Positions 1-38,878 of a DNA stretch of 38,878 nt are shown here, piece after piece. The notes under the pieces were generated by a model. It searched no databases. It was not told where the DNA came from and worked only from the letters and a program-made list of their open reading frames with translations. The stretch covers positions 1 through 38,878 of the forward strand of contig CAJXVQ010000004.1 of assembly GCA_913060685.1 (NCBI GenBank), given 5' to 3'. Source of the DNA: an uncultured Verrucomicrobiales bacterium (lineage in GTDB: Bacteria; Verrucomicrobiota; Verrucomicrobiia; Verrucomicrobiales; Akkermansiaceae). The position numbers were made by a program, and so were the translations under genes. Position 1 is the stretch's first letter, and every line of letters begins with the position of its first letter.

Positions 1-48
1 CGAGATCAGCCTCGGTCTCGTGGGCTCGGAGATGTGTATAAGAGACAG
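1..48 (+). other. Illumina/Nextera adapter left on the contig end (artefact)
   Basis: Bases 1-6 (CGAGAT) match the end of the Illumina P7 oligo. Bases 7-14 (CAGCCTCG) are an 8-base i7 index, which I recall as Nextera N710. Bases 15-48 are the Nextera read-2 transposase adapter, ending in the 19-bp Tn5 mosaic end AGATGTGTATAAGAGACAG at 30-48. This order P7-index-adapter-mosaic end is the library construct, so these bases are not genomic and are not a biological Tn5 insertion. Genomic sequence starts at 49. Confidence 0.97.
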
Positions 49-189
49 GTGCTCAAATAAGGGCGATACTTTACGGAAGGTAGAGAAGAACAGCTTCTCT
101 TCTTCATTTTTTTCTTCAGCGAAATGTCGATAGATATCGAAGACGAAATTGGTGTAGGCTTCGACTCCTGAAAACGGGACAAATGGCAT
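49..189 (-). CDS. N-terminal fragment of an unidentified protein, cut by the contig end
   Basis: Reading leftwards from an ATG at 187-189, 47 codons stay open until the adapter junction at 49. The peptide begins MPFVPFSGVEAY and is rich in Phe, Glu and Lys, with an acidic stretch (AEEKNEEEK) near residues 24-32. An in-frame stop lies upstream, so ATG 189 is the first ATG available. I do not recognise the family. The short length and lack of a convincing ribosome-binding site keep confidence modest. Any residues beyond 47 would be adapter and not protein. Confidence 0.4.
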
Positions 190-285
190 CTGAATTGTCG
201 AGAGAGGTTTTATCTTTCATTGCCAGTTAAATGCAAAAATCCAAAACCATCAAAAATCCACGCTCTCTCTAATTCGAAATCCTGA

Positions 286-582
286 TTAAAAAGAGATCAC
301 TTTTGTTTCCGAACGTGGATTTTCATGAAGACATCGCGTCATCCAAAGACCCGGGACATCCGATACCTGCTTCAGGGAAAGCCCCCTAAAATCACAATCA
401 ACCTCGGTGAGGCCGGTTCCCAGACAGATCTCGCATCCGTCACCCTGGCATGCCCTGCATGCCCTGCATGCCGGAATCGTTTCGATCTCTTTCCGGGTGG
501 GAGAAATCGCATTGCGACTTGTCGCAATCCCCAAATTCTGGTCTGGTCCGGAATGTGTGATGTCTCTTGTAATTGTTTTCAT
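286..582 (-). CDS. Small hypothetical protein with two CxxCxGxG zinc-type motifs
   Basis: A 98-residue ORF with an ATG start at 582. Near the middle, residues about 39-57 read CRACRACQGDGCEICLGTG. This contains two back-to-back CxxCxGxG units, the pattern used by the DnaJ zinc-finger domain, preceded by an extra CxxC. DnaJ itself needs four such units plus a J domain, and neither is present, so this is not DnaJ. In known families such Cys clusters bind zinc; here that is inference. Part of the Cys ladder is encoded by a 9-bp tandem repeat (449-472). The gene would be divergent from the macroglobulin gene at 907. An overlapping + ORF at 325-672 shows no motif. No signal peptide is seen. It may be a genuine small protein or a chance ORF. 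Confidence 0.4.
   Translation of the reverse strand: MKTITRDITHSGPDQNLGIATSRNAISPTRKEIETIPACRACRACQGDGCEICLGTGLTEVDCDFRGLSLKQVSDVPGLWMTRCLHENPRSETKVISF
449..472. repeat. 9-bp tandem repeat, 2.7 copies
   Basis: The unit CATGCCCTG occurs at 449-457 and 458-466, and a partial copy occupies 467-472. On the minus strand, in the frame of the 286-582 ORF, each copy encodes Ala-Cys-Arg. The repeat therefore adds Cys residues at CxxC spacing. Confidence 0.85.
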
Positions 583-853
583 GATTCAATTTGTCAATTC
601 GGGGGACACCCTCTTTTATATGCGAAGAATAGATACGAACCAGATCATAAAATAATTCCTACCTTCGAATGATTCGATTAAATTCAGGCAGAAAAATTCC
701 ATTTTTCTAAATCGATAGGGTTTATCACTTCATCGACTCCATTGATATTGAGATTCCTCTCACTACTGATTTCTTCATCGCAGCGTGGTGACTTTGCCCC
801 CCGTTGAGGGAATAATCCATTCCTTGGCACGGCCTAAGAAATTTAATTGCTAT
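583..853. other. Intergenic region upstream of the macroglobulin gene
   Basis: AT-richer than the flanking genes, with no coding signal. One stem-loop is visible at 807-825 (AGGGAAT and ATTCCTT, one G-U pair, 5-nt loop). A TATAAA lies at 851-856, but I find no well-spaced -35 box, so no promoter is called. TGGCAC at 825-830 resembles half of a sigma-54 site but the matching GC element is not at the required spacing. Confidence 0.5.
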
Positions 854-912
854 AAATTTCATGATCCGAATCGACTCGGTATTTCGTATTCTGAGATGAA
901 GACATCATGAAT
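854..912 (+). promoter_or_regulatory. Conserved 5' leader, copy 1 (macroglobulin gene)
   Basis: These 59 bases align without gaps to 8516-8574, with about 48 identical positions, and both copies place the start ATG at the same point. The strongest blocks are TTCATGAT, GAATCG and TGAAGACATCATGA. The last block holds an ATG (GTG in copy 2) that opens a 4-codon frame Met-Lys-Thr-Ser-stop, whose TGA overlaps the main ATG. Equally, GATGA/GGTGA seven bases before the ATG could pair with the 16S 3' end as a Shine-Dalgarno site. The rest of the conservation suggests shared transcriptional or translational control. Confidence 0.65.
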
Positions 913-3900
913 CGTTCAATTTCACCCCCCAAAGTCTTAGCCTCCCGCCGTCCTCACTCCCCTTTTGCTTTTCAGCGGCGCCATCCCATCAACAAATTTC
1001 TGACAGCGGTGACCTTCTTTAGAATCTGCGTACTGCTCCTGACATGCGGGATTCCCGGCTTGATGGCGGCAGAGCGGGAGGCGGAGTGGGCAAAGGTGGC
1101 CGAGGCACGGAAGCTGGACCAACCGAAGACCGCAATGTCCCTGCTGGAGAACATCGAGAAGGCTGCTTTCGCGGATCAGGATTGGGCCGAGGGGACGCGG
1201 GCGCTGACAGAGCGCATCGCTCTCGAGGGCAAAAGCGAGGATCAGGCAACCTTGATCCGGAAACTGGATACGGCAATAGCAACCGCGCCTGAGGAAGCAC
1301 GTCCGATTCTGCAGGCTATTTCTGCCCGATGGATGACGAGCTACTTCAAGGCGAACCGCTGGCGATTTGCGCAACGGGGGGCCGTGAAATCTCCGGTGGA
1401 GGGCGACTTCGAGACCTACGATCTGACCAGAATTCTAAAGGAGATCGACAAACGTCTGCAGGCGACCCTCACGAACGAAGCCTCGTTAAAAAAGATACCG
1501 GTTACCGAGTTCGCCGAGTTGTTTAGCAAGGGTTCATTGGGCGATGCCTATCGGCCGACCCTCTACGATCTCGTGGCGCAGGCAGCGCTGGATTTCTATG
1601 GAGAGGAACTGGTGACAGTGGCACGACCCATCGAGGCTTTCGAGATCGGGGCGAACTCGCCGGTCTTTGGGGCGGTTGAGGAATTTCTGGCGTGGCAGCC
1701 TGAAAGCAAGGAGAAGGACTCGCCGAAGCTCAGGGCCTTGCAGATCTACCAATCATTGCTGGGTTTTCATCGCGGCGAAGCGGAAGGTGAGGCGTTCCTC
1801 TGCATAAATCTTGAACGCCTGCGGTGGGCGCGCGGCTCTGCGGTCGGGGAAGTGGACACTTTGTTCGAGAAGGCGCTGCGTCGCTTCATCGCCGCGCATG
1901 CGGAAAGTCCGGTCAGTTCATGGGCCCGGGCGGAACTCGGCGCATTATTAATCAGTAGGAAGGAGGCGGAAAAGGCGCACTCGGTTTTTGCGGCCGGAGC
2001 AGCAGCTTTCCCGGAGCATTCCTTCGGGAAACTCTGCACGAATAAACGGAAGGAGCTTGAGCAACCGGTGCTGAACCTCTCGACCGAGTCTCAATGGACA
2101 CCGGCAGGGGAAGAGATCCGGGTGAGCCACCGGAACCTGAAGAGAGTGTGGTTTCGAGCCTACCCCTTGGAATTCGACCCGGGTTCCTTGAAATTCGAAC
2201 CTACCCCCCCTCTCGACAAAACCTTGCTTGAGAAAATGTTGAAAGGGAAACCCCTCAAGACATGGGATCGGAAATTGCCTGGAGACGGGAAATATACCGT
2301 TCACAGCACCTTGCTGGATTCACCGACTGACCTTCCTGATGGCTTCTACCGCTTGGTCGCCAGTGCGAATGAGTCCTTCTCGATGAAAGGTAATGTGATT
2401 GCAGTCCGGGAGATCCACGTGACGCCACTCGGCCTGACCGCTCAGCAACGACCCGGTGGCGTAATCGAGGGCTTCGTGGTGAATGCGGTGACGGGGGATC
2501 CGCTTGCCGGAGTTGCGGTCGATGTTTGGACCAAGACCAACGAGCAGACCGTGAACCGGAGCACCCGGAGTGATGAACAAGGGCGCTTCGAGTTCAAGTT
2601 CAAGAAGGTTGCCCCCGGCCTATGCGTTGTGGTGGCCAGCCGTGGCAAGCAGAGATCGGTAGTCAGCACCTACCTTTACAATCACGAACAGGAGGGGGCC
2701 GTTAAGCTCCCCTTTGACGAGGACTATCAGTCGGTCGTGTTCTTCACCGATCGGGCGATCTACCGCCCAGGGCAAACAGTGCGCTTCAAGGGGATCTGGT
2801 GCCGGAGTAACCCGGCGGAGCAGGAGTATGGTGTCTTCGCCGAACGCAAGTGTACTGTCGTGCTGTCGGATCCTTCCCGCAGGAATATCGCGAAGCTGGA
2901 GGTCAAGACCAACCGGCGGGGCTCTTTTTCGGGAAGCTTCATCGTGCCCGAAGGCGGGGTTCTCGGGCAGTGGTCTCTGAAAATCAGTGGACAGTTCTTC
3001 GGTGGAAGTCCGTTTTGGGTCGAGGAATACAAGCGACCGAAGTTCTTCAGCGAGATTGATGCTCCGACCGAGCAGGCCGCTCTGGGCCAAGTGATACAGG
3101 TGAAGGCCCGGGCGGAAGGCTACACGGGAGCGCCGGTCGACGGAGCGAAGATCAAGTGGAAGGTGGTTCGCCAGACCCGCCTGCCGGTCTGGGCACGCTG
3201 GTGTTGGTGGTGTCCCCCAAGTTCGGCAGGTTCCGGAGAGATCGCTCATGGCGAGGGGGGCACGGATGAGGAAGGGTCGGTAATCATCGCCTTCAAAGCA
3301 CTGCCCGACCGCTCGGTCTCGGAGGATCTCGAACCGGTCTTTGATTTTTTGGTGAGTATCGATATTACGGATGCGGCGGGTGAGACGCGCTCGGCGGAAC
3401 GGCGGATATCAGTGGCCTACACCAGCCTAAAGGCTTCGATCACTTCAGAAGAATGGTTGGAGAGCGGGCAGGAGATTGAGTTCAAGCTGCGGACGGAGTC
3501 GCATGACGGCGAAGGTCGTCCGGCGAAGGGAGTGCTCAAGGTTCATCGACTAAAGGAACCGAAAGAGTGCCCGCGCGGTGCGTCCTCCCAAAGACTGAAA
3601 AATGGGGATCGTCCCTTCGTTGATCCCGCTGATCGCTGGGCTCCGGGTGAGCTGGTGGCAGAGCTGGCGGTCGAAAGCGACGAGGAAGGAAAGGCAATCG
3701 TACGGCAGACACTCGAACAAGGGGCTTATCGTCTGGTTTTTGAAACCAAGGATGCCAACGGGCGGGCAGTGAAAGCGCTGCGAGGGATCGAAGTAGTGGA
3801 TCCGGAGAGTGATAAACTCCCATCGATGAAACCGTTTTTCATCGGAGTTCCCTCCTGGTCAGTCGAGCCGGGTCAGGAGTTTGAACTGCTTTGGGGTAGC

Positions 3901-6900
3901 GGACACGAGAAGGCGCGGGCCTGCGTGGAGTGGTATCAGGACAAAGAGCTGCTGAAGCGCGAGTGGTCGGCCCCAGGCCGGACCCAGCAGCGTTTTGCCA
4001 TCCCGATCGAGGAGAAAAACCGCGGCGGAATCACGGTGGTCGTCTGGCAGGTGACCAAGAATCGCTTCCATTTGTTCAACCGCGGGATCGAAGTGCCCTG
4101 GAAGAACAAGGAGCTCACCATCCGCTGGGAGCACCTGGTATCAAAACTCAAGCCTGGGAGCAAAGAGAGCTGGACGGCCGTGATCGAGGGGCCCGATGGT
4201 GAGGCGGCGGCCGCGGAAATGGTGGCCACACTCTACGATGCGTCGCTGGACACCTACACTCAGCATCAGTTTATGAATTTGAGTAATGTGCTGCGGAGGG
4301 AATGGAGAGACCGTAGCTCTGTCTATTGGTGGTATGGAAGCTCGGCATCGCAGTTTAACAGACAGGCATCCTTTCCGCGACCCACCTTGTTTCAGCTGGC
4401 GGTTCCGTTCCGGCAGTTCCGCGACGAAGTTGAATTACTCGGTTGGTCAATGAGCAAAAGCAGGAATCAATGGATGAGCGCTGGTAAGTTCAGATCAATG
4501 ATGGGAGGGCTTTCCCTTTTAACGGGTGGAGGTGATTTCGTGGCACTTTCAGCAAATTCGGAGATGGCGAAACCGGAGATGAGCCCGGGCACCCCGGACT
4601 TGTCGCAGGTCTCGCTTCGGAAAAACCTTCAGGAAACAGCCTTCTTTTTTCCGGAGCTCACGAGCGATGAGGAGGGTAAAGTGAGGATGAGTTTCACGAT
4701 GCCCGAGGCGCTCACAAAGTGGCGCTTTCTTGGACTGGCTCACGATGAGGAAATGCGCACGGGCTTCCTAGAGGGGGAGTTCGTCACCTCGAAGGATTTG
4801 ATGGTGCAGCCAAACCCACCACGCTTCCTACGCGAAGGCGACGAGTTGGAATTCACGGTCAAGCTGACGAATCAGAGTGAGGTCGAACAGGAAGGCACGG
4901 CGCGGCTGACGCTGGCGGATGCCGCGAGCGATGAGGACCGGACGGCGGCTCTGGGAATCGCCCAGCCAACGCAAAGCTTCAAGGTCCCGGCCAAGGAGAG
5001 CCGGACCCTGAGCTGGCGGATGTCGGTGCCCGACGGCGTGGGATTCCTCCGCTACAAGGCGGTGGCCTCCAGTGGTCAATTGAGCGATGGCGAGGAAGGC
5101 TGGCTGCCGGTAATTCCTCGTCGCGTGCTGGTGACCGAATCAATGTCGCTGCCGGTTCGTGATGCCGGCAAGAGCGAGTTCGAGTTTTCGAAGCTCCTCG
5201 AAAGTAACGAATCAGAGACCTTGGAAAATCGTTTCCTTCATCTGCAGGTCGTTTCGCAACCGGCTTGGTATGCCGTGATGGCCCTGCCCTATCTCATGGA
5301 ATATCCTCACCAAGGCTCCGAGCAGATTTTCAACCGCTACTATGCGAATGCCCTCGCCCAAAAGATCGTGTCCTCCGATCCCAAGATCCGGCGGGTCTTC
5401 GATCTCTGGAAAGCGGAGGGCGTGCCCCTCGACAGCCCCCTGGAAAAGGACGCTGATATGAAAGGGATCATGTTGGAGGAAACGCCGTGGTTGCGGGATG
5501 CTAAGAACGATTCAGAGGCGCGTCGCTTGGTCGGTCAGCTCTTCGACGAAAACCATCTCAACCACGAACTCGAGCAAGCCCTCCGCAAGCTGTGGACGAT
5601 GCAAGGCCAAGACGGAAAGTGGCCTTGGTTTCCCGGAGGAAAAGGGAATGACTACATCACCCGATATGTCACCACGGGCTTTGCGAAACTTCGGGAATTG
5701 GGCGTAAAGACCGACATCACCCCGGCCTTGCGCGCGCTCCGACCGCTCGATGCCGACCTGACGCGGACCTACGAAGAGCTGAAGAAGAACGATCAACTCA
5801 AGAGGATGAACCTCAGTCCGCAGGTGGCCCATCACCTCTATACACGAACCTTCTTCCTCAAAGACAAGGCCTTAACCGCGAGGGACGAGGTTGCTTTCGA
5901 CTACTTCGTGGCCCAAGCGCGCGAGCACTGGGTAAAACTTGGCAGCCGGATGTCGCGGGCACACGTGGCACTCGCCCTGCACCGGCTCGGCGATGAGAAG
6001 GTGCCAAAACTCGTGACACTCTCTCTCAAGGAAAATGCCAAAGTCACCAAGGATCAAGGAATGTTTTGGAAGGACAGCCCGGGTTGGTCATGGTCGCAGG
6101 CTCCGATCGAAACCCAGGCGATGATGATTGAGGCTTTCCGCGAAATCGATGGCGACGCGCAGGCCGTTGAGGACTGTCAGGTATGGCTCATCAAGCAGAA
6201 GCAAGTCTCCGATTGGAAGACGACCAAGGCAACCTCGGATGCGGTTCACGCACTGCTACTCGGGGGGCGGAATCTCCTGGGCCCGGATGACTTGTTAGAG
6301 GTCTCACTCGGCGGGACCAAGATTATGCCCCGGAAAATCGAGGCCGGCACGGGCTTCTTTGAGACGCGTTTCGTCGCAGATCAGGTGAAGCCGAAGCAAG
6401 GCAAGGTAGAGGTGGACAAGAGCAGTCCGGGGGTGGCATGGGCGAGCCTGCATTGGCAGTATCTCGAGGATCTCGGCAAGGTCACCTCCCACGAGGGTCG
6501 TGAGCTGGAGCTGGAAAAACAGCTCTTCGTCCGCCGTAACACTGATCAGGGCAAAGTGCTGGAGCCGGTCAAGGGCCCGCTTGAACCCGGCGATGAACTG
6601 GTGACCCGTCTCGTGCTTCGAAACAACCGGGCGATGGAATTTGTTCACCTTAAGGACCAACGTGGCAGCGGCACCGAGCCGGTCAATCGCCTGAGCGGCC
6701 AGCGCTCGCAGGATGGCTTCGGCTATTACGAGGTCACGCGCGACACCGCGAGCCACTTCTTCATCGACCGCCTCCCCGCCGGCACGCACGTCTTCGAAAC
6801 GAGCGTCCGGGTTCAACATCGCGGCCTCTACCAAACCGGGATCGCCGAAATCCGTTGTCTGTATGCCCCGGAGTTCGCAGCCCACAGCGCAAGCTTGCCA

Positions 6901-6915
6901 GTGGAGGTGAAGTAG
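907..6915 (+). CDS. Large secreted alpha-2-macroglobulin-like protein without thioester Cys
   Basis: A 2002-residue protein. The N-terminus has a long basic stretch, then a hydrophobic segment (about residues 31-53) ending GLMAA before mature ERE, so it is probably Sec-exported. An MG2-type block contains YRPGQTV (619-625). The A2M-domain signature starts about R1238 (RKNLQETAFFFPEL), preceded by a low-complexity stretch of about 100 residues that could be the bait region. In thioester-forming bacterial members the motif is YPYGCxEQ; here residues 1466-1473 read YPHQGSEQ, with Gly at the Cys position, so a covalent thioester cannot form. The toroid-like domain follows, with a WPWFPGG motif (1572-1578). 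The family traps proteases in the periplasm or at the surface. Thioester-less members such as E. coli YfaS exist. The serpin gene follows after 41 bp, presumably cotranscribed. The start is chosen from the conserved leader shared with the gene at 8569. Confidence 0.93.
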   Translation: MNRSISPPKVLASRRPHSPFAFQRRHPINKFLTAVTFFRICVLLLTCGIPGLMAAEREAEWAKVAEARKLDQPKTAMSLLENIEKAAFADQDWAEGTRALTERIALEGKSEDQATLIRKLDTAIATAPEEARPILQAISARWMTSYFKANRWRFAQRGAVKSPVEGDFETYDLTRILKEIDKRLQATLTNEASLKKIPVTEFAELFSKGSLGDAYRPTLYDLVAQAALDFYGEELVTVARPIEAFEIGANSPVFGAVEEFLAWQPESKEKDSPKLRALQIYQSLLGFHRGEAEGEAFLCINLERLRWARGSAVGEVDTLFEKALRRFIAAHAESPVSSWARAELGALLISRKEAEKAHSVFAAGAAAFPEHSFGKLCTNKRKELEQPVLNLSTESQWTPAGEEIRVSHRNLKRVWFRAYPLEFDPGSLKFEPTPPLDKTLLEKMLKGKPLKTWDRKLPGDGKYTVHSTLLDSPTDLPDGFYRLVASANESFSMKGNVIAVREIHVTPLGLTAQQRPGGVIEGFVVNAVTGDPLAGVAVDVWTKTNEQTVNRSTRSDEQGRFEFKFKKVAPGLCVVVASRGKQRSVVSTYLYNHEQEGAVKLPFDEDYQSVVFFTDRAIYRPGQTVRFKGIWCRSNPAEQEYGVFAERKCTVVLSDPSRRNIAKLEVKTNRRGSFSGSFIVPEGGVLGQWSLKISGQFFGGSPFWVEEYKRPKFFSEIDAPTEQAALGQVIQVKARAEGYTGAPVDGAKIKWKVVRQTRLPVWARWCWWCPPSSAGSGEIAHGEGGTDEEGSVIIAFKALPDRSVSEDLEPVFDFLVSIDITDAAGETRSAERRISVAYTSLKASITSEEWLESGQEIEFKLRTESHDGEGRPAKGVLKVHRLKEPKECPRGASSQRLKNGDRPFVDPADRWAPGELVAELAVESDEEGKAIVRQTLEQGAYRLVFETKDANGRAVKALRGIEVVDPESDKLPSMKPFFIGVPSWSVEPGQEFELLWGSGHEKARACVEWYQDKELLKREWSAPGRTQQRFAIPIEEKNRGGITVVVWQVTKNRFHLFNRGIEVPWKNKELTIRWEHLVSKLKPGSKESWTAVIEGPDGEAAAAEMVATLYDASLDTYTQHQFMNLSNVLRREWRDRSSVYWWYGSSASQFNRQASFPRPTLFQLAVPFRQFRDEVELLGWSMSKSRNQWMSAGKFRSMMGGLSLLTGGGDFVALSANSEMAKPEMSPGTPDLSQVSLRKNLQETAFFFPELTSDEEGKVRMSFTMPEALTKWRFLGLAHDEEMRTGFLEGEFVTSKDLMVQPNPPRFLREGDELEFTVKLTNQSEVEQEGTARLTLADAASDEDRTAALGIAQPTQSFKVPAKESRTLSWRMSVPDGVGFLRYKAVASSGQLSDGEEGWLPVIPRRVLVTESMSLPVRDAGKSEFEFSKLLESNESETLENRFLHLQVVSQPAWYAVMALPYLMEYPHQGSEQIFNRYYANALAQKIVSSDPKIRRVFDLWKAEGVPLDSPLEKDADMKGIMLEETPWLRDAKNDSEARRLVGQLFDENHLNHELEQALRKLWTMQGQDGKWPWFPGGKGNDYITRYVTTGFAKLRELGVKTDITPALRALRPLDADLTRTYEELKKNDQLKRMNLSPQVAHHLYTRTFFLKDKALTARDEVAFDYFVAQAREHWVKLGSRMSRAHVALALHRLGDEKVPKLVTLSLKENAKVTKDQGMFWKDSPGWSWSQAPIETQAMMIEAFREIDGDAQAVEDCQVWLIKQKQVSDWKTTKATSDAVHALLLGGRNLLGPDDLLEVSLGGTKIMPRKIEAGTGFFETRFVADQVKPKQGKVEVDKSSPGVAWASLHWQYLEDLGKVTSHEGRELELEKQLFVRRNTDQGKVLEPVKGPLEPGDELVTRLVLRNNRAMEFVHLKDQRGSGTEPVNRLSGQRSQDGFGYYEVTRDTASHFFIDRLPAGTHVFETSVRVQHRGLYQTGIAEIRCLYAPEFAAHSASLPVEVK

Positions 6916-6956
6916 TGCGATGTCATCACAATTCCCAATCGAAAAACCAATTAACC

Positions 6957-8465
6957 ATGAAAACGACTGTCCGAATCTTCGCCCTGACCCTCGCCGCATG
7001 TGCCGGGAGCTCCGCCGCCGAGCCGAATCCCGCAATTAAGGCCAACACCAACTTCGCCTGCGATCTCTACCAACAACTCGCTGGAGAGAACGAGGGAAAA
7101 AACATTTTCTTTTCTCCTTACTCCGTTTCCAGCGCGCTGGCGATGACTGCCGAGGGCGCGCGCGGCGAAACCGCATTGCAGATGGGCAAGGTGCTGCGCT
7201 ATCCGGAGTCGGCCGCGACCAAAGATGCTTCGACACCCTGGAAGATGGCTCCGATCCATTCCGGCATGGCCGCCTTGAACGAGCGCTTCAACAGCAAGAA
7301 GGATCCCGTGGTTGTCGCAGAAACCAAAGCCAAAATCGCGGACCTGGAAAAGCAACTGGAAGAGCTTAAGGCCAATCATGACCCCCGCAGGTTCGGCTAC
7401 CGTGTCGATCCAAAGCAGGTCGAACTTGCCAAGGAGATCAACGCCGCGCGGGCACAGCTCGATCAGTATGAGCTGAACCTCGCCAACGCCTTGTGGGTTG
7501 AGAAATCCTATCCGTTTAAGGACGACTACCTTAAAAAGATTGAGAAATTCTATAAAACCGGGGGCGCGTTCCCAGTCGACTTCAAAGGGGAATTCGAAGA
7601 AGTCCGGCTCGAGATCAACTCCTGGGTTGAAGGGAAGACCGAGAAGCGAATCAAGGATCTAATCCCTCAAGGCGCAGTCGATGATTTGACCAAGCTGGTC
7701 CTGGTGAACGCCATCTACTTCAAGGGCGATTGGGCGAAGCCCTTCAAAGTAGAAAACACCAAAGATCGTGATTTCACCCGGGCCGACGGAACGACCGTAG
7801 CGAAGCCGACGATGAGTGCCAACGCCCTCAAAGAGGCCCGCTACGCAGCCTTCAATGGCGACGGCTCATCTTTCAAAACACCTTTAAATATCAACAGCTC
7901 CGGCCCAAGGCCTGAGCTCTACTCAGGAAAGGACGGCTTCGCCATGCTCGAACTGCCATACATGGGCAATGAGTTGTCGATGCTGATCATCGCACCCAAT
8001 AACCCCGGCCAGCTCGCCGCGGTCGAAGGAAAGCTGACGCCGGAGAATCTTGCCGCGTGGATCGCCAAACTGAATCAGCGAAAAGTTCACGTCCTTCTGC
8101 CGAAGTTCAAAGTCGAGACTGACTACTCTTTCGGCAACACGCTGAAGAAGATGGGGATGACCCAAGCCTTCGCTGATCCGCGCAAACCAAATGGTGCCGT
8201 CTTCGACGGGATGAGTCACGCCACAGATCCCAACAACAAACTCTACATTACCGAGGTAATACACAAGGCCTTCGTCGAAGTGAGCGAGAAGGGAACCGAA
8301 GCCGCCGCCGCAACAGCCGTCATCATGGCGATGCCAACGTCAGCTCCAATCTCCTACCCTTTCACCCCCACCTTCAAAGCCGACCGCCCCTTCCTCTACC
8401 TGATCCGCGACCGCGTGACCGGGAGCATCCTTTTCATGGGCCGGATGATGGAGCCGACAACATAA
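6957..8465 (+). CDS. Serpin (serine protease inhibitor) with coiled-coil insertion
   Basis: A 502-residue protein, longer than the usual 370-420. Residues 12-15 read LAAC, a good lipobox, so it may be a lipoprotein; cleavage after SSA is the alternative. The serpin core is plain: NIFFSPYSVSSALAM (49-63), ANALWVE (176-182), LVNAIYFKGDW (249-259), LLPKFKVETDYS (380-391) and a C-terminal DRPFLYLIRD (476-485). The reactive-centre hinge EKGTEAAAATAV (444-455) has the small residues typical of inhibitory serpins. Counting from the hinge puts P1 at Pro460 or, allowing one residue of slip, Met459. Residues about 115-170 form a charged, heptad-like segment absent from classical serpins. It is 41 bp behind the macroglobulin gene, so the two protease inhibitors are probably made together. 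Start: ATG 6957, the first giving a signal sequence. Confidence 0.95.
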   Translation: MKTTVRIFALTLAACAGSSAAEPNPAIKANTNFACDLYQQLAGENEGKNIFFSPYSVSSALAMTAEGARGETALQMGKVLRYPESAATKDASTPWKMAPIHSGMAALNERFNSKKDPVVVAETKAKIADLEKQLEELKANHDPRRFGYRVDPKQVELAKEINAARAQLDQYELNLANALWVEKSYPFKDDYLKKIEKFYKTGGAFPVDFKGEFEEVRLEINSWVEGKTEKRIKDLIPQGAVDDLTKLVLVNAIYFKGDWAKPFKVENTKDRDFTRADGTTVAKPTMSANALKEARYAAFNGDGSSFKTPLNINSSGPRPELYSGKDGFAMLELPYMGNELSMLIIAPNNPGQLAAVEGKLTPENLAAWIAKLNQRKVHVLLPKFKVETDYSFGNTLKKMGMTQAFADPRKPNGAVFDGMSHATDPNNKLYITEVIHKAFVEVSEKGTEAAAATAVIMAMPTSAPISYPFTPTFKADRPFLYLIRDRVTGSILFMGRMMEPTT

Positions 8466-8515
8466 GCGATTTTTCTCTCCCTGCATGGCGAAGTAGTGTT
8501 ACTCCCAACTTGGAG

Positions 8516-8574
8516 AAAATTCATGATCTGAATCGCCCCGGTTTTGCGCATCTGTAGGTGAAGACATCATGAAA
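8516..8574 (+). promoter_or_regulatory. Conserved 5' leader, copy 2 (lipoprotein gene)
   Basis: The ungapped counterpart of 854-912, ending at the ATG at 8569. Here the mini-frame starts with GTG (8560) instead of ATG, and the putative Shine-Dalgarno GGTGA is nearer to consensus. The bases further upstream of both copies do not align, so the conserved unit is bounded and is not part of a larger duplication. Confidence 0.65.
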
Positions 8575-9078
8575 ACTCCAGACTCAACTCCCAAAACCAC
8601 CGGTCCCGGCCTTTCACAAACCCTGAAGACCCTCGGTCTACTCTTCCTTCTCGGAAGTCTCGCCTCATGCTCCACAAGCGCGAAATCCTCACAGGCGACG
8701 TTTGAACCCAATCATTGGCACAAAGTGAGTGACTCCCCGCCAACCTATTTCCCAAAAGGAGTCCCGGCCAATCATCCCACTGGCCCTAATGATGGAAAGT
8801 GGGTTCTCACTGAGGACGGAGCAAAAACGAGTTACTTTATTCCCTTTAGAGGCGTCTCCAATGAGAACCTGTTGACCCAAGCCGCGACTCAAATGAACAC
8901 CGAAGACGAGCCAGATTATAATGGAGAGGAAATAGCCGGCGGAATAGTTGGCGGAACAATCTATGGATTTACAAGGCTCATGCTGGAAGTAATGGCCATG
9001 CAAGAGAGGAATGGCATTACTCCACCCAACAGCATCGGTGGGAATGCAATAAGGGATTACGAGACTTCGGTTCAGTAG
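8569..9078 (+). CDS. Hypothetical lipoprotein sharing the macroglobulin leader
   Basis: A 169-residue protein. A polar N-terminus of about 20 residues is followed by a hydrophobic stretch (LGLLFLLGSLASC) with the lipobox LASC, so it is likely lipid-anchored. The mature part contains a segment of about 30 residues rich in Pro, Asn and Gly and a short Gly/Ile-rich segment (GGIVGGTIYG) that might associate with membrane. No family is recognised. The gene is convergent with the ECF sigma factor gene (41 bp between stop codons). The start is supported by the conserved leader and by the lipobox position. Sharing the leader with the gene at 907 suggests co-regulation. Confidence 0.8.
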   Translation: MKTPDSTPKTTGPGLSQTLKTLGLLFLLGSLASCSTSAKSSQATFEPNHWHKVSDSPPTYFPKGVPANHPTGPNDGKWVLTEDGAKTSYFIPFRGVSNENLLTQAATQMNTEDEPDYNGEEIAGGIVGGTIYGFTRLMLEVMAMQERNGITPPNSIGGNAIRDYETSVQ

Positions 9079-9119
9079 AGTCAACGAGCTGGCACAGCCT
9101 CCGAGAAGCACCCCATCAT

Positions 9120-9689
9120 TTAGTGATCCTTCCCAATCTCCCGAAACAGCCACGCCCGTGCAAAAGTCCAATCGCGCTTGGCTGTAGGAGCTGAAACTCC
9201 GAGGGCCTCGGCGGCTTCTTCGATCGTCATACCGACAAAATAACGCAGCTTTACCAGCTCTGCCTTACGGGGTTCAATTTCCGAAAAGCGGTCCAGTATT
9301 TCGTGAATCGCAAGAAGTTCCTCGTCATCGTGGGACGGTCCGGAAATTGCAGCCTCCACAAATTCCGTTCGATGAAGCTCCCCGCCATGACGAATCGCAT
9401 TCCGGCGGCGGGCCCGATCGATGAGAATTCGACGCATCGCTTCGGCCGCTGCCGAAAAAAAGTGCTTACGGTTCTCCCAACACGCATCTCCTGGAGAAAG
9501 TTTGAGGTAGGCCTCATGGACGAGAGCGGTCGCCTGGAGGGTGTGCGCCGCCGCCTCTTTCCCAAGACGCCAGGCGGCAAGCTTACGCAATTCATCATAC
9601 AACAAGGGAATCAGTTCTTCCGCCGCTTTATCATCACCACTGCCAGCAGAATTGAGTAGCCGTGTCATCTGATGACTATCACTTTCCAT
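9120..9689 (-). CDS. ECF-family RNA polymerase sigma factor (TIGR02999/Sigma70_ECF-like)
   Basis: A 189-residue protein with this start. Region 2 contains LYDELRKLAAWRL and the core-binding segment TALVHEAYLKL, then KHFFSAAAEAMRRILIDRAR. Region 4 has the helix-turn-helix MTIEEAAEALGVSAPTAKRDW, with slightly fewer than usual residues after it. Wording and order match the planctomycete/verrucomicrobial sigma subgroup TIGR02999 (Pfam Sigma70_ECF). Its members are often paired with a Ser/Thr kinase or an FecR-type regulator; no such gene or anti-sigma gene adjoins here. Start: ATG 9689 has GGAGGGGAG 13 bases upstream. ATG 9668 (MTRLL) and GTG 9749 are alternatives. The leader also holds a perfect palindrome ATCCTAGGAT at 9804-9813. 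Confidence 0.93.
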   Translation of the reverse strand: MESDSHQMTRLLNSAGSGDDKAAEELIPLLYDELRKLAAWRLGKEAAAHTLQATALVHEAYLKLSPGDACWENRKHFFSAAAEAMRRILIDRARRRNAIRHGGELHRTEFVEAAISGPSHDDEELLAIHEILDRFSEIEPRKAELVKLRYFVGMTIEEAAEALGVSAPTAKRDWTFARAWLFREIGKDH

Positions 9690-9845
9690 AAGTGGAGAGT
9701 ATCTCCCCTCCGACATATGGCGAGCTTTGTTCCGTGAGGAAGGTCGCACGTCCTCTTGAGAGACCCCACCGTTTTCAAGCGGTTCATCTATCCCCCTCCG
9801 ACGATCCTAGGATGACGGAAGATTATCAGGAGAGAAAAACGACAA

Positions 9846-11228
9846 TCACTTCCCATCTCTGAACTTACGAACCTTGCCCAAGGCTGCTACCGCCGCCGAG
9901 AGGAAAAGTTCGTTCGAACCGGGGTGGATGTAGATCATATTCACCAGCTCTCGAACGTCATTCTTGAGGTGGATCAGCATGAGAACCTGATGCAGCAGCG
10001 TAGAGGACTCCGGCCCGATGAGATGGCAGCCCAAAATCGAGTAATCGTGGGGAGACACCAGTACTTTAATCCTCGGGTAATCGACACGACTCGCCATCGC
10101 CCGCGCACTCGCCAACCAATCCTGATGAACCGAGACGTAGTCCGTTCCTGCTGATTTCAAATCCTCCTCGGTAAACCCGACCGACGCAACCTCCGGATGC
10201 GAGAAGATGGCATGAGCAATCATCCGCTCATCAATGGCGCCCTCCTGCCCCTTCACCAATTTCTCACGAAGATATTGAACCTCGTAAGAAGCAGCATGTT
10301 GGAGCATGTAGCGCCCATTGACATCTCCGGCAGCATAGATTCCAGCAACCGATGTCTCGAGATTCTCGTTCACAGGGAGAAAGCCACGTTCATTCGTCGA
10401 GAGACCCGTCTTTTCAAGATCCAGGGACGGGGTATTCGGCCTTCTCCCGATCGCAAAGAGAACGCGCTCGGCAGAGTAAACTTCCGTTTCGCCATTGACG
10501 TTAAAAGTCGCCGTGAAATGAGATCCATCGTACTTGAGATCCGTCAGCGAAGCCCGCAAGTGGGTCTCCACTTCTTTCCTGAATTCTCTGGAGAAAGTCT
10601 CCTCAATATCCGCATCGGCCCTGCCCAGAAGCTTTCCCCCTCTCGCAAACAGTTTGGTCTCCACTCCAATCCCCGAAAAGAAGGCGCTCATTTCCGTGCC
10701 GATAAACCCACTCCCGATCACGAGAATACTTTTGGGTGGCTCATCCCTCATCGGGAAGAGATTATCACTGGTCCAAACCGGCAGATCCGCAAAAGGCGGA
10801 GGGGTAGGATAGGAGCCCGTCGCCACCACGATCTTCTCAGCCGTCAACGTCCGACCTCCGGCTTCGATCGTCTTCTCTCCCACAAAACGCCCCTCACCCC
10901 GAATGAGAGTTGCCCCCGAGGCCTCGACCCGTCCTTCGTAGCGACCATCAACACCTTCGACCCAGTCGTTGACACTCTCAAAGACGGCCCTGGCATCGGT
11001 GCCCTCGTAGGTCGCCTTGGTAAAGTGCCGGTCGGCATGCTTCACCTGTCGGGCGGCTTCGGCAAACCCGATGAGCAGCTTCGAAGGAACACACCCGCGA
11101 TTCGGGCAGGCCCCACCGAGCTTATCCCGCTCGATCAAGGCCACCTTTTGCCCCGCTTTCGCAGCCGCGATGGCCAAAGTCGAGGCCCGTCCGCCTCCCA
11201 AGATAATCAGATCAAAGTGTTCACTCAT
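9846..11228 (-). CDS. FAD-dependent disulfide oxidoreductase (dihydrolipoyl dehydrogenase / mycothione reductase-like)
   Basis: A 460-residue class I pyridine nucleotide-disulfide oxidoreductase. The FAD-binding loop is LGGGRAS (10-16), an unusual GxGxxS form. The redox-active pair is C41/C46 in GGACPNRGCVPSK. The NAD(P) loop is VIGSGFIG. After the second beta strand the residues are FARGGK, without the acidic residue usual for NADH enzymes, which hints at NADPH. Near the C-terminus HPGSNE provides the His-Glu base. These enzymes pass electrons from NAD(P)H to a disulfide such as lipoamide, glutathione, mycothione or another low-molecular-weight thiol; the substrate cannot be read from sequence. 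The ATG overlaps the end of the Msr gene by 8 bp, so the two are translationally coupled. No mercury-binding N-terminal domain or C-terminal Cys pair is present, arguing against mercuric reductase. Confidence 0.92.
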   Translation of the reverse strand: MSEHFDLIILGGGRASTLAIAAAKAGQKVALIERDKLGGACPNRGCVPSKLLIGFAEAARQVKHADRHFTKATYEGTDARAVFESVNDWVEGVDGRYEGRVEASGATLIRGEGRFVGEKTIEAGGRTLTAEKIVVATGSYPTPPPFADLPVWTSDNLFPMRDEPPKSILVIGSGFIGTEMSAFFSGIGVETKLFARGGKLLGRADADIEETFSREFRKEVETHLRASLTDLKYDGSHFTATFNVNGETEVYSAERVLFAIGRRPNTPSLDLEKTGLSTNERGFLPVNENLETSVAGIYAAGDVNGRYMLQHAASYEVQYLREKLVKGQEGAIDERMIAHAIFSHPEVASVGFTEEDLKSAGTDYVSVHQDWLASARAMASRVDYPRIKVLVSPHDYSILGCHLIGPESSTLLHQVLMLIHLKNDVRELVNMIYIHPGSNELFLSAAVAALGKVRKFRDGK

Positions 11229-12198
11229 GAGTCGTCAGGAGATGTTGAAAGGTTTTCCGGAACTTGGCGAGTTTTGGTGAAATCACGGCCTGACAATAGC
11301 CCTGTTCCGAATTGTCATTGTAGTAATTATTGTGGTCCGCTGGTGCCGGGTAGAAGAGTTCAAAACGCTTCACCTCGGTCACAATATCGGAATCAAAAAC
11401 GTCCGCGAGTTCCTCCAGAACATCCTCGGCAATCCGGCGTTCTTCGTCGGTTCGATAGAGAATTGTGCTACGATACTGCGTTCCGACATCCGCTCCCTGC
11501 GCGTTCAGGGTCGTGGGATCATGCGTCCCCATATGGACCCGCAAAAGCTCTTCGTAGGAAATCACCTCGGGATCGTAATTGATCTGAATCACTTCGGCAT
11601 GACCGGTCTCGCCCGAGCAAACGGCCCGATAAGTGGGATCGACCACCTGACCATCGCTAAATCCACTCTCGATGGAAATCACCCCTTTCAAGTGCTGAAA
11701 CATCGCCTCGGTGCACCAATAGCATCCCCCGCCAAAGGTCGCGACCGCTTCGGTTTCCTCCACCTTCTTCAACGACACCGCATTCATGCAATATCGCAGG
11801 CCACTGGGTTCCGGCCCATCGGGAAAAACGTGACCAAGATGTGCCTCACAGGTATTGCAAAGAGTTTCGATTCGCACCGCGGCAAGGGAACCATCCTGAT
11901 GATAGGAGATTGAGTTCTCCTTCGCCGGCTGGGTGAAGGAAGGCCAACCGGTTCCGCTATCGAACTTCTCTCCCGCATCAAAGAGCAATGTCCCACAACA
12001 CACGCAGCCATACTTGCCGGGCTCGAAGAGCTCGCACATCCCCGAACTGAAGGGTCGCTCGGTGCCGTGTTGCCGGGTCACATAAAATTCTTCCTCGGTG
12101 AGCTGCTCGCGCCACTCGTCTTCGGTTTTACGAACCTCACGATCGGGCTCGGGATTTCCTTCGGCGGCAAATTTAATGATATCGTTCCAGTGAAGCAT
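11221..12198 (-). CDS. msrBA: Fused methionine sulfoxide reductase MsrB-MsrA
   Basis: A 325-residue bifunctional enzyme with no signal peptide. The N-terminal MsrB domain starts MLHWNDIIKF. It has zinc CxxC pairs at C65/C68 and C114/C117 and the catalytic Cys137 in GLRYCMNAVSL. MsrA follows directly, with catalytic Cys159 in GGGCYWCTEAMF and a C-terminal QGYCQAV resolving-Cys region. MsrA reduces S- and MsrB reduces R-methionine sulfoxide, both repairing oxidised proteins. The order B then A is less common than A then B but known. It overlaps the downstream disulfide oxidoreductase by 8 bp, suggesting that the reductase regenerates the thiol donor used here. Start: ATG 12198 fits the family N-terminus; ATG 12225 would add nine residues. 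Confidence 0.95.
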   Translation of the reverse strand: MLHWNDIIKFAAEGNPEPDREVRKTEDEWREQLTEEEFYVTRQHGTERPFSSGMCELFEPGKYGCVCCGTLLFDAGEKFDSGTGWPSFTQPAKENSISYHQDGSLAAVRIETLCNTCEAHLGHVFPDGPEPSGLRYCMNAVSLKKVEETEAVATFGGGCYWCTEAMFQHLKGVISIESGFSDGQVVDPTYRAVCSGETGHAEVIQINYDPEVISYEELLRVHMGTHDPTTLNAQGADVGTQYRSTILYRTDEERRIAEDVLEELADVFDSDIVTEVKRFELFYPAPADHNNYYNDNSEQGYCQAVISPKLAKFRKTFQHLLTTHE

Positions 12199-12253
12199 GG
12201 TTTTGGTTGTTTGAGGCTTTTGCAAGGAACCTTATTCCAGACGAAAATCAAGT

Positions 12254-12946
12254 TTAGCGACGACGGCGTGCTTGCAGAATGCAGTGACGCGATCGTTTTG
12301 ATTTCTCATGGGGTTTGGAGGCAACTTCCTCCACCTGAAAACCTGACTTCATGAGAAGCTTCTTAAACTTGGGAGCGGGTTCGGAAAGCCAGTAGGCCAC
12401 ACATCCCTGTGGCGTGATGAGATTGCGGAGTTTTCCTAAAAACCCGGCTGAGTAGAGGCGCGAATTTCCCCGCGTGATGAGATCGTCCGGCGTATTGTCA
12501 ATGTCGAGAAGGAGCGCATCGTAGGAACCCGGCTTGGCATCCGAGACTATATTGTAGAGGTCGCCTTGAATAATATTCGTTCGCGGGTCATCCAGAAGGG
12601 GACCGTTGTGCTCTACCAAAAAAGTTTTATTCCACTCGATCAAAGGAGGCATTAACTCCGCGACATCAACGTCGGCGGGACTCCCCACCAGCTCCAAGGT
12701 CCGCTTCAGCGTAAAGCCCAGCCCCAAACCACCGATGAGAATTTTGGGATGAACCGGGCGGGATCCCTTCCCTTCCTTCAATGCCTGGCAGCCCACATCC
12801 GCCAGCATTTGCTCTGAGTAGGTCAGAGCCGTGCTCATGAGCTCAAACCCGTTGTATTTCAGGTAGATTTTCCCATCATGTTCATGGAGCGAGTAGTGGG
12901 TGCCATCAGGCATCGTTGACTCCGCGAGCTTCACATAGGGCTTCAT
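12254..12946 (-). CDS. Spermidine synthase-like protein (SAM-dependent methyltransferase fold)
   Basis: 230 residues from ATG 12946 (MKPYVKL); ATG 12964 is the alternative start. The Rossmann-type motif GGLGLGFT is followed by DVAEL (end of the second strand) and DALLLDIDNTPDDL, the pattern of spermidine-synthase-like methyltransferase-fold proteins. The usual polyamine gatekeeping residues (GGGDG and D..DP) are not clear, so polyamine synthesis is uncertain. Many such orphan homologues have no assigned substrate. The tail is strongly basic (KSKRSRHCILQARRRR). It is the first gene of a probable cotranscribed set with the Msr and oxidoreductase genes. Confidence 0.8.
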   Translation of the reverse strand: MKPYVKLAESTMPDGTHYSLHEHDGKIYLKYNGFELMSTALTYSEQMLADVGCQALKEGKGSRPVHPKILIGGLGLGFTLKRTLELVGSPADVDVAELMPPLIEWNKTFLVEHNGPLLDDPRTNIIQGDLYNIVSDAKPGSYDALLLDIDNTPDDLITRGNSRLYSAGFLGKLRNLITPQGCVAYWLSEPAPKFKKLLMKSGFQVEEVASKPHEKSKRSRHCILQARRRR

Positions 12947-12989
12947 GCCCGAAACCTTCGACACTCGTCACAAATGAGCAAGGCAAACC

Positions 12990-13919
12990 CTAGTCTTTCA
13001 GCATCTCAACCACCTGCCGGCCCAGAGCATCTCCGACCAGAAAGTAGCTCTCGGCATTGCCATACCAATGGTGGCCATGCCCCACATTCGGAGAAATTTT
13101 GGCCGGGCGGGCAAACTCTGCCGTTTTCACAAAGCTGGCTTTTTTGATGTTCTGAGCTCCCGCTTCCTGGGCTTTTCGAAAAGTCGCCATTCCCGAACCG
13201 GGCTTTGCAGGGCCGCCATTGCCGAGTTCACCAATCACGAAGGGAAGCTCCGGAAGTCCAAGCTCCTTCCGCACGTCTTTCGCGAGATTTACAAGGTTGT
13301 CTGCATACTCAGGGACCGCCTCTTTGGTGACCATGTCGTTCCACCCCTGCATCCAAATAAAGCCTACGATCTCGAAAGTCCCTGGTTTGTAAGCGGACAA
13401 AGCGTCACGAACTTCCTCCATCATTTTCTGATAATACTCGCCCGTCTCTCCCCCGGAACTTGGTGGCCGAAAATCTTGATAGAGGCTCTTCCCTCCCCAA
13501 GCAGTCTTGATCAGTAAAACCGGCTCCTCGAAATGATCTCCAACAACGTGTCCAAACTGGAGCTCCGGACCGATGTGGCTGGAACTTCCGTATCCGGTGT
13601 AGCCAACCGTAAGCGGCCCGCGACGGACCTTCTCCCTCACCTTGTAACTGATTTCAACATCCTCGCGCTCCACCCACTTCCCCGACTCGTCCCGAAGATG
13701 CTTCATCATGTCTTTGCTTTTGGAATGCTCCATCGACCACACCAGATTCCCCTTCCCGCCATTGTAATGATCGACATGATCCATCGAGACCACGCCCTGC
13801 CCCTGCATATTCGATTGGCCCGCCAAAATAAATACCTTGGTCTTCTCGGCGGCCTTAATCACGGGCGTGAAGGCGACGAGTAAAAATCCAACAGAAAGGC
13901 GAGGGAAAATATTCTTCAT
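12990..13919 (-). CDS. Secreted SASA-family carbohydrate esterase (sialate O-acetylesterase-like)
   Basis: 309 residues from ATG 13919, which gives a signal peptide ending VIKAAEKTK. Block I is ILAGQSNMQGQG, with nucleophile Ser36 as in the SGNH/SASA family (Pfam SASA). FIWMQGWND is the usual middle block and GHGHHWYGNA carries the candidate catalytic His. Family members remove acetyl groups from sugars, including sialic acid and hemicellulose side chains; the substrate here is unknown. An upstream ATG (13976) would bury the signal peptide and is rejected. The gene is divergent from the sulfatase at 14007 (87 bp between starts), which suggests a shared control region and a joint role in polysaccharide breakdown. 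Confidence 0.9.
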   Translation of the reverse strand: MKNIFPRLSVGFLLVAFTPVIKAAEKTKVFILAGQSNMQGQGVVSMDHVDHYNGGKGNLVWSMEHSKSKDMMKHLRDESGKWVEREDVEISYKVREKVRRGPLTVGYTGYGSSSHIGPELQFGHVVGDHFEEPVLLIKTAWGGKSLYQDFRPPSSGGETGEYYQKMMEEVRDALSAYKPGTFEIVGFIWMQGWNDMVTKEAVPEYADNLVNLAKDVRKELGLPELPFVIGELGNGGPAKPGSGMATFRKAQEAGAQNIKKASFVKTAEFARPAKISPNVGHGHHWYGNAESYFLVGDALGRQVVEMLKD

Positions 13920-14006
13920 AACTGATCGTATCGATAGCAGGTCACCCTGCCGGGCGCAAATGAAGATGCTAGGCATAGGCTGACTTCACTGTTTAGACTA
14001 TCCCCG

Positions 14007-15446
14007 ATGAAATTGCTCCAAGCCCTCGTCTCGCCCATGGTCCTCCTCTTTGCCTCTTCATGCCTGGCGAAGGAGAAGATGAACGTCCTCTTCATCATCT
14101 CGGATGACCTCACCGCCACCGCTTTGTCGTGTTACGGCAACAAGGTTTGCCAAACGCCAAACATCGACCGCCTTGCCTCGCAAGGGACACGTTTCACCAA
14201 AGCTTACTGCCAGGGAACCTATTGCGGTCCCTCCCGGGCCTCATTCATGAGCGGATACTATCCCCACGCCATCAAGATGCTTGGATACGGATCACCGCGA
14301 CCCGCCATCGGGGACCGGGCCACCTGGGCCCAGCACTTCAAAAACTCGGGATACCACACTGCGCGCGTTTCCAAAATCTTCCACATGGGAGTGCCCATCG
14401 GAATCGAGAAAGGCACGGACGGAGCGGACGATCCGGCCTCCTGGACCGAACGCTTCAATTCACAAGGTCCCGAATGGCGGGCTCCCGGCGATGGCGAAAC
14501 CCTCGAGAGCAATGCCGACGGGAGAAAGCCCGGACCTGTCGGGGGAAACACCTTCGTCGTGGTCGAAGCCGATGGCAACGACCTCGTTCACTCGGATGGC
14601 AAAACCGCGACCAAGGCCGCCCAATTGATCGCACAGCGGAAAGATGACAAAAAGCCCTTCTTCCTCGGAGTCGGGTTCGTGCGACCCCACGTTCCTTTCG
14701 TGGCTCCTCGCAAAGACTACAAGGACTTCCTCCCCTACGATAAAATGTCCCTCCCGGAAAAAGTCGAGGGTGACTGGGGCGACATTCCCAAGGCCGGCAT
14801 CAACTACAAAACGAGCAAGAACATGAAGATGGATGTTCGCCGACAAAAGAAGGCAGTCGGAGGTTACTACGCTTCGGTCGTGTATATGGACCGCATGGTC
14901 GGTCAGGTTCTCGGCGCTCTCACTGAAGCCGGTCTCGATGACAACACCATCGTCATTTTCACCAGTGACCACGGCTACCACCTCGGAGAACACGACTTCT
15001 GGGCCAAGGTCAGCCTGCACGATGAATCAGCAGCCGTCCCCCTCATCATTCGCGTCCCCGGCAAGAAACCTGCCGTCTGCAACTCACTTGTCGAACTCCT
15101 CGACCTCTACCCTTCCCTCTCGAAGATGTGTGGCTTGGAAATCCCGGCACGGATTCAGGGGAAGGACTTTTCTCCGGTCTTCGACGACCCGAAACACGAA
15201 GTCCGCGACGCCGCCTTCAGCGTCAATGGAAAAGGCTACCTCCTCCGCGAACACGATTGGGCCTACATTCAATACGGCAAAAATGGCAAGGGCGGCGAAG
15301 AGCTCTTTGACATGAAAAAAGACCCTAAACAATACACCAACCTCGTCGAAGACCCCAAGCACGAGAAAGTGCGCAATCGTTTCCGGAAGCAGATGGAAGC
15401 CAAGCTGAAAGCCGTCCGGGACAACGACCTCGGCCTCAAATATTAG
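14007..15446 (+). CDS. Secreted sulfatase (iduronate-2-sulfatase-like)
   Basis: A 479-residue type I sulfatase. The N-terminal signal peptide ends near SSCLAKEK. The metal-binding Asp pair lies in ISDDL (31-35). The signature Cys73 in YCGPSRASFMSG is the residue converted to formylglycine. SDHGYHLGEHDFW is the second metal and substrate block. Length and the DDLTATALSCYGN opening resemble iduronate-2-sulfatase-like members of family S1. It hydrolyses sulfate esters, probably on algal or animal glycans, in the periplasm or outside the cell. It needs a maturase (anSME or FGE), and none is in this window. The gene converges with the jelly-roll gene, with 9 bp between them. Confidence 0.96.
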   Translation: MKLLQALVSPMVLLFASSCLAKEKMNVLFIISDDLTATALSCYGNKVCQTPNIDRLASQGTRFTKAYCQGTYCGPSRASFMSGYYPHAIKMLGYGSPRPAIGDRATWAQHFKNSGYHTARVSKIFHMGVPIGIEKGTDGADDPASWTERFNSQGPEWRAPGDGETLESNADGRKPGPVGGNTFVVVEADGNDLVHSDGKTATKAAQLIAQRKDDKKPFFLGVGFVRPHVPFVAPRKDYKDFLPYDKMSLPEKVEGDWGDIPKAGINYKTSKNMKMDVRRQKKAVGGYYASVVYMDRMVGQVLGALTEAGLDDNTIVIFTSDHGYHLGEHDFWAKVSLHDESAAVPLIIRVPGKKPAVCNSLVELLDLYPSLSKMCGLEIPARIQGKDFSPVFDDPKHEVRDAAFSVNGKGYLLREHDWAYIQYGKNGKGGEELFDMKKDPKQYTNLVEDPKHEKVRNRFRKQMEAKLKAVRDNDLGLKY

Positions 15447-15455
15447 GCGCGCCAC

Positions 15456-16478
15456 CTAAAGCTTCTCCGCCAAGGGACCAATATATTCCGTGGCCACCAC
15501 CACGTGGTCAAACCAGACACGGATACGATGACCTTCCGGCTTTTCGGTATAAACGTAGAGCCATAAATAATTCACGTTGAGCTCCGGAACCGTGCGCCAC
15601 CGAACCCCCTCAAATGGCGCACCACCTTCGGGAACCTTGGAGTATTCCCGATCGTTTTTCTTGTGATTCCATCGGACACCATCTCCACCTTGACCTGGTT
15701 GGAATTTATCAAACAACCATCTCCCCTTCGGAAATCCTTTGCCGAGATGGGACTTTAACTTTCCATTGATCCAGAGGGCTTGCTCGCCGTTGGTATCGCC
15801 GACATCATTCATCTTGATCATCTGCTCGATGCAGATCCATTTGCCTTTCTCGACCTTCAGAGAGGGATCACGGATGAAGCTGTTCCCCCAGGTCTGACCG
15901 CGTGGTGGGCTCCCGCCCATCTCACACCAATAGGTGTAGTAGTCCCAGGTCCACGACTTGCCATACGGCTCAATTCCAGACCAAAACGACTTTGAACCGT
16001 CCGTCGGAATCCCAGCTTTCACACTGGGCCAGGCCGTCGCCGGAAAGCTCCCTCCCAGACACGGTCCAAAGTGATGGAGTTCCCCGCAGTCCTCCGCAAA
16101 CTTCACGTAGTAGCGAACAAAGAGCCGGTCGTATCCAAAGCCACCTTTCCCGTTCTTGATACGACGATAAAGTGAAGCACCCGGTCCGGATTTGCGGTCC
16201 ATCAAAAGCGACTGCTTCCCCGAACTTCCCTTTGGAACATCCGGAGAAAAACTCATCTCCTTCTCAGACTTCACCGTTTCCCACCCAGCCGCGAGCATTG
16301 CAATTTTCTTTTGCTCAAAGCTTTCCACCTGAATCACCCTGGAATCTTCCTGAAGACCAAAGTCACCGGGAAATTTCGCAGCAAGTCCAGGCCCCGAAGA
16401 AAGTGAATCACCTGCTGCCGAAGAGCACGAAAACAGGACGGGGAAGACAAAGTAAAACCTTTTCAAAAATAGCCGCAT
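15456..16478 (-). CDS. Exported jelly-roll protein resembling polysaccharide lyase family 14
   Basis: 340 residues from ATG 16478 (ATG 16493 would add five). The N-terminal hydrophobic segment ends VLFSC, a possible lipobox, so it may be a lipoprotein. The body is rich in Trp, Tyr and Gly with conserved-looking blocks: LFVRYYVKF, WTWDYYTYWCEMGG, KGKWICIEQMIKMND, GEQALWINGK and a final FDHVVVATEYIGP. This order is what I associate with PL14-like or LamG-like beta-sandwich proteins of PVC bacteria. Enzyme activity is not proven, as I cannot assign catalytic residues with confidence. Position next to the sulfatase and esterase supports a glycan role. Confidence 0.75.
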   Translation of the reverse strand: MRLFLKRFYFVFPVLFSCSSAAGDSLSSGPGLAAKFPGDFGLQEDSRVIQVESFEQKKIAMLAAGWETVKSEKEMSFSPDVPKGSSGKQSLLMDRKSGPGASLYRRIKNGKGGFGYDRLFVRYYVKFAEDCGELHHFGPCLGGSFPATAWPSVKAGIPTDGSKSFWSGIEPYGKSWTWDYYTYWCEMGGSPPRGQTWGNSFIRDPSLKVEKGKWICIEQMIKMNDVGDTNGEQALWINGKLKSHLGKGFPKGRWLFDKFQPGQGGDGVRWNHKKNDREYSKVPEGGAPFEGVRWRTVPELNVNYLWLYVYTEKPEGHRIRVWFDHVVVATEYIGPLAEKL

Positions 16479-16557
16479 GACGGACCCTACCAAGTGATCG
16501 ACTGGATCACAAAGCTATCTCTCATCCCTTAACGACCCACACCACAACCATGCCGGG

Positions 16558-18030
16558 CTAGAGCAGCGGGCCGGCAAGACGAAAGGCATTCTCGAGAAAT
16601 TTCTGCCACTCCGGGCGTTTCGCCCAGTCGGCCGGGTCGAGCAAATCGGAATCATCGATATAGCTCTGTTGGAGCTGGAAAAGCGCCTCGCCAAATTTTT
16701 GCCCGTACACGAAGGCCGCCACTTCGTAGTTAATCCAAATACTACGCATATCGAGATTCACCGTGCCAAACATAGAAATTCGCCGATCGGCTACGATAGA
16801 CTTGGTGTGCAGCAAACCTTTCCGATAGAGAAAGATCTTCACCCCGCAATCCATTAATTCGTCATAGAATGACCGGCTTGCATAACGGGTGAGCATCGAG
16901 TCCACCTTTTCCGGGACAATCATCGAAACCTTCACCCCGCGCGCGGCGGCCCCACGCATCGCCCGAAGAAGGGAATCATCCGGCACGAAGTACGGCGTCG
17001 TTAGGACTAATTCCTCCCGGGCGGAATTCACCGTCGCCAGCAACATCTGCAAGAGACCGTCTTCAGTTTGACCCGGCCCGGAGGGCACAATCTGCACATC
17101 ACCCTCCCCCTTGGCATCCGTCAACCCCACTCCGGCTTCCTGCGCGATTCCAATCACAGTTTCTCCTGTCTCAAGCACCCAGTCACCAATCATGGTCAGG
17201 GCAAGCGCACTCACCATCGACCCCTCAACCCGAACCATCGCATCCACCCACTCACCCACATTGGCATCCTGTTTGAAAAACTTGGGATCCACCATGTTCA
17301 TACTTCCAGTCCAGGCGACCTCACCATCGATCACCACGATCTTGCGGTGCACCCTGACATCATTGCGCCCCACAATCATCCGCACGAATCCCACCGGCAA
17401 TGCCGGGCACACATTCACCCCCACATCCCGCAGTCGTTGGGGTTGCTCGCTCTTCCACCAGGGAGCGGCACCCAAGGCGTCAATCAAAATCCAACACTTC
17501 ACCCCCCGTTTAGCAGCCCGGATCACCGACTCCAGAACCTCGTCAGCCAGTCCACCGGCATTCCAGATATAAAATTCCATCAACACGCTCCGACGTGCGC
17601 CATTCACATCACTGGCAATGGCCTTCAGGATCTCATCCGTCTCCGAGAACAAAGCTCCGTCGCTGCCACTCAAAGTAGGGAGACCAACGAGCTTGGTCCC
17701 AAGCCGATCCATTTCACGGGCTTCCGGAGGATGTCGTCCCCAATCCACTTCAGTAAGATCCTTGGCGACCAACGCCTCGACAACCTGCCCCGCGGTGGCA
17801 CGCAATCTTACAATTCGCTCGGTCCGCACGCGACCGATTCTCTTTTCGCCAACCAAGGCATAGGCAAGGGCACCCCCAAAAGGAATCCCGGCAATAATGG
17901 ACAACCAAGCCAGCGCCACTCCGGTTGCCGGCCGTCGCATGACCACTCTCACCGACAAGCCAACCACGATCAACAGGTGGGTGGCCATCAGAACAACAGA
18001 TTGCGCGAATTCGTAAATCAGAGAGTCCAT
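16558..18030 (-). CDS. cls: Cardiolipin synthase (phospholipase D superfamily)
   Basis: 490 residues from ATG 18030 (ATG 18078 would add 16 before the membrane segment). Two transmembrane helices lie near residues 8-30 and 38-60. Two HxKxxxxD motifs follow: HRKIVVID starting at His228 and HTKSIVAD starting at His408, each followed by the usual Gly/Ser-Asn-hydrophobic stretch (WTGSMNM, FGTVNLDMRS). The layout is that of bacterial Cls, which condenses phosphatidylglycerol into cardiolipin at the inner membrane. Two small lipoprotein genes on the same strand lie upstream. Confidence 0.95.
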   Translation of the reverse strand: MDSLIYEFAQSVVLMATHLLIVVGLSVRVVMRRPATGVALAWLSIIAGIPFGGALAYALVGEKRIGRVRTERIVRLRATAGQVVEALVAKDLTEVDWGRHPPEAREMDRLGTKLVGLPTLSGSDGALFSETDEILKAIASDVNGARRSVLMEFYIWNAGGLADEVLESVIRAAKRGVKCWILIDALGAAPWWKSEQPQRLRDVGVNVCPALPVGFVRMIVGRNDVRVHRKIVVIDGEVAWTGSMNMVDPKFFKQDANVGEWVDAMVRVEGSMVSALALTMIGDWVLETGETVIGIAQEAGVGLTDAKGEGDVQIVPSGPGQTEDGLLQMLLATVNSAREELVLTTPYFVPDDSLLRAMRGAAARGVKVSMIVPEKVDSMLTRYASRSFYDELMDCGVKIFLYRKGLLHTKSIVADRRISMFGTVNLDMRSIWINYEVAAFVYGQKFGEALFQLQQSYIDDSDLLDPADWAKRPEWQKFLENAFRLAGPLL

Positions 18031-18196
18031 CACAGGTTTATTGCAAGATTGCGACCAGGAAGGAATGGTTTTCGGCAAAGAGTTTCAAGTCACAAGCATC
18101 ATTGAACTTACCCCGGAAACGATCATTCCCTGCCCCCTCCCGGACCCGGAAAAGCTCCTTCCCTTTCATGACCGTTCCCCGAAAAAATCCACCCGC

Positions 18197-18472
18197 CTAT
18201 CGATAAGTCCGGCTGGGATCCTTGGTCCGAATGATTGGAACCCCCTGTTTCATTTTATTCCCCGACATGATGGCACCCAGAATGGCACCGGCAATCATGG
18301 CCTCCCCCTGCCCTATTCCCGAGACATTATTTCCAATGATCGCACCCAATCCTCCTCCTACAACCGCTCCCCGTTGATGGGCGGACCTGATGTTTGGGTC
18401 GGATGAACATGAGTTCAATAGCAGAGTGCCGATCAATGCAATTGCAGCGAAAGGGGTTCGAAAAAATTTCAT
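18197..18472 (-). CDS. Small glycine-zipper lipoprotein
   Basis: 91 residues. The lipobox LNSC puts the lipidated Cys at residue 22. The mature part holds repeated small-residue patterns (RGAVVGGGLGAIIGNN, GAILGAIMSGNK), the glycine-zipper type found in SlyB/OsmB-like envelope lipoproteins. Such helices pair within or against the outer membrane. Exact function unknown. The spacing of 21 bp from the upstream EF-hand lipoprotein gene suggests cotranscription. Confidence 0.85.
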   Translation of the reverse strand: MKFFRTPFAAIALIGTLLLNSCSSDPNIRSAHQRGAVVGGGLGAIIGNNVSGIGQGEAMIAGAILGAIMSGNKMKQGVPIIRTKDPSRTYR

Positions 18473-18493
18473 AAGTTTATCGGGATAATTCTC

Positions 18494-18901
18494 TCAATTG
18501 CCAGACGCGGCCAGAATTTTCTTGGCTTCAACAGCAGACACAAAACCATCATTATTGGGATCCAATTGAGCCAAAGCCCTGTCAAACATACCTGATGAGT
18601 CAGCGTAATCTTGAAACTCCTTAAGATCGATGATCTTGTCCCCGTTGGTGTCTCTTACCGCATAGAGATCTGTCGAACTATTGGGATTCACTTGCACCCA
18701 CTCGGCAGCAGTGACTCGACCGTCATTGTTATGATCCTCTTTCTCAAAAATCGCCTCCACGAGGCGGTCTTCAATTTCCTCGGTGGTGACCCTATTATCG
18801 TGGTTTAAGTCTGCCCGGGAAAACTCACTTTTTCCCGCACAGGAGGTCAGGCCCCAAACCCCACCCAAAAGGAGAGCCGCAAGGCGCAAATGTCGCTTCA
18901 T
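18494..18901 (-). CDS. EF-hand lipoprotein with four calcium loops
   Basis: 135 residues. The lipobox LTSC places the lipidated Cys at residue 21. Four EF-hand loops follow: DLNHDNRVTTEE, DHNNDGRVTAAE, DTNGDKIIDLKE and DPNNDGFVSAVE. Each has Asp at loop position 1, Asp or Asn at 3, Asp at 5 and Glu at 12, except where noted by sequence, so calcium binding is likely. The arrangement is that of bacterial calerythrin-like secreted EF-hand proteins. A role in calcium-dependent envelope organisation or sensing is inference. It lies 21 bp upstream of the glycine-zipper gene on the same strand. Confidence 0.92.
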   Translation of the reverse strand: MKRHLRLAALLLGGVWGLTSCAGKSEFSRADLNHDNRVTTEEIEDRLVEAIFEKEDHNNDGRVTAAEWVQVNPNSSTDLYAVRDTNGDKIIDLKEFQDYADSSGMFDRALAQLDPNNDGFVSAVEAKKILAASGN

Positions 18902-19100
18902 GGAAGATGGTTAACATCAAATAAAACGCGAGTCGAGAGCCGGATTATTATCCGTGAAAAGCGAGCATCGATCCATGGAAGGTCGTCCATAAAAAGACAA
19001 TGACACGAGACAGCACACAGGTTTCACGGCATCTGGATACGAAAGTTCGATTCAATCAGTCCCTATCACCACCGTCATCCGAAAATGAGACGGATGGGAT

Positions 19101-19129
19101 TCCTTCCCGGCCTGTGGAGCCAGGAAGGA
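19101..19129 (-). terminator. Possible stem-loop terminator after katG
   Basis: TCCTTCC (19101-19107) pairs with GGAAGGA (19123-19129). An inner GGC/GCC extends the stem across one mismatch. It lies 23-51 bp downstream of the katG stop. No U-tract follows on the minus strand, so intrinsic termination is uncertain. Confidence 0.35.
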
Positions 19130-19151
19130 TCATCAATTTATGCTCCAGGGC

Positions 19152-21389
<2,238 letters not shown>

Positions 21390-21487
21390 CTAGCAGGGAT
21401 CATTCGGGGTTTCAGAAGTCTTGTCCATCAGCAAATATCAGCCGAACTCCTGAGTAATAAGCCCGCCTAATACCTCGGAATCACAAC

Positions 21488-21521
21488 AAAAAAACGGTCG
21501 AGACCCTCGGGTCCCGACCGT
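21488..21521 (-). terminator. Rho-independent terminator after the CIA30-fasciclin gene
   Basis: On the minus strand, a 12-bp stem (one G-U pair), spanning 21494-21521 with a CGAG tetraloop, is followed at once by seven U residues (21494-21488). It sits 20 bp past the stop codon at 21542. This is a textbook intrinsic terminator. Confidence 0.93.
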
Positions 21522-21541
21522 CTCAAGAAGAATCTTAAAAT

Positions 21542-23248
21542 TCAGCTTCCTGAGAGAGCCGAATAGACTTGGTCAAGTCCGCTCCGGAGAAGCCACGCAC
21601 GCTCGGCGTCGTCCTTAATTTTTTCCGTCCGCTCGACCAACTCACGAACAGCCTTGCCAACCTTCGGGTTAACTGTCGAGTCTTTGGAAATTGCCACCAT
21701 GCAGTCGCGATAAATCATGGCGCACTTACCAGGATCTCCCTCGTTGAAGACGGGGACGCCCTTGTCGATCGCATCCTCGATGAGCTCAAGGGGTGACTTT
21801 TTGGGAGCCGCTACCGTTTTCTTGGCGTCACTTTCGGTCTTGGGCAGAAGCACAGCGTCGATGACATGGATGACTCCATTGTCGCAAACAATATCAGTCT
21901 TCACGATGGTCGCCCCATTCACTTTAAAAACTCCATCAACAATTCCAAACTCCAGAGTTCCCCCGCTAAGAGACCTGGCCTTTTTGGCATTCAAGGCATC
22001 ACCAGCAGAGATTTTCCCAGACACGGCATGAAGACTCAGGATAGCGATCAGCTTATCCCGGTTTTCCGGCTTCAGAAGAGATTCAACAGTTCCCTTTGGC
22101 AACGCCGCGAAAGCCTCGTCAGTCGGAGCGAAAACAGTGACCGGCTGATCTCCTGAAAGAGCGTCGCCCAAGCCAGCGGCCTCGGCGGCTGCAAGCAGGG
22201 TCTTGAAACTCCCAGCTCTCTTCGCAACGCTCGCAATATCATTTGCGGGCTTGGGCGGGAGAATCACCGAGTCAATAACATGGATGACTCCGTTTGAGCA
22301 CTGGATGTCAGCATCAAGAATCGCAGCATCATTGACACGGACCTTCCCATCACTAAAGCCAATTTTGACTTCCGATCCCTGAACGGTCTTCGCCTGTTTT
22401 GCAGAAAGAGCTCCGGCCAGATTCACTGATCCGGACAACACATGGTAAGTTAAAACAGCCTGAAGTTTCTCCCGGTTTTCCGGCTTCAAAAGAGTAGCGA
22501 CCGTTTCCTTGGGAAGCTTGGAAAATGCTTTATCAGTCGGTGCGAAAACCGTAAATGGACCTTTGCCCTGCAAAGTCTCAACGAGCTTCGCCTCGGTCAA
22601 TGCCGTAGCGAGCGTGCCAAATCGTCCGTCAGCAAGAGCCACTGAAACAATGTCTTTGGACCCGGACTTGGCTCCGTAGGTGCGAATCCAATCGACCTGC
22701 AATTCGAAAGGCCCCGCCTTCTTATCGCCAAGGAGAAGCCCAATCCTCCGGATCTTCCCGGGGTTGAACGTCTCTTTCTTCAAGCTCATCCCGCGGAAAC
22801 TCCCCGAGAACTCATTAAAAGGCACTTTGATCTCGATCCACTCGTCCTGCTTGGTTTTGAAATCTGATTTGAAGGAAATCTCCATCCCACGAAAACGGGC
22901 ATCGGTGCTGAATCGCATTTGATAGGTGCGACCGTCGCCCTTTACTCTGGCCACCAAACCCTCGGCACCACTGAGATCCAATTTGAGATCCCCACTCCGC
23001 AGGGAGGAAAATCCCCCGTTGTTTTCAAGTGAGAGCTTCCCGTTAAAATTCAAGACCCCGTCTTTCGAAATCTGAATCTTTCCCTTGGAGAGTCCCCCCA
23101 TGACCCCGTCGTCAACCACGCGCCATCCGAGCGTGTCTTTCTCCTCGGGGGTGAATTCGGCAACTGAGTTTTTTTCCGCGAAAGCAGCGAGGGAACTAAG
23201 CGACAAGCAGGCTGCCGTCCAAATGGTTTTCTTCAAAGGGTATTTCAT
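21542..23248 (-). CDS. Secreted protein with CIA30 domain and two fasciclin (FAS1) domains
   Basis: 568 residues with a signal peptide ending AAFAEKN. Residues about 30-190 match the CIA30 fold: GWRVVDDGVMGGLSKG and a late VDWIRTYG. Two FAS1 domains follow, about 197-335 and 337-470. Each has the paired signatures FTVFAPTDKAF / VTVFAPTDEAF and NGVIHVIDSVILP / NGVIHVIDAVLLP. A linker of Lys/Ala/Pro precedes a C-terminal helical domain of about 90 residues. FAS1 domains mediate adhesion; CIA30 in mitochondria assists complex I assembly but in bacteria its role is unclear and sugar binding is one idea. The two FAS1 copies are similar enough to suggest an internal duplication. It ends at the terminator at 21488. 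Confidence 0.95.
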   Translation of the reverse strand: MKYPLKKTIWTAACLSLSSLAAFAEKNSVAEFTPEEKDTLGWRVVDDGVMGGLSKGKIQISKDGVLNFNGKLSLENNGGFSSLRSGDLKLDLSGAEGLVARVKGDGRTYQMRFSTDARFRGMEISFKSDFKTKQDEWIEIKVPFNEFSGSFRGMSLKKETFNPGKIRRIGLLLGDKKAGPFELQVDWIRTYGAKSGSKDIVSVALADGRFGTLATALTEAKLVETLQGKGPFTVFAPTDKAFSKLPKETVATLLKPENREKLQAVLTYHVLSGSVNLAGALSAKQAKTVQGSEVKIGFSDGKVRVNDAAILDADIQCSNGVIHVIDSVILPPKPANDIASVAKRAGSFKTLLAAAEAAGLGDALSGDQPVTVFAPTDEAFAALPKGTVESLLKPENRDKLIAILSLHAVSGKISAGDALNAKKARSLSGGTLEFGIVDGVFKVNGATIVKTDIVCDNGVIHVIDAVLLPKTESDAKKTVAAPKKSPLELIEDAIDKGVPVFNEGDPGKCAMIYRDCMVAISKDSTVNPKVGKAVRELVERTEKIKDDAERAWLLRSGLDQVYSALSGS

Positions 23249-23326
23249 GACACGCCAACAACGCCTCGGAAATTAGCGTGTCAAAGGAAATTTTAGCACA
23301 GGCTGAAAAGGCCTCTTCCCGAAGCG

Positions 23327-23644
23327 CTATCGATCGGAAAGCTCGCCCAGATAATGCTGCAAGTCCTCTTCCTCCTCCTTCGACAGACCCGCCAGATCGG
23401 CCATGGTATCGATGTGACCTTGCCATTCCGAAAACGTCACCGTATCCGGCAAGCGATGTTCATGACATTCGGAGCAATGCGTCATGTAGACTCCATAGCC
23501 ACGCTTCAATACAGGCAACGGCTTTCCACTCACACGGGCATTGGCTTCGGTCGGGGCCGGAGTGGCCACTTCACGGATCGACGATTGACAGGAAATAAAA
23601 GCGGCCACACATCCCAACACGACCACCCAACTCAACGATTTCAT
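23327..23644 (-). CDS. Small c-type cytochrome lipoprotein
   Basis: 105 residues. The hydrophobic N-terminus ends AAFISC, a lipobox-like site, so the protein is likely anchored in the outer leaflet or inner membrane. A single haem motif CSECH lies near residues 57-61. A Met about 19 residues later (IDTMADL) is the candidate sixth ligand. The C-terminal LSKEEEEDLQHYLGEL helix is typical of class I cytochromes. It is an electron carrier; its partner is not evident. The gene lies 78 bp upstream of the CIA30-fasciclin gene on the same strand. Confidence 0.9.
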   Translation of the reverse strand: MKSLSWVVVLGCVAAFISCQSSIREVATPAPTEANARVSGKPLPVLKRGYGVYMTHCSECHEHRLPDTVTFSEWQGHIDTMADLAGLSKEEEEDLQHYLGELSDR

Positions 23645-24154
23645 GCCGGATCAAACCATATCGAGCAGCACCTAGGCGAGGATTTTCAGGACGAAATCAA
23701 GACTCCCCCACCCGGAAAACTCATAGCACTCCCGCATCATGCAAACAATTCTCCCGCTTCCGTATGACCGCGTGATTCGTCACCGCGCTTGTCTTTCTTT
23801 CCCTGCCACTTTTCGTAAACACCAAGCCGAACATCATCGTCGCCTTCGCGAATCTCGCCAAAAACCGAACCGAATAAAACGAACTCGCCGGGAAAAAATC
23901 TCCCAAGGTTGCCGAACTCAAAACTCTCTGGAAAATATGGGCTCAATCCCACCAAGCCCCGCTCTATCCGGCACCCAAAAAGAGAAAATAGAAATCTAAA
24001 AAGGCCTCATGATCGGGAGGGGGTATCGCCCAAAATCACTTCATTGCGAGAATCCCTCCAATCAGTTAAAAGGCACATTTTCATGGATGGTGGATCAGTT
24101 GGAATCCAAATCACAGGCCACCATCCCGACCCTCATCTCTGAGAGCCCCAAAAA
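23645..24154. other. Intergenic stretch without a convincing gene
   Basis: 510 bp between the cytochrome start and the HtrA-like stop. Three overlapping short ORFs on both strands (about 23721-23999) have no homology signal, signal peptide or plausible ribosome-binding site, and are treated as chance. No tRNA-like fold was found. It should contain the cytochrome promoter. The only structure noticed is the stem-loop at 24085-24126. Confidence 0.6.
24085..24126 (-). terminator. Perfect 9-bp inverted repeat downstream of the HtrA-like gene
   Basis: GGATGGTGG (24085-24093) pairs with CCACCATCC (24118-24126), and a smaller TTGG-AAT-CCAA hairpin sits inside the loop. It begins 29 bp past the stop at 24155 on the minus strand. 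No U-tract follows, so it may mark a transcript end or a processing site instead of an intrinsic terminator. Confidence 0.4.
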
Positions 24155-26440
24155 TTAGCGCTCCGCTTTCTCAAGCTTATCGAGACGCTTCTCAATCTGT
24201 TTCAGGCTCGCTCGGATCGCCTTGATCGCCTCCAGATTTCCACTGCTCTTACCCTTCTTCTCCGCCATCTTTTTCTGGAGTTCGGGCGCACCCTTGATCT
24301 TCAACATCTCCATGACCTCATCCGCCGGAATTGCGTAAGTCTTAATTCGACCCGAGCGCGAGACATTGATCCCGACACATCTTCCATTGAGATCAAAAAG
24401 CGGACCACCGCACATCTCGGGAAGAAGCGGGATGTCATGCTGAATGACATCCGGGTAGCCGCCGGTCACCTCTGACAATGGTCCGAGAGAGAGCTTCATT
24501 CGAGGATCATTTTGAACAGTGTCACGCATCGCACGCTCCTTCAAAGTCACCGTTGCTTTCGATGATTTCCCCTCACGTAAATACCCCACCTCCAATTTGG
24601 CACCAGCCGCACGACCACGGATGAGAGTCCCGAAGGCAATCGGGTCCTCAACCTCCTTGCCATCAAATCGAGTGATGACATCGCCATCACGTAACCCTCC
24701 CTCCGCCGCAGCTCCGCCAGGAACGATCCTGACGATCAAGACGCCACCTTCAGCCTCACCCGCCTGAATCCCGATGAAGCCAACTTTCGCCATCGCCCTC
24801 CCGGACACGCTAAGAAGGCCAATCCCAAGCGGCTCATTTTCCAGACCACTGGCTGTCAAAATCGAGCCCAATTCAGGCTCTTTCGGCTGAAACCGAACCG
24901 GACGGAGTTTCTCGGCGTCGATTTTCAGAAGAGCCAAATCACGTTGGGGAAAGCGCTTGATTACCTTTGCCAAATAAGTCTCCTCGCCCAGTTTCACTTC
25001 TATCTTTTCCCCGGCAGTTTCGGTATTCTTGGTGAGAATACGCCCGTTCGCTGAGATCACCGTGCCCAAAGCCGCCGGCTTGCCATCGACCATGATCAAA
25101 GCCGTCACACCCGGATTCTTGGTCATGACCGGCTTCAATGCTTTGAGCGAAGAAGCGAAGAACGGATCCGGACCGCCAGAAAACATTCCTTCCATCCCTC
25201 CACGCTTCTGCAGTTCTTCCATCAACTTTTCCATGCCACCCAACTCTTCGACCAACTCTGGGGTCATTTCAAGCCGTCCCCCATTTTGAGCGGCATCCTT
25301 GAGAAGCTGTTCGAGAGTGGGCTTCTCCTCCTTTTCCTTGGGCTTCTCTTTCTTCTGCTCAGGTTTTTCCTTCTTTGGCTCAGCCTTTTCAGCAGGAGAT
25401 TCCGACCCCTTCATGAAATCCCGATAACGAACGAGTTTCACCTTCGCCGTGCTTTCTTCACCATCCCGCTGGTAATCAACTTTGACCTCATCGCCGGCTT
25501 TCTTCGCCTTGACCAACTTGATCATTTGCTCGACTGATTTGACCTCCTTACCATTGATCTTCCGAATGAGATCTCCCTTCTGCAGCCCTGCCTTTTCGGC
25601 CGGCGAACTGGCTACGACACCGTCCACCAATACGCCTCCTTCAGTCTCGGCCAACTGAACCCCAAGCATCGGCTGATCCGGTGACGGCTCTACCTTCCGC
25701 TTACTATTGAAACGAGCCCCGGAAGTCTCTCCACTTTTTAGCTTCTCCCACTGATCAAGGAAAACATCGATGGGAACATGACGATTCTGACTCAATTCCC
25801 TGCCGATATTTGAATGAATTCCAATGACCCGGCCCTGGACATCAAAAAGCGGCCCGCCCGAGTCACCCCCGACCACCGCAGTGTCAGTCACCACAAAATT
25901 TCGACTGGCATGAACCCGCCCCAGCCTGACCGGCGGCTTCCGCATCGGATCGAATCCACCGGCGTGACCCAGTGCCACCGTCCATTGGTTTTGCTTCAAC
26001 CTCTTACTCTGGCCAAGCTCCACGAAGGGATATTTCCCGGGCTCACTGATCTTCACCATCGCCGCGTCCCGATCATAGTCGGCGCCTAAAATCTCTCCCG
26101 TCTTCCGGGTTCCGTCCGGAAATATGACCACAACACCGTCTGTCATACTCGATGTCACATGCGCTGCGGTCAGAATCAATCCGTCCTCACTCACCACCAC
26201 ACCACTGCCGGAACCCCGCCCGTTTTTGGCCACCAAGCACACCGTTGCCGGCTGGGCCCGCTTCGACAAAGCGACAATCTGGCGATTCAGTTTTTGCAGA
26301 TCCTTAAACCCCTTCACATTTGGAGCCATTCCGGCTTCGGCCGCCTTGACAGGAGCCTCTTTTGCTTGAGCTGAGACAGGCAATCCGGACAACGAAAGCG
26401 AAGCCAGAAGGGTGAAAATAAGAGTGCGAGGTTTTTTCAT
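24155..26440 (-). CDS. Two-domain HtrA/trypsin-like protease with degenerate, PDZ-split second domain
   Basis: 761 residues with a signal peptide ending VSAQAKE. First protease domain: His94 (LTAAHV), Asp125 (DRDAAMVKI), Ser194 (GGDSGGPLFD), so it is active in principle. PDZ1 spans about 258-338, then a Lys/Glu/Pro linker (350-375) and a Gly/Met-rich helix. A second trypsin-like domain starts about 430. There Thr473 takes the His position (ILTKNTETA), Asp501 is kept (QRDLALLKI) and Cys677 takes the Ser position (EMCGGPLFD). A second PDZ (about 553-635) is inserted between the two halves of this second domain, before the Cys677 loop. A C-terminal coiled coil (about 730-760) may oligomerise it. 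HtrA proteins handle misfolded envelope proteins; the second domain probably acts as a scaffold or regulatory pseudoenzyme. Confidence 0.93.
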   Translation of the reverse strand: MKKPRTLIFTLLASLSLSGLPVSAQAKEAPVKAAEAGMAPNVKGFKDLQKLNRQIVALSKRAQPATVCLVAKNGRGSGSGVVVSEDGLILTAAHVTSSMTDGVVVIFPDGTRKTGEILGADYDRDAAMVKISEPGKYPFVELGQSKRLKQNQWTVALGHAGGFDPMRKPPVRLGRVHASRNFVVTDTAVVGGDSGGPLFDVQGRVIGIHSNIGRELSQNRHVPIDVFLDQWEKLKSGETSGARFNSKRKVEPSPDQPMLGVQLAETEGGVLVDGVVASSPAEKAGLQKGDLIRKINGKEVKSVEQMIKLVKAKKAGDEVKVDYQRDGEESTAKVKLVRYRDFMKGSESPAEKAEPKKEKPEQKKEKPKEKEEKPTLEQLLKDAAQNGGRLEMTPELVEELGGMEKLMEELQKRGGMEGMFSGGPDPFFASSLKALKPVMTKNPGVTALIMVDGKPAALGTVISANGRILTKNTETAGEKIEVKLGEETYLAKVIKRFPQRDLALLKIDAEKLRPVRFQPKEPELGSILTASGLENEPLGIGLLSVSGRAMAKVGFIGIQAGEAEGGVLIVRIVPGGAAAEGGLRDGDVITRFDGKEVEDPIAFGTLIRGRAAGAKLEVGYLREGKSSKATVTLKERAMRDTVQNDPRMKLSLGPLSEVTGGYPDVIQHDIPLLPEMCGGPLFDLNGRCVGINVSRSGRIKTYAIPADEVMEMLKIKGAPELQKKMAEKKGKSSGNLEAIKAIRASLKQIEKRLDKLEKAER

Positions 26441-26590
26441 ACGATAAAGGCGTTTCTCCCTGTAGAGCGATTAGGCTAAGGAATTTGTGTGAAGATCCAT
26501 CATTCTTCACTCCTGTCAACCAGCCCCCGGGGATCTGTAATCGCTTCTATTGCGACAAAAGAAGACGAGAAAAGTGATTTACAAATGAAA

Positions 26591-29350
26591 TCATTTCACC
26601 CGCAGGATCCCGCGCATTGCCTGCCAGTGCCCCGGGAAAGTACAAATGTAGGGATAGTCACCGGGTTCGCTGGGGGCACGAAAATGGAGCACGTGTTCCG
26701 TCGCGGGATTAATGACCGGAATAAAAGCCACGATTTCAGGAAGGTCGGGAACGTAGCTCTTCTCGCCCGCCTTGGGATCATTGAGCATCTTAAAGGACGC
26801 TTCTCCGACCACCTGGGCTTTTCCGGGTTTCACGAGCACCAAATTGTGCGGCATGACGTCCGTATTGCGGAGCTTCCATGAAAGAGCTTCGCCGGGCTTC
26901 GCCGTCAGTTCGGTCTGTGCGTATTGCAGACCTCCGATGGCCTCAACCAGAAGCTCCCGTGCCCCTTCGACCACTTCGCCACTCTGTCCATTTCCTTGAG
27001 CGGCGTCCTTCCGGCCCGCAACACGAAGCTTCACGCCTTTCGGTTTTTCGTCACTCATCTCCACAAGTCCGTCCGCAACAAAGGGTGGACCCGGAAACAT
27101 GGGCGAGGCAAAGAGGTCGGTCTTAAAATCGTAACCATCCGTCCCTTTGAGATGCATCCGCAAATGGAGTTGCATCACAGGCGGCATCTTGGGCATCTCC
27201 ACGAAAATCGCATCACCTTCGCCAAGCAGTTTCACGGATTTCACAAGCACGCGATCATGCCCGAGAGACTCGGGATCATTGATCGAAAATTCAGGCGAAC
27301 CATAACGCTTGGCATATTCGTAGTTCCAGGCTTGGGCGAAATAGTTTTTCACGTTCTCAACTGACGCCTTCTCCAACTTTGTCGTAAAATCAATTCGGAT
27401 CCCATTCTGATGAACGCGAAATCCCTTGGGCTGATAGACCTGTCCACCCGTGTATCTCACCCGATGGAAACAGCCGTCCTCAATGGAGTAGTCTCCCCAG
27501 CCATCAAGCCCCACGACATAGAGTTGTCCGCCCTTCGGATGAAACGCACCCCGCATGGATCCGGAGAGAAACTCACCGGCCAAAGGCACCACCGCTCCCT
27601 GTGGGCGGGTTGAGGTATCATCCCGAAGGATGAGATAATGGGTACTTGAACCGTAGCTAATCCCAACATGGTTTCCTTGAAAAGGCCCCCATTGTCCGCT
27701 CGTCACTTCGACCATGCCACCCACGGAATTATCAACTCCCCGCGGAATGTAGCAAAGCGCCGGAGCAATCGCCCCTCCTCTCACCGCCGCTGAGGGAAGT
27801 CCGTAAAACTCTCCTTTGTGAACCTCAATAATCGACGAGGCCGGAGTCCACGTTCCTTCTTGAGGCGCAACCCAGAAGTAATCCTTCGACCCGCCAATGC
27901 CCATACAGTTTCTTACTCCACCGGCCTGCAAACTCGTCTTACGATCGGGATCCGTGCGCAGAACGCTCTCTCTTTGGGTAAAATGAAAGGCTCCATCTTC
28001 CGTCCGGTGCAAGCCAAAGGTATGAGTGTGGCTCCGATCATATCCGCCGAAGTCGTGCGCATAGTTTTCATAGAAGTCCACCTCATCATCCCCGTTCTCA
28101 TCGTGAAGACGGTAAATTTGCCCACGGTCCAAAACAAAGATGCCATCGTCATCAATATGAATCCCGATCGGCTGATTAAAGCCCGTCGCGAATCGTGACC
28201 AGGTGACATTCTTCAGATCGTCATTGAGGCCTGACACTTTCCAGACATCTCCCACGAGCGTGGAAACCAAGGCATCACCATTTTTCAAAAACCCGATGCC
28301 GCTCAGCTGCATGACCACTTTCCAGGGATTGCCGTGAGGCACCGTAATCGTATCGACCGCATAGGCCGAATTCTTTGGAGCCTCTCCCAATGCCCCGGGC
28401 ACATGTAGAGTCTGATTCCAACGTTTCTCGTACTTCCGCTCCATCCCAAGATGCGCCAAGGCCTTCTTATTGTCGGATATCACCCCCTTCTTCGAAAGCC
28501 TCACCACGACACGAGCTCCCTTCCTAATTCCAGAAAGCACAAGATTCCCGCTTTTCAGATCAAGCCCGGCTGCGTTCACTTGATTGGAATAAATCACCTC
28601 ACACTGAAGCCCCTCCCCACCAAGCATCGGAAGCATTAGCTCCTCCGCATCGTTTTTAAAATTAAGCCGCCGGTAGAAAGCCCCTCCATTGGCCCACGGC
28701 TCATCATCAATCAGAGTGCGATTCGCGATGTATTGGAAAACCACCCGCTTTCCGTAGCGCCGATAACCGAGGTATTCCGAATCCTTCACTTTCTCCGCCT
28801 TCGATTGAATCACCAGCGGCTCGCCATCAAGATGGGCATTCCGCGAAGTTCCCCACCGAAATCCTTCGAACTTCACAAAGCCCTTCGTCCAAACCGCACG
28901 GTAGTTCAAGGTCATCGGGTCAAAACACGTCGACATCCCACGCTGCTCACCCAGCCTCACGCAGATCCCTTTCAGGACCACCAAGTCCTTCCCTCGGAAC
29001 ACCTGCGTCACGACCTCGCCCATCTCGGCATCATTCCACCGGGTATCCGAATGATTGTTCTGATTATGCTTCCCCCAATGCCCGTGCTTCCCGCCATCGA
29101 GCCCCGGATGTGCCGGGATCACTGCGGGAATCTTATCAGGATTCGCCATGTAGTAATCCGCCTGACGTTGGTAAAAATCATAGAGTCGCGCCTCGTTCAC
29201 CTTGGCATTGGAATGCTTCCAATTGTCACGCCCTCCTTTGGTGTTCGCGTAAGGGTGCTGGTCACCTTTTGCGACGTTTTGAGCAAAAATAGGGCTAGAG
29301 GAAGGAATCAACCAAAGTAAGGCCAGGGCAGGAAACACCGGGATTTTCAT
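26591..29350 (-). CDS. Secreted beta-propeller protein with C-terminal blue-copper domain
   Basis: 919 residues with signal peptide ending PIFAQNV. The N-terminal 230 residues resemble a domain I know as DUF6797 in PVC haem-binding proteins (recalled, not checked). A propeller-like region, about 340-680, carries strand blocks such as GFNQPIGIHIDDDGIFVLDRGQIYRL, split by loops. The last 120 residues form a plastocyanin/azurin-type cupredoxin with His835 (MPHNLVL), Cys903, His908 and Met912 (CTFPGHWQAM), the full type 1 copper set, close to auracyanin in spacing. Such a fusion links an oxidation or binding domain to an electron carrier in the periplasm. No haem CxxCH motif is present. The gene is divergent from the 29589 operon. 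Confidence 0.88.
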   Translation of the reverse strand: MKIPVFPALALLWLIPSSSPIFAQNVAKGDQHPYANTKGGRDNWKHSNAKVNEARLYDFYQRQADYYMANPDKIPAVIPAHPGLDGGKHGHWGKHNQNNHSDTRWNDAEMGEVVTQVFRGKDLVVLKGICVRLGEQRGMSTCFDPMTLNYRAVWTKGFVKFEGFRWGTSRNAHLDGEPLVIQSKAEKVKDSEYLGYRRYGKRVVFQYIANRTLIDDEPWANGGAFYRRLNFKNDAEELMLPMLGGEGLQCEVIYSNQVNAAGLDLKSGNLVLSGIRKGARVVVRLSKKGVISDNKKALAHLGMERKYEKRWNQTLHVPGALGEAPKNSAYAVDTITVPHGNPWKVVMQLSGIGFLKNGDALVSTLVGDVWKVSGLNDDLKNVTWSRFATGFNQPIGIHIDDDGIFVLDRGQIYRLHDENGDDEVDFYENYAHDFGGYDRSHTHTFGLHRTEDGAFHFTQRESVLRTDPDRKTSLQAGGVRNCMGIGGSKDYFWVAPQEGTWTPASSIIEVHKGEFYGLPSAAVRGGAIAPALCYIPRGVDNSVGGMVEVTSGQWGPFQGNHVGISYGSSTHYLILRDDTSTRPQGAVVPLAGEFLSGSMRGAFHPKGGQLYVVGLDGWGDYSIEDGCFHRVRYTGGQVYQPKGFRVHQNGIRIDFTTKLEKASVENVKNYFAQAWNYEYAKRYGSPEFSINDPESLGHDRVLVKSVKLLGEGDAIFVEMPKMPPVMQLHLRMHLKGTDGYDFKTDLFASPMFPGPPFVADGLVEMSDEKPKGVKLRVAGRKDAAQGNGQSGEVVEGARELLVEAIGGLQYAQTELTAKPGEALSWKLRNTDVMPHNLVLVKPGKAQVVGEASFKMLNDPKAGEKSYVPDLPEIVAFIPVINPATEHVLHFRAPSEPGDYPYICTFPGHWQAMRGILRVK

Positions 29351-29450
29351 GAATGCAGGAGCCTAAGAGGAGCAAAGCACCGTTGCCCACCTCGAATCTC
29401 ATATTTTTCGAACCCTTACAAAGATATCGCCAATTCCTTAAAAGGATGTG

Positions 29451-29484
29451 AATCGAGAGGCTCGATTTCCCCTATTTCGTAGGG
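29451..29484. promoter_or_regulatory. Two adjacent hairpins in the divergent promoter region
   Basis: AATCGAG-AGG-CTCGATT (29451-29467) is a perfect 7-bp inverted repeat. CCCTA-TTTCG-TAGGG (29470-29484) is a second, 5-bp repeat. They lie in the 238-bp gap between divergent genes, 104 bp before the + start. Neither has a U-tract, so operator or leader structure is likelier than a terminator. Confidence 0.4.
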
Positions 29485-29588
29485 AGAAGATGATAAAAGC
29501 TGGGCGTCATGCTCCGTAAGAATCACTCTGGTAAGCGGATTTCCTTTCGAATCCCGCCTTTATTTTTCTTCAAGCCCGACCCGACTCC

Positions 29589-32500
29589 ATGCTTCACCGA
29601 CTCATTGTCCCCCTTTCCTTCCTTGCCGCGTTCTTCCAGCCCATTCTTGCTGCGGAGGAAACCAACAAGCCGATCAGCTACTACCAGGACATCCGCCCCA
29701 TCTTTCAGGCGAACTGTGTCGGTTGTCATCAACCCTCCAAGGACAATGGCGACTACATCATGACCGATTTCAAACGCCTCCTCGCTGGCGGTGAAGATGC
29801 GGTCGCAATTGTTCCGGGAAAGCCTGATGAAAGCTATCTCATCGAGGAAATCACGCCCGATTCCGACGGTAAGGCGGAAATGCCCAAAAAGAAGGACCCT
29901 CTTCACGAAACCGAAATCGTCCTGATTCGCCGTTGGATCACCGAAGGAGCAAACGATGACACTCCGGAAAACGCCCGCCAACGTTACGATCAGGATCATC
30001 CTCCGGTCTATACCAAGCCTCCCGTCATCACTTCGCTCGACTACTCACCGGACGGAACCTTGCTCGCCATTTCAGGCTTCCATGAAGTCCTTCTCCAAAA
30101 GGCCGACGGCTCCGGTCCGGTCGCCCGCCTGGTGGGACTTTCCGAAAGAATCGAGTCAGTTCGTTTTTCGCCCGATGGCACCAAGCTCGCGGTCACCGGT
30201 GGCCTCCCCGGCCGCATGGGTGAGGTGCAAGTCTGGGATGTCGCGAAAAAGGAGCTCATCCTCTCCGCCCCCGTCACCTTCGATACCATCTACGGCGCCG
30301 CCTGGTCCCCCGATGGCACCAAAATTTCGTTCGGCTGCTCCGACAACACCGTCCGCGCCATCGATGCCAAATCCGGTAAGCAGGTTCTCTTCCAGGGAGG
30401 GCATAGCGACTGGGTCTTCGACACCGCCTTCAACCCGAAGGGAGATCACGTCGTCTCGGTGAGCCGCGACATGACCGCAAAGCTGACCGAGTTCGCGACC
30501 CAGCGCCTCATCGACAACATCACCTCGATCACCCCCAATGCCCTCAAAGGAGGAATGGCGGCCGTGGTCACGCACCCGACCCGCGACGAAATCCTGGTCG
30601 GCGGCTCCGACGGAATCCCCAAGCTCTACCGCATCTTTCGCAACACTCCCCGCAAGATCGGTGACGATGCCAACCTCCTCCTGGAATTCCCGCCCATGGA
30701 AGGACGGATCTTTGCCGTCGACATCTCAAAGGACGCCCGCCGCATCGCCGCCGGCAGCAGCTTGAATGGCAAGGGCGCGATCCACATCTACGAGGTGGAT
30801 CCCGATGCCAAGATCACCAAGGAAATTGCCGAAATCATCAAGAAGCCCACTCACGAGCGCAACGACGACATGCGCAAGAAGCTCCAGAAATACTTCGACG
30901 AAAGCGTCAAAACTCTCGCCACCTTCCCGGTCGCGGAGTGCGGAATTTTCGCGGTCTCCTTCAACCCCGACGGTTCACGATTAGCGGCCTCCGGAGCGGA
31001 CGGAAAGGTTCGTATTCTCGATGCCTCGAACGGACAGCTCGTGACTTCGTTTCTTCCCGTCGAAATCACGCCCGATTCCGAAGCCGCTCGAGAACAAAAC
31101 GATGGCCCCGCCAATCTCGATAAACGTTTACCTCTCGATCCCGAGCAAATCCCGGAGGGTCGGACCATCGTCAGCCTGGACGTCCGGCAGGAAGGCATCA
31201 AAGGCCCGATCAAGATCGACACCCCGTATCGCTATGCCCAGGTCATCGTCTCCGCCGAACTCGATTCCGGAGACATCATCGACGTCACCCGCATTGCTCA
31301 AAACAGCGTCGAAGGTGACCACGTCACCATCACAAACACCGGCGTGGTTCGCGGAGTCTCCGATGGCAACTCCCGCATCAAATTCGCAATCAACGGAAAG
31401 AGCGCCGCAATCGCGGTGGAGGTTTCGGGCATGCAGAAAGAATTCATTCCGGCATGGACCAAGGACGTCAACCCGGTCGTAGCCCGCATGGGTTGCAATA
31501 CCGGAACATGTCACGGTTCCAAGGACGGCAAAAACGGCTTCAAGCTTTCCCTCCGTGGCTACGATCCTCTTTACGACGTCCGCGCGTTCACCGATGACAT
31601 TGGCTCACGTCGGGTCAACCTCGCCTCCCCCGATGACAGCCTGATGCTCCTCAAAGCCACCTCCGCCGTGGCCCATGAAGGAGGTCAACTCACCAAGCCT
31701 GGCGACGACTATTACGAGATCGTGCGCGCCTGGATTGCCAACGGAGCGAGGCTGGAGAAAAAGCAGACCAAGGTTGCCAAAATCGAGGTCTACCCGATCA
31801 ACCCTGTCGTTCAGAAAATCGGCTCAATGCAACAAATGCGGGTCATTGCCACCTATCCAAGTGGAGAAACACGCGATGTCACCTCCGAAGCTGTCGTCAC
31901 CAGCGGAAACGGCGAAGTTGCCAAAACAGTGAAGGGGTATCCCGCGCTCATCAAAGTGGTCCGCCGTGGCGAAGCCCCCATCCTGGTTCGCTACGAAGGA
32001 GCCTACGCCGCTACCACCGTCACCGCGATGGGCGATCGCAGCGGCTTCGCGTGGACCGATCCACCGAAGTTCAATGAGATCGACAATCTCGTTGCCCAAA
32101 AATGGCGACGCATAAAGACTCTTCCTTCCGAAGTCTGCACCGACCCCGACTTCGTCCGCCGCATATATCTCGATGTCACCGGACTCCCTCCGACGGTCGA
32201 GCAAGTGAAGTCATTTCTCGCCGACACCCGGCACTCCCAGGTGAAGCGCAACGCCTTGATCGACTCCCTCATTGGCAATCCCGAGTTCATCGAATTTTGG
32301 ACCAACAAATGGTCCGACATGCTGCAAGTGAATCGTAAATTTCTGGCCCCCGAGGGAGCCAAACTTTTCCGAAGCTGGATTCGCAAGGAAGTCGCCGACA
32401 ATACGCCCTACGATGAATTCGCCCGCAAGGTCATCACCGCAAGCGGCTCCAACAAGGACAACCCTCCCGCTTCCTACTACAAGATCCTTCGCACTCCGGA

Positions 32501-34694
32501 GGACACCATGGAGAACACCACCCACCTCTTCTTGGCGACCCGTTTTAATTGCAACAAATGCCACGACCACCCCTTCGAACGGTGGACGCAGGACAACTAC
32601 TACGAAATGTCCGCCTTCTTCGCCCAGGTCGGCCTCAAAGCAGATCCCGCGAGTGGCAAAAGTAAAATCGGAGGCACCGCCGTGGAAGGAGCCAAGCCAC
32701 TCTACGAAATCATTTATCAAAAGAATGATGGCGAACAGAAGCACGAGCGGACAGGCGACATCACGGCTCCGAGCTACCCTTACGAAGCCGACCACGTCGC
32801 GAAAAAAGACGCCAGCCGCCGCGACAAACTCGCCGAGTGGATGACCTCCCCCGACAACCGCTACTTCGCCTCGAGCTACGCCAACCGCGTTTGGGGATAC
32901 ATGATGGGAACCGGGATCATCGAACCACTCGACGACATCCGAGCCGGCAATCCTCCCTCCAATCCCGAGCTTCTCGATTGGCTCGCCAAATACTTCATCG
33001 AGAGTGACTTCGACATTCGCGAGCTCATGCGCGTCATTTGCAAATCACGCACCTATCAACTCTCGATCAAGACCAACAAGTGGAACGAGGACGACACCAT
33101 CAATTTCTCCCATGCCAAGGCCCGCCGCCTTCCGGCCGAGGTTCTTTACGACTCCATCCACGCCGTCACCGGTGCCAGCAGCAAATTCCCCGGCGTTCCC
33201 AAAGGGACCCGCGCCTCCTCCCTCCCCGACGTCGGAGTTAGGCTACCCGATAGCTTCCTTGCAAACTTCGGCCGCCCCGTCCGTGAAAGCTCCTGCGAAT
33301 GCGAACGCAGCAGCGAGATGCAACTCGGGCCGATCATGGCCCTCCTGAGTGGCCCGACCGTGGGCGACGCCATCTCTGATCCCAACAACGCCATCTCCAA
33401 GCTAGCCAAGGAATCCAACGATGATCGCTCGCTCGTTGAGGGATTATTCTACCGCATTCTCAACCGCCCCGCGACCGAACCCGAAATCAAAGCCAGCCTT
33501 GAGGCATTCCGCGCCGGAATCGACCAGGACCAGGCCTCTCTCGAGAAAGCCCTTGCTGCACACCTCAAAGCGCGCGATCCCGCCACCGCCGCTGCTGAGA
33601 AGAAACGCGAAGAAGACATCATCGCGAGCAAAGCTGAGATCGCCGCCCATGAAAAAGCGATCAAACCCCAGGCCGATGCCGCTGCGCAAAAACGAATCGA
33701 AACCATCGCACAACTGGAAAGCGAAAAGAAAGCCTACGACGCATCCCTTCCCTCCAAGATTGCAAAATGGGAACAGGAACTCGGCAAGGGAGGCACCCCT
33801 TGGACCCCACTGAAACCTTCCGAACTTAAGTCGACAAACGGAGCCCTCTTAACTGTCGAAGCTGATCAAGCAGTCATCGCGACCGGTAACAATGGCCAGA
33901 CCGACTATCTTCTTTCCGCACCCACGGACTTGAGTGGCATCACTGCGATTCGACTCGAGGTGCTCGCCGACGACCGCCTTCCCGGTAAAGGCCCGGGTCG
34001 CCAAGCGGGCAACTTTGTCCTCGGTGAATTCGAACTCGAAATCGCTCCGGCACAGGACCCCAAAAAGTTCCAACGCGTCAAGTTCAGCACCGCCAAAGCA
34101 AGCTTCAGCCAGCAGAACTACGAAGTCGCGAAGGCCATCGATGGCAAGCCCGGTGGCCCAAACGCCGGGTGGGCAATTTCTCCTCAGGTCGGCAAGAATC
34201 AAACCGCCCTCTTTGGAATCGGCCAGCCTATCGGACACACTGGAGGTAGCATCCTACGTTTCACCCTCAAGCAACCCTTCGACAACGTTCACACGCTTGG
34301 AAAGTTCCGGATCTCGGTCACGACCAAGCCAGGCCCTCTTCCCTTCGGCATTCCGGAAAACATCAAGCAGTCACTCGCTCTCGGCAAAGAGAAGCGAAAC
34401 GACAAACAAACAGGGGGAATTACAAAATATTTCCGAGATAGCGACGCCAGCCTGAAAGCTCTCGACCAAAGCCTGGCCAACGCGAAAAAGCCCCTCCCCA
34501 TCGACCCCAAACTGACGAATCTTCGCAAAGGACTTGTCGAGCTCGAGAGTTCTCCCCGGGCTGACCCACGACACGACCTGCTCCGCAAAGACCTCGAACT
34601 CAGTACGAAACAACTCGTAGACCGCCGACTCACCGGCGCCCAGGATCTCGCCTGGGCTTTGATCAACACGCCCGCCTTCCTCTTCAATCACTAA
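29589..34694 (+). CDS. Multihaem DUF1549/DUF1553 protein with WD40-like repeats
   Basis: 1701 residues with signal peptide ending ILAAEET. N-terminal planctomycete cytochrome domain (PSCyt1-like): CVGCH at 43-47. WD40-like repeats, about 130-510, are marked by [20 protein letters not shown] and [10 protein letters not shown]. An Ig-like segment precedes a second cysteine site C636-x4-C641-H642 ([11 protein letters not shown]), a spaced motif common in this family. DUF1549 (about 830-1040) contains C988-NK-C991-H992. DUF1553 (about 1130-1390) has the [12 protein letters not shown] block. A coiled-coil region (about 1330-1400) and a beta-sandwich region separate the two last parts, an unusual insertion within the C-terminal DUF1553 end ([10 protein letters not shown]). 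Function of this family is unknown; electron transfer and polysaccharide degradation are suggested by context. 23 bp precede the DUF1501 gene. Confidence 0.95.
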
Positions 34695-34717
34695 TCCCCA
34701 CCCCAAAAACCGAAGCC

Positions 34718-36187
<1,470 letters not shown>

Positions 36188-36217
36188 GAGTAAACAGGGG
36201 GAAGCTTCTTCGAGCCA

Positions 36218-38878
36218 ATGAGGTTGACCCACCAATTCTCCATCCTGATCTTTGCACTTTCGGTTGCGGCTTATGCCGAGCCGAAGGATGAATTGATCCC
36301 GCTCCGCTTGAAGGAGATGCAGCGACCTGACCGACTCACGGGCGCGATAGAGACCAAAGCGATGCTCACCGGCATGTCGCTTGAAGAAAATCTCCCCGAA
36401 CCAAACGCGGATATCGCCTGGCCCGGAGAGCAATTCTCGGAAGCGGCTCTGGCACAACTTAATCGTCTGACCAAGACCGTTGACAAGGACGACATACGCG
36501 ATCTCCTCGCCGAGGATTTCGTTTGCACCCCCTTCGAAAAAGCAGGCAAACAAAAGAGCCTTTCCAAAAGCCTCACGGTTCATTCAGGAACACCGGGAGC
36601 GGCAAAACCAATGAGCTCTCAAGAACTCATGACAAAGCTGGGAGCTCTTGGAAAACTGAAATTCAAAGTCACCGGCGTTGAAAAATTGACCACCCGCTTG
36701 CATGTCGAGGCAGATCGTGACGGGGCTGAATATTCCGCGATCTGGCTTTGCTCATGGAATGACGACCTCTCCCCCAAGCTCCAAAAACTTGAAGTGGAAA
36801 ACTTCGAAACGGTCCACTCAAATGATCCATGGTTTGTCGACGCCACGAGCACTACGATCGGAACAAACCCGCGGTTTGAAGCCCAGGTGATGCGGGGCAT
36901 TGGCTACTGGTCCGAGCGCATCACCCGCATCGGCGATCTCGCCATGACGGGTCATCACGGGATTGCCGTTGGTGACGTCAATGGCGATGGACTGGAAGAT
37001 CTCTACGTCTGCGACGGAGGCAGCCTGCCCAATCAACTCTACCTTCAGCAAGCCGACGGCTCGGCGAAGGAGGTTGCCTCGGAATGGGGCGTCGCCTGGC
37101 TCGAAGATTCGCGAAGCAGCTTGTTGGTCGATCTCGATAATGACGGTGATCAGGATCTCGTGGTCGCGACCATTGCCATGATTGCTTTTGCTGAGAATAA
37201 CGGAGAGGGCAGGTTCGAGTTGAAGGGCGGATTCCCCGGAGCCCCCTACCCTTTTTCATTGAGTGCGGCTGATTTCGACTCGGATGGAGATCTTGATATT
37301 TACACCTGCATTTACAGCGCGGGAGATGATTCGGTCTCGGGGAAACGAGGCTTCGAAGCAAGCTCGCCCATTCCCTTCAACGATGCCGAAAATGGCGGGC
37401 GCAACGTTCTTCTGGCAAACCTTGGCAACTTCAAATTTGGCGACGTTACGAAGCAGGTTGGCTTGGACGAGAACAACACGCGTTGGAGTTTTGCCGCATC
37501 TTGGGAGGACTTTGATCGCGATGGCGACCCCGATCTTTACGTCGCCAATGACTTCGGGCGAAACTGTCTCTATCGAAATGACCAAGGACGTTTCGTCGAT
37601 ATCGCACCCGCAAGCGGAGTCGAGGATATGGCCGCCGGGATGTCGGTTTCCTGGGGAGACTTTAATCGGGATGGCGACGCCGATCTTTATGTCGGAAATA
37701 TGTTCTCGTCCGCCGGCCAGCGGGTCTCGTTTCAAAGGAAATTTGATGAGGGCAAAACACGAATGGCCCGCGGAAACAGCCTCTTTGCGGCGAAGGATGG
37801 AGCATTTGAAGACGTCAGCCTAAGAAGCGGGATCACCAATGGCGGCTGGGCCTGGAGTTCGGTCTTGGCTGATCTCAACAATGACGGGTGGCAGGATCTC
37901 GTGGTCGCCAACGGATATTTGACGAACACACGCGATGATGATTTGTGAAGTTTCTTCTGGCGACAGGTCGTGTCGCCCTCCGAAAAAATCGCCGATTACA
38001 CGCGCGGCTGGTCCGGCTTGATGAAGCTCGTCCGAAACGGGCACTCGTGGAGCGGGAGCGAGCGGAACCGTTTTTTTCTCAATGGCGGACAGGGAAAATT
38101 TCATGAAATGTCACACCTCGCCGGTCTCGATCAGATCGAAGACGGTCGAGGACTGGCCCTGGTCGATTGGGACCATGATGGTCGGCTCGATCTTTGGTAT
38201 CGGAACCGCAGTGCCCCTCGCCTTCGTCTCATGCTCAATCGCCACGAGAGTCCGGCATCCATCGCGATCAGGTTGGAAGGAGCCACTTCCAACCGTGATG
38301 GCATTGGAGCGGTCGTGGAACTCCTCCCCGCGATCAAAGGCAAGCGCCTGGTTCGCTCGGTGAAGGCAGGTGATCTTTTCCTCTCGCAATCAAGTAAATG
38401 GCTGCACTTTGGCCTCGGAGACAAATCAGGTTTCACCCAGGCTTCCGTGATTTGGCCCGGTGGTAAAAAGGAAATTTTCAAGGGGATCGATACGAGCATG
38501 GGTCGCTTTTCCCTCAAACAAGGGACTGGAAAGGCCATTGCCGTGGCGGCCCGCCAACCGATTCAACTTGAGGCGAATCCTCTCGCCAAGAGCTCGAGCA
38601 ATGAGGGAAACGCGAGGATCATCCTACCCGCCAGAGTGCCCTTTCCCTCTCTCACTTTTCGAGACCAATCCGCCCAACTCAAAACTCTGATCCGAAACGG
38701 AAAGCCCCGCCTTGTCATCCTCTGGTCCGGGACATGCGGACACTGTAAATCAACCTTGAAGGAGGTCTCCAGGAATGCCGATCAAATCCGTGCGAGTGAA
38801 CTCGAAGTGCTCGCACTGAGTGTCGATGGTCTCGCGGGCCCTGCTGCCGATGTTTCCCCGGCTTACAACCTCATCGAC
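36218..38878 (+). CDS. Candidate selenoprotein: CRTAC1-type FG-GAP / ASPIC-UnbV / thioredoxin-like protein (Sec577), cut by window end
   Basis: Signal peptide ends AAYAEPK. Residues about 70-200 form an N-terminal domain of unknown type. FG-GAP calcium-loop repeats follow: DVNGDGLEDLYV, DLDNDGDQDLVV, DFDSDGDLDIYT, DFDRDGDPDLYV, DFNRDGDADLYV and DLNNDGWQDLVV. The frame then reaches UGA at 37946-37948 (codon 577, after NTRDDDL). The same frame continues open for 310 codons to the window edge, with SFFWRQVV, DWDHDGRLDLWY, the ASPIC/UnbV block (SNRDGIGAVVE, WLHFGLG, VIWPGGKK) and a thioredoxin-like domain with CGHC (Cys840/Cys843). I recall Cys at the UGA position in relatives (DLCSFFWRQV). With the hairpin at 37951-37985, selenocysteine is the best reading; a nonsense mutation is the alternative. 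The family role is unknown. It lies 30 bp after DUF1501, in the same operon. The C-terminus lies outside. Confidence 0.8.
37949..37985 (+). promoter_or_regulatory. Candidate bacterial SECIS element directly after UGA 37946-37948
   Basis: Upper stem of seven perfect pairs: GGCGACA (37959-37965) with TGTCGCC (37971-37977), apical loop GGTCG (37966-37970). A 4x4 internal loop and a lower stem TTTC (37951-37954) with GAAA (37982-37985) extend it. The loop begins 17 nt after the UGA. The loop-proximal AGGUC is the same five bases as in the E. coli fdhF SECIS, where the loop G and U contact SelB. The bacterial SECIS model I recall (loop about 16-37 nt past the UGA, G in the first two loop positions) is met. 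Confidence 0.75.

Follow-up and report, generated by a model that had tools for sequence, protein, structure and literature searches.

A CRTAC1-Like Beta-Propeller Protein with a Predicted Selenocysteine in Verrucomicrobiota and Three Other Bacterial Phyla

The Locus and Its Genes

The window, i.e., the whole stretch of DNA that was analysed (38,878 nucleotides), is contig CAJXVQ010000004.1 of an uncultured Verrucomicrobiales bacterium, taken from a draft assembly of 6.93 Mb in 840 contigs that is 93.55% complete. At its end, which is also the end of the contig, lies a CRTAC1/ASPIC-UnbV family gene with an in-frame TGA that appears to encode a selenoprotein. The gene, its elements, and its two upstream neighbours are as follows.

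29589..34694, forward strand: PSCyt1-WD40-PSCyt2-PSD1 gene, the first gene of a likely three-gene cluster
34718..36187, forward strand: DUF1501 gene, 30 nt upstream of the selenoprotein gene
36218..38878, forward strand: predicted selenoprotein gene, CRTAC1/ASPIC-UnbV family; 887 codons with the TGA counted as Sec, 3′ end lost at the contig end
36218..36280, forward strand: likely signal peptide, residues 1-21 (by visual inspection only)
36818..38257, forward strand: FG-GAP/VCBS beta-propeller region (residues about 201-680)
37946..37948, forward strand: TGA within the frame (codon 577), taken as selenocysteine and placed first in predicted helix 577-585
37959..37977, forward strand: predicted bacterial SECIS hairpin, GGCGACA-GGUCG-UGUCGCC; the loop begins 17 nt after the UGA
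38300..38491, forward strand: UnbV_ASPIC domain (Pfam; residues 695-758)
38666..38878, forward strand: thioredoxin-like domain (TlpA/ResA type), incomplete at the contig end
38735-38746, forward strand: CGHC of the thioredoxin-like domain (Cys840 and Cys843)

Since the contig ends here, the encoded protein is incomplete at its C-terminus. The initial annotation, made from this DNA alone, had reported a TGA at codon 577 and 310 open codons from there to the window end, and both were seen, the frame continuing up to position 38878. It had also held that random sequence would run into stops, in agreement with the chance of about 1e-5 calculated for 310 open codons at this composition. Downstream of the TGA, the differences from orthologues lie mostly at third positions, which is the pattern of a translated frame; against L017, they amount to 15, 9, and 41% at codon positions 1, 2, and 3, respectively. 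In four other genes of the window, TGA is an ordinary stop, and the next stop follows no more than 24 codons on.

The DUF1501 gene also adjoins several orthologues, and the selenoprotein gene is likely the third gene of an operon with the PSCyt1-WD40-PSD1 and DUF1501 genes. The same cluster is present in L087, L088, L090, and L094 and is not found around most paralogues. Elsewhere on the contig, a haem peroxidase of the catalase-peroxidase type is represented by two matched stretches (window positions 19152-21371). With regard to the quality of the source draft, one contig-edge ORF (L008:4590-4666, LHRVDRRQRQMCIRDR) looks like sequencing-adapter contamination.

Domain Architecture and Fold

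Pfam searches returned six FG-GAP_3 stretches and UnbV_ASPIC, with the FG-GAP repeats and UnbV_ASPIC above the cut-off. For the window protein, whose last domain is interrupted by the contig end, AhpC-TSA scored 21.9 bits and remained under the Pfam cut-off of 26; several complete homologues pass, and some complete homologues with AhpC-TSA also carry TPR repeats. The FG-GAP repeats, the UnbV/ASPIC domain, and the thioredoxin-like CGHC that had been described 3′ of the TGA were thus found in their places.

Like the TlpA/ResA thiol-disulfide oxidoreductases (1jfu, 4txo, and 1st9), to which it is matched by profile, the family's C-terminal domain carries a CxxC, but it is a fused accessory domain here, and the predicted Sec lies in the propeller part, outside the CxxC.

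An AlphaFold2 model (mean pLDDT 82, 23 sequences) places Sec577 at the first position of helix 577-585, where pLDDT is about 78. Its top fold match is murine CRTAC1 (9etn; Z 37.9, 454 aligned residues, 2.3 Å). The protein shares the FG-GAP propeller, UnbV_ASPIC, and the fold with CRTAC1 and the CRTAC1/ASPIC-UnbV family; however, the profile alignment to CRTAC1 misses the Sec577 stretch, and the thioredoxin domain is not part of the match. CRTAC1 is not known to be a selenoprotein.

Conservation of the In-Frame UGA

Searching 58 genomes (the source and its relatives) with the read-through protein gave more than 150 matches, nearly all of which have exactly one internal TGA; in the few matches without it, residue 577 lies outside the matched span. 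In the alignment of the fetched loci, the TGA occupies the same residue. Among the 71 distinct genes first examined in the source genome and relatives, which were chosen by the surrounding motif with a pattern that allowed a stop or Cys at the site, the codon is TGA in 71/71, neither of the other stops nor a sense codon being seen there, and the motif reads D-L-U-S-x-[FYWL]-W-R with few variations. The total rose to 118 distinct UGA genes (motif D-[L/T]-U-S-x-[F/Y]-W-R; never TAA or TAG) from Verrucomicrobiota, Planctomycetota, Acidobacteriota, and Gemmatimonadota. An alignment at residue 577 had been proposed as a check by the initial annotation, and it reveals a UGA that recurs across four phyla. 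Acidobacteriota orthologues with 55-81% identity have TGA in 16/16 cases. The source genome holds 10 exact copies of the motif, and a reversed-pattern control gave a single match in all 58 genomes. Nearly all genomes with a named origin are MAGs, and no match to the protein was found among phages.

Several divergent loci were also observed. Two tandem Acidobacteria homologues (L163:4024 and L163:6485) have an in-frame TGA after D-L that is followed by LPF or LPY and no W-R, which may point to a subfamily that has diverged or to decoding in another context. A Planctomycetaceae homologue (L193:3997) has a TGA within DG*RCVWLAVV, a degenerate form of the motif in which the U+2 residue is C. In addition, two UGA genes of the subfamily that lacks the thioredoxin domain (L164:4069 and L164:6677) lie near each other on one Planctomycetota contig.

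The SECIS Hairpin

The predicted hairpin would resemble the SECIS element of E. coli fdhF in its small apical loop with GGUC shortly after the UGA; it differs in belonging to another gene and in its family loop of 4-5 nt, with a one-base register shift between two subfamilies. When only the window stretch was folded, the RNA was not unusual (z -1.3), so that comparison across the family was needed. At this place, 68/71 family genes have a stem of 5 or more base pairs whose loop opens with G. In 300 synonymous resamplings, in which codons were drawn by the family's own codon usage, such a stem occurred in 13.9 +/- 2.9 genes (maximum 24). The mean MFE is -10.0 kcal/mol in the family versus -5.7 kcal/mol after resampling, and the loop codon is GTC in 64/71 genes.

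The covariation score, calculated on pair counts, is 0.148 against 0.067 +/- 0.011 for shuffled alignments and comes chiefly from one or two among the seven pairs, the leading one occurring in six standard types. Changes on both sides were seen in 14 cells compared with 3.3 in shuffles, and the number of stem pairs with such changes (2) was not above shuffles. In the smaller subfamily, the loop is four bases long and the register is shifted by one; among only 11 distinct rows, its hairpin displayed no covariation beyond shuffles.

The published bSECIS model requires a loop of 3-9 nt, a stem of 4-16 bp, G in the first two loop positions, a distance of 16-37 nt from the UGA, and an MFE of -7.5 or lower (PMC13188914). 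The window hairpin passes these limits, as do 47/71 family genes by the strict rule, and 226 of 3000 other TGAs (7.5%) pass them as a control. At the level of sequence, conservation extends from the UGA and its motif to the hairpin and the domains that follow.

Selenocysteine Machinery

The source genome encodes SelA (4.7e-143) and SelB (307 bits against a cut-off of 242), the latter with SelB winged-helix domains. The search for sel genes put forward by the initial annotation succeeded for selA and selB; neither selC nor a selD above the cut-off turned up in the draft. No selC was detected among its 840 contigs (93.6% complete), and a DNA search of the draft with a sister selC gave nothing significant; the Rfam tRNA-Sec matches in this genome proved to be ordinary Ser, Leu, Asp, and Met tRNAs. 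For selD, the draft gave only sub-threshold matches, and one candidate (L247; 49 bits against a cut-off of 125) looks by eye like thiamine-monophosphate kinase (ThiL).

tRNA-Sec is present in most genomes of the same genus. ARAGORN reported tRNA-SeC in 20/20 loci tested from relatives, many of them from the same genus, and also in L257 and L258. In L049, L061, and L062, which belong to the same taxonomic order, selD adjoins selC. Two drafts, G039 (L054) and G022 (L066), have tRNA-Sec and no selA match, which may reflect assembly gaps or remnants. Across the 58 genomes, the UGA motif occurs in 28/37 with selA versus 0/21 without it (Fisher 5e-9, ancestry ignored). Of the Acidobacteriota genomes with the UGA gene, 23/25 have selA above the cut-off; of the other two, one holds only fragments and the second none.

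Residues Replacing Selenocysteine

Near relatives without the UGA carry Asn (L242 and L246), Gln (L237 and L238), Ser (L245), or Glu (L166) at the site, which leaves a redox function there not obvious. Cys occurs only in a distant clade, as DYC or DFC (L171, L186, L201, L208, and L211) with the motif DYC-x-x-FWRHD; neither W nor R was seen at the site among the homologues, which have N, Q, S, E, and C. The initial annotation had stated that relatives carry Cys here (DLCSFFWRQV), and this was not confirmed: near homologues have the same TGA, and the UGA-less ones have the four residues above. The expected Sec/Cys exchange thus survives for the distant clade and fails for the near relatives.

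On a midpoint-rooted tree built from 60 proteins, three changes of the UGA label are required. Both the Acidobacteriota clade with N, Q, and S and the Glu protein fall inside the UGA groups, and the Cys clade falls outside, joined by a long branch (L200) whose placement is uncertain. selA is still present in some genomes that carry the N or S form, so that not every replacement can be put down to loss of the Sec machinery.

Decoding and Proposed Function

Very probably, the gene product is a secreted selenoprotein with a CRTAC1-like beta-propeller and Sec at UGA 577. The selenocysteine reading proposed by the initial annotation is strongly supported because the UGA is conserved, the hairpin is under RNA-level selection, selA and selB are present, sister genomes have tRNA-Sec, and the motif is associated with selA. 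SelB and tRNA-Sec would decode UGA 577 as selenocysteine, with insertion directed by the hairpin located directly 3′ of the UGA.

The likely signal peptide, judged by eye, favours a periplasmic or extracellular oxidoreductase, which is the best-supported reading of the protein. Sec would be its catalytic residue, at the helix start beside the propeller strands, and the substrate might be a peroxide or another oxidised compound, which is a guess. A CxxC lies downstream in 101/113 UGA genes with enough sequence, and Cys two residues after Sec is found in 0/101 of these; among the genes without CxxC, 7/12 have U-x-C (Fisher 2e-8, ancestry ignored). This mutual exclusion suggests a resolving Cys as the partner of Sec, supplied by the fused domain or by a position beside Sec, and lends only indirect support to the earlier proposal that Sec577 pairs with the thioredoxin CxxC. 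The fused TlpA/ResA-like thioredoxin domain may regenerate Sec, and in most members without this domain, the neighbouring Cys (U-x-C) may do so.

Alternatively, Sec may be inserted and its selenium may bind a metal or cofactor in the propeller rather than act as a thiol-type redox catalyst. The N, Q, S, and E of the non-Sec relatives would suit metal or hydrogen-bond ligation, and the propeller blades of this protein contain Dx[DN]xDG motifs, a known Ca2+-binding motif (PMC3123361). However, fusion to a TlpA/ResA-like domain with CxxC points to thiol/selenol chemistry, as do the exchange of that domain for U-x-C and the Cys of the distant clade, and a ligand role is regarded as unlikely.

Insertion of a different amino acid, whether through reassignment of the codon across the genome (tables 4 or 25) or through programmed near-cognate readthrough, would fit with selC and selD not having been found in the source draft. 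It is nonetheless very improbable, given that TGA ends ordinary genes of the window and only one position per gene is affected, that the genomes with the motif have selA and sister genomes have tRNA-Sec, that the hairpin fits the published bSECIS model, and that neither W nor R was seen among the residues of homologues (N, Q, S, E, or C). Least probable of all is a true stop followed by a decaying remnant or a separate gene, for which a GTG start at 37970 and an open downstream ORF are available, as the same TGA and never TAA or TAG recurs in the 118 distinct genes, both sides are conserved in one frame with the stop falling within the propeller region, the hairpin exceeds codon expectation, and the motif is tied to selA.

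Novelty and Implications

A review of May 2026 lists 119 prokaryotic selenoprotein families or subfamilies, and most characterised prokaryotic selenoproteins have a thioredoxin-like fold (PMC13188914). No FG-GAP, UnbV, or CRTAC1 protein is among these 119. The predicted family resembles the catalogued selenoproteins in its UGA with a downstream bSECIS and in the Sec machinery but differs in its FG-GAP/UnbV propeller, which is absent from the listed families. It is also unmentioned in the main text of a 2022 review (PMC9312934), the deep-Sep paper (PMC12013277), and the GOS paper (PMC2398784), and none of the NCBIfam models (June 2026) attains its cut-off with this protein. In the open-access papers searched, none on the family as a selenoprotein was found, nor was one found for an enediyne UnbV lead. 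The claim that no selenoprotein had been described in this family agrees with its absence from the catalogue and from NCBIfam. With high probability, the window gene is a genuine selenoprotein gene and a member of a large selenoprotein family missing from the catalogues searched. In a 2025 paper, CRTAC1 family genes were reported beside hydrazine-synthase-like genes (PMC12758564).

Deep-Sep relies on Cys homologues and may miss selenoproteins without them (PMC12013277), which may be why the family escaped notice; its near non-Sec relatives with N, Q, S, and E expose this blind spot of Cys-homologue-based prediction. As long as the Sec goes unrecognised, annotation would present genes of this kind as truncated members of the CRTAC1 family or as split ORFs.

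We lean slightly towards a broader view, in which a class of Sec-dependent beta-propeller oxidoreductases, whose active site lies outside the thioredoxin fold and which has expanded in some genomes to about ten paralogues, would be a main use of selenium in a lineage of marine Verrucomicrobiota and would extend to Acidobacteriota, Planctomycetota, and Gemmatimonadota. Recognition of the Sec would add a selenoprotein family that spans several phyla and lies outside the thioredoxin fold, and it would increase the number of selenoproteins counted in these bacteria. It would also offer a first mechanistic lead on the CRTAC1/ASPIC-UnbV family, which is poorly understood.

Follow-up and report, generated by a model that had tools for sequence, protein, structure and literature searches.

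A bacterial SECIS hairpin in an apparently new family of selenoproteins that usually join a CRTAC1-like propeller to a TlpA-like domain

RESULTS

Genes and features at the locus

The DNA examined here (the window) is a contig of 38,878 nucleotides from an uncultured bacterium of the Verrucomicrobiales (Akkermansiaceae). The last gene in the window (36218–38878, + strand, 887 codons) opens with an ATG at 36218, and its translation runs across an in-frame UGA and remains open up to the window end. The window is the entire contig and the gene is therefore cut, 3′-incomplete, at the contig end. The UGA (37946–37948, +) is codon 577 of this frame and is read here as selenocysteine (Sec). It is followed directly by an AGU serine codon (37949–37951, +), which falls under a codon bias seen across the family (described below), and then by a hairpin predicted by RNAfold, in which a 5′ arm (GGCGACA, 37959–37965, +) and a 3′ arm (UGUCGCC, 37971–37977, +) flank an apical loop (GGUCG, 37966–37970, +); the inner six nucleotides of each arm are those that have been kept as paired.

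The encoded protein begins with a likely export signal (residues 1–20, ending in SVAAYA; 36218–36277, +), which was inferred by eye and without a predictor. Pfam searches with the window protein returned FG-GAP_3, FG-GAP, UnbV_ASPIC and a weak AhpC-TSA match. The UnbV_ASPIC domain (residues 695–758; 38300–38491, +) scored 46.8 bits against a cut-off of 23.4, and the start of a TlpA-like AhpC/TSA domain (residues 817–872; 38666–38833, +), truncated by the contig end, scored 21.9 bits, below its cut-off of 26. This last stretch contains a CGHC redox motif (C840 and C843; 38735–38746, +) located 263 residues past Sec577.

A DUF1501 gene lies directly upstream (34718–36187, +), as it also does in the same-genus orthologues L312 and L313, and is itself preceded by a gene with Planctomycete-type cytochrome c (PSCyt1), WD40, DUF1549 and DUF1553 domains (29589–34694, +), the DUF1549/1553 part of which is kept in the same two orthologues. 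The contig also carries a serpin gene (6855–8465) and a gene of the peroxidase family (739 amino acids, 19152–21371). An Rfam scan of the window gave no match at gathering scores, and ARAGORN found no tRNA in the window or around selA and selB.

A hairpin immediately downstream of the UGA

An initial annotation of this DNA had described a perfect 7-bp stem with the loop GGUCG, its stem beginning 10 nt and its loop 17 nt past the UGA. Refolding reproduced that hairpin, with correct coordinates, at 37959–37977. The annotation had also likened the tip to that of the E. coli fdhF element; since an fdhF fragment folds with a GGUC loop closed by an A-U pair, that resemblance is real. (That fragment occurs in 5368 of 5426 E. 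coli genomes, with an fdhF annotation in both of the matches listed.)

RNAfold placed the hairpin within the minimum free energy (MFE) structure of a 61-nt segment (−18.1 kcal/mol, z −2.0, equalled by 8 of 200 dinucleotide shuffles); a 47-nt segment gave −13.4 kcal/mol (z −2.1, 6 of 200 shuffles equal) and a 36-nt segment −12.5 kcal/mol. Synonymous shuffles of the window sequence reached equal energy in 3.7% of trials, an equal 7-bp stem at the same place in 10.7% and a stem of at least 5 bp in 35%. The last two figures favor the idea that the hairpin merely follows from the encoded protein, with the codons for WRQVVSP folding by chance and the structure having no role, and they bear out an earlier warning that the encoded protein constrains this region. 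Equal hairpins among synonymous shuffles had been named in advance as a result that would refute the element: the outcome does not refute it, but shows only a modest rarity, measured on one sequence. Because a hairpin is fairly likely here from the encoded residues alone, a single-sequence statistic is weak, and with the shuffles matching both energy and stem at these rates the single hairpin is not decisive.

A family of paralogues with a conserved in-frame UGA

Of the order's 189 genomes, 44 gave matches to a 296-residue query around the UGA; most of the matches listed contain a single in-frame TGA. With a profile (A1), 19 matches were found in the window's own genome, of which 13 contain one TGA and six contain no stop (five of these do not extend to the UGA column). 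Six richer genomes gave 80 matches, 63 of them with one TGA (15, 12, 9, 9, 10 and 8 per genome), so that the seven genomes counted hold about 8–15 UGA paralogues each. One match of the genome with 15, L137 (G180 C44), is doubtful and probably not a true member: the profile sets a TGA there, but the SFFWRQV motif and the hairpin are missing, and the TGA is probably a true stop or a misalignment. In one second-clade case (L131; G045 C1, 213680–219218) two UGA paralogues form a tandem pair, separated by about 3 kb, and both have a hairpin of their own.

Across 124 distinct family members the aligned codon is TGA in 104, Cys in 16 and Asp in four. A wider scan of named genomes left 80 loci, with 66 matches that span the UGA column and 24 TGA codons. 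In complete cases the frame remains open for about 200 to 640 residues past the UGA. The family thus meets the selenoprotein criterion that the in-frame UGA be conserved in position and flanked on either side by homologous sequence, as well as that of Cys at the aligned position, found in 19 rows (the 16 above and three from the wider scan, score >100). These belong to a sister group of 23 rows, in which 19 have Cys and four have Asp in alignment with the UGA. By record title, UGA forms occur in Verrucomicrobiales/Akkermansiaceae/Roseibacillus, Planctomycetota, Acidobacteria, Gemmatimonadetes and Dehalococcoidia; as the records are metagenome-assembled genomes (MAGs), single taxon cases could be misbinned.

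Taken at face value, a mechanical list of open reading frames shows one frame stopping at 37948 and another starting at 37970, which is what would be listed if the UGA were a true stop, or the product of a frameshift, a sequencing error or gene decay, with a remnant or a separate gene downstream. A single UGA at the same codon in more than 100 homologues from many genomes, together with a frame open on both sides of it and conserved domains downstream, leaves practically no room for that reading.

At two contig ends (L016, near 11290–11327, and the 3′ end of L018) the sequence translates to MCIRDR-like and LLYTSPSPRDRG strings, which we take to be typical sequencing-adapter artefacts and which fit a fragmented assembly.

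Selection on the hairpin as RNA

For counts of stems and energies, L166 (which contains N), L182 (a duplicate) and wider-scan matches below 100 bits were dropped. From synonymous shuffles, a stem of 5 bp or more is expected at this place in 36.2 of the 126 distinct UGA rows and in 3.7 of the 25 sense-codon rows; it was present in 109 and three of them, respectively. Mean hairpin energies were −10.8 kcal/mol in UGA rows (n = 126) and −5.5 kcal/mol in sense rows (n = 25; Mann-Whitney p 3.7e-12). Cys homologues, in which loss of the hairpin had been suggested as a sign of selection and an equal frequency of it as a refutation, do not refute the element: a stem of 5 bp or more occurs in three of 19 Cys rows, and none has a GGUC loop. 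In UGA rows whose stem reaches 4 bp or more, the loop is GGUCG in 63, GGUC in 17 and GGUCA in six.

The paired positions also covary. Sets for this analysis were thinned at 92% identity (from 102 to 71 sequences for the main clade and from 22 to 21 for a second clade), with two rows that belong to neither group set aside. Throughout the family six base pairs of the stem are conserved and the outermost (seventh) pair is not. Over the 71 main-clade sequences, 94.6% of the cells in this 6-bp core are paired, and the core has a covariation score of 0.312, compared with 0.131 ± 0.014 for shuffles (none of 500 as high) and at most 0.132 for slid registers; four of the six core pairs display changes on both sides. 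The second clade (n = 21) forms the stem with a 4-nt loop, paired in 88.1% of cells with a score of 0.263 against 0.196 ± 0.018. Some of the changes that keep a pair alter the protein, for example from Gln-Val to Arg-Ala or Arg-Thr (columns 20 and 26, A3).

Codon usage around the element is similarly skewed. GTC encodes the Val of the loop in 107 of 125 rows (its share in the same genes is 34%), the Ser after the UGA is encoded by AGY in 108 of 109 members (35% in the same genes; background 2542/7336), and an A follows the UGA directly in 118 of 125 rows (L137 left out).

No stem of at least 5 bp was found at the tested place in 17 of the 126 UGA rows; some of these carry a hairpin in another register (L055), one is the doubtful member L137, and others are simply weaker. 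L055, L073, L194 and L231 make up a UGA subclade of their own whose hairpin differs; in L055 it consists of a 7-bp stem (GGGCUGU/ACAGCCC) and a 6-nt CGUGUC loop; the loop motif is thus not fixed in the wider family.

Acidobacterial homologues provide a further control, stronger than those proposed beforehand. A homologue is present in 110 of 300 genomes of Edaphobacter's family, and 50 acidobacterial loci, part of the matches listed, were examined and yielded 48 distinct rows. In 45 of these a sense codon occupies the UGA position within a near-identical SFFWRQVV context, encoding Ala (15), Gly (11), Ser (9), Asn (7) or Gln (3) and never Cys. Stems of at least 5 bp occur in 12 of the 45, against 10.1 expected, and all three acidobacterial UGA rows have a 6-bp stem with a GGUCG loop. 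L177/L270 and L181/L306, which derive from the same two genomes, were taken as the same genes, which brings the distinct sense rows overall to 68, 15 of them with a stem. In a tree of 98 of the 196 rows (built by a quick method, with moderate support) the acidobacterial sense rows form one clade inside the UGA rows, and thus represent a single loss; the Cys rows make up a group of their own.

Chance folding of the WRQVVSP codons would not account for an absence of excess stems in 45 sense homologues of the same context alongside the strong excess in UGA rows, nor for covariation that extends to changes in the protein, and we regard it as very unlikely. Unlike the single sequence, the family is decisive: on the comparative evidence of these alignments, the 6-bp stem and its GGUC-type loop are selected as RNA.

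Agreement with published bacterial SECIS rules

The rules for bacterial SECIS elements set out in PMC13188914 call for an apical loop of 3–9 nt on an upper stem of 4–16 bp, a G within the first two loop positions, a distance of 16–37 nt from UGA to apical loop, and an MFE of −7.5 kcal/mol or lower. The window element meets all four, with a 5-nt loop on 7 bp, the loop sequence GGUCG, a spacing of 17 nt, and energies of −12.5 (36 nt) and −13.4 (47 nt) kcal/mol. The G rule is also met by 108 of the 109 family rows whose stem has 5 bp or more, in which the spacing is 17 nt in 92, 18 in 13, 16 in two and 15 in two.

Like E. coli fdhF and the bSECIS consensus (PMC13188914), the element is a stem-loop in the coding region just 3′ of the UGA, with an A-U-closed GGUC apical loop and an energy below −7.5 kcal/mol. 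The loop starts 17 nt past the UGA in the window and 18 nt past it in the fdhF fragment. Unlike fdhF, which has bulges and a paired lower part, its upper stem is straight and uninterrupted. The family element further differs from fdhF and bSECIS in being very uniform and repeated across many paralogues, and in the 4-nt loop register used by its second clade.

Selenocysteine machinery

The window's own genome encodes SelB (307 bits, cut-off 242) and SelA (478 bits, cut-off 268). No tRNA-Sec above the Rfam cut-off was found in its assembly (840 contigs, 93.6% complete). Seven weak tRNA-Sec matches were rejected, being called by ARAGORN as tRNA-Ser, -Leu, -Asp and -Met, and a BLAST search of that genome with the tRNA-Sec of G021 gave no match. 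Nor does the assembly contain a selD above the cut-off, the matches on C667 and C420 falling far below it. Two genomes of the same genus (G021 and G003) have both a tRNA-Sec with a UCA anticodon and selD, and we therefore read the gaps in the window's genome as missing assembly, although this has not been shown. More broadly, selD is above the cut-off in 11 of 12 UGA-family genomes and has its own in-frame UGA in eight of these. The selD genes of G131, G134 and G162 (relatives' selD are L249–L259) contain no stop and lie in a frame of 757–797 amino acids, perhaps a fusion.

We considered whether the UGA is instead read through by a tRNA other than tRNA-Sec (a near-cognate Trp or Cys tRNA) or belongs to a reassigned code. 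The absence of tRNA-Sec and selD from the window's own assembly and the Cys (19 of 23) and Asp (4) residues of the sister group fit such a reading. Set against it are the use of TGA as an ordinary stop in three of the 11 window genes checked, the presence of selA and selB in the genome, the four SECIS rules met and the occurrence of tRNA-Sec together with a UGA-containing selD in same-genus genomes; we judge it extremely improbable.

Of 19 genomes with named UGA loci, 17 have a selA above the cut-off, as do six of six genomes with sense loci, so that its presence does not separate the two. Because sense-codon genomes keep selA, disappearance of the Sec pathway does not explain the loss of Sec.

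With these alternatives weighed, we are highly confident, on comparative evidence, that the hairpin represents the SECIS of a selenoprotein gene and that UGA 577 encodes Sec; binding of SelB and insertion of Sec are inferred. By analogy with the known bacterial pathway, SelB carrying Sec-tRNA would bind the GGUC loop and would then deliver selenocysteine to the ribosome at UGA 577.

Protein architecture and a possible redox relay

Since the window gene is incomplete, the fold was assessed on a complete relative, L169, that is 63% identical to the window protein (P0001; A5 alignment). The AlphaFold model of L169 (pLDDT 82.6, pTM 0.85) contains a propeller that superposes on murine CRTAC1 (Z 35.9, 455 residues, 2.2 Å) and a C-terminal domain that matches ResA (1st9, Z 17.1) and TlpA (1jfu, Z 16.9), the latter also by sequence (E 6.8e-4). 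Sec621 of the model sits at the start of a helix (residues 620–629). The criteria for a CRTAC1/UnbV_ASPIC protein are met by FG-GAP repeats and UnbV_ASPIC above their Pfam cut-offs and by the CRTAC1 fold of L169. Those for a TlpA-like domain are met by the CGHC motif, present in the window despite the cut domain and aligned with the invariant C894 and C897 of L169, and by the thioredoxin fold of L169; in another complete relative (L052) AhpC-TSA is above its cut-off (39.9 bits).

The family shares its propeller and ASPIC domain with CRTAC1/UnbV_ASPIC FG-GAP proteins, but unlike them has a propeller that carries Sec at a helix start, and ASPIC is followed by a thioredoxin-like domain. That domain has the fold and CxxC of TlpA/ResA thiol-disulfide oxidoreductases, from which it differs in being fused to a Sec-bearing propeller. 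The sister group has Cys in DYCTKFWCHD-type motifs, and its complete members lack the CxxC domain. In contrast to the UxxC and UGC TlpA-like selenoproteins of Table 1 in PMC13188914, the Sec of this family lies outside the thioredoxin domain.

An alignment of 20 UGA proteins, each of them a long form, has no invariant Cys/Sec columns other than the Sec and the two CxxC cysteines. Among the 101 UGA proteins that extend at least 330 residues beyond the Sec, 95 carry the CxxC, about 250–285 residues past the Sec. The motif also occurs in all three acidobacterial UGA proteins, against none of 43 long acidobacterial sense proteins; in the two of the latter that were aligned (L177 and L181) the thioredoxin-like domain is retained and its cysteines are replaced. 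Six UGA proteins (L040, L041, L043, L045, L046 and L084) have Sec and a C-terminal extension with no CxxC at the usual place and a Cys about 356 residues past the Sec.

The product would be an exported CRTAC1-like propeller with Sec at a helix start, usually joined to a TlpA/ResA-like thioredoxin domain. We infer that the Sec may be the reactive centre, attacking a periplasmic or extracellular substrate (a peroxide, a disulfide or another oxidised compound), and that the CxxC of the thioredoxin domain may re-reduce it. A Sec-CxxC relay is likely but unproven, as it rests on one joint loss: the disappearance of Sec and CxxC together is a single event in the tree, six of the 101 long UGA proteins keep Sec without CxxC, and an independent-pairs test of Sec against CxxC had one pair only and no power. 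The complete proposed function, attack on an oxidised substrate by Sec followed by its reduction by the CxxC, we hold to be only slightly better supported than not.

Propeller folds of the CRTAC1 kind can bind metals. It is conceivable that Sec is inserted without the thioredoxin domain as its partner, acting as a metal ligand or as a substrate-side nucleophile recycled by other proteins. This finds support in the lack of CxxC from 18 complete short UGA forms as well as from the six long ones, in the general capacity of such folds for metal binding, and in neighbours that include cytochrome-type and surface proteins. It sits poorly with the near-universal CxxC of long UGA proteins and its absence from long acidobacterial sense proteins, and with the finding that Sec and CxxC are the sole invariant Cys/Sec columns; it remains a substantial possibility, if one that we doubt.

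Gene neighbourhoods were also considered as a functional clue, and rejected. Among 35 clustered regions, DUF1549/1553 occurs in only eight and DUF1501 in only seven, and since this arrangement is limited to the window's orthologues and a few paralogues it is not general. Other recurring neighbours encode LamG, sulfatase and CotH-type proteins.

DISCUSSION

On comparative evidence, the element described here is a genuine and canonical bacterial SECIS, and the selenoprotein family that contains it appears to be new. Table 1 of PMC13188914 (2026), with 119 prokaryotic selenoprotein families and subfamilies, has no FG-GAP, VCBS, ASPIC or CRTAC1 entry, and these terms are likewise absent from its text. 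Within the accessible parts of three further sources, the propeller-thioredoxin family is not among the nine new families of deep-Sep (PMC12013277), FG-GAP, CRTAC1 and ASPIC are not mentioned in PMC9312934, and neither FG-GAP nor ASPIC is mentioned in PMC4807772 (its supplementary selenoprotein table excluded). Among the papers listed by literature searches for selenoprotein together with FG-GAP, VCBS, ASPIC, CRTAC1, UnbV or propeller-TlpA, none was relevant; most subscription papers and a groundwater MAG study were outside the scope of these searches, and the family may therefore be in print elsewhere. Against the selenoprotein models of NCBIfam 20.0, P0001, L057 and L058 matched no family and L052 matched only below cut-off, nearly all via thioredoxin or TPR parts.

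Large selenoproteomes are known, with 57 genes in an Olavius symbiont and 63 predicted in a Methylomirabilota MAG (PMC13188914). The genomes described here resemble those in having many selenoprotein genes; unlike those totals, the roughly 8–15 paralogues in each of the seven genomes counted belong to one family only.

Taking all of these observations together, a joint reading can be offered tentatively, at somewhat less than even confidence. According to it, an unrecorded family, duplicated repeatedly to about 8–15 copies per genome and with members in five phyla by record title, would constitute an exported Sec-propeller redox system that is recharged by a TlpA-like domain on the same chain; the hairpin would shape the protein (as in the exchange of Gln-Val for Arg-Ala or Arg-Thr); and one acidobacterial lineage would have turned non-redox, losing Sec, CxxC and SECIS together.

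The decoding element is a textbook one, and the protein that it serves is absent from the 119-family inventory (PMC13188914, Table 1). An ordinary search for open reading frames splits the genes of this family in two. With seven genomes of the order holding about 8–15 copies each, selenium use is probably undercounted in these bacteria. The same protein context, with and without a UGA, offers a clean natural control for how a SECIS inside a gene constrains the evolution of the protein. To our knowledge, the bacterial role of CRTAC1/ASPIC proteins is unclear, and the family provides these proteins with a testable active site.
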